This document shows, piece by piece, positions 1 to 64,000 of a stretch of 64,000 nt of DNA (position 1 is its first letter; every line of letters starts with the position of its first letter). The position numbers and the translations under genes were made by a program. The notes below the pieces were generated by a model that was not told the DNA's origin, ran no database searches, and saw only the letters and a program-made list of their open reading frames with translations. This stretch comes from Rhodoferax sp. OV413 (GTDB lineage Bacteria; Pseudomonadota; Gammaproteobacteria; Pseudomonadales; Pseudohongiellaceae), in NCBI GenBank assembly GCA_943330915.2, contig CALQJO020000005.1, positions 1-64,000 on the forward strand. The letters run 5' to 3'.

Positions 1-545
1 ATTGAGCCAATCTGCGCCAGCTCCGAGCAAATATATCCACTACCGGTTGCCACTGCGGCAACAACACCACCGACGGCCGCCGCCGCACTGCCCAGAAGCC
101 CGCGCGCCTGCTGCTGAATGGCATGACGCGCCGTGATGTGACCTACCTCATGCGCCAGCACTGCGGCCAGTTCGTCTTCACTTTTCAGGTACAGCAGCAA
201 CCCGCGGTTGATATAGACATAACCACCGGGCAGCGCAAATGCGTTAATTTCAGGGCTGTCTATGACTGTGAAGGTATAGGCAAGATCGGGGCGATGACCG
301 CCGGCCGCCACGCGTTGACCGACATCGTTAACGTAGGCCTTCAGTTGCGCATCCTCAATCACACGCATGGAGGCCATGACCTTGTCGTGCTCTTCCTTGC
401 CGATTTCAAGCTCGCGGCTTTCACTCATCAACACGATATTAGGCGTGCCGGTAGCAGGATTAACCGCACAGGCTTGTATACCCAGCAACCCGACAACAGC
501 CAACGCTATCAGCGGCGCTCGCCTGTTCACGAAGCGTCTAAGCAT
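1..545 (-). CDS. M48-family metalloprotease, lipoprotein (partial, 3' end outside window)
   Basis: Only the N-terminal 181 residues are present; the reading frame is still open at base 1. The zinc-binding helix HEVGH lies at residues 132-136, within a stretch (AHEVGHITARHA) typical of M48 peptidases such as BepA/LoiP, which act on outer-membrane proteins in the periplasm. A signal peptide ends in the lipobox-like IQAC, so Cys26 is the probable lipidation site. The ATG at 545 is preceded by a good ribosome site (AGGGGG) that overlaps the end of the upstream gene, four bases away. It is the last visible gene of a long minus-strand cluster, so a role in quality control or maturation of that envelope system is a reasonable inference. 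The third zinc ligand (a downstream Glu) is outside the window. Confidence 0.88.
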   Translation of the reverse strand, partial: MLRRFVNRRAPLIALAVVGLLGIQACAVNPATGTPNIVLMSESRELEIGKEEHDKVMASMRVIEDAQLKAYVNDVGQRVAAGGHRPDLAYTFTVIDSPEINAFALPGGYVYINRGLLLYLKSEDELAAVLAHEVGHITARHAIQQQARGLLGSAAAAVGGVVAAVATGSGYICSELAQIGS

Positions 546-549
546 GGTT

Positions 550-1239
550 TCAGTCCCCCTGTACAAACTGCTTGAGCTGATCGGCCAGGCTGCTGCAGGC
601 ATTGGCTTCAACACGGGCTATCAGTGGAATTGGTATAACAATCGCAGGAATATAAGTCTGACCAACAGCATCAGCGCTGATGGTGCCCACTTCGGTTGCG
701 GAGGAGATGTCCCAGACTCTTGCTTCGAAGCTGGAATCATCCTCCCAAGTAACGAAACCTACACAACCTCCGCCACCCGTTCCTAGACCGCAGCTCAACT
801 GACCCATCTCATTGGTGCGCTCTGTCTGACCATCCAGCCACACGATATAGCGCACACCTAGACCGGACATGATATCGGTGACCATGGGCTGAGCCATCAT
901 AAGTTGCAGATCTTCGTTGCGCTTCGGCGCCATGCGCGGCTCAAACCAGGGGAACATGGCATCAACAAATTGCTGCTCGGGAATCACATTGATAGCGTTG
1001 TCCCCACTCGCCATACGCTCCCCAACACATTCAACAAACTGGGAGGGGTCTGCATCGTTAGGACTCACGGGGGTGCGACCTAGAATCACCACGCTGTCTT
1101 CAGAGCTGATGCCGGTTGCACCTTGCCGGAACTCATCAATGGTGGTGGTGGTGCAAGCCTGAAAAACTGCCAGCATGCCAAGTAGGGTCATTGGCCTCAG
1201 CCATGCTGAGGGCATTAAAAAGCGAGCCTTGGTAATCAT
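550..1239 (-). CDS. Hypothetical envelope lipoprotein
   Basis: The 229-residue product starts with a hydrophobic signal segment ending at the lipobox VFQAC. I do not recognise the family. The middle (VRYIVWLDG) and C-terminal part (a conserved-looking AIVIPIPLIARVEANAC stretch) have the alternating strand pattern of small periplasmic lipoproteins of the CsgG/TolB-N type, but that is only an impression. A further in-frame start exists at 1296, yet it would run into the upstream gene. The ATG at 1239 has AGGAG six bases before it and was chosen. It sits between another lipoprotein gene and the M48 protease gene, all in one direction with gaps of 4 to 29 bases, so co-transcription is likely. Confidence 0.8.
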   Translation of the reverse strand: MITKARFLMPSAWLRPMTLLGMLAVFQACTTTTIDEFRQGATGISSEDSVVILGRTPVSPNDADPSQFVECVGERMASGDNAINVIPEQQFVDAMFPWFEPRMAPKRNEDLQLMMAQPMVTDIMSGLGVRYIVWLDGQTERTNEMGQLSCGLGTGGGGCVGFVTWEDDSSFEARVWDISSATEVGTISADAVGQTYIPAIVIPIPLIARVEANACSSLADQLKQFVQGD

Positions 1240-1268
1240 GCTGACTCCTGCTGATAAAAAATGCTCCG

Positions 1269-1970
1269 CTACTGCGATGAGCGGCGTTGCAACCAATCGT
1301 TTACATCCGGCACACCGGTGAAGCCCAATGAGAAATTAGACGCCAGATCACGCAGCGCCGCCACGGCAGCATCGTTGATGCCGCGCTCGGCAGTACTGAA
1401 CGAAGAAGCCGTTGCCTTGCCATACGCGGTCATCACCCAGTCTGCGATATACGATCCATCAACGCCGGTCAGACGCATGTTGTAACGCACCCAGACTTCA
1501 TACGAATCCAGCCGGGTTTTTTGCGGCATGCCCAACTGAAATTCATTAATGCGCGGGATAAACACCGCATCAACACCTTGCGCGGCCGCCGCTTCCAGCG
1601 AATCAAGCACCACAACGCGCTCAAACATGGCGGGCAATACGGTGTTGAACAGCACCTCATGGGTGTCTCCGGAGGTAACCAGATACTCTTCTTCACCGCT
1701 GTCAGTGAGTTCGGTATAGACAAAATCCGTCAGCCCTTCGCCGTAATAAACGCCCAGCACCAACGGAATGGCCGGAATATTGGGGCGCGGATAACTGCCC
1801 TCGACGTTGACGGTGCGTGCCGCACACGATGCCAGCGTCAGCAGCACCATCAGGCTAACCAGCAGCGGCTGCAAACGGCACAGGCTGAACACTGGTTTGG
1901 CCGTCCGCCTGCTCTGTGCAAGAACTGCGGCAGGGACTGCGTGGTTAACGCTAACTGTACAATTGCTCAC
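1269..1970 (-). CDS. Hypothetical envelope lipoprotein
   Basis: The 233-residue product has a long basic N-region, a hydrophobic core and a clear lipobox (LASC, about residue 49). The mature part has no motif I can name. It contains a predicted strand/helix alternation, with IPRINEFQLG and VWVRYNMRLTGVDG resembling the strand pairs seen in periplasmic lipoproteins that sense or bind partners. The start is a GTG at 1970 with AGGAG six bases upstream. The gene follows the second VWA gene after 38 bases. Together with the next gene it forms a pair of unlike lipoproteins inserted between the VWA genes and the protease, so an outer-membrane attachment role for the cluster is plausible but unproven. 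Confidence 0.8.
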   Translation of the reverse strand: MSNCTVSVNHAVPAAVLAQSRRTAKPVFSLCRLQPLLVSLMVLLTLASCAARTVNVEGSYPRPNIPAIPLVLGVYYGEGLTDFVYTELTDSGEEEYLVTSGDTHEVLFNTVLPAMFERVVVLDSLEAAAAQGVDAVFIPRINEFQLGMPQKTRLDSYEVWVRYNMRLTGVDGSYIADWVMTAYGKATASSFSTAERGINDAAVAALRDLASNFSLGFTGVPDVNDWLQRRSSQ

Positions 1971-2008
1971 CAGACACTCCTGTTCAACGTGTGAAATCGG
2001 AACCGGCC

Positions 2009-3022
2009 TTACTCATAGGAGTTAAGGCCCACAAAACTGCCACCGTTACGCTCCGCCAGTTCACGCATCAGGTTGGCGAACCGGTAAAGACTGTCCTGAT
2101 AGCGGGGATCGAGATCAAACAATACCGGAAATCCCACGGCGTGAATACGGACGAGACGACTTCCCTGATCATCGGCAGCATTTAAGCGGTCAACCGTCTC
2201 CACCACCCGTGTAATGGATCCGCCCGGTTGAAAGTCATCACCAAACACGTAAAGACTGATTTTCTGTCCCGGCGCATAAAAAGAGCTGATGGCGCGGGTA
2301 ATGCCTTCCACAGGGCTGCTGTTGCTGAACGGTGCCCAGTTGCGCAAGGTGCTGATGATTGCCTGCCGGCGCGCCGGGGTATCCGGAATCCACTGATTGC
2401 GATAGGCGGGGAACATGTAGTCGCCCATATCATTCATCACCTGAATGCCTTTGACTTCCGGGTAGATATCCAACACTTCGGTAATCATCGCCAACACCCG
2501 CGGCCAGGCGTTGTAGAACATACTGCCCGAGGTATCGATGATAAAAATAATGTATTCGCTGTCGACCGGCACTCCGCCAATGACGTTGTTGGTGCGGGTA
2601 AACTCGGTGCCCAGCAGGCGCTGCATCTCGTCAGTCAGTGACTGCCGGGCAATGGCCAGGCGGTTCTCTTCCTCAACCCGTTCATCCGCAATGTCGTTGG
2701 AGGTTTGAAAGCGGCCCTGAATGTTGGACATCTCCTGTTGCAACAATGCAATCCGGTCTCGATAGGCAGACAACTGTTCCCGTTTTGCGTCCAGATCTCT
2801 GTTCAAAATAGTGGTTTCACCGCGGATTTCAAACAAGGTTTCCTGCAGCGCGGCGATGGGCTGATCCAGCTGCACATCGGATTGCTCCAGCGTAACCGGG
2901 TCGGATGTCTCGGTAATCAACAGCAACAGAATCATGGCGCCAAATCCGCAGGAAATGACATCCAGAAAGGCGATGGTTGAACCCCCGCCGCCGTCACCCT
3001 GTTTTTTTGCGCGCCGTGCCAT
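2009..3022 (-). CDS. Membrane-anchored VWA-domain protein (second paralogue)
   Basis: The 337-residue product has a short basic, Gly-rich cytoplasmic start, one transmembrane segment at about 17-37 (with FLDVISCGFGA), a coiled-coil-like region at about 50-140 and a von Willebrand factor A domain to the end. The metal site DTSGS is at 163-167 and a later acidic FGDD supplies the third loop. The segment FLDVxSCGFGA is shared almost exactly with the neighbouring VWA protein, so the two are paralogues. The Asp inside the membrane segment (D21) is in the position expected for ExbD/TolR-type stators. The ATG at 3022 has a GGGAG site. A longer frame to 3193 would overlap the upstream gene and read through a 15-base tandem repeat, so it was rejected. 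Confidence 0.88.
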   Translation of the reverse strand: MARRAKKQGDGGGGSTIAFLDVISCGFGAMILLLLITETSDPVTLEQSDVQLDQPIAALQETLFEIRGETTILNRDLDAKREQLSAYRDRIALLQQEMSNIQGRFQTSNDIADERVEEENRLAIARQSLTDEMQRLLGTEFTRTNNVIGGVPVDSEYIIFIIDTSGSMFYNAWPRVLAMITEVLDIYPEVKGIQVMNDMGDYMFPAYRNQWIPDTPARRQAIISTLRNWAPFSNSSPVEGITRAISSFYAPGQKISLYVFGDDFQPGGSITRVVETVDRLNAADDQGSRLVRIHAVGFPVLFDLDPRYQDSLYRFANLMRELAERNGGSFVGLNSYE

Positions 3023-3047
3023 GATTACGCGACTCCCTCTGTTGATT

Positions 3048-3092
3048 GCATCGGTACTGACCGCATCGGTACTAACTGCATCGGTACTGACC
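3048..3092. repeat. 15-bp tandem repeat, three copies
   Basis: Three head-to-tail copies of GCATCGGTACTGACC (the middle copy differs at two bases) lie in the 130-base gap between the two VWA genes. In the frame of the downstream VWA gene the repeat reads STDAV three times, but this is upstream of the preferred start codon, so it is most likely untranslated leader. Confidence 0.9.
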
Positions 3093-3152
3093 GCAGCTTG
3101 AATGACTGTAACTGGATTACTTGAATGGCGTACTGACGTGTTGAGCGCTGCA

Positions 3153-4250
3153 TTATGGCCAGTCCCGTGAAGGGGTGATAAACGACCCGCCACTGCTTAA
3201 CGCCAGCTGCCAGAACGCAGCCGACGAGGCTGGGTCGCCTTCCATCGGCAGCAAAATAGTGTTCACCGGAATGTTTTGTGGCAACGCTTCCAGCGCGTCA
3301 CTGAACAGTCGCAGGCGATCTCGCGGCGATATGGTGCTGGCGCTGGACGGTCGGCTGCCCTGTGTTGGCAAACTGTCGGTAATCAGATACACGTTGTCCG
3401 GCGGGGGTGACATGGATGCAATCGCGCGGAACGCAGCTTCCAGATTATTGCCACCATCAGCACTGACCATCTTTAACTGACGGATGACTTCATTGAGCTG
3501 ATCCTGATCCGCCACTTCCAGCCATTCATCATTACTGCCTTCCAGCACACTGCTCACTGACTCGTTAAATGTCATCACCTGATATTGACTGACCAGCGGC
3601 AACTGGCTGCTGATCCACTCCACAATGCGCACGGCGCGCTGCCACTTGGGCGCATTACGCTTCACATCGTCGGCCATGTTGCGTGTGCGGATGATATTCA
3701 CCACCGTGTCGTCGAGCATGCTGGCGGAACTGTCCAGCAAAATCAGAATACGGTTACCACCCAGGAACATGCCGGTCAAATACTGACGGTCTCCGTCCCC
3801 AACAAATTCGCGGCTACTGACGCCGCGCTCTTCCACAGCACTCGCCTGCAGTCTGAGCAGCTCTTCTTCCATGGCCTGAATGTCGGCGCGCAACTGCTCA
3901 AGGCTTTCTTCTGTCGCCATCGAATTCCCTTCCATGGCCGCCAGCTGGGACATAAAGTCTTCGATATCACTTTGGACGCGCTCGGCCAGCCCCTGCGCTT
4001 CTACGACCTCCAGGTTGATTTCATTTAAGGTGTTGCGCACCTGAAACAGATTTTCCTCACCTTCACGCACGTCCACTTCCAGCATGGCGACTTCGGCACT
4101 GAGCAGGGGATTATTCTGTGTCCGGGCTTCAGTCACGTTATGGTCAATAATCAGGAACAATAAAATAGCCGCGCCAAACCCGCATGACATCACGTCCAGA
4201 AACGCCAGACTGATGGGGTCAAAATTGCTGCGCGACTTTCTCTTAGCCAT
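3153..4250 (-). CDS. Membrane-anchored VWA-domain protein (first paralogue)
   Basis: The 365-residue product has a basic N-terminus, a transmembrane segment at about 15-36 (FLDVMSCGFGAAILLF), a long charged coiled-coil-like stretch at about 50-140 and a VWA domain. The metal-site motif is DSSAS at 173-177. The second MIDAS position reads GGNNL where GGTNL is usual, and the third is ITDS. VWA domains bind protein partners through a metal ion, here most likely in the periplasm. The membrane Asp (D19) and the short cytoplasmic tail resemble ExbD/TolR. The gene overlaps the upstream Hsp70-like gene by eight bases, showing translational coupling. A VWA protein is certain; the stator role is inference. 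Confidence 0.9.
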   Translation of the reverse strand: MAKRKSRSNFDPISLAFLDVMSCGFGAAILLFLIIDHNVTEARTQNNPLLSAEVAMLEVDVREGEENLFQVRNTLNEINLEVVEAQGLAERVQSDIEDFMSQLAAMEGNSMATEESLEQLRADIQAMEEELLRLQASAVEERGVSSREFVGDGDRQYLTGMFLGGNRILILLDSSASMLDDTVVNIIRTRNMADDVKRNAPKWQRAVRIVEWISSQLPLVSQYQVMTFNESVSSVLEGSNDEWLEVADQDQLNEVIRQLKMVSADGGNNLEAAFRAIASMSPPPDNVYLITDSLPTQGSRPSSASTISPRDRLRLFSDALEALPQNIPVNTILLPMEGDPASSAAFWQLALSSGGSFITPSRDWP

Positions 4251-5646
4251 GGTTCAGGCCACCGTCATGCACATGGATACACTGCATGTCCGCGTTTATG
4301 GCGCCAAACCGGATCTGGTCGCCGGGCCGCAGAGCGCGTGTTGTGGTCACCGCGTCCCCATTAACCGTGAGGCCCTCACTGCGTGGCAGCAGTTGCGCGA
4401 CATCATCCTGCCTGCTAATCACACATACTTGCGTACCCGCGCTGCGGGAATTGTCTGCCGGGCCCATGGTTCTGATCACAACAGCGCAGTCTTGCTGCAG
4501 GCACACATCAACGGGCAGCGGCCAGGCAATACCCTCACTGAGCACATGGGTCACTGATCGCTGCGACACCGCTGGCGTCTGGCTGACGGATACCAGATTG
4601 ACTGAGAGCGGAGATTTCTCGTGCGAATGGCGCAGTGTGTCCAATGCCAGCACATTCAGAAAGGGCACCGTATCCGCGTGGCCAGCTGACGCAGGGCCGG
4701 TGTTAGCTGCAGCGCGCAGACACAGCGCTGCCAGTTGTTGCGGACTGACCTGATGATTCATCGCTGACAGACACTGCTGCAAACCCGGAATCAGTGCGGC
4801 ACGCCCTGATAACAGCACTGGCATCGACGGGTCGGTGATGATGCGCGTGGCATGCTGCGCCACTTTCTGAAACACCGGCTCTAGCGCGTCCAGCACATCG
4901 CTGAGGCTGATACGGGCCTGTATCGTATTGTTATCCGTCTGCACCCGCGCGATCAGTTCCTGATCTGCGTCATAGAAGTGCTGCAGCCAGAGCGGGATCT
5001 GGTTATACAACTGCTGTTCCCACGCCGCGCTGTGTTGCGGATTAAAGCGCGCCTGCGCCACAAACGCCTCGGTCGCGGTTTGTACCAGACTATTGGAGAT
5101 TGCCGTCCAGCCGGCACCCGCCACCACACTGACCGCATCGCGACGCACCACACTGCCGTCGGTGTGCAAACGCGTCAGGCTGAGCTGATGCAGCTGCACG
5201 TCGACGTAAAGCAATTCTGAATCTGCCGCCAGTTGATGGCTGGCGCTGACCAGCGCCGCATCCATCATGGCCACCGGCTTAAACGGGCTGTGTTTGAGCA
5301 CTCCGGTCAGCACCGCCAGTTGTTCGCGACTGAAACTGGCCGGCACGGCAATCACAATCTCGCCTTCAAAACCACTTTCCTGCGCCAGATGTAACAGGTG
5401 CCCGTGCGCCACGTCTGCGTAATGACGGAAATGCGCGACCGGTCGGGTCAAGGGCGTCATCCCGAGCCGGTGCCAGAATTCATTGTTGGTTCCCAACGGA
5501 TTAAGCCGGCTTTGTTCAGCGGCCTGTTGGCCAAACTGCACATGTTTTCCATTGACCAGCACATACCCCGGACTGCTGAACATCAGGCCGTCCTGGTTAT
5601 ATAAACCCAGCTGATGGTCATTCAGTTCCAGGACGGCTCTGCTCAT
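4243..5646 (-). CDS. Hsp70/actin-fold protein with FHA-like C-terminal domain
   Basis: The 467-residue product has the outline of an ASKHA ATPase: an opening LELNDHQLGLYN strand pair, a segment EIVIAVPASFSREQ followed by a DAAL helix (compare VPAxF and NEPTAAAL in Hsp70), a strand YVDVQLHQLSL where phosphate-2 residues normally lie, and VLLSGRAALIPGLQ like the Hsp70 adenosine motif. The Gly residues of the phosphate loops are poorly kept, so ATP hydrolysis is doubtful. The last 90 or so residues end in LTVNGDAV and LRPGDQIRFG, resembling the second half of an FHA fold. No signal peptide is seen, so it is probably cytoplasmic. It overlaps both neighbours by a few bases, tying it to the channel gene and the first VWA gene. 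Confidence 0.75.
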   Translation of the reverse strand: MSRAVLELNDHQLGLYNQDGLMFSSPGYVLVNGKHVQFGQQAAEQSRLNPLGTNNEFWHRLGMTPLTRPVAHFRHYADVAHGHLLHLAQESGFEGEIVIAVPASFSREQLAVLTGVLKHSPFKPVAMMDAALVSASHQLAADSELLYVDVQLHQLSLTRLHTDGSVVRRDAVSVVAGAGWTAISNSLVQTATEAFVAQARFNPQHSAAWEQQLYNQIPLWLQHFYDADQELIARVQTDNNTIQARISLSDVLDALEPVFQKVAQHATRIITDPSMPVLLSGRAALIPGLQQCLSAMNHQVSPQQLAALCLRAAANTGPASAGHADTVPFLNVLALDTLRHSHEKSPLSVNLVSVSQTPAVSQRSVTHVLSEGIAWPLPVDVCLQQDCAVVIRTMGPADNSRSAGTQVCVISRQDDVAQLLPRSEGLTVNGDAVTTTRALRPGDQIRFGAINADMQCIHVHDGGLNHG

Positions 5647-6527
5647 ACTGACGCTGCCTGTGGGTCATCCAGCGACTGGCGTGAACTGGCTCGTGTTCCG
5701 TTGCGCTCTCCGTTGCGCTCTCCGTTGCGCTCTGGCACCTGCAGGTAGGCGATCAGGTGGTCGTTGCAATAATTCTCGGAGTCCAGCACCAGACGGTCCT
5801 GGATCAGCGACAGCTGGTGCAACAGAAACATCAACAAAATGCTGGTGACCAGTGCCACAAACGTTGAGTTAAATGCCACCCCCAGACTCATGGTGACGCC
5901 CATGATGTCACCGTTGACGGCCTGTTGCGCCTGCCCAAGTGCCGTACCGATTCCGCGCACTGTGCCCAGGAAGCCGATCGAGGGAATCGCCCAGGCGATA
6001 TAACGCACAATTGACAGCTCGCTTTCCAGGCGGTCCGCCTCACTGTCGCAGACATTACGAATGGTTGCTGCCACATCCTGCACGCTGCGGGTGGTGCCAA
6101 ACCGGTGTAACCCCGACAGCACCGCGCGCGGCAACAAAAACTGCTGTTCATTGTCTGGTAGCGCCTGTACTGGCCGGGCAAAATTGCGCGCATCTTCTGG
6201 CAGGATGCTGGTACCCGCTGACACCTGCAGCAGCTCGCGCTCCAGCAGCGCGCGTTCCTTCATGGTGCGCGACGCTTTCATGCCAATGATGATCATGGCC
6301 CAGAAAAACAGAATGATGCAGGTTTCCTGCTCAAAATCGCGCAGCACAATATAAATGGACTGCTCGGGAACATAGGTGTCGTCGGCCTGCTGCAGCTCAG
6401 CCTGCTGATCCAGAATGATGTCGGCGTTGGGCCTGATGACCGCCACATACACGGCATGCACCACAATAATCACAATCACCAGTGCAAACAGTTGGTAGAT
6501 CACTTCGGAAAGGTACTTGTGTTTCAT
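5643..6527 (-). CDS. MotA/TolQ/ExbB-family proton channel protein
   Basis: The 294-residue product has hydrophobic segments at about 12-31, 69-84, 174-197 and 211-236. The family signature is clear in IPSIGFLGTVRGIG (181-194) and in the following segment SLGVAFNSTFVALVTS. Members form pentameric inner-membrane channels that use ion flow to move a partner with one membrane helix (ExbD, TolR, MotB). No ExbD or TolR gene is present; the VWA proteins two genes downstream are the candidates. The C-terminus carries three ERNG repeats encoded by a 12-base tandem duplication. The start ATG at 6527 follows a 51-base gap after the small exported protein gene, and the stop overlaps the next gene's start. 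Confidence 0.92.
   Translation of the reverse strand: MKHKYLSEVIYQLFALVIVIIVVHAVYVAVIRPNADIILDQQAELQQADDTYVPEQSIYIVLRDFEQETCIILFFWAMIIIGMKASRTMKERALLERELLQVSAGTSILPEDARNFARPVQALPDNEQQFLLPRAVLSGLHRFGTTRSVQDVAATIRNVCDSEADRLESELSIVRYIAWAIPSIGFLGTVRGIGTALGQAQQAVNGDIMGVTMSLGVAFNSTFVALVTSILLMFLLHQLSLIQDRLVLDSENYCNDHLIAYLQVPERNGERNGERNGTRASSRQSLDDPQAASV
5698..5733. repeat. 12-bp tandem repeat, three perfect copies
   Basis: CCGTTGCGCTCT occurs three times without a break and encodes ERNG repeats on the minus strand near the C-terminus of the channel protein. The identity of the copies points to recent duplication. Confidence 0.92.
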
Positions 6528-6578
6528 GCCTTGCTTCCTGCCCTGTGGCGCATCACATCGCCATGGTTGTTTGGGTTG

Positions 6579-6914
6579 TTAAATGTCGACCGGGAATGAC
6601 ACACCCAGATCCTGCGAAATCTGCTCAGACGGGATAAATCGTCCGTTGCTGCGCGCCCCCGGCTCGATGGGCTGGCTGTCGATATCCGGCAGGGGCTCCG
6701 CTGTGTCCTGCGCCGCCGCATCACCGGTTGCGGATTCTGTCTGGTTCTGCGCCTGGTCACCGGCGGGTTGCTGACTCTGGTTTTGTTCAGTCTGGCTGGG
6801 CGGCGGCTGCGTGCTTTGAGCAAACAGTGATGCAGACAGTGATGCAGACAGTGCGGCGCTGATCGCCATCACGGCCAGTAACAACCCGCTTGCCAGTCGA
6901 TTATGCCGTCTCAT
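6579..6914 (-). CDS. Small exported Gln-rich protein of the channel cluster
   Basis: The 111-residue product has a basic start and hydrophobic core at about 8-32 (signal peptide or single anchor), a Gln/Ser/Ala-rich low-complexity middle, and an ordered-looking C-terminus (RFIPSEQISQDLGVSFPVDI). That tail looks like a short linear binding motif, because the rest of the protein would be disordered. It lies two bases after the PEGA-SUMF1 gene and before the channel gene, so it is probably translated as part of the same transcript. I know no function for it. The signal region contains two copies of a 12-base repeat. Confidence 0.75.
   Translation of the reverse strand: MRRHNRLASGLLLAVMAISAALSASLSASLFAQSTQPPPSQTEQNQSQQPAGDQAQNQTESATGDAAAQDTAEPLPDIDSQPIEPGARSNGRFIPSEQISQDLGVSFPVDI
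6825..6848. repeat. 12-bp direct repeat, two copies, in signal-peptide region
   Basis: CAGTGATGCAGA is duplicated in tandem and a third partial copy follows. On the minus strand it encodes the repeated SASL in the exported small protein, lengthening its hydrophobic segment. Confidence 0.8.
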
Positions 6915-6916
6915 TG

Positions 6917-9031
6917 TCAGTCCCCCAGATACCGTGCAACACGAAAACCCAGATCATTACGGGCTTCTTCACCAAAGTCCCGGTAAGAGGGTCTTAACTC
7001 TGACATGGTGCCATGCGCCCAGCTCGAGCCCTTGATGGTGCGATAACGTCCCTCATCCGGCCCTAGCGGATCCGTTTCACGGACACTGCTCAGCCCACTG
7101 ACTGCGCCGTAGACATCATGCACCCATTCCGAGACGTTGCCGGCCATGTCGTAAAGACCGAGCGCCGATGGCGCAAACTCGCCAACATTGGAGGTTCCGG
7201 AATAGCGGTCATTCACTCCGCGCAGATATTGACCCAGAAAAGCCGCCGTGGATTCATCTGCAAAATTGCCGTATTCCGCGGTGGGAGGCCAATCGTCGCC
7301 CCAGGGGAATCGCCGTGTTCCGCCCTGGCCATCGGCCCGCGCTGCCCACTCCCACTCCGCCTCAGTCGGCAATCGGTAGCCGTTGGCATCTGCGTTGATA
7401 CCGGTCACCACGTCATTTTCAATCACATAAAACGCAGTCAGCGATTCCTGCGCGCTTAACCAGTTGCTGTACAGCGCTGCGTCCAGCCAGGTGACCTGCA
7501 CCACGGGCTGGTTGGCCAGATCCAGCGACACACCCTGTAAGGTGCCGGATGCATGCTCGGTACGGAAAAGCCGGAATTGCTCGTTTGTCACCGGATGCAG
7601 CGACAGATAAAACGGTTTTTCCATGTTGACATCACGCAGGGTTTCGTTGGCTCGACGGCCGGGTTCCCGTCGCGATGATCCCATGGTGTACGGGTAGGGA
7701 TTAAACAGTTGCAAGGTCTGTCCGCCGGCGCTGGTAATCACCGGTTGGATGGACTCCTGACGAGCCTGCTCCTCCGTCTTAAGTTGTACCCGAATTTCCT
7801 GATCAAGGCCGGGCCGCGAGGTGAAGTTAGCGGCGTAGGCAACAAAACCTTCTTTGCGGATCTCGATGCGCTGCGTCGCCGCAATCAGCTCGATGGTCTG
7901 GTTGGCGGCGCCCTTGAGTTCGCCATCAACATACAGTTCAGCGTCCGGCGGCTCGGCAATCACCCGCACCAGACTGGTGACCGGATCCAGCGCAACCGTG
8001 ATGTCCTGCTCCTGCTCAGCCACCGTGGTGATGGAGCGCGATGCCGTGTCAAATCCGGTGCGGAACAGCCGCACATCATGCGGCTGCCCCGGGGGCAGTG
8101 AAACCTCAAGCGGCGTTTGGCCGCGGAACTCACCGTTGATAGTGACGTTGGCATTGCCTGGCACCGAGCGGATAAACACCAGGCCATCGGCAGCTTCCAG
8201 CGCGACATCCGCCACACTGACATCCGCACCGGCAGTGACCTGCAGATCGTCTTGCCAGGCCTTATATCCGCTACGCTTCAGCGTAATGTCGTACGCGCCC
8301 TGCAATAACTCGAGGCGTGCCGGCGTAACTCCAAGCACCTCACCATTCACAATGATGTCGGCGCCGGCCGGCGAGGTGTTAAAACTCACCTGTGCCCAAG
8401 CCGGTGACATCAGCACATCCACGGACTGTTGTTGCAGCCGGCCGGCAACGTCCACCGTACCAGTGAAGTCCAGGTAGCGTGGCTGCTGCACCTGTATTGA
8501 ATAAGAGCCGGGCGCGACTTCGACGTCAGTGAGCGGACTGACACCCAGATCAACGCCATCCAGCAGCACCCGTGCGCCCTCCAAGACCTGACCGTTATCA
8601 CCGGTCACCTGCACACTGACCAGACCGGGACGCGGCAACAGCGGCAGTTCAAGGGTTTGCGCCTGTTCATCACTGATGCTGATGTCCGCCAGCAAATCAA
8701 AATAGCCTGGCGCACTGAGCTGAACCTGATACTCGCCAGAGCGCATCAGGTACCGCGGGCCGACCTGCACAGCGATGCCGCTGACAATATCAACCAGCGC
8801 ATCGGGCGGCGATACATCCAGGAATACGGAGCGTGCGGTCAACACAAACCAGGCCGGCACGCTCACCGCCAGCACGCCCAGACCAATCACGGCGTGATAC
8901 CAGCGCAGCGCCAGTGTTATGCGGTTTTGTGGCGGCGGGGGCGGAGAAAAATCGACCGGGATGATGATGTCGATCTGATCCAGAGACGGGATCTGACCGG
9001 CTTGTTCAGGTTTGCTCGGGTGTTCCTGCAT
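6917..9031 (-). CDS. PEGA-repeat protein with C-terminal SUMF1/FGE-like domain
   Basis: The 704-residue product has a Pro-rich cytoplasmic start, one transmembrane helix at about 46-66, about five PEGA-type repeats between 70 and 420 (for example AGADIIVNGEVLGVTP), and a SUMF1-like domain from about 440 (YTMGS, PVTNEQF, RLPTEAEWEWAAR, YDMAGNVSEWV). Active formylglycine-generating enzymes carry an essential cysteine pair near the C-terminus; here that site reads KGSSWAHGTMSEL and the whole protein has no cysteine, so it cannot be a copper-type FGE. The domain probably serves for binding. The topology places repeats and SUMF1 domain in the periplasm. It lies five bases from the TPR gene and two from the next gene, inside the cluster. 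Confidence 0.9.
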   Translation of the reverse strand: MQEHPSKPEQAGQIPSLDQIDIIIPVDFSPPPPPQNRITLALRWYHAVIGLGVLAVSVPAWFVLTARSVFLDVSPPDALVDIVSGIAVQVGPRYLMRSGEYQVQLSAPGYFDLLADISISDEQAQTLELPLLPRPGLVSVQVTGDNGQVLEGARVLLDGVDLGVSPLTDVEVAPGSYSIQVQQPRYLDFTGTVDVAGRLQQQSVDVLMSPAWAQVSFNTSPAGADIIVNGEVLGVTPARLELLQGAYDITLKRSGYKAWQDDLQVTAGADVSVADVALEAADGLVFIRSVPGNANVTINGEFRGQTPLEVSLPPGQPHDVRLFRTGFDTASRSITTVAEQEQDITVALDPVTSLVRVIAEPPDAELYVDGELKGAANQTIELIAATQRIEIRKEGFVAYAANFTSRPGLDQEIRVQLKTEEQARQESIQPVITSAGGQTLQLFNPYPYTMGSSRREPGRRANETLRDVNMEKPFYLSLHPVTNEQFRLFRTEHASGTLQGVSLDLANQPVVQVTWLDAALYSNWLSAQESLTAFYVIENDVVTGINADANGYRLPTEAEWEWAARADGQGGTRRFPWGDDWPPTAEYGNFADESTAAFLGQYLRGVNDRYSGTSNVGEFAPSALGLYDMAGNVSEWVHDVYGAVSGLSSVRETDPLGPDEGRYRTIKGSSWAHGTMSELRPSYRDFGEEARNDLGFRVARYLGD

Positions 9032-9035
9032 GGAT

Positions 9036-10532
9036 TCAGCGCCTGTCGACTGCAGCTACCTGCTCGTTGCAAGAAATGGTCAAAGGATTGAGCTGCTGGC
9101 CAAACCCTACCACAAACTCTTCCCGTACATCGCGATAACCGGGTCGGGTACCCACAGCAATGTAACGACCAGGTTTAAGTTCCAGGGTTGTTTCAGTAAA
9201 ACTGCCCAGTCGCCCCACCTGAAAAATAGTGACGTCGGTGGCGTTATTGGAGATCAACGTGAGCTGCACCGGTATCTGCATGTCTGCCAACAACTGGCGG
9301 GTACGCTCGATCTGACTTTGCAATCGCGGCCCCAAGGTCATCTCGTTGTCCTGCTGCAGATCGCTGGCCAGGTCTGTTGCAATCTGCAAAACGGCGTTGG
9401 CCTCCTCCAGCGCAGCACTCTCTGACAGCCGCAGCGGATTGTTGAGGTTAAGCTCCAGCAAATCATCCAGTTGCACGCGCCTTGCGGAATAATCGCGGCC
9501 TTCCTGGGCAAAGATCAGATTGCTGTCCAGTGCCAGAATAGCGTCATAGGCGGCGATGGCCTGTTGCCATTGCTCCGCACTTTCCAGCGACAAAGCCAGT
9601 GTGCGCTGGGTTTCAATCGCCCGCAGAGTAAGCTCCGTGCGGGTCTGATCAATGGCTTGCTGAGCCTGCTCGTTACCCGGCTTGATTTGCAGTGCGCGCT
9701 CAAACGCCACAATCGCCTGATCCGATTGCGACTGCTGTAACAGCGCAAAACCTTCCGACATCGCCTCGGTAAACTGTGCATCAATCTGCAGCTGTGCGTT
9801 GCGGGCCATCAGTTCGCTGATGCGGGGATGAGTACTGTCCAGCGCGCTTGCCTGCTCAAACAGCACCACTGCGGCGGCCAGATCACCGGCCGATTGCAGG
9901 CTGTCGCCCTCGGCCAGCAGACGCTCGACCTCGTCCAGCACCTGTGATCGACGCACACCGTCATCTGCAGCGGCGCTGGTTGGATCAATTTGCGCCGCCA
10001 GCGAAAAACTCGCCAGCGCGGTGGCCGCATCGGAAGTTTGCAGTGCCGCTTCGCCCGCTGTCATCAAACGCTCAAATTCCTGCGGCCGCCGCTGCTGTAA
10101 TTGCGCCAGCGCCTGATCAGCTTGCTGATAAGCCAGCGAGGCATCCGCAAAATTGGCGGCCCGGTAAAACTCATCACCACGGCGGGCACTGGCAACAGCA
10201 GCTTCATATTCCTGAGCGGCCCAGGCTGTCACATGGGTCACCTCCAGATCCGTCTGGCGCTCCAGCAGACTCGCCAGCGCATCCTGAGCGTCGCGACGCT
10301 GCCGGGCATTCTGTGCTTCTTCAAAGGGTGACATGGCAGGGCTGGCAGACTGAACCGCCGCCGGCGTTGCAGGTGTTTCAATCACGGGCTGCGAAACACG
10401 CGGCGTCAACGGTAATTCATACTGCTGCACAACATTGGGCAATACAAAAATTACTGCCAGCGCCAGCAGCACAAGCGCGGCTAACGCAACCCAGATCCAG
10501 GCGGATATTTTGTCGCTGCCGGCCGCCCGCAT
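9036..10532 (-). CDS. Inner-membrane TPR-like repeat protein
   Basis: The 498-residue product has an N-terminal transmembrane helix at about 10-31 and then a long helical region (about 75-390) with tetratricopeptide-like periodicity, for example ASFSLAAQIDPTSAAA and VAFERALQIKPGN. The end is a small strand-rich domain (LKPGRYIAVGTRPGYRD) resembling PEGA. This suggests a periplasmic scaffold that contacts the neighbouring PEGA-SUMF1 protein. The ATG at 10532 shares a base with the stop of the upstream gene (TGATG), which favours it over the in-frame ATG at 10583 inside that gene. Confidence 0.82.
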   Translation of the reverse strand: MRAAGSDKISAWIWVALAALVLLALAVIFVLPNVVQQYELPLTPRVSQPVIETPATPAAVQSASPAMSPFEEAQNARQRRDAQDALASLLERQTDLEVTHVTAWAAQEYEAAVASARRGDEFYRAANFADASLAYQQADQALAQLQQRRPQEFERLMTAGEAALQTSDAATALASFSLAAQIDPTSAAADDGVRRSQVLDEVERLLAEGDSLQSAGDLAAAVVLFEQASALDSTHPRISELMARNAQLQIDAQFTEAMSEGFALLQQSQSDQAIVAFERALQIKPGNEQAQQAIDQTRTELTLRAIETQRTLALSLESAEQWQQAIAAYDAILALDSNLIFAQEGRDYSARRVQLDDLLELNLNNPLRLSESAALEEANAVLQIATDLASDLQQDNEMTLGPRLQSQIERTRQLLADMQIPVQLTLISNNATDVTIFQVGRLGSFTETTLELKPGRYIAVGTRPGYRDVREEFVVGFGQQLNPLTISCNEQVAAVDRR

Positions 10533-11728
10533 CAGATACCGCCCGTTTCCGTCAGGTAGATTTCCATCAGGATCTCGCGCCATTGTTCATACTGTTCTTC
10601 AACCGTACCGGTCAGCATAATCTGCCGGTCATCCAGCTCGATGACTTTCGGTGCAACCTCAGCTTCCAGTGAAGCACTTAACTCGCTGAGCGCGGCAACG
10701 TGCATTTGTGCCTGCTGAGTCAGCTCAAATCCACTGCGCACCAGATACGCACCAGCGGCCACGCCGGTGATGCCGGCCATCTGCGCACCGGCGTTGTTCT
10801 GCCCGACAGCCGCGATGCCGCCGGCAAGGGCTGCAGCCCCGGTGATAAAGCGTCTGCGCGCTGAACGCTCAGCCTCTTCCAGTGCCAGGGTCTCGGTGAA
10901 ACTCAGTTCCCGCCAGGCATCATAGGGACCGCGCATCTGTCGGGCATAGGTGGCGTAATAATCCTGCACGGTGTCAACAAACAGGTTATCGCGCTCGCGG
11001 ATATCCAGAATGCGGATAAGTGCCGGGTCATTTTCTGCCGGCAGGCGCGTCAGTGTGGTAATTCCCCGTTCGTTTTCGGTCAGGTAACTGCCAAAAATGT
11101 CGGGGGCGAAGTTGGCAGCAAACTGCAGTTCAGACACGGTGCGCAGGGTACGCACCTGTTCGTCGGTGACTGAACTCTGACGGAAAGCCAGCAGATCATT
11201 GGCTATGTTGTTGTAAATCACCTGAAACGGATCATGAGACTGGCGCTGGGTCAGGTCATAGTTGTACTGGCTGATATGCTCTTCATAGTCACGCGTGTAC
11301 CAAAGGCGCCCGGTGGAATCGGTGACAGTGACCTTGATGATCATGCCTTCGCCATTGGACAGCAGAATCTGCCCATCCAGATAAACGTCCATGGTGGTTT
11401 GCGGGGCGGGCAATATTCTGACCACACCCCAGTTGCCGGAGCGCTGCAGGGTTTCTGCCATCAAATAGGGCGCGTAGCGTGACTCGGCCCGACGAATCTC
11501 CGGGTTGGTGCGGTCCAGATCATCTTCATCAATTTCATCGATACCCGGGTCAAATACCCGTATACCGATGTCCAACAACAAGGCTTCGTCCAATGGCACA
11601 TCGCCCTGCACGATTGGCACAAACTGCGTGGACTTGACCGATGTGGTGGCACAGGCGCCCAGTACCAGCATGAGCAGCACGCTGTAAATCTGCAATGGTT
11701 TGAAAAACTGCCTTATGGTTAACGTCAT
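10532..11728 (-). CDS. Hypothetical lipoprotein of the envelope cluster
   Basis: The 398-residue product has a signal peptide with lipobox LGAC (about residue 26). Its first half, with TMDVYLDGQI and KVTVTDSTGRLWYTR strands, resembles lipoproteins that build a CsgG-like alpha/beta domain. The second half has a predicted helical region and a Gly/Ala-rich stretch (FITGAAALAGGIAAVG) that could enter a membrane. I cannot name the family. The ATG at 11728 has AGGTGAG five bases upstream; the longer frame to 11773 overlaps the preceding gene. The stop overlaps the start of the TPR gene by one base. Confidence 0.8.
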   Translation of the reverse strand: MTLTIRQFFKPLQIYSVLLMLVLGACATTSVKSTQFVPIVQGDVPLDEALLLDIGIRVFDPGIDEIDEDDLDRTNPEIRRAESRYAPYLMAETLQRSGNWGVVRILPAPQTTMDVYLDGQILLSNGEGMIIKVTVTDSTGRLWYTRDYEEHISQYNYDLTQRQSHDPFQVIYNNIANDLLAFRQSSVTDEQVRTLRTVSELQFAANFAPDIFGSYLTENERGITTLTRLPAENDPALIRILDIRERDNLFVDTVQDYYATYARQMRGPYDAWRELSFTETLALEEAERSARRRFITGAAALAGGIAAVGQNNAGAQMAGITGVAAGAYLVRSGFELTQQAQMHVAALSELSASLEAEVAPKVIELDDRQIMLTGTVEEQYEQWREILMEIYLTETGGI

Positions 11729-11738
11729 ATAGCTCACC

Positions 11739-13007
11739 TCACTGCAAAATCCCTGTGTAACGTCGGTATTCATCCCAAAGTCTTTCGCGTAACTCAGGAT
11801 CGGGTTCGTTCATGGCGGCTTCGCGAATCTGTCGTGCAACCACATCGTCATTGTCGCCGCCCGGAATATCCTCAGGTACTGGATAAGCACCTTCTGCTTC
11901 TGCCGACGGGCCGCCCTGGCGTCCACCCATCGATCCACCCGAGCCACCCCCTTGAGGAGCCTGACCGGAATTGCTGGCAATCACGCCACCCGGCATAGCT
12001 GTGCCCTGTGGACCCTGTCCACCCTGGCCCTCGCCCTGGCCGGGTATCTGTACGCCCGGCAACCCTCCGGCGCCACCGGCCTGATTCCCTTCACTGTACA
12101 AGCCGGCCGGATCGCCACCTGCTTCGTTGCTTTGGCGCTGTGCACGGCTGCGCTCTGCCAGAATCAGACCATCAAAATCCTCATAACCGCGCCCCAGCGC
12201 TCCATCAAGCACGGCCACACGATCCTGAGACGTCATGACGCCGCCAACGCTACCACCGGGAATGCCTGCGCGACCGCTTGGCAAGCCTCCGGGGATTCCG
12301 CCACTACCTGTTCCGGGGAATCCGCCAGCGCCCGTTCCTGTGCCCTGCTGAGTGCCTGTTCCGCTGCCTGTGCCCGGCATTGCGCCGCCGACCGGCACAC
12401 CAGCAACAGTGACACCACCGCTGCCAATGGTCACTCCACCGGCGCCTATGCTGACGCCGTCAGTGCCAACACTGACGCCACCGGCGTTGACACTGCCAGT
12501 AATGCCGCCGTTACCATTGCCCGAGGCTGCTGATTGTGTACCGCCGCTGTTGCCTGATCTGGCACCGGCGGTACTGGCCGTACCCTGCGGCCCTGCCCCC
12601 GGCATACTGCTGTCACCGGGCAAGCTGCCATCGCCGGGTGTTGCAGGTCGACCCGAGCCGGCAGTGCCTGGCGTCATCTGGCCGTTGCTGGCGGATGTGC
12701 CCGACGAGGAACTGCTGCCTGTTGTGCTGCTTTGCGAGGAAGATGGGGTGCGCCCACTGGAAAAATCCGGCAATCCTGGCATGGATGCAGAAGCACGGGA
12801 TGACGAGCTTGACGATGAACTGGATGAAGAGCTGGAGCTGGAACTCGATGACGAACTGGATGGCGAGGGCATAGACGGCATCGACGACGATGGCATCGAT
12901 GGCATTTGCGGCATGCTGGACTGTGTCTGCTGGGTTGTCTCACATGCGCTCAGTAATGCGGCAGACAGCCCCATGGCAATAACCAGACGGTGTTGCAACA
13001 GTTTCAT
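11739..13007 (-). CDS. Low-complexity Ser/Gly-rich lipoprotein
   Basis: The 422-residue product has a signal peptide with lipobox LLSAC (Cys22). Residues 30-75 are Met/Pro/Ser repeats followed by 21 consecutive serines; residues 100-350 are Gly-rich with short repeats such as GGVTIGSGGVTVAG. Only the last 40 residues (VARQIREAAMNEPDPELRERLWDEY) look folded, as a charged helix. Such a protein is likely a flexible tether from the membrane lipid anchor to a small interaction helix. The Ser run uses all six codons. ATG at 13007 follows a GGA-type site; ten bases separate its end from the next gene. Confidence 0.85.
   Translation of the reverse strand: MKLLQHRLVIAMGLSAALLSACETTQQTQSSMPQMPSMPSSSMPSMPSPSSSSSSSSSSSSSSSSSSSSSRASASMPGLPDFSSGRTPSSSQSSTTGSSSSSGTSASNGQMTPGTAGSGRPATPGDGSLPGDSSMPGAGPQGTASTAGARSGNSGGTQSAASGNGNGGITGSVNAGGVSVGTDGVSIGAGGVTIGSGGVTVAGVPVGGAMPGTGSGTGTQQGTGTGAGGFPGTGSGGIPGGLPSGRAGIPGGSVGGVMTSQDRVAVLDGALGRGYEDFDGLILAERSRAQRQSNEAGGDPAGLYSEGNQAGGAGGLPGVQIPGQGEGQGGQGPQGTAMPGGVIASNSGQAPQGGGSGGSMGGRQGGPSAEAEGAYPVPEDIPGGDNDDVVARQIREAAMNEPDPELRERLWDEYRRYTGILQ
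12798..12860 (-). repeat. Poly-serine coding run, 21 codons, mixed codon use
   Basis: Twenty-one successive Ser codons (TCC, AGT, TCG, TCA, AGC and TCT all occur) lie near the start of the Ser/Gly-rich lipoprotein. The codon mixture argues that the protein sequence, not DNA slippage, is what is kept. Confidence 0.9.
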
Positions 13008-13077
13008 TTTTCCTTACTCCACCTGCACGCAGCAGATCGATGATGGTGCCTGAGTCTCAGACAATTTGTCCGGGCCA

Positions 13078-14562
13078 TTATTGCGCTTCATTCAAATCAG
13101 ATTCAATGCCAGCCGATGTATTGTCTGTGACCGCTGCAGAATCCACAGCGGTTTCTGAATTCTCTTCACCGCCAGTGAAGCGCTCCGGATCATACGGAAA
13201 ACGATATACCAGGCCTCGGGTAATATCCGGTGTGCCGTCCCGTAGCGCAGGCCTGAGCACACTGCCACGCAGAGCCATCACCATATTGCGCCTGACGTTC
13301 TCGTTAATCTCGCTTGATGACTCCATCAGCTCAACATTGGTCACCCTGCCATTGCGGGTCAGGTCAAAGCGCATGGTTACCCATGGCCAGGACTGACGCG
13401 GCTGTGCACGCACGGACCGCGTTGCTGAAAACGCGGTGGCCATGGCGATAGAACTGCCCTGCGCCAATTCCATGGTTTGCTCCGGTTGCATAAAATTTTC
13501 AAAACTCGGAATTAATACCATGCGATCAAATACGTCTTTTTTCAGCGCGTCATCTTCGCTGGCCAGCAGTTCCCAGGCTTGCTCATAAACACTTTCTGCT
13601 CGCTGTCTGCGATCAAACAGCAGATTCCAGTCAGCCATGTCCAGTACTGCTTCTGCATGCAGCTTGCGCATTTCGCGCTGAATTGACGAACCGGGTGTCG
13701 ACTCCCCGACCCTTTGCTCTCTCATGGCAATGATCTGCCCGAGCACAAATTCGCCTTGCAGAAAGGGGTTGTTATGCTGCCGGTATTCCCCCGCAGTGAT
13801 TCTATCCGCCCACTCATCATCCACCTGGCGCGTTTTGGCATACAGTGTTTCTGGTCGGTTCTGCACACCAGTTCTGTGCATCAGCCAGGACAGATAGGCC
13901 AGGCGGTGCAGGTAGCGCTCACGTGGATAGTTCTCCGGCTGCGGCTGAGCATCCACCAGACTCATTGCCACACTGTACAAACGGTAGGCATCAATCAGAC
14001 GCGCTGAAGGTAACTCTCCGCGCTGATCAGCAAACGCATTCAGATGCCATTCTGCATAACTCAGCAAGGCCGGAATCAACTCCGGATTACCATCGCCGAG
14101 ACTGCGGCTGTGAATGTAGAAGTGGTACTGCTCGAGACTGTCCGCCTCTGGCCATTCACCAAGCGCCAAATGACTTTGTACCTGCATTTTGATAGCGGGG
14201 CCTTGTTCAAGGCTGAACAGCCCGTGATTGACCCGACTGATGTGGACTGCGCGCTCAAGCATAACCAGCGCTTCTGTATGTTTGTCCTCCGCTTGCAGCA
14301 GCCGGGCCAGACTGATCATGGACTCCGCGATCATCGGGTGCCAGGTATCGCCAGTGGCTTCCAACGTTGCAACGGCTTGTTCGAGGCGCTCTTGTTCTGT
14401 CTGTTGCCCGGTGAGTTCCTGAGCTGAAACGGACCAGGGCAAGAACAAACCCAGTATCAGGCTGATGCGCCGCATCAAGCGGCCGCAGTATGTCAGCTGC
14501 GCGCTAAAACAGGCCGTCCATTGACTGGGAATTTTGTCGCTCGAACAACGTCGCAAACGCAT
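13078..14562 (-). CDS. Exported TPR-like protein with TonB-type C-terminal domain
   Basis: The 494-residue product contains a signal-peptide-like segment (MRRISLILGLF, cleavage after SVSAQ), a helical region with TPR-like spacing at about 60-350, and at about 400-470 a domain like the TonB C-terminus (MRFDLTRNGRVTNVEL, VLRPALRDG, VYRFPY). It has no obvious retained anchor, so it is probably periplasmic. The start is uncertain: ATG at 14562 has GGAG at ideal spacing, while ATG at 14475 starts directly at the signal peptide but lacks a good site. It is the first gene of the minus-strand cluster and is divergent from mutM. Confidence 0.78.
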   Translation of the reverse strand: MRLRRCSSDKIPSQWTACFSAQLTYCGRLMRRISLILGLFLPWSVSAQELTGQQTEQERLEQAVATLEATGDTWHPMIAESMISLARLLQAEDKHTEALVMLERAVHISRVNHGLFSLEQGPAIKMQVQSHLALGEWPEADSLEQYHFYIHSRSLGDGNPELIPALLSYAEWHLNAFADQRGELPSARLIDAYRLYSVAMSLVDAQPQPENYPRERYLHRLAYLSWLMHRTGVQNRPETLYAKTRQVDDEWADRITAGEYRQHNNPFLQGEFVLGQIIAMREQRVGESTPGSSIQREMRKLHAEAVLDMADWNLLFDRRQRAESVYEQAWELLASEDDALKKDVFDRMVLIPSFENFMQPEQTMELAQGSSIAMATAFSATRSVRAQPRQSWPWVTMRFDLTRNGRVTNVELMESSSEINENVRRNMVMALRGSVLRPALRDGTPDITRGLVYRFPYDPERFTGGEENSETAVDSAAVTDNTSAGIESDLNEAQ

Positions 14563-14729
14563 ACTGGGCTCTCCGGCGTGGGAATCCAACTCTATATCGC
14601 GCTGAAATTATTTCCTATCTCATTTCTATGACAAACTATCGCGAGAATAGTACCGGCGGTAGCAAACATTTAATTCGCAGCGCTTCACTCTCTTGCCCTT
14701 GGCCAAACGAAAACCAGAGTACTCAGTCA

Positions 14730-15545
14730 ATGCCGGAATTACCAGAAGTAGAGACCAGCCGTCGCGGCATTGATCCGTATCTTTGCGGAAACACCGTCAC
14801 TGAAACCCGTATCCGCCAACCGATGTTACGTTGGCCGGTATCCGAGCAGATCATCAGCGGCCTGGCCGGGCAAACCATCACCCACACCGGACGTCGTGGC
14901 AAGTATCTGCTGCTGTTCACCGGGCGCGGCTGCGTCATCATTCACCTCGGCATGTCGGGCAGTGTGCGTATTGTTGACGGCAGCCAGCCTGTGGGTAAAC
15001 ACGATCATGCCGATTTTGTGATGTCTGACGGCGTTATTCTGCGCTACCACGACCCGCGACGTTTCGGTTGCCTGTTGTGGTCAGATCTGCCGGTTGAGCA
15101 GCACAGCCTGCTCAGATCGCTCGGCCCTGAGCCGCTGACCGATGACTTCAACGGACCGTATCTGTTTGAACGCAGTCGTGGCCGCAAAGTGCCGGTTAAA
15201 TCGTTTGTGATGGACAGTCACGTGGTCGTGGGTGTCGGGAACATTTATGCCAATGAAGCCCTTTTTATGGCTGGCATTCGCCCGCAAACCCTGGCGGGCA
15301 AGCTGTCGGCGCAACGTTATGCCCGCTTGGTGCAATGCATACGGCAAGTAATCAGCCACGCGATCACCGTGGGCGGCACCACGCTGCGGGATTTTGTTGG
15401 CGGTGACGGCAAACCGGGTTACTTCCAGCAATCACTGTTGGTGTACGGACGGGCGGGCAAGCCCTGTAAAACCTGTGCCAGCACGCTGATAGAAATCCGT
15501 CAGAACCAGCGCAGCTCAGTGTATTGCCGTCAATGTCAGGACTGA
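14730..15545 (+). CDS. mutM: Formamidopyrimidine-DNA glycosylase
   Basis: This is the base-excision repair enzyme that removes 8-oxoguanine and ring-opened purines. The 271-residue product starts with PELPEVET, where the Pro after the removed Met is the catalytic nucleophile and the Glu that follows is also catalytic. It also has GRRGKYLL with the conserved Lys, [14 protein letters not shown] and a C-terminal four-cysteine zinc finger (CKTC...CRQC). The start at 14730 is fixed by the required N-terminal Pro; an in-frame ATG 102 bases upstream would block activity. Its 3' end overlaps the convergent coaD gene by ten bases. Confidence 0.97.
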
Positions 15546-16021
15546 GCGAGTAATTGTTCGCGCATGGCTTCAGCCACCAGAGGGTGTACAAAGCGGGAAA
15601 TATCTCCACCGTAGGATGCAATTTCCCTTACCAGAGTGGATGAGATATACGAGAGATGTTCATCCGGCGCCAAAAAAATAGTTTCAATGCTCGGGTCCAG
15701 CGCCCTGTTCATTCCGACTAACTGAAACTCGTACTCAAAGTCAGCTACTGTCCGCAAGCCGCGCAGAATCACATCGGCACCGCGCTGACGCACAAAATCA
15801 ATCAGCAGGGTATCAAACGAGCAGACCTCGACATTGTCTAGATGGGCCAGCACTTTTCTGGCCAGCTCAACACGCTTCTGTGTCGCCGGTGTATTGGTTT
15901 TCTGCTTGTTGACACCAATGGCTACAATCACATGATCAAAAAGACGGGAAGCTCGTTGCACCAGATCGGTATGGCCGTTGGTGATGGGATTAAACGTACC
16001 CGGATAAACCGCTGTTTTCAT
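15536..16021 (-). CDS. coaD: Phosphopantetheine adenylyltransferase
   Basis: This enzyme catalyses the fourth step of coenzyme A synthesis, joining phosphopantetheine and ATP to give dephospho-CoA. The 161-residue product matches the family length. It has the nucleotidyltransferase motif TNGH near residue 14-17 with the preceding YPGTFNP, and [16 protein letters not shown] near the C-terminus. It is convergent with mutM, a neighbour pair also seen in other gammaproteobacteria. Upstream is a 64-base gap before the hydrolase gene on the same strand. Confidence 0.97.
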
Positions 16022-16085
16022 AGGATAGTGTTCGTTATCAGTGTTATTTGACCCTTACACTACACCACTGATTCAAGACTGTCAG

Positions 16086-17111
16086 CTAATTGCTGAGCGC
16101 AATATGCTGCTGAAGGTAGTGCACTATTCTGCGCTCCAGCCAGTGCGCTTGGCCACGTGCTACAAAGCCGACATGCCCGCCTTCATTGAGCACTTCGGCG
16201 TGAACAGCTTCTCCCGCCTCGTCCGGCTCAGGCAGCGCAACCGGAGGAATAATCGGATCGTTGCGCGCGTGCACAATCAGCAAGGGCACACCGGCAGAGG
16301 GTAAAAACTGGCGGCTGCTGCAGCGGTCGTAATAGTCGCGGGCACTGCTGAACCCGTGCAAGGGTGCGGTGACCGCATCGTCAAAGTCCCACAAGGTTTT
16401 GAGCGATTGCAGCGAGCCAAGCGCCTTGATCACCTGCAATTGCTGATCTTGCCCGCTGAGCTCGAAGTGTTGGCGCTTGGCATCCAGATCGCGGCGCAGG
16501 CGACTCAGAAAATAGCGCCCATACCAGAAGGCGATGCCACTGTTCATGCGTCCGCAGCACAGCGCCAGCAAAAACGGATTGGAGACACTGACACCGGCCA
16601 GTACCTTGGCTTTGTGCCGGGTCTCACTCAGCCACTTGATCAGCACATTGGCTCCCAGCGAATAACCAATGACCATCAACTGCTGAGTGGCCGGCATGGC
16701 GGCGAGCAGATTATCCACGACCTCTTCAACGTCGTGTGAGCAACCCGAATGGTAGGCCACTGCAAGTCGATTAAAGTCGCCACTGCAACCGCGCAGATTC
16801 ATCGCGGCACTTTCGAATCCCTGCCGGGATAACTCGTGCTGCATAGACAATACGTAAGGTGAGTCGGAGCTGCCTGCAAGACCATGCAACAGAAACACCA
16901 GGGGTTTGCTGCTGGTTGTCGATGCCAATGCCGAACTCTCAAAGTCCACATCAATAAAGTCGCCGTCCCTGAGCTCGATCCGCCGACGATGACGGATAAG
17001 CTGCCGCGTGGCTTGCAGCTTTCGCCAGACGGTCTGCAGGTGGCTGCCGGGCATCCACCACGGCGCGCGAAACGGCTCACTAAACTGCAGAGATGTGTCC
17101 GCGCGGGTCAT
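16086..17111 (-). CDS. Alpha/beta hydrolase, YheT family
   Basis: The 341-residue product has the family features: PWWMPGSHLQT near the start, oxyanion-side HGLAGSSDSPYV, nucleophile elbow GYSLGAN, catalytic Asp in ARNDPIIPP and His in GGHVGF. YheT proteins (the Escherichia coli YheT and yeast EHT1/EEB1 group) act as esterases, but the natural substrate is not known. The start overlaps the end of rsmD by four bases (ATGA), so the two are co-translated. Confidence 0.92.
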   Translation of the reverse strand: MTRADTSLQFSEPFRAPWWMPGSHLQTVWRKLQATRQLIRHRRRIELRDGDFIDVDFESSALASTTSSKPLVFLLHGLAGSSDSPYVLSMQHELSRQGFESAAMNLRGCSGDFNRLAVAYHSGCSHDVEEVVDNLLAAMPATQQLMVIGYSLGANVLIKWLSETRHKAKVLAGVSVSNPFLLALCCGRMNSGIAFWYGRYFLSRLRRDLDAKRQHFELSGQDQQLQVIKALGSLQSLKTLWDFDDAVTAPLHGFSSARDYYDRCSSRQFLPSAGVPLLIVHARNDPIIPPVALPEPDEAGEAVHAEVLNEGGHVGFVARGQAHWLERRIVHYLQQHIALSN

Positions 17112-17716
17112 GCAGTTACCTCGTGTCTTTCATACAGACCATAAAAAACGGCGCCGGCTTTGCCGTGTTTTCGCAGCACCCAGTTTTCAGGGAAGTCGCT
17201 GGCTGCGCCGCTTTCGGGCAACGCCTCACCCGACTCCAAGTAAATATGTGCGCGGGTTTTTAACAAGCCACTGGCTTCCAGCGCCGCACAGTCGTGAATC
17301 AGAACACCCGCGGCAAATGGCGGGTCCATAAACACCAGACCAAATCGTGGGCCTGCGGAAGCCGCCGATTCAATAAACTGGCGGGCGCTGCACTTGTGCA
17401 CCTTGCCCTGCACACTGCCCAGCGCAGTGAGGTGGGCACTGATCGCAGCGCAGGCCGCTGTTGAGGTATCCACAAACACCACGTGTCTGGCGCCCCGCGA
17501 CAAGGCTTCCAGGCCACAGGCACCGCTGCCGGCATAAAGATCGATACAATCCTCATCCAGCGTCAGACCCTGCAGCCAGTTAAACAGCGTTTCGCGTACC
17601 CGATCCGGCGTGGGTCGCAGACCGGGCACATCAGGAAAGCGTAGTTTTCGGCCACGCCAGTACCCCGCAATGATGCGCAAGGTGTTCTGCTGACCCGCCG
17701 GCCGGTTGCCATTCAT
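17108..17716 (-). CDS. rsmD: 16S rRNA (guanine(966)-N2)-methyltransferase
   Basis: RsmD methylates G966 of 16S rRNA. The 202-residue product has LRIIAGYWRGRKL and RPTPDRVRETLFNWL at the start, a SAM-binding DLYAGSGACGLEALSRGA and the catalytic FMDPPF. It is divergent from ftsY across a 229-base gap, as in Escherichia coli. Confidence 0.97.
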   Translation of the reverse strand: MNGNRPAGQQNTLRIIAGYWRGRKLRFPDVPGLRPTPDRVRETLFNWLQGLTLDEDCIDLYAGSGACGLEALSRGARHVVFVDTSTAACAAISAHLTALGSVQGKVHKCSARQFIESAASAGPRFGLVFMDPPFAAGVLIHDCAALEASGLLKTRAHIYLESGEALPESGAASDFPENWVLRKHGKAGAVFYGLYERHEVTA

Positions 17717-17880
17717 GGATGATGCCGTCCTTTGTGAAGCTGATTTCCGACTGCGGCGCTGATGCCAAACGGATGTCCGTAGCCGGGCAGCGGGAATTGT
17801 ACTTGTCTGATGCTTAATTTGGCAGGCGCAAATTCAACCATCGTTAGCGGTTGATTGTTGACTCAGCCGAAGTGCAAGCC

Positions 17881-17910
17881 ATGACGTCCTCTATGTCCGA
17901 ATGCTAGACT
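17881..17910 (+). promoter_or_regulatory. Candidate sigma-70 promoter for ftsY
   Basis: ATGACG and TAGACT are separated by 18 bases, the latter preceded by TG in the extended -10 position. It ends 36 bases before the ftsY ATG in the rsmD-ftsY divergent gap. The match is moderate and seen by eye only. Confidence 0.35.
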
Positions 17911-17945
17911 GTGGGCCCTGAATCGCCAGAGTGCAGGATTTCTAA

Positions 17946-19034
17946 ATGTTCAGCTTTCTCAAAAAACGTCCAGACAACACACCCGAACCGGCGCAAGACC
18001 AGCTTCCGGAAACCGGGACGGCGGTTGAAACGGCGACTCCTGATCAACTCCCTGTCGAGACAACACCGGCGCCCACCACTGAATCCAAACCTGTACAGGG
18101 CTTCTTCAGCCGACTGAAACAGGGCCTGAGCAGGACACGCGAGAATCTTGCAGAAGGACTCAGCGCATTGGTGAGCGGTCGCAAAATCATTGATGCCGCG
18201 TTGCTTGAAGACATCGAAATGCAGTTGCTCAGCGCCGATGTTGGCATCGAAGCTACCGACCAGGTCATTGCATCGCTGACTGCCCGGCTCAAGCGTCATC
18301 AACTCGCCGATGCAGACGCTCTGATGACTCACCTTCAGGCTGAACTGCGCTCCTTGCTGACACCTTGCAGCGTGCCTCTGATCATCGACACCAACAGCAA
18401 ACCCTACGTTATCCTGATAGTAGGTGTTAACGGGGTAGGTAAAACCACCACCATCGGCAAACTTGCCAAACGCTTTCAAGACCAGAATCTGAAGGTTATG
18501 CTGGCCGCTGGCGACACCTTCAGGGCAGCAGCTGTTGAGCAACTGCAAGCCTGGGGTGATCGCAATCACGTGCCGGTGGTTGCGCAGGCGTCAGGTGCGG
18601 ATAGCGCCTCAGTCATTTTTGATGCCTTCCAGTCAGCCAGGGCCAAAGGCATGGACGTGTTGATTGCAGACACTGCCGGTCGCCTGCACAACAAGTCGAA
18701 CCTGATGCAGGAGCTGGAAAAAATCGTCCGGGTTCTGAAGAAACTGGATGACAGCTTGCCGCATGAAGTCATGCTGGTACTGGACGCCACCACTGGTCAG
18801 AACGCACTGAGCCAGGCACAGAGTTTTAACAAATCGGTCACCCTCACCGGATTGTGCCTGACCAAACTGGACGGTACCGCCAAAGGCGGCATGGTGTTCG
18901 CGATAGCCAAGGCGTTGGCTCTGCCGATCCGCTTTATCGGTATCGGCGAACAAGCCGAGGATTTGCGGCCCTTTAATGCCGACGACTTTGTCAGCGCCCT
19001 GTTTGGTCAGCCCTCCAATAAATCCTCACCATGA
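17946..19034 (+). CDS. ftsY: Signal recognition particle receptor FtsY
   Basis: FtsY is the membrane-associated GTPase that receives SRP-ribosome complexes for cotranslational insertion. The 362-residue product has a short acidic/Pro-Thr-rich N-terminal region (about 1-60), the N domain helices, and the NG GTPase: GVNGVGKTTTIGKLA at about 159, DTFRAAAVEQL, DTAGR, and TKLDGTAKGG near the end. The N-terminal acidic region is shorter than in Escherichia coli. It overlaps ftsE by four bases. Confidence 0.97.
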   Translation: MFSFLKKRPDNTPEPAQDQLPETGTAVETATPDQLPVETTPAPTTESKPVQGFFSRLKQGLSRTRENLAEGLSALVSGRKIIDAALLEDIEMQLLSADVGIEATDQVIASLTARLKRHQLADADALMTHLQAELRSLLTPCSVPLIIDTNSKPYVILIVGVNGVGKTTTIGKLAKRFQDQNLKVMLAAGDTFRAAAVEQLQAWGDRNHVPVVAQASGADSASVIFDAFQSARAKGMDVLIADTAGRLHNKSNLMQELEKIVRVLKKLDDSLPHEVMLVLDATTGQNALSQAQSFNKSVTLTGLCLTKLDGTAKGGMVFAIAKALALPIRFIGIGEQAEDLRPFNADDFVSALFGQPSNKSSP

Positions 19035-19735
19035 TCCGTTTTGATGAAGTCAGCAAGCGTTATGCCGGCGGCCATCAGGCCCTGAAACAGGTGTCGTTTG
19101 AACTTGACCAGGGCGCCATGGTTTTTCTGACCGGTCGCTCCGGTGCCGGAAAAAGCACCCTGCTGAAACTGATCATGCTCACCGAGCGTCCGGATCAGGG
19201 ACAGATTGTGGTGGGTGCCCGCAACATCCTTCGCCTGTCCGCCCAACAGATTCCGTTGTATCGCCGTCGAATCGGGGTGGTGTTTCAGGATCATCAGTTA
19301 CTTTTCGATCGCAGTGTGTTTGACAATGTCATGCTGCCCTTGCGTATTGATGCCTATGATAAACACGAGGCGGCGCGGCGGGTGCGTGCGGCCTTGGACA
19401 AAGTAGGCCTGCTCAGCAAGGAGAAAATGAATCCGATCACCTTGTCAGGTGGTGAGCAGCAGCGCGTTGGTATTGCGCGCGCGGTTGTCAACCGCCCGCA
19501 GATTCTGCTGGCTGACGAACCAACCGGAAATCTGGATCCGGAATTGGCTGCCGAAATCATGCTGCTGTTTGAGCAGTTTAATCAGGTGGGCGTATCCATG
19601 TTGATTGCCAGTCATGACCTGTCACTGATTACCCGGCTGCGCCACCGCATCCTAACCCTTGACCAGGGATCTCTGATCAACGATGAGGTTCATCCGAGTC
19701 GCCGGGACTCGCAGTCTCACGGGAGCGGACGGTGA
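19031..19735 (+). CDS. ftsE: Cell division ATP-binding protein FtsE
   Basis: FtsE is the ATPase of the FtsEX complex that activates septal peptidoglycan hydrolases. The 234-residue product has Walker A GRSGAGKST, signature LSGGEQQRVGIARA and Walker B ILLADEPTGNLD. The ATG overlaps the ftsY stop. The C-terminal 15 residues beyond the usual FtsE core are charged and poorly conserved in appearance. Confidence 0.97.
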   Translation: MIRFDEVSKRYAGGHQALKQVSFELDQGAMVFLTGRSGAGKSTLLKLIMLTERPDQGQIVVGARNILRLSAQQIPLYRRRIGVVFQDHQLLFDRSVFDNVMLPLRIDAYDKHEAARRVRAALDKVGLLSKEKMNPITLSGGEQQRVGIARAVVNRPQILLADEPTGNLDPELAAEIMLLFEQFNQVGVSMLIASHDLSLITRLRHRILTLDQGSLINDEVHPSRRDSQSHGSGR

Positions 19736-19754
19736 TGTGCGGAGCAAATCCCAG

Positions 19755-20741
19755 ATGAGCAATTCAACGCGCACCTCGCCGGGCAAAAACACAGCCAGAA
19801 GCCAGACCGGAGCCAAACGCGGCCGCAGCGCCAAACAACGGATTTCCGGCTGGATTGAACAACACATCGATGCATGCGCCGACGCCCTGCAGCGAGTATG
19901 GACACAACCCCTGAACTCAATGATGAGCCTGATGGTAGTTGCCATTGCCCTGCTACTGCCGGCACTGGTGTATGTCGCTGGCAAAAACATGGCTCAGTTT
20001 GGCGGCAGCTTGCAGAACACCCATCGCATCAGCTTCTATCTGCAGCCCGGGACCAGCCCGGAACAGGCGCAGGCTTTGCAGGCATTAATGACGGATCACC
20101 CACTCGTTGACCGGGTTGAGTTTATTTCCTCACAACAGGCCGCAGCTGACTTTGCAAACTGGTCAGGCCTGGGTGATGTCATAGACAGCTTCGGCGATAA
20201 TCCCCTGCCAGCCAGCCTTGAGGCGCATCCAGTTGATATGGCGACCGATACCGCATTGCAGATTCGTGATGCTTTCGCCAGTGACACCGCCATTTTTCAG
20301 GTCGTCATGGATGTTGCCTGGATTGAACGTCTTGATAGTCTGATGCAGCTGACGGACCGCATGGTGTTGGCGCTGATCCTGGTGTTGTCATTGGCCGTAT
20401 TGTTTATCATCGGCAATACCGTCCGCACCCATATCGCCGGGCGCGACGCAGAGATTCGCGTGATGACACTGATCGGCGCAACGCGTGCGTTTATCTCGAG
20501 GCCGTTTTTATACAATGGCGCATTGCAAGGTCTGCTGGGCGCTGCGCTTGCATGGTTATTGCTGCTGGCTTTGTTGCAACTGCTCGCGCAGCCAGCACAG
20601 GCACTGCTGGCGTTTTATGGCGATGAATATGTGTTTACGGGATTGGATTTGCGGGCCAGCCTGTTTATGTTGGCGGGGGGCCTGTTGTTGGGGTGGATGG
20701 GTGCGGCACTATCGCTGTCCAGGCATCTCAACAAACCCTGA
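19755..20741 (+). CDS. ftsX: Cell division protein FtsX
   Basis: The permease-like partner of FtsE; its large periplasmic loop recruits EnvC-type activators. The 328-residue product has a basic cytoplasmic start of about 60 residues, a first membrane helix (SLMVVAIALLLPALVYVAG), a periplasmic domain and three further helices in the C-terminal 150 residues. The ATG at 19755, with GGAG ten bases upstream, was preferred over an ATG at 19683 inside ftsE. Confidence 0.95.
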   Translation: MSNSTRTSPGKNTARSQTGAKRGRSAKQRISGWIEQHIDACADALQRVWTQPLNSMMSLMVVAIALLLPALVYVAGKNMAQFGGSLQNTHRISFYLQPGTSPEQAQALQALMTDHPLVDRVEFISSQQAAADFANWSGLGDVIDSFGDNPLPASLEAHPVDMATDTALQIRDAFASDTAIFQVVMDVAWIERLDSLMQLTDRMVLALILVLSLAVLFIIGNTVRTHIAGRDAEIRVMTLIGATRAFISRPFLYNGALQGLLGAALAWLLLLALLQLLAQPAQALLAFYGDEYVFTGLDLRASLFMLAGGLLLGWMGAALSLSRHLNKP

Positions 20742-20921
20742 GTCCTTGGGCAAAATTTTCACATCAGGTCCTTGAAATCGCAGCTATCCACCACAATTTG
20801 AAAGAATCAATCTGATCCAAGATGCATCAAGATTAGCGGATGTGGTGACTGGACACTGTCCATCAGAAGTGTAATAAATGGTGGTAGACTACGGTCACTT
20901 CGAACAACACTGGATTTATGG

Positions 20922-20939
20922 AGCCTTGTGACCAAGGCT
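20922..20939 (+). other. Small hairpin in the rpoH leader
   Basis: AGCCTTG and CAAGGCT form a 7-bp stem with a TGAC loop, ending 19 bases before the rpoH ATG and just ahead of its ribosome site (GAGAGGG). Translation of rpoH is controlled by mRNA structure in Escherichia coli, though there the structure involves the coding region. A regulatory role here is inference. Confidence 0.45.
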
Positions 20940-20958
20940 TCTGACACTGAGAGGGTTT

Positions 20959-21837
20959 ATGAGCGTTGCAACCATGATGGCAGGAAAGAGCTTGCAGATT
21001 GCCGGCCCATCCGTTCCGGGTCGCGATTTATCTGCTTATATAACATCAGTCAATAGCATTGCTGTGCTGACGGCTGAACAGGAGCGGGAACTGGCTGACC
21101 GCTACTTCCACGAGCAAGATCTGGAAGCGGCACGGCAACTGGTTCTGGCGCATCTGCGCTTTGTTGTGCATCTGGCACGCAGCTACTCTGGTTACGGGCT
21201 GTCGCAGTCAGATCTGATTCAGGAAGGAAATGTCGGTTTGATGAAAGCCGTCAAACGCTTTAATCCTGACATGGGCGTGCGCTTGGTTTCCTTTGCGGTG
21301 CATTGGATCAAAGCCGAAATTCATGAATTTATTCTACGCAACTGGCGGATCGTAAAAATCGCCACCACCAAAGCGCAACGCAAACTGTTTTTTAATCTGC
21401 GCAGCTCCAAAAAGAGCCTGGGCTGGTTGAATAACGATGAAGCGCAGGCGATGGCGGATGATCTTGGCGTCGATACTGTTGTTGTGCGTCAGATGGAAGG
21501 TCGTATGGCGTCTTACGACATGGCGTTTGATGCTGACGCCGATGCCGACGATGAAGAAGCCTATTTGGCACCGGCTTACTTCCTTGAAGATAACAATTCC
21601 GACATGGCGCGTAACATTGAAGAAACCGAATGGGAAGAGAGCCAGACACAAGGCCTGCATCTGGCCATGAGTCAGCTTGATGAGCGCAGCCGCGACATTA
21701 TCAACAGCCGCTGGCTGGCAGATGAGAAGGCCACGCTGCATGACTTGGCAGCGAAATACAATGTGTCTGCCGAGCGTATTCGCCAACTTGAACAAAATGC
21801 CATGAACAAGGTTAAAGGGGCGATTCTCGCAGCCTGA
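20959..21837 (+). CDS. rpoH: Heat-shock sigma factor sigma-32
   Basis: RpoH directs RNA polymerase to heat-shock promoters. The 292-residue product has region 2 motifs ([32 protein letters not shown]), the diagnostic RpoH box QRKLFFNLR, an acidic linker as in the Escherichia coli protein, and the region 4 helix-turn-helix ([19 protein letters not shown]). The 217-base gap after ftsX, with a leader hairpin and strong ribosome site, indicates its own promoter, but I could not settle on one. A clear terminator follows. Confidence 0.97.
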
Positions 21838-21867
21838 CCGGGGTAGACAGAACAGAACGCACCAATC

Positions 21868-21898
21868 AAGCCGCTGTCTTTGGCAGCGGCTTTTTTAT
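21868..21898 (+). terminator. Rho-independent terminator of rpoH
   Basis: GCCGCTG and CAGCGGC pair around a seven-base loop, followed by six T and a further T-rich stretch. It begins 30 bases after the rpoH stop. Confidence 0.9.
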
Positions 21899-21936
21899 TT
21901 CAGCCCTTTTGCCACTACGGCGCACAGGAGTCAGTC

Positions 21937-22317
21937 ATGCCAACGCTGTTCATCGCAATTGCTGCAATTAATGGTTTTATGGCCGTGGCGCTGGGCGCAT
22001 TTGCGGCTCACGGCCTCAAGGCCCGCCTTGCCCCGGACATGCTGGCAATCTTTCAAACCGGCGTTCAGTACCAGATGTATCACGCACTTGCGCTGTTCGG
22101 CGTAGGCCTGTTGTGTATGCAGATCAGCGACTCTGCACTGCTGCGCGCCAGTGCATGGTCGTTTCTGGCGGGCATCATTATTTTTTCCGGCAGTCTGTAT
22201 ATTCTCAGCCTGAGTGGTATTCGCTGGCTGGGTGCCATCACACCGATAGGCGGCGTCGGCTTTATTCTGGGCTGGTTATTGCTGGCATCCGCGATGTTGT
22301 TTGGCCGCAGCGCCTGA
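21937..22317 (+). CDS. DUF423 (YgdD-like) membrane protein
   Basis: The 126-residue product has four hydrophobic segments and the family start INGFMAVALGAFAAHGLK, plus VQYQMYHALALFGVG and a Gly-rich end. DUF423 members are inner-membrane proteins without established function. The ATG at 21937 has AGGAG six bases upstream; a frame opening at 21880 begins within the rpoH terminator and was rejected. The thiS gene follows after 32 bases. Confidence 0.92.
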   Translation: MPTLFIAIAAINGFMAVALGAFAAHGLKARLAPDMLAIFQTGVQYQMYHALALFGVGLLCMQISDSALLRASAWSFLAGIIIFSGSLYILSLSGIRWLGAITPIGGVGFILGWLLLASAMLFGRSA

Positions 22318-22349
22318 TTACAAAATCCGAGCCGAGGAGTCATCACCTG

Positions 22350-22550
22350 ATGAACATTCACGTCAATGGTAAAGCACTGCAACTGCCTGAACACAGCAGC
22401 ATCACCGACCTGCTCGTACATCTTGAAATGACAAAAGGGCGGGTGGCCGTTGAGCTAAACGCAGGTATAGTGCCCCGAAGCCAGCACCACGATACGCAGT
22501 TAAAAGACGGCGACACGGTGGAAATTGTTCATGCCATCGGTGGTGGCTAG
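22350..22550 (+). CDS. thiS: Thiamine biosynthesis sulfur carrier protein ThiS
   Basis: ThiS is the ubiquitin-like carrier whose C-terminal Gly-Gly is converted to a thiocarboxylate that gives sulfur to the thiazole ring. The 66-residue product starts NIHVNGKAL and ends in IGGG, with VAVELNAGIV and DGDTVEIVHA typical of the beta-grasp fold. It was placed from its own ATG, with GAGGAG upstream; the open frame extends much further 5' inside the DUF423 gene but has no meaning there. thiG follows after 27 bases. Confidence 0.96.
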   Translation: MNIHVNGKALQLPEHSSITDLLVHLEMTKGRVAVELNAGIVPRSQHHDTQLKDGDTVEIVHAIGGG

Positions 22551-22577
22551 AGTCGACTCACGCACAGGAAACGTATT

Positions 22578-23387
22578 ATGCACACGCACAATAGCCAGCC
22601 CCAGCCTGCAAACAAACCCTTGGTGCTTGCGGGCAAAACTTACGATTCGCGGTTGATTATCGGCAGCGGCAAGTACCGTGACTTTCAGCAGAATCTGGAC
22701 GCATTGGAGGCCAGCGGCGCACAGATGATTACGGTGGCTATCCGCCGCGTAAACCTTGGACAGAATAAGGGTGAACCCAATCTGCTTGATGTGATTTCCC
22801 CGCAAAAATACACCATTCTGCCAAATACCGCCGGCTGCTATACCGCGGCCGATGCGGTGCGAACCTGCCGGATGGCGCGGGAGTTACTGGACGGACACAA
22901 ACTGGTCAAACTGGAAGTGCTGGGCGATCAGAAGACCTTGTATCCCAACGTGACTGAAACCCTCATTGCGGCTGAGCAGCTGGTTGCTGACGGATTTGAT
23001 GTCATGGTCTATACCAGCGATGACCCGCTGATCGCCAAACGCCTCGAAGAGATCGGCTGTATTGCAGTAATGCCGCTGGGTGCGCCCATCGGTTCCGGTC
23101 TGGGCATTCGCAATCCCTACAACATCCGCTTGATTCTGGAAAACGCCTCCGTCCCCATTATTGTGGATGCCGGCGTGGGCACAGCCTCCGACGCCACCAT
23201 TGCCATGGAACTGGGATGTGACGGCGTGCTGATGAATACCGCAATTGCGGAGGCACGTGACCCGGTACTGATGGCCTCTGCCATGCAAAAAGCCGTCGCC
23301 AGTGGCCGCGAGGCATGGCTGGCAGGGCGTATGCCGCGCAAACTGTATGCCAGCGCCTCGTCACCGATCGATGGCACATTCTTCTAA
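22578..23387 (+). CDS. thiG: Thiazole synthase ThiG
   Basis: ThiG forms the thiazole phosphate of thiamine from deoxyxylulose phosphate, dehydroglycine and ThiS thiocarboxylate. The 269-residue product is a TIM barrel with [17 protein letters not shown], the phosphate-binding [14 protein letters not shown] and [11 protein letters not shown]. No thiO or thiH is adjacent. The usual co-occurrence with thiS and trmB downstream is retained. Confidence 0.97.
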
Positions 23388-23450
23388 ACTGCACGTATAA
23401 ACTCTACTTTTATAGTGTGCGTCCAGAACGCACGCGCAAGAGCGAAGACT

Positions 23451-24194
23451 ATGGGAAATCAGATTACGCCTGAACAGCAAGCCTCGCCGGCCGATGCCTT
23501 AGATACACAAGCACCGGTCCGCAAGGCGCTGCGCAGCTACGTTATCCGCGGCGGCCGACAAACCGTTGCGCAGCAGGAGGCCATTGAAAAACACTGGTCA
23601 AGCTATGTCATAGAAGACCACCAGTCTGTGCTCAACACCAATGCTCTGTTTGGACGCAGCGCCCCTCTGGTGCTGGAAATTGGCTTCGGCATGGGTGATT
23701 CACTGGCTGAGATGGCCATAAACAATCCGCATAAAGACTACATCGGCATCGAGGTTCACCGCGCGGGTGTGGGCAAACTGATTAACTACATAGAAAACGG
23801 CAGCATCCGTAATCTGCGCATCTACTGCCATGACGCCGTGGAGATACTTGCCAACTGTATTCCTGATCACTCCCTGGATCTGGTGCAGATTTTTTTCCCA
23901 GACCCCTGGCATAAGAAAAAACACCAGAAGCGACGGTTGATTCAAACCCCGTTTATGCTGGATCTGATCCGCAAACTCAAACCCGCAGGACATATCCATC
24001 TGGCCACTGACTGGCAACATTACGCCGAACAAATGATGGACGTGCTCAGCGGCATCAATACCCTTCGCAATACGGCCGGCAGCAGTCAGTATGCACAGCA
24101 TACCGGACGCCCTGAAACCAAGTTCGAGCGACGGGGGAACCGCCTTGGACACGGGGTCTGGGACTTGATGTTTGAGGTGGTTTCAGCCCAATGA
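23451..24194 (+). CDS. trmB: tRNA (guanine(46)-N7)-methyltransferase
   Basis: TrmB adds the 7-methyl group to G46 in the tRNA variable loop. The 247-residue product has RSYVIRGGR near the start, SAM site LEIGFGMGDSL, IGIEVHRAGVG and FPDPWHKKKHQKRR with the conserved catalytic Asp. The ATG at 23451 was preferred to one at 23415 that only adds residues outside the usual family start. Confidence 0.96.
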   Translation: MGNQITPEQQASPADALDTQAPVRKALRSYVIRGGRQTVAQQEAIEKHWSSYVIEDHQSVLNTNALFGRSAPLVLEIGFGMGDSLAEMAINNPHKDYIGIEVHRAGVGKLINYIENGSIRNLRIYCHDAVEILANCIPDHSLDLVQIFFPDPWHKKKHQKRRLIQTPFMLDLIRKLKPAGHIHLATDWQHYAEQMMDVLSGINTLRNTAGSSQYAQHTGRPETKFERRGNRLGHGVWDLMFEVVSAQ

Positions 24195-24307
24195 GTCCGT
24201 GTGGCAATGCCTGAGCGGCTGGGTTATGCTTCGGCGGCACATGATCAGGCGCGTGCGTATTCCAGACTGACAACGCGCTTGCAGAACACACAGGAGCTCC
24301 GAACGCA

Positions 24308-25552
24308 ATGTCCAAACTGGTTACTTCCCGGAAATCCACGCCCCCTGCCCAAATTCAAAAACCGGTCCTTCACAGGATGAGAATAGCCTTGTTGGCATTG
24401 TCAGCAGTGCTTATTAGCGCTTGTGGTGTAGAGGAGTTGCCAGAAAACCCTCCGGCCGGCCAACTTAATCTGCCACGCACCGTTGCCTGGTCAGCCTACC
24501 CCACTGGCACCGGCGGATATAGTCAGGCAGTGGCCATAGGAAACATCCTGCAGCGCCAGTATGGTGTAAACCTGCGAGTCGTGCCCGGCCGCAACGATGT
24601 CTCGCGATTGGCAACGCTGCGCGCAGATCGTGTAAACATGTCAGCAGGTGGCTCCGAGGCGGTCTATGCCCAGGAAGGCATTCTTAATTTTGCCGCCCGT
24701 ATCTGGGGGCCACAACCCATTCGCGCCATTCTTTCCAATTTCTCTACCAGCTGTTCGTTTAGTTTTGCCACCGCCGCTGACGCCGACATTCGCACCATTG
24801 ACGATATGCGAGGCAAACGTCTGACGTTTGTGCAGGGCGCTCCCTCCCTCAACAATGCGTCAACAGCCTTGCTGGCCTATGCCAATCTGACCTGGGACGA
24901 TGTCGAAATTGTTGAGGTGGGTGGTTACAACGCATCAATCGATGCTGTGATCAATGACAGAGCCGATGTCGCCGGAGGCGCATGCAACTCGCCGCCGTTT
25001 ATGCGCCTGGATTCCTCGCCGCGAGGCCTGCACTGGGTAGAGTTTCCGCACGACGACCCCGAAGCCATCACGCGTGTGCGCGACCGTCTGCCTTGGTATG
25101 TGCCGCATGTGGCAACGGAAGGCCCGGGCATTGACGCCAATGTGGGCGTCCGGGTGTTCACATCCGCATATCCATTGCTGGTTGCCATGGATACCGCCGA
25201 AGAAGATACCGTATACGGAATGACCAAAGTCATTGCCATGCACTATGAGGACTACAAAAACTCCGCACCGGGAGCAAACGGCTGGCTAATCATGGGCCAG
25301 CAACTGGAAAACGCCTTTATTCCCTATCACGAAGGCGCTATCCGCTACTTTAAGGAAATCGGCATCTGGACGCCCGAAGCGGAAGCCAAGCAGCAGGAGA
25401 ATCTTAATCGCCAGCGTGTGCTGATGGACGCATGGCAGGCTTATCTGCCCGGTGCCGCCGAAGACCGTGCGACCTTCGAACAAGGTTGGCTGGCATTCAG
25501 GCAACAAACGCTGGAACAACTTGGCCTGATCACATTGTCTGAAACCCAGTAA
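24308..25552 (+). CDS. TAXI-family TRAP transporter substrate-binding lipoprotein
   Basis: The 414-residue product has a hydrophobic segment with lipobox LISAC (about residue 39), then a periplasmic binding fold of the TAXI type: AYPTGTGGYSQAVAIGNIL, NMSAGGSEAVYAQ and RGKRLTFVQGAPS. It captures a solute, probably an organic acid, for the membrane component encoded 28 bases downstream. The lipid anchor is less usual than a cleaved signal peptide. Two starts are possible: 24308, with AGGAG eleven bases upstream, and 24377, which gives a compact signal peptide. Confidence 0.93.
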   Translation: MSKLVTSRKSTPPAQIQKPVLHRMRIALLALSAVLISACGVEELPENPPAGQLNLPRTVAWSAYPTGTGGYSQAVAIGNILQRQYGVNLRVVPGRNDVSRLATLRADRVNMSAGGSEAVYAQEGILNFAARIWGPQPIRAILSNFSTSCSFSFATAADADIRTIDDMRGKRLTFVQGAPSLNNASTALLAYANLTWDDVEIVEVGGYNASIDAVINDRADVAGGACNSPPFMRLDSSPRGLHWVEFPHDDPEAITRVRDRLPWYVPHVATEGPGIDANVGVRVFTSAYPLLVAMDTAEEDTVYGMTKVIAMHYEDYKNSAPGANGWLIMGQQLENAFIPYHEGAIRYFKEIGIWTPEAEAKQQENLNRQRVLMDAWQAYLPGAAEDRATFEQGWLAFRQQTLEQLGLITLSETQ

Positions 25553-25580
25553 CGTATAACTCCAACAAAGACGACAACAC

Positions 25581-27593
25581 ATGAGCAACAGCATTATTCC
25601 GCCAATGGCGCCAGCAGACGCACAAAACGATGACTCTGAACTGCCGGCAATCGGCCGTTATCGACAGCTGGCTATCCGGTGGCGTGCGGCCATGGCCGTG
25701 CTGACGGCAGCAGCAACCTTTCTGGCGATTAACCAGATTTTTGCGCTTGGTTTCTTTCTTGATATCACCATGCTGGATGGAAGGTACCTGTACCTGATTA
25801 CCGGCCTCATGCTGATCATGGTGTTTATTACCTTCCCCTCTCATCACAGCAACATCGACTTTGTTCCCTGGTATGACAAAGTCATCATGGCCACGATAGC
25901 GGGCATCTTCAGTTATTTTGCCTACAACGCAGACCTCATTATTCTGGACGCTTGGGAGTATGCGGCGCCGCCAGTCGGTATCGCGCTTGCCCTGGCAACC
26001 TGGGCAATTATATTGGAGGCGGGACGACGCACCGGCGGTTGGCCAATCTTTTTTATTGTACTCGTGTTGTCGCTCTACCCTATCTACGCTGACAAAATGC
26101 CTGACGTTGTAGCTGGCATCGGCATGCCAATTCAGGATGTGGCAATCTTTCATATCCTCGGCGAAGAGAGTTTATTTGGGGTAGCACTGAACTCGTTTGC
26201 CATGCTGGTATTTGGTTTCATTCTGTTTGGTGTGGCCTTGCAATACACCGGAGGCGGTCCGTTTTTTATCAATCTGGCATTTGCGATGCTGGGGCACAAA
26301 CGTGGCGGTGCCGCCAAAGTGGCGGTGGTATCGAGCGGGTTGATGGGTTCAATGAGTGGCGGGCCTATTACCAATGTGCTGACGACGGGCCCACTGTCCA
26401 TACCCGCTATGCGACGAACGGGTTTCTCGCGTGGTTATGCTGCGGGCGTTGAAGCCTGTGCATCAACCGGTGGAGTAATGATGCCGCCCATCATGGGAGC
26501 AACCGCTTTTGTGATGGCCAGTTTTCTGGGTGTCAGTTACGTCACGGTCGCGGTTGCTGCCATCGTACCGTCATTTTTGTACTTTTTTGGTTTGTACATG
26601 CAAATTGATGCCTACTCGGCCCGCAACGGACTGAAAGGCCTGCCCAAAGAAGAACTTCCCAGTCTGCTGCAGGTGTTTAAGGATGGCTGGTACTTTATTG
26701 CGGTGTTTGCGCTGCTGACCTATATGCTGGTTTATATGCAGCGCGAAGCAACGGCGCCCTTTATTGCGACAGGTTTTCTGCTGATTATCAATCAGTTCAC
26801 CAAGTACAAAATGAATCTTGAAAAGTTCATGCTCATGGTTGCTGGCACCGGCAGATTGATGGCTGAACTGGCAGGCATATTGGCCGCGATCGGGCTGATT
26901 GTTGGGTCCCTTGCGGTCACCGGCATGGCGGGCACTCTTGCCAATGACCTGCTCTATCTGGCGGGTGACAATGTGCTGGTGCTGCTGTTTATGGGAGCCG
27001 CCACCAGTTTTGTGCTGGGTATTGGCATGACAGTGACGGCAGCCTATATATTCCTGGCGATTGTATTGGCACCCGCGCTGATCAGTGCTGGTCTGGATCC
27101 GTTGGCATCCCATATGTTCATTATGTATTGGGGGATGTTGAGCTTTATCACACCACCCGTGGCGCTGGCGGCGTTTGCCGCTGCATCGGTGGCTCAGGTG
27201 TCACCGATGCGCGCCGGTTGGGAAGCTATGCGGCTGGGTACAATTATCTACTTCATCCCGTTTTTCTTTGTGCTGAATCCTGCACTGTTGCTGCAAGGTG
27301 AGTTTGGCGAGATATTCCTGATGACCAGCACGGCACTGCTGGGCGTGGTGATTATTGCAGCAGGTCTGCAAGGGTACCTGATAGGGTTCGGCAGATTGGG
27401 AGAGGGAAAAGCTGGGTTGTTCCCGCGCACGTGCCTGACGCTCTCAGGTCTGGTACTGGCGGCACCGTCGGGGGGGTTACTTGGATTGAGTCTGTATCTG
27501 CTGCTGTCGGTCAGTGGCGGTTTGTTTGCGGCCGGCATTCTATTTGCGCTCTGGCAACGCAAACAACGTGAGACTTCAGGTCCGGCGATATAG
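25581..27593 (+). CDS. TRAP transporter fused permease (DctQ-DctM type)
   Basis: The 670-residue product is the large membrane protein of a TAXI-TRAP system, in which the 4-helix and 12-helix subunits are fused. Hydrophobic helices run through most of the chain. The DctM signature region is seen in GLMGSMSGGPITNVLTTG and STGGVMMPPIMGATAFVMA. Uptake is driven by an ion gradient rather than ATP. With the binding lipoprotein it makes a complete two-gene transporter; the substrate cannot be read from the sequence. Confidence 0.95.
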   Translation: MSNSIIPPMAPADAQNDDSELPAIGRYRQLAIRWRAAMAVLTAAATFLAINQIFALGFFLDITMLDGRYLYLITGLMLIMVFITFPSHHSNIDFVPWYDKVIMATIAGIFSYFAYNADLIILDAWEYAAPPVGIALALATWAIILEAGRRTGGWPIFFIVLVLSLYPIYADKMPDVVAGIGMPIQDVAIFHILGEESLFGVALNSFAMLVFGFILFGVALQYTGGGPFFINLAFAMLGHKRGGAAKVAVVSSGLMGSMSGGPITNVLTTGPLSIPAMRRTGFSRGYAAGVEACASTGGVMMPPIMGATAFVMASFLGVSYVTVAVAAIVPSFLYFFGLYMQIDAYSARNGLKGLPKEELPSLLQVFKDGWYFIAVFALLTYMLVYMQREATAPFIATGFLLIINQFTKYKMNLEKFMLMVAGTGRLMAELAGILAAIGLIVGSLAVTGMAGTLANDLLYLAGDNVLVLLFMGAATSFVLGIGMTVTAAYIFLAIVLAPALISAGLDPLASHMFIMYWGMLSFITPPVALAAFAAASVAQVSPMRAGWEAMRLGTIIYFIPFFFVLNPALLLQGEFGEIFLMTSTALLGVVIIAAGLQGYLIGFGRLGEGKAGLFPRTCLTLSGLVLAAPSGGLLGLSLYLLLSVSGGLFAAGILFALWQRKQRETSGPAI

Positions 27594-27611
27594 ATTATTC
27601 GGGCACCGGTC

Positions 27612-28337
27612 TCAGAACCAGAGCTGGTGCTCATGTTGTTTTAACCACCCCACATAGCGTTTGTAGTCCGGACAAACGCTTGCAACACTTTGCCAGTACT
27701 GCGGCGAGTGATTCATGTGCAACAGGTGGCAGACCTCATGACAGATCATGTAGTCAATGACACCGTCGGGCGCCAGCATGATCAACCAGTTGTATTGAAT
27801 CACACCTTTGGCCGTGCAATGCCCCCATTTGCTGCGGGTCTTGCGGAAGACAATATCCACCAGCTTGTCATTCACGCCCAGATAATCTGCCAATGCTCGT
27901 GTGCGCTGCGGTAGCCAGCCTTTTGCCTGAGCAATCAACCAATTTTTTAGAACCACTTCTGCCTTGTTTGACGACATCGCTGGCCCAGAGATAAGGATGC
28001 GATTGGGCTCAATAGTGACCGACGCCTGAGGTGCGTTTTCCAGACATACGCTTAGCTTTCTGGCCTTGTAAAGAATCTGGCCGCCATTGCATAAAGACAG
28101 GCCTTCCGCAGCGCGTTTAATTCTCTCGCCGAGTTTACGTGTCAGCCAGTGCTGATGTTTATCCAGAAATCGCAACACATCGGCTGTCGAAGTGTGCAAG
28201 GGAGCACGCACTTCGACGCGATCATGGCGGACGTGCAGTGCCAGACTCTTGCGCTTGCTGCGTTGCAGCTGGCATTCCACCTGCAATCCTTCAACGCATA
28301 AAGTTTCCTGCGGTGGATAATGTTTGCCGAACAACAT
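27612..28337 (-). CDS. YgjP-like (DUF45/SprT-type) metallopeptidase
   Basis: The 241-residue product has a YgjP-like arrangement: KRKSLALHVRHDRVEVRAP near the start, SKWGHCTAKGVIQYNW, and the zinc-binding YMICHEVCHLLHMNHSPQYW near the end (HExxH with the third His downstream). Substrates of this family are unknown. The ATG at 28337 was chosen over a TTG at 28367. Neither has a strong ribosome site. Its 3' end converges on the TRAP gene with an 18-base gap. Confidence 0.9.
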   Translation of the reverse strand: MLFGKHYPPQETLCVEGLQVECQLQRSKRKSLALHVRHDRVEVRAPLHTSTADVLRFLDKHQHWLTRKLGERIKRAAEGLSLCNGGQILYKARKLSVCLENAPQASVTIEPNRILISGPAMSSNKAEVVLKNWLIAQAKGWLPQRTRALADYLGVNDKLVDIVFRKTRSKWGHCTAKGVIQYNWLIMLAPDGVIDYMICHEVCHLLHMNHSPQYWQSVASVCPDYKRYVGWLKQHEHQLWF

Positions 28338-28405
28338 GTAAAAAACCCGGGAACTGTGGTGCCACAACCTGATCGCACGAGCACAATGGCCATCGGCCAG
28401 GTTGG

Positions 28406-28434
28406 TTGGACTGTATCATGAATTACCGCATAAT
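28406..28434 (+). promoter_or_regulatory. Candidate promoter for HIT-cmoA-cmoB
   Basis: CATAAT (one mismatch from the -10 consensus) lies 17 bases after TTGGAC and 46 bases before the HIT-family ATG. The -35 match is weak. Confidence 0.3.
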
Positions 28435-28480
28435 AGCGCCCCGACCTCATGGCCACATACCCGCGCAGGAGCAGATCCCG

Positions 28481-28912
28481 ATGAGCAGCCTATTTACCAG
28501 AATCCGCCAGGGTGAAGTGCCAGGGCATATCGTTTGGGACGATGGCCAGTGTTTCGCAATTCTGACTCTCAAGCCCATACGCGAAGGCCATTTGTTAGTT
28601 ATTCCGCACGAGGAAGTTGATCATTGGTACGACATGCCAGTGCCACTGAACGCTCATGTCTTTGGAGTAGCACGCCTGCTGTCGCAAACCATGAAAGCAC
28701 TGTTTCCCTGTGAAAAGGTTGGCATGATGATCGCTGGTCTCGAAGTGCGGCACGCGCATTTACACCTGATCCCGGTGACTGCCATTGCTGACCTGAATTT
28801 TTCACTCGCGCAGGACAGGGATGATGCTTTGCAACGGCAGACAGCCCAAAAACTGCGTGATGCCCTGCGCGCTGCCGGTTACGGCAATATCCCGTCAGAG
28901 CCTGCCAAATGA
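28481..28912 (+). CDS. HIT-family nucleotide-binding protein
   Basis: The 143-residue product has the histidine triad HAHLHLIP and the N-terminal SLFTRIRQGEVPGHIVWDD typical of HIT hydrolases, which split nucleoside phosphoramidates or related dinucleotides. The ATG at 28481 has an AGGAG site; a TTG-started extension from 28406 is not needed. It overlaps cmoA by four bases (ATGA), so it is translated with the tRNA modification genes, a linkage without an obvious functional reason. Confidence 0.94.
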   Translation: MSSLFTRIRQGEVPGHIVWDDGQCFAILTLKPIREGHLLVIPHEEVDHWYDMPVPLNAHVFGVARLLSQTMKALFPCEKVGMMIAGLEVRHAHLHLIPVTAIADLNFSLAQDRDDALQRQTAQKLRDALRAAGYGNIPSEPAK

Positions 28913-29634
28913 AAACCGATAACATTTTTGCAACACCGCAATCACGGGCAGACTTTGTGTTTGATGACAAAGTTGCCACGGTGTTCAGCGACATGATTAA
29001 TCGCTCAGTTCCCGGTTATGCCACGATTCTGTCCATGATTGGTGTGCTCGCTGCACGCTTTTGTTTGCCTGGCAGCCGTCTGTATGATCTTGGATGTTCA
29101 CTTGGCGGTGCCAGCCTGGCGATGGCTCATCAGATTGCACACAAGGATTATGAATTGCTGGCGATCGATAACTCACCTGCAATGACCAGAAGACTAGAAA
29201 CACTGCTGGCAGCGCCCGACTCTCCAAATTTGCCAATACGCGTAATCTGTGCGGATGTCTGCGAGATCGACATCAGCAATGCCTCGGTGGTTGTTTTGAA
29301 CTTTACCCTGCAATTTATCAGCCCCGAAAAGCGTGACGCGTTGATAAAAACCATAGCAGACGGTTTACAGCCTGGGGGCATTTTGATCCTGTCAGAAAAG
29401 ATACGTTTCCCGGCAGAGCCTTTAAATGAGCTGTTTATTGACCTGTACCACGAGTTTAAACAGGCACAAGGTTACTCGGCACTGGAAGTCGCCCAAAAGC
29501 GCGCGGCTCTGGAAAATGTGCTGATCCCGGAAACCATTGATGCACACAAACAACGTCTGCAGGCTGCCGGCTTCAGTAGTTGTGATGTGTGGTTTCAGTG
29601 TTTTAACTTCTGCTCTATGGTTGCCGTGCGCTGA
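28909..29634 (+). CDS. cmoA: Carboxy-S-adenosyl-L-methionine synthase
   Basis: CmoA converts SAM and prephenate to carboxy-SAM, the donor for the 5-oxyacetyl group on wobble uridine 34. The 241-residue product begins DNIFATP, has FDDKVATVFSDMINRSVPGY, a SAM motif YDLGCSLGGASLAM, and LNFTLQFISPEKRD, all family hallmarks. Its stop overlaps the cmoB start (TGATG). Confidence 0.97.
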   Translation: MKTDNIFATPQSRADFVFDDKVATVFSDMINRSVPGYATILSMIGVLAARFCLPGSRLYDLGCSLGGASLAMAHQIAHKDYELLAIDNSPAMTRRLETLLAAPDSPNLPIRVICADVCEIDISNASVVVLNFTLQFISPEKRDALIKTIADGLQPGGILILSEKIRFPAEPLNELFIDLYHEFKQAQGYSALEVAQKRAALENVLIPETIDAHKQRLQAAGFSSCDVWFQCFNFCSMVAVR

Positions 29635-30605
29635 TGAGAGATCGCGACGCACATCTTCGCTTGCAGGCGCTGCTGCGCGGCACACCAATGGAACGCATGG
29701 CTGACTATGCCAGCGACAAATACCTGTATTCGCGCAAACACGGGCTGACCGACCGCTGGCTGGAACTCTTTGATGCACTGCCGCAGGTGCAGGCAAGCAG
29801 TATTGATTTAAAAAACGCTGTTCGCATCGGAGGTGCAAACGACTGTACACCCGAGCAGCAGGCCGCAATTGAAGCCGCCGCACGCAGCCAGATTCCCTGG
29901 CGCAAAGGTCCGTGGTCCGTGTTTGGTGTCGACATTGACAGTGAGTGGCGTTCCGACATGAAGTGGGACAGATTACTGCCGCACATTGACGCTCTGAAAG
30001 GCAGACGTGTGCTTGATGTCGGCAGCGGCAATGCCTATCACTGTTACCGGGCAGTGGGCGAAGGTGCCAGATATGCTCTGGGTGTGGATCCTCACCTTGC
30101 CTATTATTTTCAATTCAGATTTATACAGCAGTTCCTGCGTGATCAACCGGTATTTGTTTTACCTGTGACGCTGGATGAGTTTCCCGCGCCGGTCGCACAG
30201 TTTGATACGGTGTTCTCCATGGGCGTGCTATATCATCGCAAATCACCGCTTGATCATTTGTTCCAATTATTGGGATGTTTGCGTTCTGGTGGCCAGTTAG
30301 TATTGGAAACTCTGGTGGTTGAAGGACCTGAAGGTTATGCACTGACACCGCCAGACCGGTATTGCCGAATGAACAATGTCTGGTTTCTGCCATCCGTCGC
30401 CACAACAGAATCATGGCTGCGACGCTGTGGATTTCTCAATATCCGCACAGTTGATATCAATATCACCGGAGAGCAGGAGCAGCGCACTACACAGTGGATG
30501 CCGTTCCAGTCATTGATCGACGGGCTTGATCCCTATGATCCGTCTCTCAGTATTGAGGGCCTTCCAGCACCAAAACGCGCACTAATCATTGCTGAAGCGC
30601 CTTGA
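29634..30605 (+). CDS. cmoB: tRNA U34 carboxymethyltransferase
   Basis: CmoB transfers the carboxymethyl group from carboxy-SAM to 5-hydroxyuridine 34 in tRNA. The 323-residue product has RKGPWSVFGVDIDSEWRSD, SAM motif VLDVGSGNAYH, FSMGVLYHRKSPLDHL and WFLPSVATTESWLRRCGF. With cmoA and the HIT gene it forms a tightly overlapping operon. No terminator is obvious after it. Confidence 0.97.
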   Translation: MRDRDAHLRLQALLRGTPMERMADYASDKYLYSRKHGLTDRWLELFDALPQVQASSIDLKNAVRIGGANDCTPEQQAAIEAAARSQIPWRKGPWSVFGVDIDSEWRSDMKWDRLLPHIDALKGRRVLDVGSGNAYHCYRAVGEGARYALGVDPHLAYYFQFRFIQQFLRDQPVFVLPVTLDEFPAPVAQFDTVFSMGVLYHRKSPLDHLFQLLGCLRSGGQLVLETLVVEGPEGYALTPPDRYCRMNNVWFLPSVATTESWLRRCGFLNIRTVDINITGEQEQRTTQWMPFQSLIDGLDPYDPSLSIEGLPAPKRALIIAEAP

Positions 30606-30690
30606 ATGGTCTGCCATTTTCGCTACCCACTGCGCCAGAACTTTGTGTTGACCTCTCCAGCAATACTGGTTCACTATAGATATTGATAAC

Positions 30691-30699
30691 TGGGGTCAG
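30691..30699 (+). other. TGGGGTCAG box upstream of the Y1 transposase-like gene
   Basis: TGGGGTCAG lies 48 bases before the transposase-like ATG. From memory, similar TGGGGTCAGA-type motifs are common next to solitary Y1 transposase genes in other genomes; here only one copy is apparent and the match stops after nine bases. Confidence 0.35.
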
Positions 30700-30747
30700 C
30701 TGTAATTCATAACAAAAAACCAATTACAAAAACAAGGAACTCCGTCT

Positions 30748-31719
30748 ATGGCCAGACCACTCCGCATAGAATATCCTGATGCTTTTTATCATGTCTCTAA
30801 TACCGCAATGGAGGGGCAAAAGGTATTTCCATCGACACGTTACTATGAAGCATTTCTGCAGGCACTTGATGAAACCTGTAGTCGCCTGAATGTTCAGGTT
30901 TTTGCATACTCGCTGCTGAAAGACCAATATCATTTGCTGGTAAAGACTCCGGAAGCCAACCTGAGCCGTTTTATGCGCCAGATCGATGGCATCTACACAC
31001 AGTATTACCAGCGCCTGAAACAATCCGAGGGGTCTCTGTTCCGTGGCCGCTATAAAGCGGTGCTGGTTCAGGCAGATAAATATCTGCTACCTCTAACACG
31101 TTTTGTGCATCTTGGCGTTCGTAAACAGGATCTGGACAAACACGTCTGGTCAAGTTACTCGGCGTATACCAATCAAACTAAATCTCCAGGCTGGCTGGTG
31201 CGCGACGAAGCCTTGTCGATGCTGGAAGGGCCCGCGGGCAAACGCTTTCAACGATATGCCGACTACGTTGCTCAAGGTGTTGATGAGGAGCTATCGCACT
31301 TTTACGGCAAAAAAAATCTTTCGTCAGTGATGGGCGATGAGAAGTTCCGCAAATTTGCCGGCACCAAACGTACTGCCACCAAGGTACGAGGTGTTTCTAG
31401 AGGAACACATGCCAAATGGCGACCGTCATGTAAGGACATTGTTGCGGCAGTAGCCGCTCAATTCAAAGTCAGCGAGGACAGCATTTATCAAGCCGCACGC
31501 GGACCTGGTTCAAAAAATGTCCCACGCTGGGTGGCCATGTATCTTTGTCAGGAGCTGTCGGCCTCCACGCTGCAGGCCATCGCAAAGCTTTTCCACTTGA
31601 AACGTTATGGCACAGTTTCAACGACAGTCGGTAAGTTGAAGAAAGAGATATTGACGGATGCAAAACTGACAACTGCTGTTCAAAAACTATCAAAGACGCT
31701 CAGCAAACAAAAAATCTGA
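30748..31719 (+). CDS. Solitary Y1 (RAYT-like) transposase homologue with DnaA-like C-terminus
   Basis: The 323-residue product starts with MARPLRIEYPDAFYHV, as in REP-associated/IS200-like Y1 transposases. The metal-binding HUH motif reads DQYHLLVKTP, where family members normally have NHYHLL, so the first His is Gln. The region with the catalytic Tyr (DKYLLPLTRFVHLGVR) is kept. Residues about 225-310 look like the DNA-binding DnaA C-terminal domain (SCKDIVAAVAAQF, NVPRWVAMYLCQEL, HLKRYGTVSTTV). No paired inverted repeats or second copy are seen. It may be a domesticated DNA-binding protein; activity is doubtful. Confidence 0.85.
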   Translation: MARPLRIEYPDAFYHVSNTAMEGQKVFPSTRYYEAFLQALDETCSRLNVQVFAYSLLKDQYHLLVKTPEANLSRFMRQIDGIYTQYYQRLKQSEGSLFRGRYKAVLVQADKYLLPLTRFVHLGVRKQDLDKHVWSSYSAYTNQTKSPGWLVRDEALSMLEGPAGKRFQRYADYVAQGVDEELSHFYGKKNLSSVMGDEKFRKFAGTKRTATKVRGVSRGTHAKWRPSCKDIVAAVAAQFKVSEDSIYQAARGPGSKNVPRWVAMYLCQELSASTLQAIAKLFHLKRYGTVSTTVGKLKKEILTDAKLTTAVQKLSKTLSKQKI

Positions 31720-31743
31720 TCCGCACTGCAGCGACTCCAACAA

Positions 31744-31785
31744 AAACACCCGGTATGATCTGCATCATACCGGGTGTTTGTTTTA
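31744..31785. terminator. Bidirectional rho-independent terminator
   Basis: A perfect 16-bp stem (AAACACCCGGTATGAT with its complement) closes on a four-base loop CTGC. T-rich tracts follow on both strands. It separates the transposase-like gene from the convergent rpmB-rpmG operon. Confidence 0.92.
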
Positions 31786-31838
31786 ACGCCAGAAACCTGT
31801 CAGTCAGCCCGGGATCGCCTGCTAGCGATCCGGCACAA

Positions 31839-31994
31839 TTACTTGATCTTGGCTTCTTTGTACATAACGTGCTTGCGAACAACGGGATCGTACTTTTTGA
31901 TCTCCATTTTGTCCGGTGTTGTACGCTTGTTTTTATCTGTTGTGTAGAAGTGACCGGTGCCAGCTGAGGAAACCAGTTTGATTTTATCGCGCAT
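31839..31994 (-). CDS. rpmG: 50S ribosomal protein L33
   Basis: The 51-residue product reads [19 protein letters not shown] at the start and ends [19 protein letters not shown], the standard L33. It has no cysteines, so it is the zinc-free form. It lies 31 bases after rpmB, the usual pair. A second small hairpin (31812-31831) follows the stop, without a T-run. Confidence 0.97.
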
Positions 31995-32025
31995 CGCTAC
32001 TTACCACCTGAATCAGTGTTAGAGA

Positions 32026-32262
32026 TTAAATTTTTACGCCGCTGGCGCGGATATCAGCTAGCACAGCATCGATGCCACGCTTATCGATAGTGCGCATGCC
32101 TCTGGTAGACAATTTCAACGAAACAAACCGGTTTTCTGACTGTACCCAGAAGCGGTGCGTCTGGATGTTTGGCAGAAAACGACGACGGGTTTTGTTATTT
32201 GCGTGTGAAACGTTGTTACCTGAAAGCGGCTTTTTGCCGGTTACCATACATACTTTTGACAT
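32026..32262 (-). CDS. rpmB: 50S ribosomal protein L28
   Basis: The 78-residue product starts [19 protein letters not shown], has [15 protein letters not shown] and ends with the charged [12 protein letters not shown]. It keeps only one Cys, so it is the form without a zinc ribbon. The ATG at 32262 matches the family start. Its leader is about 130 bases long from the candidate promoter. Confidence 0.97.
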
Positions 32263-32399
32263 GACTAGCCTCGTTACCAAACCGTGCTCTATTTAACACG
32301 TGTTTGAAAAACCCGTGCTTTGGAAAAATCTGGATTAAAGCACCCGCAAGTGGACGTTTACACGATCAACAGCAGCATGCCTTAAAATTTGAGCTGCGT

Positions 32400-32428
32400 T
32401 TTATACCAAAACGGCTTACTTAAGGCAA
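32400..32428 (-). promoter_or_regulatory. Promoter for rpmB-rpmG
   Basis: On the minus strand TTGCCT is followed after exactly 17 bases by TATAAA. The match and spacing are good for a housekeeping promoter in front of ribosomal protein genes. Confidence 0.65.
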
Positions 32429-32473
32429 ACAGTTTTCTCTCAATCCCTGAAATTGCTCGGGTTTGTGTGGTTT

Positions 32474-33148
32474 TTACAGCAAACCTCGCTCCGCAAACGA
32501 GACAACTTCAGTACGCCCGACGACCACATGATCCAACACTCTGACATCAATCGTGTTCAGTGCTGTCTTCAGGCGCTGGGTAATAGCAATGTCCGCCTGG
32601 CTCGGTTCGGCCAGACCTGAAGGGTGATTATGCGCAAAAATCACGGCAGCTGCATTATTGTGAAGACAACGCCTAACCACCTCTCTTGGATAAACCGCCG
32701 CCCCGTCGATGGTGCCCTGAAACAGTTCTTCCATAGCAGTGACACGATGCTGATTATCCAGATAGAGGCATGCAAATACCTCGTGAGTGTAGTCACGCAG
32801 TCGAGCGCGCAGGTAATCGCGAGTCAGGTCTGAATTGGTGAGCGCATCAGTTTCCGCAAGTCTTTCACTCATGTAGCGACGCGCCAACTCCAGAACAGCC
32901 TGAAACTGCACATATTTTCCGGGCCCAAGGCCATCTCTACGGCAAAAGTCTTCCAATGATGCTCTGAGGATGCTGGTCAGTGACCCGAAGTCAATCAACA
33001 TGTCACGCGCCATATCCAGCGCGTTTCTCCCCGGCACACCGGTGCGCAGGAACACCGCAAGCAACTCCGCGTCTGACAGAAACCCTGGGCCGTGCTGCAG
33101 CAGTTTTTCTCGCGGCCGCTCGTTTTCAGGCCATTGCTTGATCGACAT
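32474..33148 (-). CDS. radC: RadC-family JAB-domain protein
   Basis: The 224-residue product has the N-terminal helix-hairpin-helix region ([27 protein letters not shown]) and the MPN+/JAB metal motif [14 protein letters not shown]. RadC proteins (UPF0758) were long called DNA repair proteins; the biochemical role remains unsettled. The ATG at 33148 has an excellent GGAGGG site; the frame opens 33 bases earlier. It is divergent from coaBC, as in other gammaproteobacteria. Confidence 0.95.
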
Positions 33149-33208
33149 TTTATTCCCTCCATGGAAAACCTCACTCTCCACTTATAGCAGCTCAGCCACA
33201 GTGTTGCC

Positions 33209-33236
33209 TTGCCGCATTTTCCTGTGCCTCTATAAA
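33209..33236 (+). promoter_or_regulatory. Candidate promoter for coaBC-algC
   Basis: TTGCCG and TATAAA are separated by 16 bases, ending 57 bases before the coaBC ATG. Confidence 0.45.
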
Positions 33237-33292
33237 TGCTGTAAGCTTTGCCAAACCGGCCAGCATGCGGCCCTGACAGCGGATACTCACTT

Positions 33293-34522
33293 ATGGCGTC
33301 CAACAACCTGGCCACACTGGCAAACAAGCGGATTCTGCTGGGCATGACCGGTGGCATAGCAGCCTACAAATGCGCAGAGCTGGCTCGCCTGCTGATCAAA
33401 GCGGGCGCAGATGTGCGCGTAGTGATGACCAAAGCCGCCACTGAATTCATAACTCCACTGACCATGCAGGCGCTGTCCGGCAACCGTGTCCACCATGAAT
33501 TGCTTGATGCAGATGCTGAGGCCGGCATGGGGCACATTGAGCTTGCACGCTGGCCTGATCTGATCCTGATAGCCCCCGCGAGTGCTGATTTTCTGGCACG
33601 CATGGCCGCGGGTCAGGCGGGCGACCTGCTGACAACCTTGTTGCTGGCCAGCAAAGCACCCGTGGCACTTGCACCGGCAATGAATCAGGCCATGTGGTTG
33701 AACCCTGCCACGAGGGAGAACATCGAAACTCTCCGGCTGCGAGGATGTCACATATTGGGCCCTGATTCCGGATCTCAGGCCTGCGGCGATACAGGGCCGG
33801 GCCGAATGCTCGAACCTGTGGAGTTAACCGATGCTTGTGCAGGGATGTTTGCGCCAGGCTGGTTGAGTGGTTTGCGCATCATGATTACCGCCGGACCCAC
33901 ACGGGAGGCCATCGACCCGGTTCGCTTTATCAGCAATCACAGCTCAGGAAAAATGGGCTACGCGCTGGCAGCAGAGGCGGCGGCAGCAGGCGCCCAAGTG
34001 ACGTTGATCAGTGGTCCGGTGGCCCTTGCTGTGCCAGATCGCGTGCAAACGGTTCAGGTGACAACCGCGCTGGAAATGCTCTCTGCGTGCCTGGCATCTG
34101 TTGATGCGCACGACGTGTTTATCGGAGTTGCAGCTGTCGCGGACTACCGTCCCGTTGAAGCAATGTCGCATAAAATTAAAAAAGCGGCTGAGACCATGGA
34201 GCTGTCACTGGTGCGCAATCCTGACATCATCGGCACACTTGCTGGCAGGACTCCGCGCCCGATGATGGTGGGTTTTGCTGCGGAAACTGACAATGTCACT
34301 GCCTACGGTGCGGATAAACTCAGACGCAAGGGGCTGGATCTGTTATTCGCCAACGAAGCGACGAGTACGTTTGGCAGCGATTACGTCTGTGCAACGGCGC
34401 TGTGGCGGGGAACTGAACACGATCAGATTCTGTCCAATGTAATGGGGCCGGCAGGAAAGAACCTGGTGGCCCGACAGATGCTCAGCCTCATACAGACGCG
34501 ATGGCTGGCAGCAAAACAATAA
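33293..34522 (+). CDS. coaBC: Bifunctional phosphopantothenoylcysteine decarboxylase / phosphopantothenate-cysteine ligase
   Basis: Steps two and three of coenzyme A synthesis. The 409-residue product has an N-terminal FMN-binding CoaC domain (LLGMTGGIAAYK, active-site HHELL, APAMNQAMW, and the substrate-clamp Cys in SQACGDTGPGRM) and a C-terminal CoaB domain (ITAGPTREAIDPVRFISN, SSGKMGYALA, VADYRPVE with KIKK). The ATG at 33293 matches the family start. Downstream algC begins after only 12 bases, where many relatives carry dut. Confidence 0.97.
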   Translation: MASNNLATLANKRILLGMTGGIAAYKCAELARLLIKAGADVRVVMTKAATEFITPLTMQALSGNRVHHELLDADAEAGMGHIELARWPDLILIAPASADFLARMAAGQAGDLLTTLLLASKAPVALAPAMNQAMWLNPATRENIETLRLRGCHILGPDSGSQACGDTGPGRMLEPVELTDACAGMFAPGWLSGLRIMITAGPTREAIDPVRFISNHSSGKMGYALAAEAAAAGAQVTLISGPVALAVPDRVQTVQVTTALEMLSACLASVDAHDVFIGVAAVADYRPVEAMSHKIKKAAETMELSLVRNPDIIGTLAGRTPRPMMVGFAAETDNVTAYGADKLRRKGLDLLFANEATSTFGSDYVCATALWRGTEHDQILSNVMGPAGKNLVARQMLSLIQTRWLAAKQ

Positions 34523-34534
34523 AACACGGACGCT

Positions 34535-35953
34535 ATGACCACTGCCCCAAACTACGAAGAACTGCTACCTCAGTCCATGTTCCGGGCCTATGATATTCGC
34601 GGCATAGCCGGACGCGATCTAACCGCCCGGGGTGCGTATCTGCTCGGCCGTGCGATTGCTTGCATGGCGATCTCGGATGGGCTGGAAAGTGTTCTGTTTG
34701 CCGCCGATGGCCGACTATCCAGCCCGGAGCTCAGCCTGGCCTTAAAAAATGGCATTGTTAGCGAAGGATGCAATGTTGTTGATCTTGGCCTCGCGCCGAC
34801 ACCTCTTCTCTATTTTGCGACCCATACCACGAGCATCGAATTTGGTGTGATGCTGACGGCCAGCCACAATCCAGCCGATTACAACGGCATAAAAATTGTC
34901 AGGAATCGCCACTGCCTCACACCGGAGGAAATTCAGGACCTTCGCACGCAGGCAATTGCTTTGCTGGATGCGGACCCGGGGACGCCTGTCCGGCAACGGC
35001 GGGGCACGGTCTCGACCCTCGACATTAAACCTGCCTATCTGGCAAGGATATGTGGCGATATCCACCTTCCCAAGCGCCTGAACGTCGTTGTGGACTGTGG
35101 CAACGCTGTGCCAGGCATCATCGCTCCGGACTTGTTTGCGGCACTGGGATGTGAGGTAAAGGCGCTGTTCTGCGATGTTGATGGTCATTTTCCCAATCAC
35201 CATCCTGATCCGACGGTGCATAAAAACCTGTTATCGCTGATCAGCACCGTAAAAGCCCGACATGCCGACCTCGGTATCGGTCTTGATGGCGACGGAGATC
35301 GGGTGGTGTTGGTTACCAATACTGGACGCGTGATCGATACTGACCGCCTGATGATGCTGTTTGTACGTGACATCGTGCCACGCTATCAACAACCCAACGT
35401 TGTGTTTGACGTCAAATGCAGCAATTTGCTGGCAGGTGAAATAGCAGCGAGCGGTGGAAACGCTGTGATGAGCCGTAGTGGTCACTCGTTTATGAAACAG
35501 CAGATGCGCGACTGTGACGCAGTGCTGGGGGGCGAGTTTTCCGCACATATTTTTATCAAGGACCGCTGGTTTGGCTACGATGACGGGCTTTATGTTGCCG
35601 CACGATTTCTAGAGATTCTGGCAAACAGCAACCGTACCTCTGAGCAGTTGCTGCAATCCCTGCCCGGAAGCATCGTCACACCAGAGTTACGCATCGAGGT
35701 TAGTGAAGAACAAAAGTTTGAGCTGATGGAGCGACTGATGCGATTGGTTGATTTTCCGCTGGCGACCGTTAATTGTCTTGATGGTATTCGCGCAGACTTT
35801 GAGGACGGCTGGGGGCTTATTCGCGCATCCAACACCACACCAGCGTTACTGCTGCGTTTTGAGGCTGTCAGCCGGCAGTCTATGCTGCGCATTCAGGACG
35901 CGTTCCGTCGATTGTTACAACAAGTTGATCCGACTCTGGATTTCGACTGCTAA
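34535..35953 (+). CDS. algC: Phosphomannomutase/phosphoglucomutase
   Basis: AlgC interconverts hexose 1- and 6-phosphates for exopolysaccharide and LPS sugar precursors. The 472-residue product starts with MFRAYDIRG and has the phosphoserine loop TASHNPADYNGIK, metal loop DGDGDR, sugar loop GEFSAHIF and phosphate-binding RASNTTP near the C-terminus. It sits between coaBC and argB as in Pseudomonas. Confidence 0.96.
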   Translation: MTTAPNYEELLPQSMFRAYDIRGIAGRDLTARGAYLLGRAIACMAISDGLESVLFAADGRLSSPELSLALKNGIVSEGCNVVDLGLAPTPLLYFATHTTSIEFGVMLTASHNPADYNGIKIVRNRHCLTPEEIQDLRTQAIALLDADPGTPVRQRRGTVSTLDIKPAYLARICGDIHLPKRLNVVVDCGNAVPGIIAPDLFAALGCEVKALFCDVDGHFPNHHPDPTVHKNLLSLISTVKARHADLGIGLDGDGDRVVLVTNTGRVIDTDRLMMLFVRDIVPRYQQPNVVFDVKCSNLLAGEIAASGGNAVMSRSGHSFMKQQMRDCDAVLGGEFSAHIFIKDRWFGYDDGLYVAARFLEILANSNRTSEQLLQSLPGSIVTPELRIEVSEEQKFELMERLMRLVDFPLATVNCLDGIRADFEDGWGLIRASNTTPALLLRFEAVSRQSMLRIQDAFRRLLQQVDPTLDFDC

Positions 35954-35964
35954 GTCTTGCGTTT

Positions 35965-36969
<1,005 letters not shown>

Positions 36970-36970
<1 letters not shown>

Positions 36971-37644
36971 TGAATGAGGACCTGATACACCCGGATCTGG
37001 AAGCGCACGCCCATCCGCGCGCCAGCCGGTCTGACAAAAAATCCTCTCGCAAAGAACACATACTGCAGGCGCTGGCTCACATGCTGGAGTCCGGCCCGGG
37101 CGAGCGAATTACGACTGCCGCGCTGGCACGTGAAGTTGGGGTTTCCGAAGCAGCGCTGTATCGACACTTCCCAAGTAAAGCGCGCATGTTCGAAGGTTTG
37201 ATAAAATTTATTGAAGACACTCTGTTTATACGAATCACACGGATTCTTCAGGAGGACTTCAGCACAACAGAACGCTGCGAAAAAATTCTGACCCTGCTAC
37301 TGACGTTTGCAGAGAAAAATCCGGGAATGACACGCCTGATGACAGGCGATGCACTCGCCGGTGAAACTGAACGTTTGCGTGTACGTATCGGACAATTGTT
37401 TGACCGCCTTGAATCGCAGCTCAAACAGGTGCTGCGCGAGGCACCGCTGCGGGAAAATCTCAAGCCCGCCATCTCTCCGGCAGTTCTGGCAAGCCTGCTG
37501 CTCGCCAGTGTGGAGGGGCGACTGATGCAGTTTGTGCGCAGCGAGTTCAAACGCCCTCCCACCGAACACTGGGAAGAACAATGGCAGTTTCTAGCGCAGC
37601 ACCTGCTGGCTCCCTACACCGATACCTCGCCTTATGTGCCGTAA
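36970..37644 (+). CDS. slmA: Nucleoid occlusion factor SlmA
   Basis: A TetR-like DNA-binding protein that blocks FtsZ ring assembly over the chromosome. The 224-residue product has [15 protein letters not shown], the helix-turn-helix [28 protein letters not shown] in its usual place (split here by two family motifs), and [17 protein letters not shown] in the core. The ATG at 36970 overlaps the argB stop (TGATG). The 3' end overlaps convergent pyrE by 13 bases. Confidence 0.96.
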
Positions 37645-38285
37645 CGCTCACGGTATTCGCGGATCGGATGCAAAAATTCCTTAAGGTGGCCATCCTGTTG
37701 CAGCTTGAGATAGTCGATTATCTGCGTCATGGTGATCAGGCTTAACACAGGAACATGAAACTCTTTTTCGATTTCCTGAATGGCTGACAGGTCACCTGTG
37801 CCCCGCTCCTGACGATCAAGTGCAACCAAAATGCCGACCGGCGACGCAAACACTTTGCGCATCATGGTCATGACTTCACGCACTGCCGTGCCGGCAGTGA
37901 TCACGTCATCCACAATCAATACTCTTCCTTGCAGTGGTGCACCCACCGTCAGCCCGCCTTCACCGTGATCCTTGACTTCCTTGCGGTTAAAGCAATACGG
38001 CTTGTTGATGTTTTGTTCAGTGGCCAATGCCGCTGCTGTCACTGACACCAAGGGGATTCCTTTGTAGGCCGGCCCGAACAGCATGTCAAACTCGAGTCCC
38101 GAATTCTTGATTTCTGTTGCGTAACAACTGCCAATAAATGCTAGCGCCTCACCGGTATTAAAGAGCCCTGCATTAAAGAAATAGGGACTCACCCTGCCAG
38201 ATTTCAACGTAAACTCGCCGAAACACAAAATGCGGTTTTGCACACAATATTCAATAAATTTCAGTTGATGTGGATGTAGACTCAT
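37632..38285 (-). CDS. pyrE: Orotate phosphoribosyltransferase
   Basis: Transfers phosphoribosyl from PRPP to orotate in pyrimidine synthesis. The 217-residue product has [41 protein letters not shown] and the PRPP motif [13 protein letters not shown]. It follows rph on the same strand, as in Escherichia coli, with a hairpin in the gap. Confidence 0.97.
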
Positions 38286-38299
38286 CAGGCCCCCCTTGC

Positions 38300-38321
38300 C
38301 TCACCCGGCTTAACGGGTGAG
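38300..38321 (-). other. Hairpin in the rph-pyrE gap
   Basis: An 8-bp stem (CTCACCCG/CGGGTGAG) with a six-base loop lies 14 bases from the pyrE ATG, followed in the transcript by the G-rich ribosome site rather than a T-run. In Escherichia coli this gap holds the UTP-sensing pyrE attenuator; the missing T-run means this is not a standard terminator. Confidence 0.6.
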
Positions 38322-38336
38322 TGACAACATACTTGA

Positions 38337-39092
38337 TTACAGCAGACCCAATGCCTGCCTTTGTTTGACGATCAACTCAGCAATACCCGCCTGCGCCAGC
38401 TCAATCATTTGCTGCAGCTGCGCAAAATCATAATCGCCGTCTTCTGCCGTACCCTGGACCTCAATAAACCGACCCGCCTCATTCATGACCACGTTCATAT
38501 CGGTATCGGCAGTGGAATCTTCAGCGTAATCCAGATCCAGCACTGGCATGCCTTTGTACATGCCGACTGACACCGAGCCAATCAACTGCTTGATCGGATT
38601 GGTTGCGACCATTCCACGACTCAACATAACGGTGACTGCGTCATACAGCGCAACACAACCACCCGTGATCGAGGCTGTGCGGGTTCCGCCGTCCGCCTGG
38701 ATAACGTCGCAATCCAGCTTGATGGTATTTTCGCCCAGCAGTTTCATATCCAGCGCTGCCCGCAGAGAGCGCCCGATCAGGCGTTGAATTTCCAGTGTCC
38801 GCCCGCCTTGTTTGCCGCGTGACGCCTCGCGGTCCATACGTGTCCCGGTAGAACGCGGCAACATACCGTACTCTGCGGTCACCCAGCCAGTTCCGGTGCC
38901 CTTGAGGAAGCGCGGCACCGAATCTTCCACCGTCGCTGTGCAGATAACCTTGGTATCGCCAAATTCCACCAACACTGAACCCTCGGCATGCTTTGTATAG
39001 TGACGGGTGAGTTTGACGTCACGCAATTGATGAGCCTGGCGAAAACTGGGTCGGATAATGGCTGAAGCATGTTGTGAGTTGGAATCGTGCAT
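38337..39092 (-). CDS. rph: Ribonuclease PH
   Basis: A phosphorolytic 3' exoribonuclease that trims tRNA precursors. The 251-residue product has [62 protein letters not shown] and [15 protein letters not shown]. The start at 39092 gives about 12 residues before the conserved part; a frame extending to 39290 runs back across yicC and was rejected. It is divergent from yicC. Confidence 0.97.
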
Positions 39093-39232
39093 GGAACCTC
39101 TGTGAAAAGCATTTTTAAAGATTGAGACCCGGATTATCCTGCATTGGCTGGGCGATTTCATCAAGGGCGCACCACGAAGCGGCGAATCGGTTACACTTCG
39201 GCGTCGATAACAATAAAACCGGAGGGAATTCA

Positions 39233-40099
39233 ATGGTTGCCAGCATGACCGCCTTTGCGCGAAAGCAAAAAGAATTCGATTGGGGAACAATGAGTTGGGA
39301 GATCAGATCGGTCAATCACCGCTTCCTGGAGCCCAGTATCAGAGTGCCCGACAGTCTGCGCATTGTGGAACCTGTGGTGCGCGATCTGCTGCGCAAACGC
39401 TTCACACGCGGCAAAATTGATATTCAGCTACGGGTCCAGGGCAAAGCCGATCAAGGCAGCAGTCAGGCAATCAATACGGATCTTGTCAACAAACTCAATT
39501 TGATGAGTCAGCAAGTGCTGGCGCTGTGTCCCGGGGCTCAGGCCCTTAGAGTGACTGACGTGCTGCGCTGGCCTGGCGTGCTTGAAGAAAACGGTCCGGA
39601 TGATGAGAGTCTGCAACAGGACGCTATCGCCTTGTTGCAAGAAACGCTCGACGAGTTTGCCGCATCACGACAGCGTGAGGGCGAAGAGCTGAGCCAGCTG
39701 ATCCGTCAGCGACTCGACGCCATTCGCACCATTGTGGACTCCATACGTGAACGTCTGCCTGACATTCTGGCCAGGCAGCAGGAAAACATCCGCCAGCGAC
39801 TCGAGGGCTTCAAGCTGGAGCTGGAACCCAATCGACTTGAACAGGAAATGGTGCTGCTGGCGAATAAATCCGACGTTGATGAAGAACTGGATCGTTTGGC
39901 GACACATCTCTCAGAGGTCCGCAGGGTGTTAAAAACCAACGAGCCTGTTGGCCGTCGTCTGGATTTTCTGATGCAGGAACTCAATCGAGAGGCAAATACC
40001 CTGTCGTCAAAATCGATTGTGGCGGAAACCACGCTGAACGCAGTAGAGTTGAAGGTGCTGATTGAGCAGATGCGCGAACAGATTCAGAATATTGAGTAG
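39233..40099 (+). CDS. yicC: YicC-family endoribonuclease
   Basis: The 288-residue product begins [12 protein letters not shown] (compare MIRSMTAYAR), has [15 protein letters not shown], and the C-terminal DUF1732 part [33 protein letters not shown]. YicC/YloC proteins are reported as endoribonucleases acting on small RNAs. The ATG has a strong GGAGGG site six bases upstream. Confidence 0.95.
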
Positions 40100-40115
40100 T
40101 CAAGCAGGAGGAAAT

Positions 40116-40970
40116 GTGTCCGTACCCAGATTCTTGTCAAAATCCCTGACGCTTGCAGGATTGCTGCTGGCCAGCACCGCGCTGTCCGCTGCCGAAAACA
40201 TGATTGCGTACCCGTCTGTTGCGCCGGTTGTGCCCTTCAGCAGCGTCACCGCGCTGGACTACGCCACCCCGGCGGCCATGATCCCTTACGGCAGCGATCT
40301 GCTGCAGTTCGGACTGCTGTGGTTGCCACCCTCAGAGCGCCGCCCGCCTGCTCAGATTGTGCTGATTCACGGGGGTTGTTGGCTGAATGCATACGATGTC
40401 CAGCACACCTATGCTCTGAGCACCGCCCTGGCACAAGCCGGTTATGCAGTCTGGTCGCTTGAATACCGGCGCACCGGCGACAACGGTGGTGGCTGGCCAT
40501 GGACCTTTGAAGACATCAAGGCGGGTATCGCACATGTACACCCGACGGAAAATTTTCCAGACATGCCGACCATTGTGATGGGCCACTCTGCGGGCGGACA
40601 TCTGGCCCTGCTGGCCGGCGCGCTGGACCCGCAGTTGAAGGGTGTTATAGGCCTCGGCGCTATTGCCGACATCGTTGCGTACTCGCAAGGCGAAGGCAGT
40701 TGTCAAAGCGCTGCCCAGCAGTTTATGGGCGGCACCTTTGAGAACCGGCCAACGGATTATCGTGCGGCGAATCCTGCGGAGAAAACGCCACACCCAAACA
40801 CTGTGCTGCTGCACGGCAGCGCTGATGAAATTGTACCGGTTGAGCAGGCTGCCATGACCGGAGCCAGAACAGTCATTGTTGACGGTGCAGGTCATTTTGA
40901 CTGGACACACCCCGGCACTGAAGCATTCCAGGTGTTATTGCAGACCCTGGAAGACATGCTCCAGCCATGA
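40116..40970 (+). CDS. Exported alpha/beta hydrolase, kynurenine-formamidase-like
   Basis: The 284-residue product has a signal peptide (SLTLAGLLLASTALSA), the HGGCW motif (HGGxW is characteristic of arylformamidases), nucleophile elbow GHSAGGHLAL, Asp in GSADEIVP and His in GHFDW. The stop overlaps the kynureninase ATG by four bases, which favours N-formylkynurenine or a related formamide as substrate. Export to the periplasm would be odd for a step feeding a cytoplasmic enzyme. The start is GTG at 40116 with AGGAGG just upstream; an ATG at 40062 lies inside yicC. Confidence 0.82.
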   Translation: MSVPRFLSKSLTLAGLLLASTALSAAENMIAYPSVAPVVPFSSVTALDYATPAAMIPYGSDLLQFGLLWLPPSERRPPAQIVLIHGGCWLNAYDVQHTYALSTALAQAGYAVWSLEYRRTGDNGGGWPWTFEDIKAGIAHVHPTENFPDMPTIVMGHSAGGHLALLAGALDPQLKGVIGLGAIADIVAYSQGEGSCQSAAQQFMGGTFENRPTDYRAANPAEKTPHPNTVLLHGSADEIVPVEQAAMTGARTVIVDGAGHFDWTHPGTEAFQVLLQTLEDMLQP

Positions 40971-42211
40971 AGCCCATCACGCTGGCCGATGTACAAGCCC
41001 TGGACGCCGCTGATCCATTGGCGCACAAACGTGCTGAATTCGATCTGCCGGCCGCTGTCATCTATCTGGATGGCAACTCATTGGGCTGTCTGCCCAAAGC
41101 GGTAAGAACACGCGTTGCCGATGTCATTGATCAACAGTGGGGTAGTGATCTGATCAAAAGCTGGAACATCCATCGCTGGATTGATCTACCCGTTTTAACC
41201 GGTGAAAAAATTGCCCGACTGATCGGCGCCGCGCCGGGCCAGGTGATCAGTTGCGATTCCATCTCCGTCAATCTGTTCAAGCTGCTCAGCGCCGCGCTCG
41301 GTTTGCAGCGCGGACGCAGCGTGGTGTTATCACAGCAGGACAATTTTCCTACCGATCTATACATGGTGCAGGGGATGTCAGAGCTGCTTGGATCACAGCG
41401 TTGCCAGCTGGTGACCGTCTCATCTGACGAGCTGGAGAATCAGCTGACTGAAGACGTTGCCGTGCTGATGCTCACCCATGTCAATTTTCGCAGTGGTTAT
41501 ATCCACGACATGCAGCGGCTGACAGAACTGGCTCACAACAAAGGCATTCTGGTGATCTGGGATCTTGCGCACAGCGCAGGCGTGCTGCCCCTGCAACTGG
41601 ATCAGTGTCAGGTGGATTTTGCCGTGGGTTGTACCTACAAGTATCTGAATGCAGGCCCCGGTGCGCCCGCATTTTTGTATGTTGCCAGTCGCCACTTGCC
41701 TACGGTCACACAGGCCTTGAGCGGCTGGATGGGACACGTGTCACCTTTTAAATTTTCAACTGACTATGAAGGCGCACTGGGTATCGAAAAATTTTTGACG
41801 GGTACTCCGCCAGTCATTTCCATGAGTGCACTTGATGCTGCTCTCGATGTGTTTAATGACGTGGATATGCAGCAGGTTCGCCGTAAATCCAGGCAATTGA
41901 CAGAGTTGTTTATCGCCCTTGCTACACAAACTTCGGCTCTTGCACCCTTGTCACTGGCATCACCTGCTGACGCAGATCAGCGTGGCGCGCAACTGGCGTG
42001 GCGCCATCCACACGCGTACGCCATTTGTCAGGCGTTGATTGCTGATGGTGTGATCGGCGATTTCAGAGCACCTGATATCTTGCGGTTTGGATTCAGCCCG
42101 TTAACCCTGCGCTATGAGGACATCTGGAACAGTGTGCAACGGCTGGCCAGAATCCTGGAAACCGGACGCTGGCAGGCACCTGAATTCAGCCAGACGTCCA
42201 GGGTTACCTGA
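40967..42211 (+). CDS. kynU: Kynureninase
   Basis: PLP enzyme that cleaves kynurenine to anthranilate and alanine in tryptophan degradation. The 414-residue product has YLDGNSLG, QVISCDSISVNLFKLLSAAL, SQQDNFPTDLYM, THVNFRSGYIHDM, WDLAHSAGVLPL and the PLP lysine in GCTYKYLNAGPG (about residue 225). It is coupled to the formamidase-like gene; no tryptophan dioxygenase gene is in the window. Confidence 0.96.
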   Translation: MKPITLADVQALDAADPLAHKRAEFDLPAAVIYLDGNSLGCLPKAVRTRVADVIDQQWGSDLIKSWNIHRWIDLPVLTGEKIARLIGAAPGQVISCDSISVNLFKLLSAALGLQRGRSVVLSQQDNFPTDLYMVQGMSELLGSQRCQLVTVSSDELENQLTEDVAVLMLTHVNFRSGYIHDMQRLTELAHNKGILVIWDLAHSAGVLPLQLDQCQVDFAVGCTYKYLNAGPGAPAFLYVASRHLPTVTQALSGWMGHVSPFKFSTDYEGALGIEKFLTGTPPVISMSALDAALDVFNDVDMQQVRRKSRQLTELFIALATQTSALAPLSLASPADADQRGAQLAWRHPHAYAICQALIADGVIGDFRAPDILRFGFSPLTLRYEDIWNSVQRLARILETGRWQAPEFSQTSRVT

Positions 42212-42295
42212 GCCATAGATCGCAGTGCGTTATCGATTGCCATTGACGTACCAGATGTACCACTTTACTTCAGGACATCAGGCCGCTGTTGATCA

Positions 42296-45200
42296 ATGGC
42301 CGGAGTTTCTGAACAGGTAAATATTTTCGGCACTGACTTGCCGCCTACTCACCAGCCATCTATGCTCGTGGGTTTGATATCTGTCCGGAATACACCAACG
42401 CCAGTGATTAAATTCTCGATAAAAGACATTATCTACATGGCGGGGCCAGCCACCTTCAAGCGGGGTGAGGCTTATTTTCAGCAAAACCGTGTAAAGCTTG
42501 TTAATCCTGATCCTGCCAGTGACCGGGTTAATGCCGAGGTACAGGGCAGCGAACGCAGTCCCTATCAGGTAGTAATTTATGCTGCCAATAACATGCTGTC
42601 TGCCGATTGCAGCTGCCCGGTGGGATTCGACTGTAAGCATGGCGTGGCGACCGCACTCAAGTGGCAGTCCTTCCTGGAGCATGAACGGCGCAAACCCAGA
42701 CCGCAAGCCATACAGGACGACCGTTCCGCGCGACTGAAGCTTTGGCTATCACGCATTCCCGCCAACCAGCTACGCCTGAATACCCTGGCCACCGGCAGCC
42801 ATTATCTGTTGTATACCCTGGACACGGATGTCTCTGAACTGGCAGCCGCAGATCCTCAGGCGCACGACGTCAGAGTGACGCTGCAGAAAGCCTATCTGAA
42901 GGCGAATGGCGAGTGGAGTCAGTTTCAGAATTTTGTCCCTGACTTTTACAGCCTGAGCTGGAATGCGCCTGCCTTTCTCAAAGATCAGGACAAAGCCATT
43001 CTCAATCTGCTGCGCGCACTGCAGCATCAAAAGAATTTTTGCTTACGCGGTGAGCCCGGCGCGCTTGCGCTGCGACACATGCTGGCGACACAGCGTTTGC
43101 GATCGGCGAGCACCGGGAAGCGCGTGTCGCCGGGGCCAACCCTGACGATGCAGTGGCAATGGCAAGAACATGCGTCACAGTGGCAACTGAGTGCCATGTT
43201 GCCCGGTATCAGCCACTGGCAACTTATCAGCGTTGATCCGCCTTGCTATCTGGATGAAGCTGCCAGCGTGCTTGGCGAGATTGATAATCCGCTGAGCGGC
43301 GCACAAATTGCGTACCTGTCTGTCATGCCGCAGGTCCCTGCGTCTGACATGAAACAAACGGCGATTTTGCTGCGTCAGCGCCTGAGCCGCGATCAACTCC
43401 CACTGCCTGTGGAACCCGATGTTGTTTTTTGTGACACCCCAACACCCAGTTTGTTGATGGTGAGTGCAAACACCGAGGATGGTTTGTGTCTGCCGGCGCT
43501 GCGCCTGCATTTTGATTACGCGGGTTTACCGGTGTTTTTGAGAGATGCTGCCAACTCTCAGGGCATCATGCTGCAGGAGTATCAGGGACGACATTTTCAG
43601 ATTCAGCGCAATCTGCGCCTTGAAGAGCAGTTCTGCGCCACCTTGCACAGTCTGCAGCTGGTGATGCGCCACGAACTCGGAAAATGGCAGGATGTATGGG
43701 TGCCTGCACATAACGCGAATCAGCATCTGTTAACGATCTGGCAGCAGATGCTGGATGTCCACCTGCCGGCGCTGCAGCAACAAGGCTGGTTGTTAACCAT
43801 TGATGCTGATTACCACCTGCCCATTGGCGATGCGGTGTTTGATGTCAATGTCAGCGACCATGCCAATGACCTTGACAATAACCCTGGCGATAACAAACCT
43901 GGGCTGTGGTTTGACTTTGCGCTCTCTCTGCAAGCGGGCGCGGTTAATCTGCCAACCCTCGAGGCCGTGGAAGCCTGGCTGGAAGCAGATACCCCGGATG
44001 AGCTGTTGATGGCCATTAACGGACAATGGCTGCGTGTTGATACCCGGCCCCTGCAGACATTGCGCGGACTGATTCTGGAACTGTTTAACCGTAAACAACT
44101 GGACAAACCTGTCAGATTGCCCGCGTATCAGGCGGCATTGCTGCAGGATCTGCCAACGCTGGATAATCGCAAAGCGCCACTGACCGCTGCGCTGCTGAAA
44201 CAACTTCAAGACTTCAACGGCTTGATCAGCATTGATCCGCCAACTGGTTTGCTGGCGCAGTTGCGGCCGTATCAACAACAAGGCCTGAACTGGCTGGCAT
44301 TTCTTCAGCAATTCGGTTTTGGCGGCATTCTTGCTGATGACATGGGGCTTGGCAAAACCTTGCAGACGCTGGCACTTTTACTGCACCTGAAAAACAGTGG
44401 TCAATTAAAAAAACCCGTGTTGGTTGTATGTCCGACCAGCCTGACCAGCAATTGGTTACATGAGGCGCGGCGCTTTACGCCGCAACTGCGGACCTGCCTG
44501 ATTCAGGGCTCAAAACGCAAACACGCTTTTTCGCAAATAGAAGACAGCGATCTGGTGATTACCACCTACCCACTGTTGCCGCGAGATGTGCGCCACTATG
44601 CCGAACACAGTTTCAGTATGTTGATTCTGGATGAAGCACAATTGATTAAAAATCCGAACACCCGAATTGCCAGTGATGTGCGGACAATAAAGTGTGACAC
44701 CCGCCTATGTTTAAGCGGAACCCCGCTGGAAAATCATTTGGGCGAACTGTGGGCATTAATGGATTTTGCATTGCCAAGCCTGTTAGGTGGACGGAAAACC
44801 TTCAACAAGCAATACCGTTCGGCGATTGAAGAGCAACACGATCGGGATCGGCAACACGAACTGGCCCGGCGAATCGCGCCGTTTATGCTGCGGCGTACCA
44901 AAGCTGATGTGGCACAGGATCTGCCACCAAAAACAGAAATTGTTCAATATGTTGAGCTTGAGGGAAAACAGCGCACGCTGTACGAAAGCATCCGCATCAG
45001 CATGGAAAAGCGCATACGCGATCTGATTGCCCAAAAAGGAATGGCACGCAGTCACATCGAATTTCTGGATGCACTGCTGAAACTGCGACAGGCGTGTATT
45101 GACCCGCGCCTGGTCAAGCTGGACAAAGCTGCGGACATTATTGAAAGCGCCAAACTGAACTGGTTGTCCGAGAACATTCCTGTCTTGCTGGATGAAGGAC

Positions 45201-45652
45201 GGCATATCCTGCTGTTTTCTCAATTTACCGAAGTGCTCGGGTTGATTGAGCTGCTACTGAACAGTAAACAGATTGCCTATGCAAAACTGACCGGGCAGAC
45301 CCGTGATCGCCAGACGGTGATTGATCAGTTTCAGAGCGGCGAGGTCAGCATTTTTCTGGTCAGCTTAAAAGCCGGGGGCAGCGGTTTAAACCTGACTGCT
45401 GCCGATGTGGTTATCCATGTTGACCCATGGTGGAACCCTGCCGTCGAGAATCAGGCAACAGACCGAGCCTATCGGATTGGTCAGGATAAACCGGTGTTTG
45501 TTTATAAACTGGTGGCCGCCAATACCATTGAGGAGCGGATTCAGCAGTTGCAAAAACAAAAGCAGGCCCTGGCGGATTCGCTGTTCAGTGACACCGGCGC
45601 CGTTGGGCTGCCCGTGGAAAAAGAAGCGTTAATGGCATTGCTGGCGTCTTAG
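42296..45652 (+). CDS. SNF2-family helicase with N-terminal SWIM zinc finger
   Basis: The 1118-residue product has a SWIM finger near residue 100-120 (CSCPVGFDCKHG), a long middle region, and a SWI2/SNF2 ATPase in the last 450 residues: ADDMGLGKTLQTLALL, LDEAQLIKN, SGTPLENHLGELWAL, LLFSQFTEVL, SLKAGGSGLNLTAAD and DRAYRIGQ. Such proteins remodel protein-DNA complexes; bacterial roles include transcription recycling and repair. The start is uncertain: the ATG at 42296 has a weak site and the next ATG (42362) is no better. Confidence 0.92.
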   Translation: MAGVSEQVNIFGTDLPPTHQPSMLVGLISVRNTPTPVIKFSIKDIIYMAGPATFKRGEAYFQQNRVKLVNPDPASDRVNAEVQGSERSPYQVVIYAANNMLSADCSCPVGFDCKHGVATALKWQSFLEHERRKPRPQAIQDDRSARLKLWLSRIPANQLRLNTLATGSHYLLYTLDTDVSELAAADPQAHDVRVTLQKAYLKANGEWSQFQNFVPDFYSLSWNAPAFLKDQDKAILNLLRALQHQKNFCLRGEPGALALRHMLATQRLRSASTGKRVSPGPTLTMQWQWQEHASQWQLSAMLPGISHWQLISVDPPCYLDEAASVLGEIDNPLSGAQIAYLSVMPQVPASDMKQTAILLRQRLSRDQLPLPVEPDVVFCDTPTPSLLMVSANTEDGLCLPALRLHFDYAGLPVFLRDAANSQGIMLQEYQGRHFQIQRNLRLEEQFCATLHSLQLVMRHELGKWQDVWVPAHNANQHLLTIWQQMLDVHLPALQQQGWLLTIDADYHLPIGDAVFDVNVSDHANDLDNNPGDNKPGLWFDFALSLQAGAVNLPTLEAVEAWLEADTPDELLMAINGQWLRVDTRPLQTLRGLILELFNRKQLDKPVRLPAYQAALLQDLPTLDNRKAPLTAALLKQLQDFNGLISIDPPTGLLAQLRPYQQQGLNWLAFLQQFGFGGILADDMGLGKTLQTLALLLHLKNSGQLKKPVLVVCPTSLTSNWLHEARRFTPQLRTCLIQGSKRKHAFSQIEDSDLVITTYPLLPRDVRHYAEHSFSMLILDEAQLIKNPNTRIASDVRTIKCDTRLCLSGTPLENHLGELWALMDFALPSLLGGRKTFNKQYRSAIEEQHDRDRQHELARRIAPFMLRRTKADVAQDLPPKTEIVQYVELEGKQRTLYESIRISMEKRIRDLIAQKGMARSHIEFLDALLKLRQACIDPRLVKLDKAADIIESAKLNWLSENIPVLLDEGRHILLFSQFTEVLGLIELLLNSKQIAYAKLTGQTRDRQTVIDQFQSGEVSIFLVSLKAGGSGLNLTAADVVIHVDPWWNPAVENQATDRAYRIGQDKPVFVYKLVAANTIEERIQQLQKQKQALADSLFSDTGAVGLPVEKEALMALLAS

Positions 45653-45747
45653 ACACTTGTGACCGATGCCGAGCAGATTAAGCTGAATTGATTGACGGCC
45701 AACAATAAACCAGCATTCTGCGCTTGACGTGACCGGGGTTAGCGGGT

Positions 45748-45816
45748 GCACACTCAGCTGCTGAAGCGGCTGTCATCGCTGCACTGACTGAGGCCGGTTA
45801 CCCACCCGCCTCCTGA
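45748..45816 (+). pseudogene. Possible remnant of a heavy-metal-associated (HMA) domain
   Basis: In one frame this stretch reads [16 protein letters not shown] followed by stop, matching the last helix and strand of an HMA domain such as the copA first domain ([12 protein letters not shown]). No intact start or CxxC motif precedes it; a stop lies about 18 bases upstream. It may be the leftover of a CopZ-like gene or of an extra N-terminal domain. Confidence 0.35.
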
Positions 45817-45833
45817 CAGGATCCTTGGATAAC

Positions 45834-48278
45834 ATGCAGCGATTACAGATTCCGGTTACCGAGATGAGTTGTGCTTCCTGCGTCCTGCGGGTTGAGCAGG
45901 CGCTGCTGAAAGTTCCCGGTGTCACCGGCGCTGCCGTTAATTTGTCGCAGGAAAAAGCTGAGGTTGAGCTTGAAGCAAGTGTGCAGGCAGCAACGCTTGT
46001 CGAGGCCTTGGGCAAAGCGGGTTACCCGGCACGTATAGACAAAATCGAGCTTTCAGTATCCGGCATGAGCTGTGCGTCTTGTGTCGCTCGTATTGAAAAA
46101 GCCTTGCTGTTGATACCGGGCATGATCCGGGCACAGGTTAATCTTGCCACTGAACAGGTTCATACCGACTTCATTTCAGGCACGGTAAGCCCGGCTCAGT
46201 TGATCCAGACTATTCGCGCAGCCGGTTATGATGCCAGCGTGCTCTCGGATAATCTTGAAGAAGAGCATAGCCGTAAAGCCCGCGAACAAAGCGCTTTGCA
46301 ACGCGCGCTGGTTTTCGCCGCAGCACTGACTCTCCCGGTTTTTGTCATCGAGATGGGCGCGCACCTGATCCCGGACTTTCACCACTGGATCATGGCAAAC
46401 ATCGGACAGTCGCTCAGCTGGAAGATGCAGTTTTTGCTGTGTACCGCCGTGCTGTTTGGGCCAGGACACACGTTTATCCGCAAAGGTTTGCCGGCGATCT
46501 GGCGACGCGCACCGGATATGAATTCGCTGGTTGCCACGGGAGCGCTGTCAGCATGGGGCTACTCTGTTGTCGCCACTTTCGCGGGAAGCTGGTTACCCGC
46601 GGATGCGCAGCATGTGTATTACGAAGCTGCTGCTGTGATTGTTACGCTGATACTGCTTGGGCGTTTTCTGGAGGCCCGCGCAAAAGGACGCACCGGCGAT
46701 GCCATTCAGACGCTGCTGGGACTGCAAGCCAAAACAGCGCGGCTGGAACGGTACGGTGAAATTGTTGAGGTCAACATCGACACCTTGCAGATTGGAGATG
46801 TCCTGCACGTCAGACCGGGAGAGCGTATTGCGGTTGACGGCCAGGTCATTTCCGGCAGCAGCTTTGTTGATGAGTCAATGCTGACCGGGGAAGCCTTGCC
46901 TGTTGAACGAAAAACCGATGACATAGTGGTCGGTGGCACGCTGAACAAGCACGGGGCACTGCGTATTCGTGTCAGCAAGATAGGTAAAGACACTGTCCTC
47001 GCCCGCATCATACAAATGGTGGAGCAGGCACAAAGTGCCAAACTGCCCATTCAGGCACTCGTTGACAAGGTAAGCGCGGTTTTTGTCCCGTTGGTCATGG
47101 CACTGGCAGTCATCACCGTGTTGGTGTGGTTGGTGTTGGGTCCGCAACCTGCCGTAAGTTTTGCATTGGTCAATGGTGTCGCTGTGCTGATCATTGCGTG
47201 CCCGTGCGCCATGGGACTGGCAACACCCACGTCGATTATGGTCGGCACTGGCCGTGCGGCTGAGCTCGGTGTGCTGTTCCGCAAAGGACAGGCGCTGCAA
47301 TCGCTGCGTGATGCTCGTGTGGTTGCGCTGGATAAAACTGGTACGCTGACCAAAGGCAAACCCGAGCTGACCGATTTTGCAGTGCAAAATGGCTTTGATG
47401 CAGATGACACGCTGGCGCTGCTGGCATCGATAGAACAGTCATCCGAACATCCGATAGCGCAAGCTATTGTGCAAGCAGCCCACAACAAGCAGCTGCCTGT
47501 CTACCCGGTCGACACCTTTGTCGCATCTGCCGGCATGGGTGTCAGAGCACGTGTGCGGGGTCATGATATTTTTGTTGGTGCTGACCGATTTATGCGGCAA
47601 CAGGGTGTTGCGCTGGACGGTGTTGAATCCTTTAGCGCGGCGCTGGCAAAGGACGGAAAATCGCCGCTGTATGCCATGATTGACGGTCAGTTGGCGGCGG
47701 TGATCGCGGTCGCGGATACCATCAAGGACAGCGCGCCCGCGACCGTGCGGGCACTGCACGCACGGGGTCTCAAAGTCGCCATGATTACCGGAGATAACCG
47801 CAACACGGCCACTGCCATCGCGGCACAGCTCGGCATCGACGAGGTGATGGCAGAAGTACTGCCACAAGGCAAGGTTGAGGCCGTGCGCGAACTACGCCTG
47901 CGCTTTGGCAACATCGCCTTTGTTGGCGATGGTATCAATGATGCGCCCGCGCTGGCAGAAGCCGATACCGGCATTGCGGTGGGAGCCGGAACGGACATCG
48001 CGATTGAGTCGGCTGATGTTGTATTGATGGGCGATGATCTGAAAGGTGTTGTGAATGCATTGGCCATCAGCAAGGCAACCATCCGCAACATCCGGCAAAA
48101 TCTGTTCTGGGCATTTGCCTATAACGCTGCACTGATTCCCGTGGCGGCCGGCGTTTTGTACCCCCTGAATGGCACCTTGTTATCGCCTATGCTGGCGGCG
48201 GGCGCCATGGCCATGTCGAGCATTTTTGTGGTGGGCAATGCGTTGCGACTGAGGACGTTTAAGGCCCCGTCTGCCTGA
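45834..48278 (+). CDS. copA: Copper-exporting P1B-type ATPase
   Basis: The 814-residue product has two N-terminal HMA domains (both with MSCASC), eight hydrophobic helices, the A-domain TGEALPV, the metal-channel motif [10 protein letters not shown], the phosphorylation site DKTGTLTKG and hinge [10 protein letters not shown]. This is the Cu(I) exporter pattern. The ATG at 45834 gives a normal start; a TTG nine bases earlier is in frame. No CueR-type regulator is adjacent. The 3' end overlaps convergent alkB by 20 bases. Confidence 0.95.
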
Positions 48279-48915
48279 AGGTGATATTGATGCGCACTGG
48301 TCCAGTCAGCACATGTTCGTCTGCTTTGACGGGTGCGACACCATGAAACCGCAAACGATCCGGGCCGCCCCACACCACGGCGTCACCGTGCCTCAACATA
48401 AAGCGTTGTGATTTACCCGTACGCTGCAAACCACCCCAGATAAACACAGCCGCAACTCCCAGAGAGAACGACACAATCGGTGCTGTCAGGTTGTTTTCGT
48501 CACGGTCCTGATGCAAACCCATTCGTGCACCAACGGTGTAGCGGTTGATCAGGCACACATCCGGCTGAAAGTTCTCATATCCCGCCTGCTTTGCCGCCTG
48601 CTGCGCACGCTCAAGCAGTAACGCCGGCATCGGTGGCCAAGGCTTTGCAGTCAGCGGATCCAGTGCCTGATAACGATAACCACCGCGGTCAGAAACCCAG
48701 CCCAAGCTGCCGCAATTACTCATCGCAACCGACATTTGTTGACCACCGGGAGTCGTCAGATGCCGGAAAGGCGAACGCGCTGTCACCTCAGAAACAGCGC
48801 CAAGAACCGCAGCGGCATCGGCCAGAAGAAACCCGCCCAAGAAATAGGAGCCGGGGCCAATTGGCACGGCAGGGTTTTGCTGAGCATTGTCACTGGCAAA
48901 GAGGTCTGTATTCAT
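48259..48915 (-). CDS. alkB: AlkB-type 2-oxoglutarate-dependent DNA demethylase
   Basis: AlkB oxidatively removes methyl groups from 1-methyladenine and 3-methylcytosine. The 218-residue product has [15 protein letters not shown] (HxD iron site), the second His in RLRFHGV, and the 2-oxoglutarate-binding Arg in RINITFR, plus the substrate-side NRYT. It is convergent with copA and divergent from the lipid transport operon. Confidence 0.95.
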
Positions 48916-48983
48916 ACTGCTGAAGAATAGCGGATCATGGCGTAACGGCGTATAACAATTACGCGGGCAATCGACGGCTCACC

Positions 48984-49013
48984 TTGATCCGCCGCCGGAC
49001 ATCACAGTAATAT
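48984..49013 (+). promoter_or_regulatory. Candidate promoter for the Mla-like operon
   Basis: TTGATC and TAATAT are separated by 18 bases in the alkB-permease divergent gap, about 65 bases before the permease ATG. The match is moderate. Confidence 0.3.
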
Positions 49014-49079
49014 CGAGCACGTTAGATACCCCCGATGTTCAAATCCTGACCCTCTGATGTGGGAGCAAACCGTCTGCCC

Positions 49080-50225
49080 ATGAGCGACGCTCTGGTTTTG
49101 CAATCTGCCCCAGCGGTTACCTCGGGCGATCCCCTTGATACCAACCCATGGCCACGGCTGTACCTTAACGGTCATTGGACCCTGTCAGAATACCAACAGC
49201 TGTTAAAACAGACCGCCGCGCCAACTCAGACGCCCCGATCGCTGGATGCCAGCGGGCTTAAGTCGATTGATACCGCCGGGGCGACGCTGTTACTGGACCT
49301 GCTGGGCGCCGAGACACTTGGCGCCCTGGTCGAGAGTGCAACCGGCCTGTCTGACGAGCGCAGGGCCCTGCTGCAGATGGTCGCCCAGTCGATGCGCGAC
49401 CGCGAGCAACCGGCAGCGCCTGAACACCGTTGGGGCGATGGTCTGGAATCGCTGGGGGTTTTGACCGTCAGTGGCTGGCAACAATTGATGCAGTTTTTTG
49501 CATTCACCGGCCTGACCATCACCAGCCTGCTGACCCTGTTACCCCGTCCCTGGCGATGGCGCTGGACTGCACTCGTCGCACAAATGCAGCAGGCCGGACT
49601 CAACGCGGTGCCTATTGTTGCGCTGCTGAATTTTCTGGTGGGTGCTGTGGTGGCTTTTTTGGGAGCAACCGTACTGGCGCAGTTTGGAGCCACCATTTAC
49701 ACCGTCGACTTGGTGGCGTATGCCTTTATGCGTGAACTGGGTGTGCTGCTGGCAGCCATTTTGCTGGCAGGCCGCACGGCCAGCGCGTTTACCGCACAAA
49801 TCGGCTCAATGAAAGTCAATGAAGAGCTTGATGCCCTGAAAGTCCAGGGGCTCAGCGCGATCGAATTGCTGGTGATTCCCCGGTTACTGGCGCTGGTGAT
49901 TACCCTGCCGATACTGGGTTTTATTGCCATTCTGTCAGGAATTGCCGGTGGTGCTATGGTGGCCGTGCTGTCACTGGACATCAGCCTGACTCAGTTTATT
50001 GGCATCGTTCAGCAAGTACCGCTGCTGCATTTATGGCTTGGTCTTGCAAAAGCACCGGTGTTTGCCGTGCTGATTGCATTAATCGGCTGCCTGGAAGGCT
50101 TTAAGGTCGGCGGCAGCGCGCAGTCTGTGGGCGAACGCACAACCGCCAGCGTTGTTCAGTGTATCTTTGTGGTTATTCTGCTGGACGCTGTCGCTGCGCT
50201 GTTCTACATGGAGATGGACTGGTGA
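49080..50225 (+). CDS. MlaE-family lipid ABC permease with N-terminal STAS domain
   Basis: The 381-residue product has a STAS-like N-terminal domain (about 1-105, with LDASGLKSIDTAGATLLLDLLG) and an MlaE permease domain with five hydrophobic helices (NFLVGAVVAFLGA, MRELGVLLAAILLAGRTASAF, EELDALKVQG). In the classical Mla system the STAS protein MlaB is separate; here it is fused. The stop overlaps the ATPase ATG (TGATG). A GTG at 49059 is an alternative start. The complex moves phospholipids between membranes. Confidence 0.93.
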   Translation: MSDALVLQSAPAVTSGDPLDTNPWPRLYLNGHWTLSEYQQLLKQTAAPTQTPRSLDASGLKSIDTAGATLLLDLLGAETLGALVESATGLSDERRALLQMVAQSMRDREQPAAPEHRWGDGLESLGVLTVSGWQQLMQFFAFTGLTITSLLTLLPRPWRWRWTALVAQMQQAGLNAVPIVALLNFLVGAVVAFLGATVLAQFGATIYTVDLVAYAFMRELGVLLAAILLAGRTASAFTAQIGSMKVNEELDALKVQGLSAIELLVIPRLLALVITLPILGFIAILSGIAGGAMVAVLSLDISLTQFIGIVQQVPLLHLWLGLAKAPVFAVLIALIGCLEGFKVGGSAQSVGERTTASVVQCIFVVILLDAVAALFYMEMDW

Positions 50226-51010
50226 TGTCCGCTGACTCTGTTGTCATTCGCGTTCGAGGCCTTGTTAACACCTTTGGCAGCAATACTGTGCACAAAGATC
50301 TGGACCTGGATATTTCCCGTGGTGAAATTCTGGGTGTTGTCGGCGGCTCGGGCACAGGAAAGTCGGTACTGCTGCGCTCGATTGTAGGACTGCTGCGCCC
50401 TTCGTCAGGCGAGGTTGAAGTATTTGGTAAAAATTTATTGACCTTAAGTAGTCAAGAGCGCGCGCTGACAGAGCGCCGGTTTGGGGTGCTGTTTCAGCAG
50501 GGAGCGCTGTTTTCTTCGCTGACCGTACTTGAAAATATTGCCTTGCCTCTGATTGAGCATGCCCGCCTGAACAGAGCCCAGGCCACTCGGCTTGCGCGCG
50601 TGAAACTTGCGCTGGCCGGTCTTCCTGCCAACGCGGGGCACCTGTACCCGGCAACGTTATCAGGCGGCATGATCAAGCGCGCGGCGCTGGCCAGGGCACT
50701 GGCGCTGGACCCGGAGATTTTGTTCCTTGATGAGCCGACCGCGGGCCTCGACCCTATTGGTGCTGCCGCCTTTGATCAGTTGCTGTTGACCTTGAGAGAT
50801 GCATTTAACCTGACCGTTTTTATGGTCACCCATGATCTGGACACGCTGTACGCCAGCTGTGATCGGGTGGCGGTAATATCACAGAAAAAAGTATTGATAG
50901 CCGATACACTTGAGAATGTGGCTGCCAACCCCGACCCATGGATTCAGTCCTATTTTCATGGTCCACGTGGGCGTGCTGCAGCGACAGCGGCCACCGGCAA
51001 TGCTGCCTGA
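50225..51010 (+). CDS. MlaF-family ABC transporter ATPase
   Basis: The 261-residue product has Walker A GGSGTGKSVLLRSI, the Mla-type signature LSGGMIKRAALARAL and Walker B ILFLDEPTAGLD. It drives the STAS-permease encoded immediately upstream. ATG overlaps the upstream stop. Confidence 0.95.
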   Translation: MSADSVVIRVRGLVNTFGSNTVHKDLDLDISRGEILGVVGGSGTGKSVLLRSIVGLLRPSSGEVEVFGKNLLTLSSQERALTERRFGVLFQQGALFSSLTVLENIALPLIEHARLNRAQATRLARVKLALAGLPANAGHLYPATLSGGMIKRAALARALALDPEILFLDEPTAGLDPIGAAAFDQLLLTLRDAFNLTVFMVTHDLDTLYASCDRVAVISQKKVLIADTLENVAANPDPWIQSYFHGPRGRAAATAATGNAA

Positions 51011-51022
51011 AAATCCCGGTTA

Positions 51023-51955
51023 ATGACGGATACCCACACAATGGAAACCAGAGCTCACCATATTCTGATCGGACTGTTCACCGCCATGGCAGGTGCCGGC
51101 CTGATGTTGTTTGTGATGTGGATGTCACAATCGGTGGTTGATAGCGACATCAAACGTTATGACATTCTGTTCCGCGAAGCCGTCTCGGGCCTGAGTGTTG
51201 GCAGCGTTGTGCAATACAGTGGCATACGCGTTGGCGATGTTGAGCAGCTGACGCTGGACCCTGAAGATCCGCGGCAGGTCTGGGCGCGCGTGCGTGTTGC
51301 CGCCAACACGCCGGTTAAAACCGACACCCGTGCGCGTCTTGCGCTGCTCAATATCACAGGCGCCTCTGGCATCGAGTTGAGCGAAGGAACGCCGCAGAGC
51401 GCGTTTCTGGGCGGTGATGACAGCATACCCATTATCGAGGCAGAGCCTTCTCCCCTGACCCAACTGCGCGTCAGCAGCGAAGAGTTGCTGGTTAACGTCA
51501 CCACGTTGGTTGAAAGCGCCAACCGGCTGCTCTCCGAGGAAAACTCGGCGTATGTCACGCGGGTGCTGAGTAATCTGGACACGGTCACCACGGCATTGGC
51601 AGAGGAGCAACAGGTATTGCGCGAAGGTCTGCAGAGTCTGGTGAGCGCCGGCAACGATATCAGTCGCCTGATCAATACGGTGGAAGACCTGACCTTGCGC
51701 CACGGCGACCCTATTCTGGGCAACGCGGGCGAAACCCTGGCGACCATGCAACGCATCAGCCTGCAGCTGGAAGCCGTGGTTGGAGAGAATCGTGACGCGC
51801 TTAATCAAGGCATGCAGGGCATCGCGGAACTCGATCCGGCGATGCGTGAATTGCGCGCCACCATCTTCAATCTGAACAGCCTGGTCAACCGGTTGGGGGA
51901 TGATCCCGCCGGCTTTTTACTGGGGGGTGACAACATCCGGGAATTTGAACCATGA
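51023..51955 (+). CDS. MCE-domain (MlaD-like) lipid transport protein
   Basis: The 310-residue product has one N-terminal membrane helix (about 15-33) and an MCE domain at about 40-120 (YDILFREAVSGLSVGSVVQYSGIRVGDV), followed by a long helical tail. MCE proteins form hexameric rings that channel lipids through the periplasm; the long tail suggests an extended needle-like structure as in the PqiB/YebT group rather than short MlaD. It overlaps the lipoprotein gene by four bases. Confidence 0.93.
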   Translation: MTDTHTMETRAHHILIGLFTAMAGAGLMLFVMWMSQSVVDSDIKRYDILFREAVSGLSVGSVVQYSGIRVGDVEQLTLDPEDPRQVWARVRVAANTPVKTDTRARLALLNITGASGIELSEGTPQSAFLGGDDSIPIIEAEPSPLTQLRVSSEELLVNVTTLVESANRLLSEENSAYVTRVLSNLDTVTTALAEEQQVLREGLQSLVSAGNDISRLINTVEDLTLRHGDPILGNAGETLATMQRISLQLEAVVGENRDALNQGMQGIAELDPAMRELRATIFNLNSLVNRLGDDPAGFLLGGDNIREFEP

Positions 51956-52563
51956 GAGCCTTGTTGCGCGTTAAAGAATCCTTGTTCCTGCTGCTCTTGC
52001 TGTGGCTGGGCAGCTGCACCGTGTTACCCGAGCGCGAACCCGTTGAGCTGTATCAGCTGCCGCCGTCAACAATAGCTGCCAGCAGTGCCGCGCCGATTTC
52101 CGGGGGTCTACGCCTGATGATGCCGGAAAGCAGCGATGCACTCAGTGGCAGCCGTCTGCTGATTCTGGCCGAGGACAACAGTTTTCAGGCCTATCCTGCG
52201 GCACGGTGGTCTGCACCCATTCCGCAGTTGTGGCGCGACTGGCTTTTGGATGCTTTCTGGCGCGATGGCCGTTTTGCAGGTCTGAGCACCGATAGTGCCG
52301 CTCTGCAGTCAGAACTCACTCTCAGCGGCATGCTCCGTGCCTTGCACACTGAAACAATAAATGGCCAGACCAGCGTGATCATTCGATTTGACGCACAACT
52401 GATCAACACCGCGCGCCGCGACATTATCGCCAGTAAACGCTTTGAAGCGCGCGAACCGCTGAGCCGCCATGAGGCGGCATCAGCCGCTTCTGCACTGGGC
52501 ATCGCCGCCGACCGGCTGGCAATGGAACTCATCGCCTGGGCCGCTGAGTACCACGCAGGCTGA
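51952..52563 (+). CDS. ABC-type transport auxiliary lipoprotein (PqiC-like)
   Basis: The 203-residue product has a signal peptide with lipobox LGSC, the start of mature protein VELYQLPPS, and the body typical of the PqiC/DUF330 group (LRLMMPESSDAL, YPAARWSAPIPQLWRDWLLDAF). It is the probable outer-membrane partner of the MCE protein. This completes a four-gene STAS-permease / ATPase / MCE / lipoprotein operon. Confidence 0.9.
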   Translation: MRALLRVKESLFLLLLLWLGSCTVLPEREPVELYQLPPSTIAASSAAPISGGLRLMMPESSDALSGSRLLILAEDNSFQAYPAARWSAPIPQLWRDWLLDAFWRDGRFAGLSTDSAALQSELTLSGMLRALHTETINGQTSVIIRFDAQLINTARRDIIASKRFEAREPLSRHEAASAASALGIAADRLAMELIAWAAEYHAG

Positions 52564-52636
52564 ACAGCGCATGTCATCAAACTGAGCCATTAATCTGTCA
52601 TGCTTCTTGTTGTAACCACGGATAAGGGAGCTATTT

Positions 52637-53680
52637 ATGAGCAACAACGACTTAATCTCCGAAGGGCTTGTTGCAACAGGTATCAACGGCTTTGGCCGTA
52701 TCGGACGGCTGGCATTACGAGTGATCTACAATCAGCCGGTAGCGCAGCGTAAATTGCAGGTTGTGCAGATCAATGATCCGGGTGGTGACGCTGCCACGCT
52801 GGCGCACCTGTTGAACTTCGACTCCGTGCACGGCCGTTGGCATCTGCACGCGCATGCCGAGCAGAACTATCTGGTGATTGGTGAAGACCGGATATTGATC
52901 ACCGGTGAACGAACCATCACCGACAACAATTGGTCAGCCTGTGATGTTGTTATTGAAGCATCCGGAAAAATGAAGACCAAGGCCGTGCTTCAGGCGTATC
53001 TCGACCAAGGGGTGAAGCGAGTTGTGGTCACACAACCGGTCAAGGAAGCCGGTGCGCTCAACGTGGTTATGGGTGTGAATGACAATTTGTTTGACCCGGC
53101 ACTTCATACCATAGTGACAGCAGCGTCGTGTACGACCAATTGCCTCGCACCTGTTGTCAAAGTCATCCACGAATCTCTGGGCATCAAACATGGTTCAATG
53201 ACCACGATTCACTCCATTACCAATACCCAAACCATCCTCGACGCACCCCACAAGGATTTGCGGCGCGCGCGCGCCTGCGGTTCCAGCCTGATACCCACAA
53301 CCACCGGATCAGCCACTGCAATTACGCATATATTCCCGGAACTCATGGGCAAGTTGAACGGCCATGCCGTGAGAGTACCGCTGGCCAATGCGTCACTGAC
53401 CGACTGTGTGTTTGAAGTAATGACCAACACGACGGCTCAGGCCGTTAATCAGTTATTGCAGGCGGCGGCACAAGGCCCGCTCAAAGGGATACTCGGCTAT
53501 GAAGAACGGCCACTGGTCTCCATTGATTATAAAACCGACCCGCGCTCAAGCATTATTGATGCGCTGTCGACCATGGTCGTTAATCAGACACAGGTGAAAA
53601 TTTATGCCTGGTACGACAATGAGTGGGGATATGCAAACCGCACCGTTGAACTGACAGACAAAGTCGCAGGGTTTTTATAG
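52637..53680 (+). CDS. ArsJ-associated glyceraldehyde-3-phosphate dehydrogenase
   Basis: The 347-residue product is a full GAPDH: NAD-binding [15 protein letters not shown], catalytic SCTTNC (Cys at about 165), TTGSATAI and [11 protein letters not shown]. Because arsJ follows after 10 bases, its likely role is to use arsenate in place of phosphate, forming unstable 1-arseno-3-phosphoglycerate that ArsJ exports. That pathway is established for such gene pairs. A glycolytic or erythrose-4-phosphate role cannot be excluded from sequence alone. Confidence 0.92.
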
Positions 53681-53690
53681 CGGTTTGGCC

Positions 53691-54893
53691 ATGACTCAAC
53701 AGTACGCAATTATTACCGGCAATTATTGGGCATTTACGCTGACCGACGGCGCCTTGCGCATGATGGTGGTATTGCACTTTAACCAGCTGGGTTACAGCCC
53801 CTTGCAGATCGCCTTACTGTTTGTTTTTTACGAATTGTTTGGCGTGATTACCAATCTGACCGGTGGCTGGCTGGGCGCGCGTATGGGTCTGAATCGCACA
53901 ATGAATGCTGGATTGGTGCTGCAAGTCATCGCCTTATCGATGCTGCTGGTACCGGCCACAATGCTCAGTGTTGGCTGGGTGATGGCCGCACAGGCACTGT
54001 CCGGTATCGCCAAAGACCTGAACAAAATGAGCGCAAAAAGCGCGATCAAACTGTTAGTGCCTGCCAACGCACAAGGCATGCTGTACCGATGGGTTGCCTT
54101 ACTGACGGGTTCTAAAAATGCCTTAAAAGGTGCCGGTTTTTTTCTCGGTGGCGCCCTGCTGACGGTACTGGGTTTTCAGGGTGCGGCTGCCAGTATGGCG
54201 ATCAGCTTGTTGCTGGTCTGGTTGCTGAGCCTGATGCTGTTAAAAACGGATCTGGGAAAAAGCAAAAGCAAACCCAAGTTTTCTGAGTTGTTTTCCAAAA
54301 GCGCGGCGATCAACCGTTTGTCACTGGCGCGCATGTTGCTGTTTGGCGCACGGGACGTCTGGTTTGTGGTCGCGCTACCGGTATTTTTATCGCAGACGCT
54401 GGGTTGGGACTCCTGGCAAACCGGCGGATTCCTGGCAGGCTGGATTATGGCTTACGGGGCTGTGCAGGCGATGGCACCCAGGCTGCAGAACCTCGGCAGC
54501 GGCAGTGGGCAGCACTATCCGGATGGGCGCTCAGCAATGCGCTGGGCTGCGCTGCTGACGCTTATCCCTGCCACAATCGCAGTGCTGTTGGGTACAACGC
54601 TGCCTGCTGGCGCAGTGTTGATAGGCGGGCTGATGATATTCGGGGTAGTGTTTGCCATGAACTCCGCACTGCACAGCTTTCTGATTGTCAGCTACGCACG
54701 TGACGATGGTGTTTCGCTGGATGTTGGCTTTTATTATATGGCCAATGCCATGGGGCGCCTGATTGGCACACTGCTGTCAGGATGGTTATTCCAGACGGCA
54801 GGTCTTGCTGCCTGCTTATGGGTATCGGCACTGTTTCTGCTCCTCACCAGTGTGGTGTCCATCGGATTGCCTCGACATCCGCCGACGAGCTGA
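53691..54893 (+). CDS. arsJ: Organoarsenical (1-arseno-3-phosphoglycerate) efflux MFS protein ArsJ
   Basis: The 400-residue product is a twelve-helix MFS protein with the recognisable ArsJ start YAIITGNYWAFTLTDGALRM and GIAKDLNKMSAKSAIK. It exports the arseno-sugar acid made by the adjacent GAPDH, giving arsenate resistance. No ArsR repressor, ArsC or ArsB is nearby. The ATG at 53691 matches the family; an in-frame TTG lies six bases upstream. Confidence 0.94.
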   Translation: MTQQYAIITGNYWAFTLTDGALRMMVVLHFNQLGYSPLQIALLFVFYELFGVITNLTGGWLGARMGLNRTMNAGLVLQVIALSMLLVPATMLSVGWVMAAQALSGIAKDLNKMSAKSAIKLLVPANAQGMLYRWVALLTGSKNALKGAGFFLGGALLTVLGFQGAAASMAISLLLVWLLSLMLLKTDLGKSKSKPKFSELFSKSAAINRLSLARMLLFGARDVWFVVALPVFLSQTLGWDSWQTGGFLAGWIMAYGAVQAMAPRLQNLGSGSGQHYPDGRSAMRWAALLTLIPATIAVLLGTTLPAGAVLIGGLMIFGVVFAMNSALHSFLIVSYARDDGVSLDVGFYYMANAMGRLIGTLLSGWLFQTAGLAACLWVSALFLLLTSVVSIGLPRHPPTS

Positions 54894-54895
54894 GG

Positions 54896-55954
54896 TTACG
54901 GGCGCAGCTCAAACACATTAAACCCGTGCGCAGAGGCCAACAGCCTTGATTCTTTAAAGTACGACTCAGCCAGTTTCTGCAGCGGGATAAACTGGTTCAC
55001 TACAAAAATTGCTCGTGTGCTGCGGCGGCTCAAACGCGATGCACTCTTCAGAAATTTCTCCGTCATCGTATCACTGACCTGGAATCCCTGATGGAACGGT
55101 GGATTACACAAAATCAGATCAAAACGCTGGCGAATCTGGCTGCCACAATCATCCACAACACATTGCACGTTCATACCGGTTTCAGTGAAGTTACGATTGG
55201 CTGCGTCAACAGCCGCCACATTGTTGTCTGTTGCCACACGCACGCCGATGGGAATGGATTGTGTGGCGAGCATCAGATAACCCCAACCACACCCGAGATC
55301 AAGCACACTGTCCACGCCCTTCATGTATTGAATGACGGGTGGTAAACAACTCACCAGCAACTGGCTGCCTTTATCAATTTTCTCCCAACCAAAAACGCCG
55401 GGTTTTGAATAAAAATTCATTAATGAGTGGCTGATCAGCCGCAGGTCCGTGTAACCAGCTGTCGGCAGACGCTTGCTGCCAAGAATCGCATCAGATGGCC
55501 TGCTGAACTGTGCAAGGTACGCGTTGCCAAACTTGCGGGCAGTGACATCAGACTGATAGAGCTCTGCGGCCTGTTTGGTGATTGACTTGATGCCATCGGT
55601 TTTTTCACCTGTCACATAGAGTTTGCCGTCAGCAGTCAAATGCCTGAGCGCTTCATTGATGACATGATGTGTCAGCATTTTTTCTTTGGAGATGCGATAA
55701 ACAATCTGCTCGTATAAGCCTAGCCCGGTGAAATCGAAATCGCTCAGAAACGTATTGATACGCAGTTTTGCCATCTGCTCCCGCGTGTCGTAGCGGTTGC
55801 TGATGACATCAATTGACGTTGATCCGTTCAGCTTCAGGAGTCCGTCTATTGCCGGGTTTTCATCCATTACCCACAGGGTGCGAGCGGATGCGGATGCAGC
55901 TGTTGCTGTGCTGCTTAAAATCTCCAGCACCAGCGCCTGACAATGGTCTTTCAT
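54896..55954 (-). CDS. RsmC/RlmG-type rRNA guanine N2-methyltransferase
   Basis: The 352-residue product has a degenerate N-terminal methyltransferase-like half and a catalytic C-terminal half with FYSKPGVFGWEKIDKGSQLL, SAM site LDLGCGWGYL and catalytic LILCNPPFHQG. Length and the KGSQLL segment favour RsmC (16S G1207) over RlmG (23S G1835). It converges on arsJ with a two-base gap. Upstream is a gap with a 15-base tandem repeat, then the pseudouridine synthase gene on the same strand. Confidence 0.88.
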   Translation of the reverse strand: MKDHCQALVLEILSSTATAASASARTLWVMDENPAIDGLLKLNGSTSIDVISNRYDTREQMAKLRINTFLSDFDFTGLGLYEQIVYRISKEKMLTHHVINEALRHLTADGKLYVTGEKTDGIKSITKQAAELYQSDVTARKFGNAYLAQFSRPSDAILGSKRLPTAGYTDLRLISHSLMNFYSKPGVFGWEKIDKGSQLLVSCLPPVIQYMKGVDSVLDLGCGWGYLMLATQSIPIGVRVATDNNVAAVDAANRNFTETGMNVQCVVDDCGSQIRQRFDLILCNPPFHQGFQVSDTMTEKFLKSASRLSRRSTRAIFVVNQFIPLQKLAESYFKESRLLASAHGFNVFELRP

Positions 55955-55995
55955 GTTATCCCCTGCACAATCGTATAATTTTTGCGGTACTGTTT

Positions 55996-56055
55996 ATGTT
56001 CCGGCCAGTTATGTTCCGGCCAGTTATGTTCCGGCCAGTTATGTTCTGGCCAGCA
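55996..56055. repeat. 15-bp tandem repeat, four copies, in the leader of the RsmC-like gene
   Basis: ATGTTCCGGCCAGTT occurs three times perfectly and a fourth time with changes near the end. It occupies over half of the 106-base gap between the pseudouridine synthase stop and the RsmC-like ATG (both minus strand). In that direction each unit reads AACTGGCCGGAACAT. Confidence 0.95.
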
Positions 56056-56060
56056 CGTGT

Positions 56061-56753
56061 TCAGAGCAGTACACTGTTAATCTCGGCTGCAGTGAGCACC
56101 CTGTACTGTCCGGGTTCCAGCGAATTATCCAGTGTAATGTCGCCGACACTGACCCGGTGCAAAGCCTGCACATGCAGTCCACAGGCAGCAAACATTCGTT
56201 TGACCTGGTGATAACGCCCCTCAGAGATGACAACACTGACTTTGTTGTCCGCAATGGATTCCAGAATGGCCGGTTTTGTAAGTTTTTCCTCTCCTTTGAG
56301 AAAAAATCCTTGCTTGAATTTCTTTATGGTGTCATCGGTAATCGGGTAGTCCAGATCGGCATGGTACATTTTCGGGCATTCGCGGCGCGGACTGATAATG
56401 CGGTGAACCCACTGGCCGTTGTTACTGAGCAGCACCAGACCCGTTGTATCCTTGTCCAGCCTGCCGGCGATGGCTAAATCCTCTGCGGCCTCGTCGATCA
56501 GGTCCAGCACAGTCGGATTGTCGCTGTCAGAGTTTGCACAAACATAAGCGGCTGGTTTATTCAGCATGAAATATTGCGCGACCGGAAGGCAGACCTGTTC
56601 ACCATCGAGCAAAACACGGTCGTTCTCTGCAAGCATGTAGTCAGCACTTCTGGCAATCACATCACCGATCTGGACACGTTTGTCACGGATCAGCTTTTTG
56701 ACCTGCGCGCGCGAGTAAACCGTGGCATGACTGAGAAACTTGTCGAGTCGCAT
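56061..56753 (-). CDS. rsuA: 16S rRNA pseudouridine(516) synthase, RsuA type
   Basis: The 230-residue product has an N-terminal S4 RNA-binding domain (MRLDKFLSHATVYSRAQV) and the synthase domain with GRLDKDTTGLVLLS (catalytic Asp), and GRYHQVKRMFAACG near the end. Length and order match RsuA (231 in Escherichia coli) better than the longer RluB or RluF. The ATG at 56753 gives the standard start; the frame extends 60 bases further without support. Confidence 0.9.
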   Translation of the reverse strand: MRLDKFLSHATVYSRAQVKKLIRDKRVQIGDVIARSADYMLAENDRVLLDGEQVCLPVAQYFMLNKPAAYVCANSDSDNPTVLDLIDEAAEDLAIAGRLDKDTTGLVLLSNNGQWVHRIISPRRECPKMYHADLDYPITDDTIKKFKQGFFLKGEEKLTKPAILESIADNKVSVVISEGRYHQVKRMFAACGLHVQALHRVSVGDITLDNSLEPGQYRVLTAAEINSVLL

Positions 56754-57046
56754 TTTTTGGATGTTTATCCTGTTTGTCGTGCTGCCGGTACGCTTTTCCG
56801 GGTTGCAGATCACGAAACCTGGGGCGCCAGCGGGAAATAGGCTGATGGGTTATTGTGGTGCTTTTTTGGCGTGGGGCGATCGTAACCGATTCATAACCCA
56901 AGTGCATCCGCGAAAAAGTCTCGCAGGCGCTGTCGTTGGCAATGCGGCAGACCGGAATTGTCGTCTTGAATGGTATCGCGTGGCTCATACATACTGTCGC
57001 CACTTCGATGATCAGGCGTATAAGGTCCAAACAGGTTCCTAAATTA
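56754..57046. other. 293-base intergenic region, divergent genes
   Basis: This gap separates rsuA (minus) from the serine hydrolase (plus). A 100-codon plus frame crosses it but begins inside rsuA and resembles nothing I know. A weak promoter-like pair, TTGAAT (56966) and CATACT (56990) with an 18-base spacer, points toward the hydrolase. I see no repeats, tRNA or strong hairpins. Confidence 0.5.
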
Positions 57047-58174
57047 ATGAACAGATCAGCAATCCAGTGTCGGCGCAGCATCCCGCAACCCCCTCGATCA
57101 TCCGCCGCTTTGTTTGTCATGCTGCTCTGTGCCGTGTTGTTATCGGCATTTACAGCGATGACAAGCAGCGCGCAGGCTCAATCCGATCTGCTGCCCGGAT
57201 TGGATACCGAGGTGCTGCAACAGCGTTCACGCGATATGCCGCGTCTGCATAGCCTGCTGATCAGTCATCAGGGCAGCCGCATTTATGAACAGTACTTTGC
57301 GGGTCGGGATGCCGGTCAGCCGGCCAATCTTAAGTCTGCATCCAAAAGTGTCATTTCTGCTCTGGTAGGTCTGGCCTTGCAGAACGGACACATCAAAGAC
57401 ATTAACCAACCCATCGTGGATTTTTTCCCCGAATACATCGGCACTGAAGTCGAAGACACGGTCAGAGGCATTACCATCAGAAATCTGCTCACGATGCAGG
57501 GCGGTTTAGCCAGCACGTCCGGCAGCAATTACGGGTCATGGGTTGCCAGCCGCAATTGGGTTGATGCGGCACTGAAAAGCCCGATGGTCGCCGACCCCGG
57601 CACTGCCATGATTTACAGTACCGGCACAACACATTTGCTCTCTGCCATTGTTACCCGCGCAAGCGGCATGAATACCAAGGAGTTTGCCCAGCGCTACCTT
57701 GCCGACCCCATGGGGTTTCGCATGGCCTATTGGAGCCGTGATCCACAGGGGATTTATTTTGGCGGTAATGATATGGAAATTACCCCTCGACAAATGCTGG
57801 ATATCGGGGAAATGTATCTGAACGGGGGTGTACACGACGGTAAACGCATTCTCAGCGAGCAATGGGTGCGCGACTCGCATCAGCCGCATGCTGAATCTCC
57901 CCGCGGTGAAGGTCGCCATTACGGATACGGCTGGTGGCTGCGTGACATGGCCGATTTGCAGGTTCCGCTGGCCTGGGGTTACGGCGGCCAGTTTATTTTT
58001 GTTGTCAAAGAATACGATCTGGTGATTGTAATAACCTCTGATAGCAATCCCGGACCCGAACGAGGCCCGCATATGCGTTCCATTTATGATCTGGTGGAGT
58101 TTGATATTTTGCAGCCACTGCAAATTGCTGCAGGCAAAAAACCTGGGGCCCGTGACCTCAGCATTGCACCTTGA
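57047..58174 (+). CDS. Exported serine hydrolase, class C beta-lactamase-like
   Basis: The 375-residue product has a signal peptide (LFVMLLCAVLLSAFTAMTS) and a penicillin-binding fold: nucleophile motif SASK, second motif YST with IYSTGTTHLLSAIVTR, and third motif region WGYGGQFIFV. Such enzymes include esterases, peptidases and EstB-type hydrolases; true beta-lactamase activity is unlikely to be assumed. It leads a same-direction run with an SDR and acetoacetyl-CoA synthetase. The ATG at 57047 lacks a strong ribosome site. Confidence 0.88.
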   Translation: MNRSAIQCRRSIPQPPRSSAALFVMLLCAVLLSAFTAMTSSAQAQSDLLPGLDTEVLQQRSRDMPRLHSLLISHQGSRIYEQYFAGRDAGQPANLKSASKSVISALVGLALQNGHIKDINQPIVDFFPEYIGTEVEDTVRGITIRNLLTMQGGLASTSGSNYGSWVASRNWVDAALKSPMVADPGTAMIYSTGTTHLLSAIVTRASGMNTKEFAQRYLADPMGFRMAYWSRDPQGIYFGGNDMEITPRQMLDIGEMYLNGGVHDGKRILSEQWVRDSHQPHAESPRGEGRHYGYGWWLRDMADLQVPLAWGYGGQFIFVVKEYDLVIVITSDSNPGPERGPHMRSIYDLVEFDILQPLQIAAGKKPGARDLSIAP

Positions 58175-58223
58175 TTTTAAAAATAGCCTTTAAAACCATA
58201 AAAAATTACCACAAGAGGTTTTT

Positions 58224-59051
58224 ATGAGCGTCCATATTCAGGTAAAGCGTTTGCAGGACAAAGTCGCCATCATTACCGGCGCGACCAGTGGCATCGGCGA
58301 AGCGACTGCGCGGGTGTTTGCAGCACACGGCGCCAAACTGGTGATTGCCGGACGCTCACAGAAGCGCGGCGAGGCCTTGGCACAGGAGCTGAAGGCATTG
58401 CACGGCGACCGCTTTATGTTTCACGCCGTCAATGTGATCCACGACCAGCAGATGGGCGCACTGGTGGATGCAACAGTCGAGCGGTTTGGCCGTCTGGACT
58501 GTCTGTTTAATAATGCCGGCGCGGGCGAGCGCAGCTCCGTTGAATCGGTCACCGAAGAGGAATTTGACCGGGTCATGCGCTTGTTGGTTGGTAGCGCCGT
58601 GTTTGGTATGAAACATGCGGCGCGGGTGATGAAAACCTCCGGCGGTGGCAGCATTATCAATAACGCCAGTATCGCGGCGCATCGGATAAATCAGGGAGGC
58701 TATTTGTACTCCGGCGCAAAAGCGGCGCTGTCGCATCTGACGCGGCTGGCTGGTGTTGAACTGGGTCCCTGGAGTATCCGTGTCAATGCGATTTCGCCGG
58801 GGGCCATCGCTACGCCTATTTTCTGGGGCGGATCCACGCGCGCGCAATCACTCAGTGACAGTGAAAACGCACAAAAAATGGCTAAATTGCAGAGCAACCT
58901 TGCCGGTGCCACACCAACACCGCGTTCGGGACTGGCCGATGATATTGCCTATGCCGCGCTGTTTCTGGCCAGCGATGAAGGCAGTTACATCAACTGCCAT
59001 GATCTGGTTGTGGATGGTGGGCGCGTCGCCATGTTTAATGAAAAACCATAA
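58224..59051 (+). CDS. Short-chain dehydrogenase/reductase
   Basis: The 275-residue product has the NAD(P)-binding TGATSGIGEATA, NNAG, the catalytic Ser in INNASIAA and YxxxK as YSGAK. The Arg after the first strand (IAGRSQKR) hints at NADP preference, weakly. The ribosome site is AGAGG. Placement next to acetoacetyl-CoA synthetase allows a role in hydroxyacid or ketone metabolism, but the substrate is unknown. Confidence 0.9.
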   Translation: MSVHIQVKRLQDKVAIITGATSGIGEATARVFAAHGAKLVIAGRSQKRGEALAQELKALHGDRFMFHAVNVIHDQQMGALVDATVERFGRLDCLFNNAGAGERSSVESVTEEEFDRVMRLLVGSAVFGMKHAARVMKTSGGGSIINNASIAAHRINQGGYLYSGAKAALSHLTRLAGVELGPWSIRVNAISPGAIATPIFWGGSTRAQSLSDSENAQKMAKLQSNLAGATPTPRSGLADDIAYAALFLASDEGSYINCHDLVVDGGRVAMFNEKP

Positions 59052-59103
59052 TTGAAAACACATTTGTTGGACCTCCAATAACTCAAAAACCCGGATTTTT
59101 AGT

Positions 59104-61215
59104 ATGGCTGACTCTCCGTTGCTTTGGCGCCCTTCGGCGCAGCGAATTGCCGATGCCGGCATAACCCGTTATCAACATTGGCTGACGCTGAACAAGGGGC
59201 TGACCTTCTCGTGTTATGACGACTTGTGGACGTGGTCAACCACCGAGATTGAAGATTTCTGGGAGAGTATCTGGCAATTCGCCGATGTGATTGCGCATAG
59301 CCCTTATCAGCAAGTGCTGCTGGAACGGAAAATGCCCGGTGCGCGCTGGTTCGAAGGCGCCACACTGAATTACGCCGAACATGCGTTAGCCTATGGCAGC
59401 CAACCAGAAAACCGCCACGCCCCAGCGCTGATCGCAGACTCGGAAGTTCGCGGACGGACACAAATCAGTTGGGGTGAACTGCGCCAGCAGGTTGGCTCCA
59501 TGGCAGCAACCTTACGGGAGGCGGGTTTACAGGCAGGTGATCGTGCCGTGGCCTATATGCCGAATATTCCGGAAACCGCCGCCGCCATGCTCGCGGTGAC
59601 CAGCGTGGGTGGCATCTGGTCATGCGCAGCCCCTGATATGGGCGCAGTGGGTGTTCTGGATCGCTTCCGCCAGATTGAACCCAAGGTCTTATTCACCATC
59701 GATGGCTATCGTTATGGCGGCCGTGACTTCGATCGACACGATGTCGCCCGCGAGCTGGTGCGCCAGCTGCCCAGTGTGGAATGTGTCATTTTCCTGCCCT
59801 ATCTGCACAGCGACTCAGAACTGGATCTCAGCGGCATCGATCGCCCGGTTCGCGCCATTGGTTTTGCAAAGGCACTTGCCAGCCCGCAAGAACCTGCGTT
59901 TGTTGCGGTACCGTTTTCCCATCCGCTATGGATCGTGTACTCGTCCGGCACGACGGGCATGCCCAAGCCCATCGTGCATGGCCACGGCGGCGTTGTGATT
60001 CAGTCGTTTAAAGCCGGCCTGTTGCATGGTGATGCCAAGCCCGGTGACAAAACTTTCTGGTTTTCATCCACCAACTGGATTATGTGGAACTCGACCCTCA
60101 ACGGCCTGATTAATGGCGTCACTGTATTGATGTATGACGGCAACCCCGGATATCCCGATACCAGCACCTTGTGGAAATTTGCAGAACGCGAACAAGCCAA
60201 CTCCTTTGGCACCAGTCCGGCATTTATCGCCTTGTGCGCAAAGACCGGCATCAAACCCGGCGAACAATTTGATTTGTCCGCGCTACGCTCAGTCGGCTGT
60301 ACAGGGTCGCCACTGCCAGAAGAAAGTTATGAGTGGGTCTACAATCACGTTAAGCAGGATGTTCGCCTCGGTTGTATTTCCGGCGGCACTGATCCAGGCG
60401 CTTGTTTTTTGACAACCAGTTCCATATTGCCAATTTATTCGGGTGAGATGCAGTGCCGCGAACTGGGAATTGCCACCCATGCCTTTAACGATGAAGGACT
60501 GTCTGTGATCGACGAAGTGGGCGAACTGGTGGTAACGCAACCCATGCCATCGATGCCTTTGTTTTTCTGGGGCGATACCGATGGCTCGCGCTATTTCAGC
60601 AGTTACTTTGAACAATTTCCGGGGGTCTGGTGCCATGGCGACTGGGTGCGTCTGATTCCTCGACCTGAGGCCATCACCGGGATTATCTACGGGCGTTCCG
60701 ATTCCACCATCAACCGACATGGCATTCGCATGGGCACCAGCGAGATCTATCGTGTGGTAGAAGAGTTTGATGAGGTTCTTGATTCGCTGGTGGTTGATCT
60801 TGAATATTTGAATCGTGATTCTTTTATGGCGCTGTTTGTTGTCATTCGCGATCCGGAATTTGCTGCGCAAGCCAGCGCCAAAGGCCCGGCTCCTGACGGT
60901 TATATTGCTGGCAAAGCGTCGCTTCTGACAAACCCAAGGGCGCATGTAAACCCCGTGCACACCGGTGTTCCGGACGCGCTGCGATTGGCAATCAACGAGG
61001 CGATCCGCACCAAGCTGTCCGCGCGCCATGTTCCTGATGGCATTTTTGCCATTGCCGAAGTTCCGCGCACGTTGTCTGGCAAAAAGCTGGAAATCCCGGT
61101 GAAAAAGATACTGCTTGGCCACGATGTGAAAAAGGCTGTGAACCGCGACTCCATGTCCAATCCTGGCTCCATCGATTGGTTTATTGAGTTTGCGGCTGCA
61201 AGGCAAACAACCTAG
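59104..61215 (+). CDS. aacS: Acetoacetyl-CoA synthetase
   Basis: The 703-residue product activates acetoacetate to acetoacetyl-CoA with ATP. It has LWRPSAQRIADAGITRYQ at the start, the adenylation loop VYSSGTTGMPKPIVHGHGG, STNWIMWNSTLNGL, and the catalytic Lys region RTLSGKKLEIPVKKIL. It is longer than the ~650-residue typical form, partly by an inserted loop before the C-terminal domain (around ASLLTNPRAHVNPVH). It allows use of ketone bodies or polyhydroxybutyrate breakdown products. Confidence 0.94.
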   Translation: MADSPLLWRPSAQRIADAGITRYQHWLTLNKGLTFSCYDDLWTWSTTEIEDFWESIWQFADVIAHSPYQQVLLERKMPGARWFEGATLNYAEHALAYGSQPENRHAPALIADSEVRGRTQISWGELRQQVGSMAATLREAGLQAGDRAVAYMPNIPETAAAMLAVTSVGGIWSCAAPDMGAVGVLDRFRQIEPKVLFTIDGYRYGGRDFDRHDVARELVRQLPSVECVIFLPYLHSDSELDLSGIDRPVRAIGFAKALASPQEPAFVAVPFSHPLWIVYSSGTTGMPKPIVHGHGGVVIQSFKAGLLHGDAKPGDKTFWFSSTNWIMWNSTLNGLINGVTVLMYDGNPGYPDTSTLWKFAEREQANSFGTSPAFIALCAKTGIKPGEQFDLSALRSVGCTGSPLPEESYEWVYNHVKQDVRLGCISGGTDPGACFLTTSSILPIYSGEMQCRELGIATHAFNDEGLSVIDEVGELVVTQPMPSMPLFFWGDTDGSRYFSSYFEQFPGVWCHGDWVRLIPRPEAITGIIYGRSDSTINRHGIRMGTSEIYRVVEEFDEVLDSLVVDLEYLNRDSFMALFVVIRDPEFAAQASAKGPAPDGYIAGKASLLTNPRAHVNPVHTGVPDALRLAINEAIRTKLSARHVPDGIFAIAEVPRTLSGKKLEIPVKKILLGHDVKKAVNRDSMSNPGSIDWFIEFAAARQTT

Positions 61216-61242
61216 AATCCGTCGCCTTCAGGGGAGTTGGTG

Positions 61243-61815
61243 ATGGACGCATTTTTAGTCTCAACCGGGCTGGTCGCACTGGCAGAAATTGGTGACCGAA
61301 CGCAACTGCTGGCATTTCTGCTGGCAGCCCGCTACAAAAAGCCCGTACCGATTATTCTTGCGATTTTGTTGGCAACACTGGCCAATCATGGTGTTGCCGG
61401 CTGGTTTGGCACCTGGCTGACCAGTGTCATGTCGCCGGAGATTTTGCGTTGGTTGCTCGGCCTCTCATTTCTGGCGATGGCCGCGTGGATGTTAAAACCG
61501 GATGAACTTGATGATGCTAAAGCCACCGCGACTCGCTTTGGTGTATTTGGCACAACATTCATTACTTTTTTTATCGCCGAGATCGGTGACAAAACCCAGA
61601 TTGCAACCGTCGCGCTGGCGGCTCAATACCAAAGCCTGCTGTGGGTAGTGGTCGGCACCACGCTCGGCATGATGATCGCCAACGTGCCGGCGGTTTACGC
61701 GGGCGACAAACTGGCACATAAACTCCCCATCAGTCTGATCCATAAAATTGCAGCGGCGATTTTTGCGATGCTGGGAATAGCCGTCCTCATGGGCATGGGT
61801 CCATCATTGTTATGA
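61243..61815 (+). CDS. GDT1/TMEM165-family (UPF0016) cation exporter
   Basis: The 190-residue product has six hydrophobic helices and the duplicated signature EIGDRTQ (first half) and EIGDKTQ (second half). Bacterial members such as MneA export manganese; eukaryotic ones move calcium or manganese. The ATG at 61243 has GGGGAG six bases upstream. Its stop overlaps the hrpB ATG (ATGA). No manganese riboswitch fits in the 27-base gap after aacS. Confidence 0.93.
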   Translation: MDAFLVSTGLVALAEIGDRTQLLAFLLAARYKKPVPIILAILLATLANHGVAGWFGTWLTSVMSPEILRWLLGLSFLAMAAWMLKPDELDDAKATATRFGVFGTTFITFFIAEIGDKTQIATVALAAQYQSLLWVVVGTTLGMMIANVPAVYAGDKLAHKLPISLIHKIAAAIFAMLGIAVLMGMGPSLL

Positions 61816-64000
61816 ACACGGCAACGTTGCCGATTGACGCAGTTTTAGCCGACATCCAGCGCGCTCTGCGGGCGCATAACCGCGCACTGTTGGTGGCACA
61901 ACCGGGCGCCGGCAAAACCACGCGGGTGCCATTGTCATTGCTGGAGACTACGCCGCGGGGCCAACGCTGGTTGCTGTTGGAACCTCGTCGGGTAGCGGCT
62001 CGGCTGGCCGCTGCATTTATGGCAGAGCAACTGGGTGAAGCCGTGGGTCAGACCGTCGGGTACCGCGTACGCGGCGAGTCCCGGGTAAGCCCGGAGACAC
62101 GTGTTGAAGTGCTCACGCAAGGTATCCTGACACGGATGCTGCAGGACGATCCTGAGCTACCGGGTGTGGCCGGGCTGATTTTTGACGAATTTCATGAGCG
62201 CAGCCTTGATGCTGACACCGGACTCGCGCTGGCACTGGATGTGCAGCACGGGCTTCGTCAAGACCTGAAAATTCTGGTGATGTCAGCGACACTGGATACC
62301 CGTGCCTTGTTGTCTGTGCTGGGTGAAGATACACCGCTAATCGATTGCCCCGGGCGCAGCTGGCCCGTGAGTACTTGTTACCGCTCGATGCCCCTGCGCG
62401 AGTATCCGGAGATTCATCTGGCGGGGTTGGTGCGCGAGGCCATGGCCGCTCACCAAGGTCACATCCTGGTTTTTCTGCCGGGTCAAAGCGAAATACGCCG
62501 GTTGGAACAACTGTTGCGCTCAAGCCTCGCAGACAGCGCAGACATTTGCCCCTTACACGGGCAAATGCCTCTGGCGGCACAACAAGCGGTGCTGCGGCCT
62601 GCATCGGACAGCCGGCGTCGCATTATCTTGTCAACGGCGATTGCAGAGTCCAGCGTGACCGTTCCGGGCGTGCGCATTGTCATTGATGCCGGGCGCGAAA
62701 GAGTGCCCGTGTATCAGCCACGCACCGGACTCAGCAGACTGGAGACAAGGCGTGTGAATCGCGCCAGCGCTGACCAGCGGCGCGGGCGAGCTGGTCGTGA
62801 AGCCGCTGGTTTTTGTTATCGCGCCTGGTCAGAAGACTCCATACTCGCGGCGCATCGCGAACCTGAAATGCTGCAGTCTGACCTGTCTCAACTGGTGTTT
62901 GAACTGACGCGTTGGGGCGTTACTGAACCCGGTTCTCTGACATGGATCCATCCGCCTCCCGCACCCGCAGTGCTGGCCGGGCGCCAGCTGCTGCAGATGC
63001 TGGGCCTGATCAACAGCGAGAAAAAGCTGAGCGTGCTGGGCAATCAATGTGCTCGCTGGCCCACACATCCGCGACTGGCCGCACTGTTGGAGCATGCCCG
63101 ACGCCACCCGCAGCGGCTTGCCCTTGCCTGCTGGTTATCCGCGTGGCTGGAGGAACAACCCGGTGCCAGTGATATCGATCTGCAGGTGGTGATGGGGGCT
63201 GCGGATAAACATCGAAATCATCGATGGCATCAGCCCGCCAGACAATGGGCGCAGCGCCTTGACTGCTCACTGGACATTCACTCACCAACCCTCAGCGACG
63301 ATCTGGCGCACCTGCTGCTGGTCGCTTACCCGGACCGGCTAGCGGTCGCCCAGGGTGGCGGGCAATTCAAACTGATCAGCGGCGGCCAGCTCAGTGTGCC
63401 GGATGACAGCTCGCTGGCATCAGCAGAATTTATCATTGCTGTTGAACTGGACGCTCACGCCACTAACGGGCGGATCTTTTCCGGGGCAGCCGTGCGGCGC
63501 GCCACGCTTGAACAACATTTTCCGCAGACGCGCGATTGGCAGGCACATGCGTATTGGGATGATCGGCTTGAGCGCCTGGTCGCAGAACAAACGCGCCTGC
63601 TGACGCTGGGCGATTATGAACTGGTATTGGAACGCAAAGCGCAAAATAACGGCGCGGCGGGTTTGCCCGCAGCGCTGGTGCAAAGGGCCTTGATTGGGGC
63701 ACTAAAAGCGCGCGGCAGTTTGTCCTGGTCTGACGACGATCAGCAACTGCTGGGGCGGCTGCGATTGCTGCATAAGGCCGTTGGTGCCACTGCCGCCGGC
63801 CTGGCATGGCCGGATGTGTCAGAGCCGGCATTGCTGATGAGCCTTGAACACTGGCTTGCCCCCCATCTGGGTGGGTTGCACCGGCTGGATCAGATCGAGC
63901 GGCTACCCTTGGCCACGCTTTTTCTGGAGAGCCTGGACTGGCAACTGCAGCAGGCCTTACCCGCTCTGGCACCCACACATCTTCGCGTGCCCAGCGGCTC
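61812..64000 (+). CDS. hrpB: ATP-dependent helicase HrpB (partial, 3' end outside window)
   Basis: The visible 729 residues are those of a DEAH-type helicase: Walker A AQPGAGKTTRVP, DEFH box FDEFHERSLD, motif III MSATLDT, LPGQSEIRRLE, STAIAESSVTVPGV and QRRGRAGR, followed by the HrpB-specific C-terminal region. The Escherichia coli protein is about 800 residues, so roughly 80-100 residues are missing. In some species hrpB processes fimbrial mRNA; its general role is unclear. Confidence 0.94.
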   Translation, partial: MNTATLPIDAVLADIQRALRAHNRALLVAQPGAGKTTRVPLSLLETTPRGQRWLLLEPRRVAARLAAAFMAEQLGEAVGQTVGYRVRGESRVSPETRVEVLTQGILTRMLQDDPELPGVAGLIFDEFHERSLDADTGLALALDVQHGLRQDLKILVMSATLDTRALLSVLGEDTPLIDCPGRSWPVSTCYRSMPLREYPEIHLAGLVREAMAAHQGHILVFLPGQSEIRRLEQLLRSSLADSADICPLHGQMPLAAQQAVLRPASDSRRRIILSTAIAESSVTVPGVRIVIDAGRERVPVYQPRTGLSRLETRRVNRASADQRRGRAGREAAGFCYRAWSEDSILAAHREPEMLQSDLSQLVFELTRWGVTEPGSLTWIHPPPAPAVLAGRQLLQMLGLINSEKKLSVLGNQCARWPTHPRLAALLEHARRHPQRLALACWLSAWLEEQPGASDIDLQVVMGAADKHRNHRWHQPARQWAQRLDCSLDIHSPTLSDDLAHLLLVAYPDRLAVAQGGGQFKLISGGQLSVPDDSSLASAEFIIAVELDAHATNGRIFSGAAVRRATLEQHFPQTRDWQAHAYWDDRLERLVAEQTRLLTLGDYELVLERKAQNNGAAGLPAALVQRALIGALKARGSLSWSDDDQQLLGRLRLLHKAVGATAAGLAWPDVSEPALLMSLEHWLAPHLGGLHRLDQIERLPLATLFLESLDWQLQQALPALAPTHLRVPSG

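Follow-up and report, generated by a model that had tools for sequence, protein, structure and literature searches.

Do the thirteen closely packed genes at the beginning of this contig encode the parts of a single machine of the cell envelope, and what would drive such a machine? The window (the whole stretch of DNA that was analysed, 64,000 nucleotides) starts at the first base of contig C5 (G000:C5:1-64000), in a genome of 2,889,826 bases and 127 contigs.

Layout of the locus

In the ORF listing, 13 minus-strand ORFs occupy 3-14589; with gene starts corrected by comparison with relatives, the gaps and overlaps between them are small, as a sequence-only reading of the same DNA had described. 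In transcription order and with the corrected starts, the inter-gene gaps are 70, 10, -52, 4, 2, 51, -4, -8, 130, and 38 bases; the sizes of the LPb-LPa and LPa-M48 junctions rest on uncertain starts, the position used for LPa not being a start codon. Relatives place the start of VWA2 at 3022 instead of 3193 and that of LPc at 11728 instead of 11773; the TPR protein probably starts at 10532, and the first gene of the block most likely at 14475. The divergent gene at 14628 encodes an Fpg-type DNA glycosylase, and therefore the block ends there. On the other side, the M48 gene is truncated by the contig start (a relative in locus L148 has 492 aa), and genes past M48 are invisible in the source genome. 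The genes are as follows:

13078..14475, minus strand: TPR/TonB, accessory; an exported TPR protein whose end weakly resembles TonB-C (start by inspection; the listed ORF extends to 14589)
11739..13007, minus strand: SER, predicted lipoprotein rich in Ser and Gly, of low complexity over a long stretch and with a motif conserved at the C-terminus
10532..11728, minus strand: LPc, predicted lipoprotein with a TolB-N/PelC/CsgG/FlgT-like domain and a long helical hairpin (from the predicted structure)
9036..10583 (likely start 10532), minus strand: TPR protein with one N-terminal membrane helix (TPR_2, E 3.1e-11)
6917..9031, minus strand: PEGA/SUMF1, a Cys-free FGE/SUMF1 domain together with PEGA repeats and a single membrane-helix-like segment
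6579..6914, minus strand: SMALL, short exported low-complexity protein with the end VSFPVDI
5643..6527, minus strand: TolQ-type channel subunit (PF01618), extended at the N-terminus by a long part that contains further membrane segments
4243..5646, minus strand: HSP, fold of the Hsp70 nucleotide-binding domain, FHA-like C-terminus, ATP motifs lost
3153..4250, minus strand: VWA1, one membrane helix with Asp, a coiled-coil-like stretch, and a VWA domain
2009..3022, minus strand: VWA2, paralogue of VWA1 with identical layout
1269..1970, minus strand: LPb, predicted lipoprotein, accessory
550..1296, minus strand: LPa, predicted lipoprotein, accessory, start uncertain
3..545, minus strand: M48 peptidase lipoprotein with a BepA-like N-terminal part, accessory (PF01435; the listed ORF extends to 614)

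In the 130-base gap between VWA1 and VWA2 (3023-3152), the longer reading frame codes for a repeated AVSTD unit. Across the best 80 named loci of at least 571 relatives, the median spacing of these two genes is 0.

Conservation of gene order

VWA1 is present in 38 of 56 genomes (the source genome counted): all 35 genomes of its own family, and 3 of the 21 from other families of the order. Each of these 38 has at least two VWA matches, the second being VWA2, which adjoins the first except at contig breaks. The order SER-LPc-TPR-PEGA/SUMF1-SMALL-TolQ-HSP-VWA1-VWA2 recurs, and is mostly kept in the 27 fetched loci, some others being cut by contig ends; L046 and L068 are rearranged, with the channel and LPc on the opposite strand, and L065 and L066 have only the portion from SMALL onward.

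Our scan of named genomes gave at least 571 relatives, and the best 80 were kept as loci. VWA1 adjoins VWA2 in 80/80 of them. Among these best 80 of at least 571, with loci that reach contig ends included, we found VWA2 in 80, HSP in 75, TolQ in 72, PEGA in 70, SMALL and TPR in 69 each, LPb in 60 (in one of them on the other strand), LPc in 60, SER in 57, LPa in 53, M48 in 47, and TPR/TonB in 43. More than 8.5 kb upstream of VWA1 is available in 58 of the best 80, and among those 58 the counts are 58 each for TolQ and VWA2, 57 each for SER, LPc, TPR, and PEGA, and 56 each for SMALL and HSP. The earlier proposal to follow the gene order into other genomes thus finds the genes staying together, each core gene in 56-58 of 58 loci with long upstream sequence.

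By record titles, which for metagenome bins can be wrong, 13 of the best 80 of at least 571 come from other groups: five from Acidobacteria (Thermoanaerobaculia in one case), six from Desulfobacterota-type or unspecified Deltaproteobacteria, and one each from Myxococcales and Gemmatimonadetes. HSP, VWA1, and VWA2 are present in 13/13 of these, and the core is present in the longer ones. Two bins titled Klebsiella pneumoniae (L069 and L110) carry the gene set and are very likely mistitled. In L115, L116, L120, L130, L134, L142, L088, and L091, all titled outside Gammaproteobacteria, we did not find LPb, LPa, or M48, so these three genes seem to have been added to the core; they are likewise missing from some gamma loci (L081, L112, and L113).

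Neighbouring genes served as a control. The best 80 loci of at least 571, 61 of which extend more than 3 kb past the end of the set, contain 854 ORFs of at least 150 aa that do not belong to it, and the commonest family among these occurs in 24/80 loci. A control with upstream neighbours (Fpg, CoaD, and others) was discarded, as they lie beyond the 10-kb flank. A weaker control used the region downstream of M48 in L148, from which the five longest ORFs were taken (not all of them certain genes): the nearest was found in 10/80 loci (best 80 of at least 571), and the rest only in L148. Since the order is kept in distant genomes and outside families reach only 24/80, the association of the genes goes beyond chance. 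A chance neighbourhood of unrelated genes is ruled out by this synteny and the neighbour control.

Co-occurrence across genomes

In one draw of class genomes, VWA1 occurs in 31 of 369. The TolQ profile matched 35 of the 369 at E <= 1e-20; four of them match weakly (E 1e-23 to 1e-26); the remaining 31 genomes (E 2.4e-70 or better) are exactly the 31 with VWA1. LPc occurs in 27 of the 369, 26 of them among the 31 motor genomes, and its profile is unmatched in five of those 31 (G142, G267, G366, G368, and G371). One LPc relative (G239:C1:1845944-1847101) is found in a class genome with neither VWA1 nor this TolQ subfamily; it may have its own function there, or be a remnant.

Of the 30 sampled loci (source locus left out), 28 contain TolQ and 27 contain VWA2; a contig end cuts all three loci without VWA2, and in the two without TolQ (G366 and G267) the channel gene is on another contig. 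One family (L166, L169, and G267) has the channel gene after VWA2 or on another contig, with the VWA pair still present. A draw from the phylum gave matches in 15 of 398 genomes, 12 of the 15 from one family outside the class. Synteny and co-occurrence together strongly support a single, co-inherited envelope machine; the sequence-only reading had proposed that the genes form one machine.

The channel, the VWA pair and ExbD

The channel subunit matches MotA_ExbB (PF01618) with 53.2 bits (E 3.3e-14; cut-off 22.9), which bears out its assignment as a TolQ-type channel; against the TolQ equivalog TIGR02796 it reaches 28.4 bits, far below the cut-off of 221, and a search of its profile against PDB sequences gave no convincing match. 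T189 and T222 are invariant in 12 aligned sequences, and the GT and NST motifs occur together in 122/125 sequences (identical sequences were removed before motifs were counted). We take these threonines, present in both pore segments, to be the equivalents of those in TolQ and ExbB, in agreement with the published account.

Both VWA assignments also hold: VWA1 matches Pfam VWA_2 (E 2.4e-7), and VWA2, which has no VWA match in Pfam, is identified by its similarity to VWA1 and its DxSxS motif. Each protein has one N-terminal membrane helix with FLDxxxCGFGA or a close variant. With a relaxed motif, the helix Asp is found in 132/133 VWA1 sequences (the lone exception, L173, is a fragment) and in 129/129 VWA2 sequences, and DxSxS in 131/133 and 128/131, respectively. 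The VWA1 profile gave coiled-coil-like matches among PDB sequences.

Because the Asp helix is present in both proteins and no ExbD is found on contig C5, we consider it most likely that the VWA pair forms the inner dimer in a proton motor of the 5:2 type, which makes the two proteins the likely equivalents of ExbD/TolR; the earlier description of them as anchors is kept in part, since they would be more than that. A 2025 account (PMC12204202) describes tolQ-like genes with paired, different VWA proteins that have a TolR/ExbD-like helix with a pore-helix Asp, in an arrangement given there without TolR, and in the motor core as modelled there with AlphaFold3 such helices lie inside the pore. By this account the motor core is already a known prediction. 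The label "undescribed" consequently no longer fits the core, but still fits the wider gene set that travels with the motor, which was not found described in the literature searched (PMC12204202 being the closest relevant paper).

The source genome has four ExbD matches, none of them on contig C5. A weak ExbD profile (three sequences) found matches in the fetched stretches of none of the 27 loci considered above, of 2/80 named loci (best of at least 571), and of 3/30 sampled loci, and the ExbD genes found there lie far from the VWA genes. In L158, L160, and L164, all from a single family among the sampled genomes, the fetched stretch includes an ExbD gene downstream of M48. A genome-wide search found ExbD genes in 8/8 genomes of distant relatives; ExbD genes are expected for Ton and Tol systems.

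For one ExbD gene of the source genome, located on contig C2, there is no MotA_ExbB match elsewhere on the contig and none within 1.5 kb. This ExbD could serve our channel, the VWA proteins then being attached TonB-like transducers and not the inner dimer, and the hhalign result for the VWA and ExbD helices would agree with this, since it is not significant (P 0.015 and 0.13, probability 2.9% and 0.5%; 38 columns, 3 ExbD sequences). We consider this quite improbable, given that the Asp is present in nearly all VWA helices, that both VWA proteins accompany the channel, and that the model published in PMC12204202 puts such helices in the pore. Pairing of the channel with an ExbD encoded elsewhere, which the sequence-only reading had named as a counter-case, is made unlikely; what is left of it is the C2 gene, without MotA_ExbB on its contig.

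Putative scaffold, lipoproteins and the Hsp70-like protein

The PEGA/SUMF1 protein matches Pfam PEGA (five stretches) and FGE-sulfatase, and has zero cysteines over its whole length, as first read; among 112 relatives, the last 260 residues contain no or one Cys in 106, and two to four in six. An active formylglycine-generating enzyme was rejected for lack of the two catalytic cysteines. The best NCBIfam model for the SUMF1 domain is GldK (TIGR03525; 94.2 bits, far below its cut-off of 350), the GldJ model is also among its matches, and against PDB sequences FGE enzymes (64 bits) score above PorK (51 bits). PMC12421860 describes PorK as using a Cys-free FGE fold as a docking hub in a ring.

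These GldK and GldJ matches, together with the VWA domains of the Myxococcus gliding proteins CglB and CglD (described in PMC4488436), raise the alternative of a machine for gliding or for moving adhesins, comparable to Myxococcus Agl-Glt or the gliding apparatus of Bacteroidota. We regard it as unlikely: no adhesin was recognised in the set, and the Agl motor, as described in PMC4488436, has the TolR/ExbD homologues AglQ and AglS, whereas no ExbD match is found on C5.

The TPR/TonB protein has matches to TPR_12 (E 2.1e-5) and TonB_C (PF03544; E 0.03), both under the cut-offs; the TonB likeness named in the sequence-only reading is weak.

The LPc structure model has a mean pLDDT of 77.6. Foldseek gave TolB at E 2.4e-3 (prob 1.00) and no match at E <= 0.001, and VIA-align gave PelC (Z 8.4, 111 residues, 2.1 A), CsgG (Z 8.2, 131 residues, 3.4 A), and FlgT (Z 8.6, 134 residues, 4.2 A), Z values in a range (6-9) that VIA-align itself labels common. 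Residues 43-190 align with PelC, CsgG, FlgT, and TolB N-domains; residues 230-358 make up a helical hairpin, a common arrangement, that can be aligned with coiled-coil and pore-forming proteins. The hairpin has a Gly/Ala-rich stretch. Searches of the LPc, LPa, and LPb profiles against PDB sequences found no convincing match. A lipobox-like motif is present in 87/98 LPc, 75/94 SER, 82/91 LPb (C49 invariant in 10 aligned), and 61/81 LPa sequences (C48 invariant in 9 aligned). The C-terminal motif of SER lies around DD[IV]VARQ[IL]REAA, in strict form in 62/94 sequences and in looser forms in the other 32. In SMALL, the F, P, D, and I of the end are invariant in 15 aligned sequences, and the exact VSFPVDI is found in 65/114, the remainder being mostly close variants; a search for the SFPxDI end in other proteins gave no second match, and the DNA pattern for this end occurs once in the source genome. 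The M48 protein matches PF01435 (Peptidase_M48; E 1.3e-24) and the BepA model with 104.7 bits (cut-off 570).

A force transducer of the Tol-Pal kind, in which the VWA domains and lipoproteins would stabilise or tether the envelope by pulling its layers together, with no export, would account for the TolB-N-like domain of LPc, the several predicted lipoproteins with long flexible stretches, and the BepA-like M48 protein. Presence in 31 of 369 class genomes is unlike a general housekeeping role, and the channel lies far from TolQ proper (28.4 bits against 221), so this alternative is doubtful, yet the most credible of the three that we weigh.

The HSP structure model (mean pLDDT 86.2) aligns with the Hsp70 nucleotide-binding domain over 314 residues (VIA; Z 29.5, 2.7 A). 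Its only Pfam match is FHA, below threshold; the FHA-like end is found by profile comparison (E 5.7e-4), and looks closer to canonical in L088 and L134. Both halves of the earlier Hsp70/FHA-like assignment are therefore supported by profile and fold comparison, though FHA stays sub-threshold in Pfam. Hsp70 proteins bind phosphate through the motifs DLGTT and DLGGGT. Both are absent from an alignment of 17 HSP sequences, with LELND- and VDVQLH-like sequences in their place.

A proposed machine

Known tasks of 5:2 motors are to drive flagella and gliding, to energise nutrient uptake and type IX secretion, and to maintain the outer membrane. We propose, with a probability of roughly 0.6, that the locus encodes a trans-envelope machine driven by such a proton motor, with VWA1 and VWA2 as its inner dimer. 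Judging from the family, five TolQ-type subunits would form a channel in the inner membrane, with one VWA1 and one VWA2 helix inside it as the dimer. Protons passing the helix Asp and the channel Thr would turn the dimer against the pentamer (a published prediction, which the conservation supports), and the coiled-coil stretches would pass the motion to two unlike periplasmic VWA domains. The PEGA/SUMF1 and TPR proteins may form a periplasmic scaffold, with the Cys-free FGE domain as a docking hub like PorK; LPc and the other lipoproteins, from the fold, may form a ring or plug on the outer-membrane side that gets moved; and SER and SMALL are putative flexible tethers with terminal docking motifs. 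On the cytoplasmic face, the Hsp70-fold/FHA protein might fix the pentamer and keep it from spinning freely, which makes HSP, among the concrete targets that the gene set offers, a candidate for the type of cytoplasmic anchor that PMC9389320 proposed for GldL, where its identity was left open.

The predicted task is likely mechanical work at the outer membrane, e.g., export or assembly of surface material. A fuller version, which we offer tentatively, is a ring-and-motor machine on the T9SS principle in proteobacteria and some other phyla, in which a heterodimeric VWA shaft would drive a Cys-free FGE hub and a lipoprotein ring with a helical pore-like hairpin and so export or move surface material, with the degenerate Hsp70/FHA protein as cytoplasmic anchor of the channel. 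If true, a further 5:2 motor, in which the two shafts differ and some nine core parts are kept in distant lineages, would extend the class.

Comparison with known systems

The anti-phage system Zorya was considered and rejected: the ZorA model reached 16.3 bits, and there was no other PADLOC match (10 of the 13 proteins). Tol-Pal shares a TolQ-related channel and, through LPc, the TolB-N-like domain, but no TolR, TolA, or Pal was recognised among the 13 proteins. The ring lipoproteins of the outer membrane of the PelC/CsgG/FlgT type have a domain similar to that of LPc, which adds a long helical hairpin and whose ring is only predicted.

The TPH-vWA/TolQ motor (Idiomarina type), as described in PMC12204202, likewise has a TolQ-like channel beside an unlike pair of VWA proteins with Asp helices, and no TolR/ExbD; the two loci are likened by description. 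Section 8 of PMC12204202 makes no mention of FGE, Hsp70/FHA, SER, SMALL, or LPc genes, and a TPR gene is named there for its other VWA family. What is new here is the link of the motor to a Cys-free FGE-fold protein, LPc, an Hsp70-fold/FHA protein without ATP motifs, and two low-complexity exported proteins.

GldM and SprA of the T9SS had no match in the source genome, and control genomes gave none either. In T9SS (PorKLMN/GldKLMN), as predicted here, a proton motor is combined with an FGE-fold protein without catalytic cysteines and with lipoproteins on the outer-membrane side; here, in contrast, the shafts would be two VWA proteins, and PEGA repeats and a membrane-helix-like segment are part of the FGE protein. 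The best reading, by analogy, is that the gene set is not a member of T9SS but would work, in outline, like the T9SS ring-motor.
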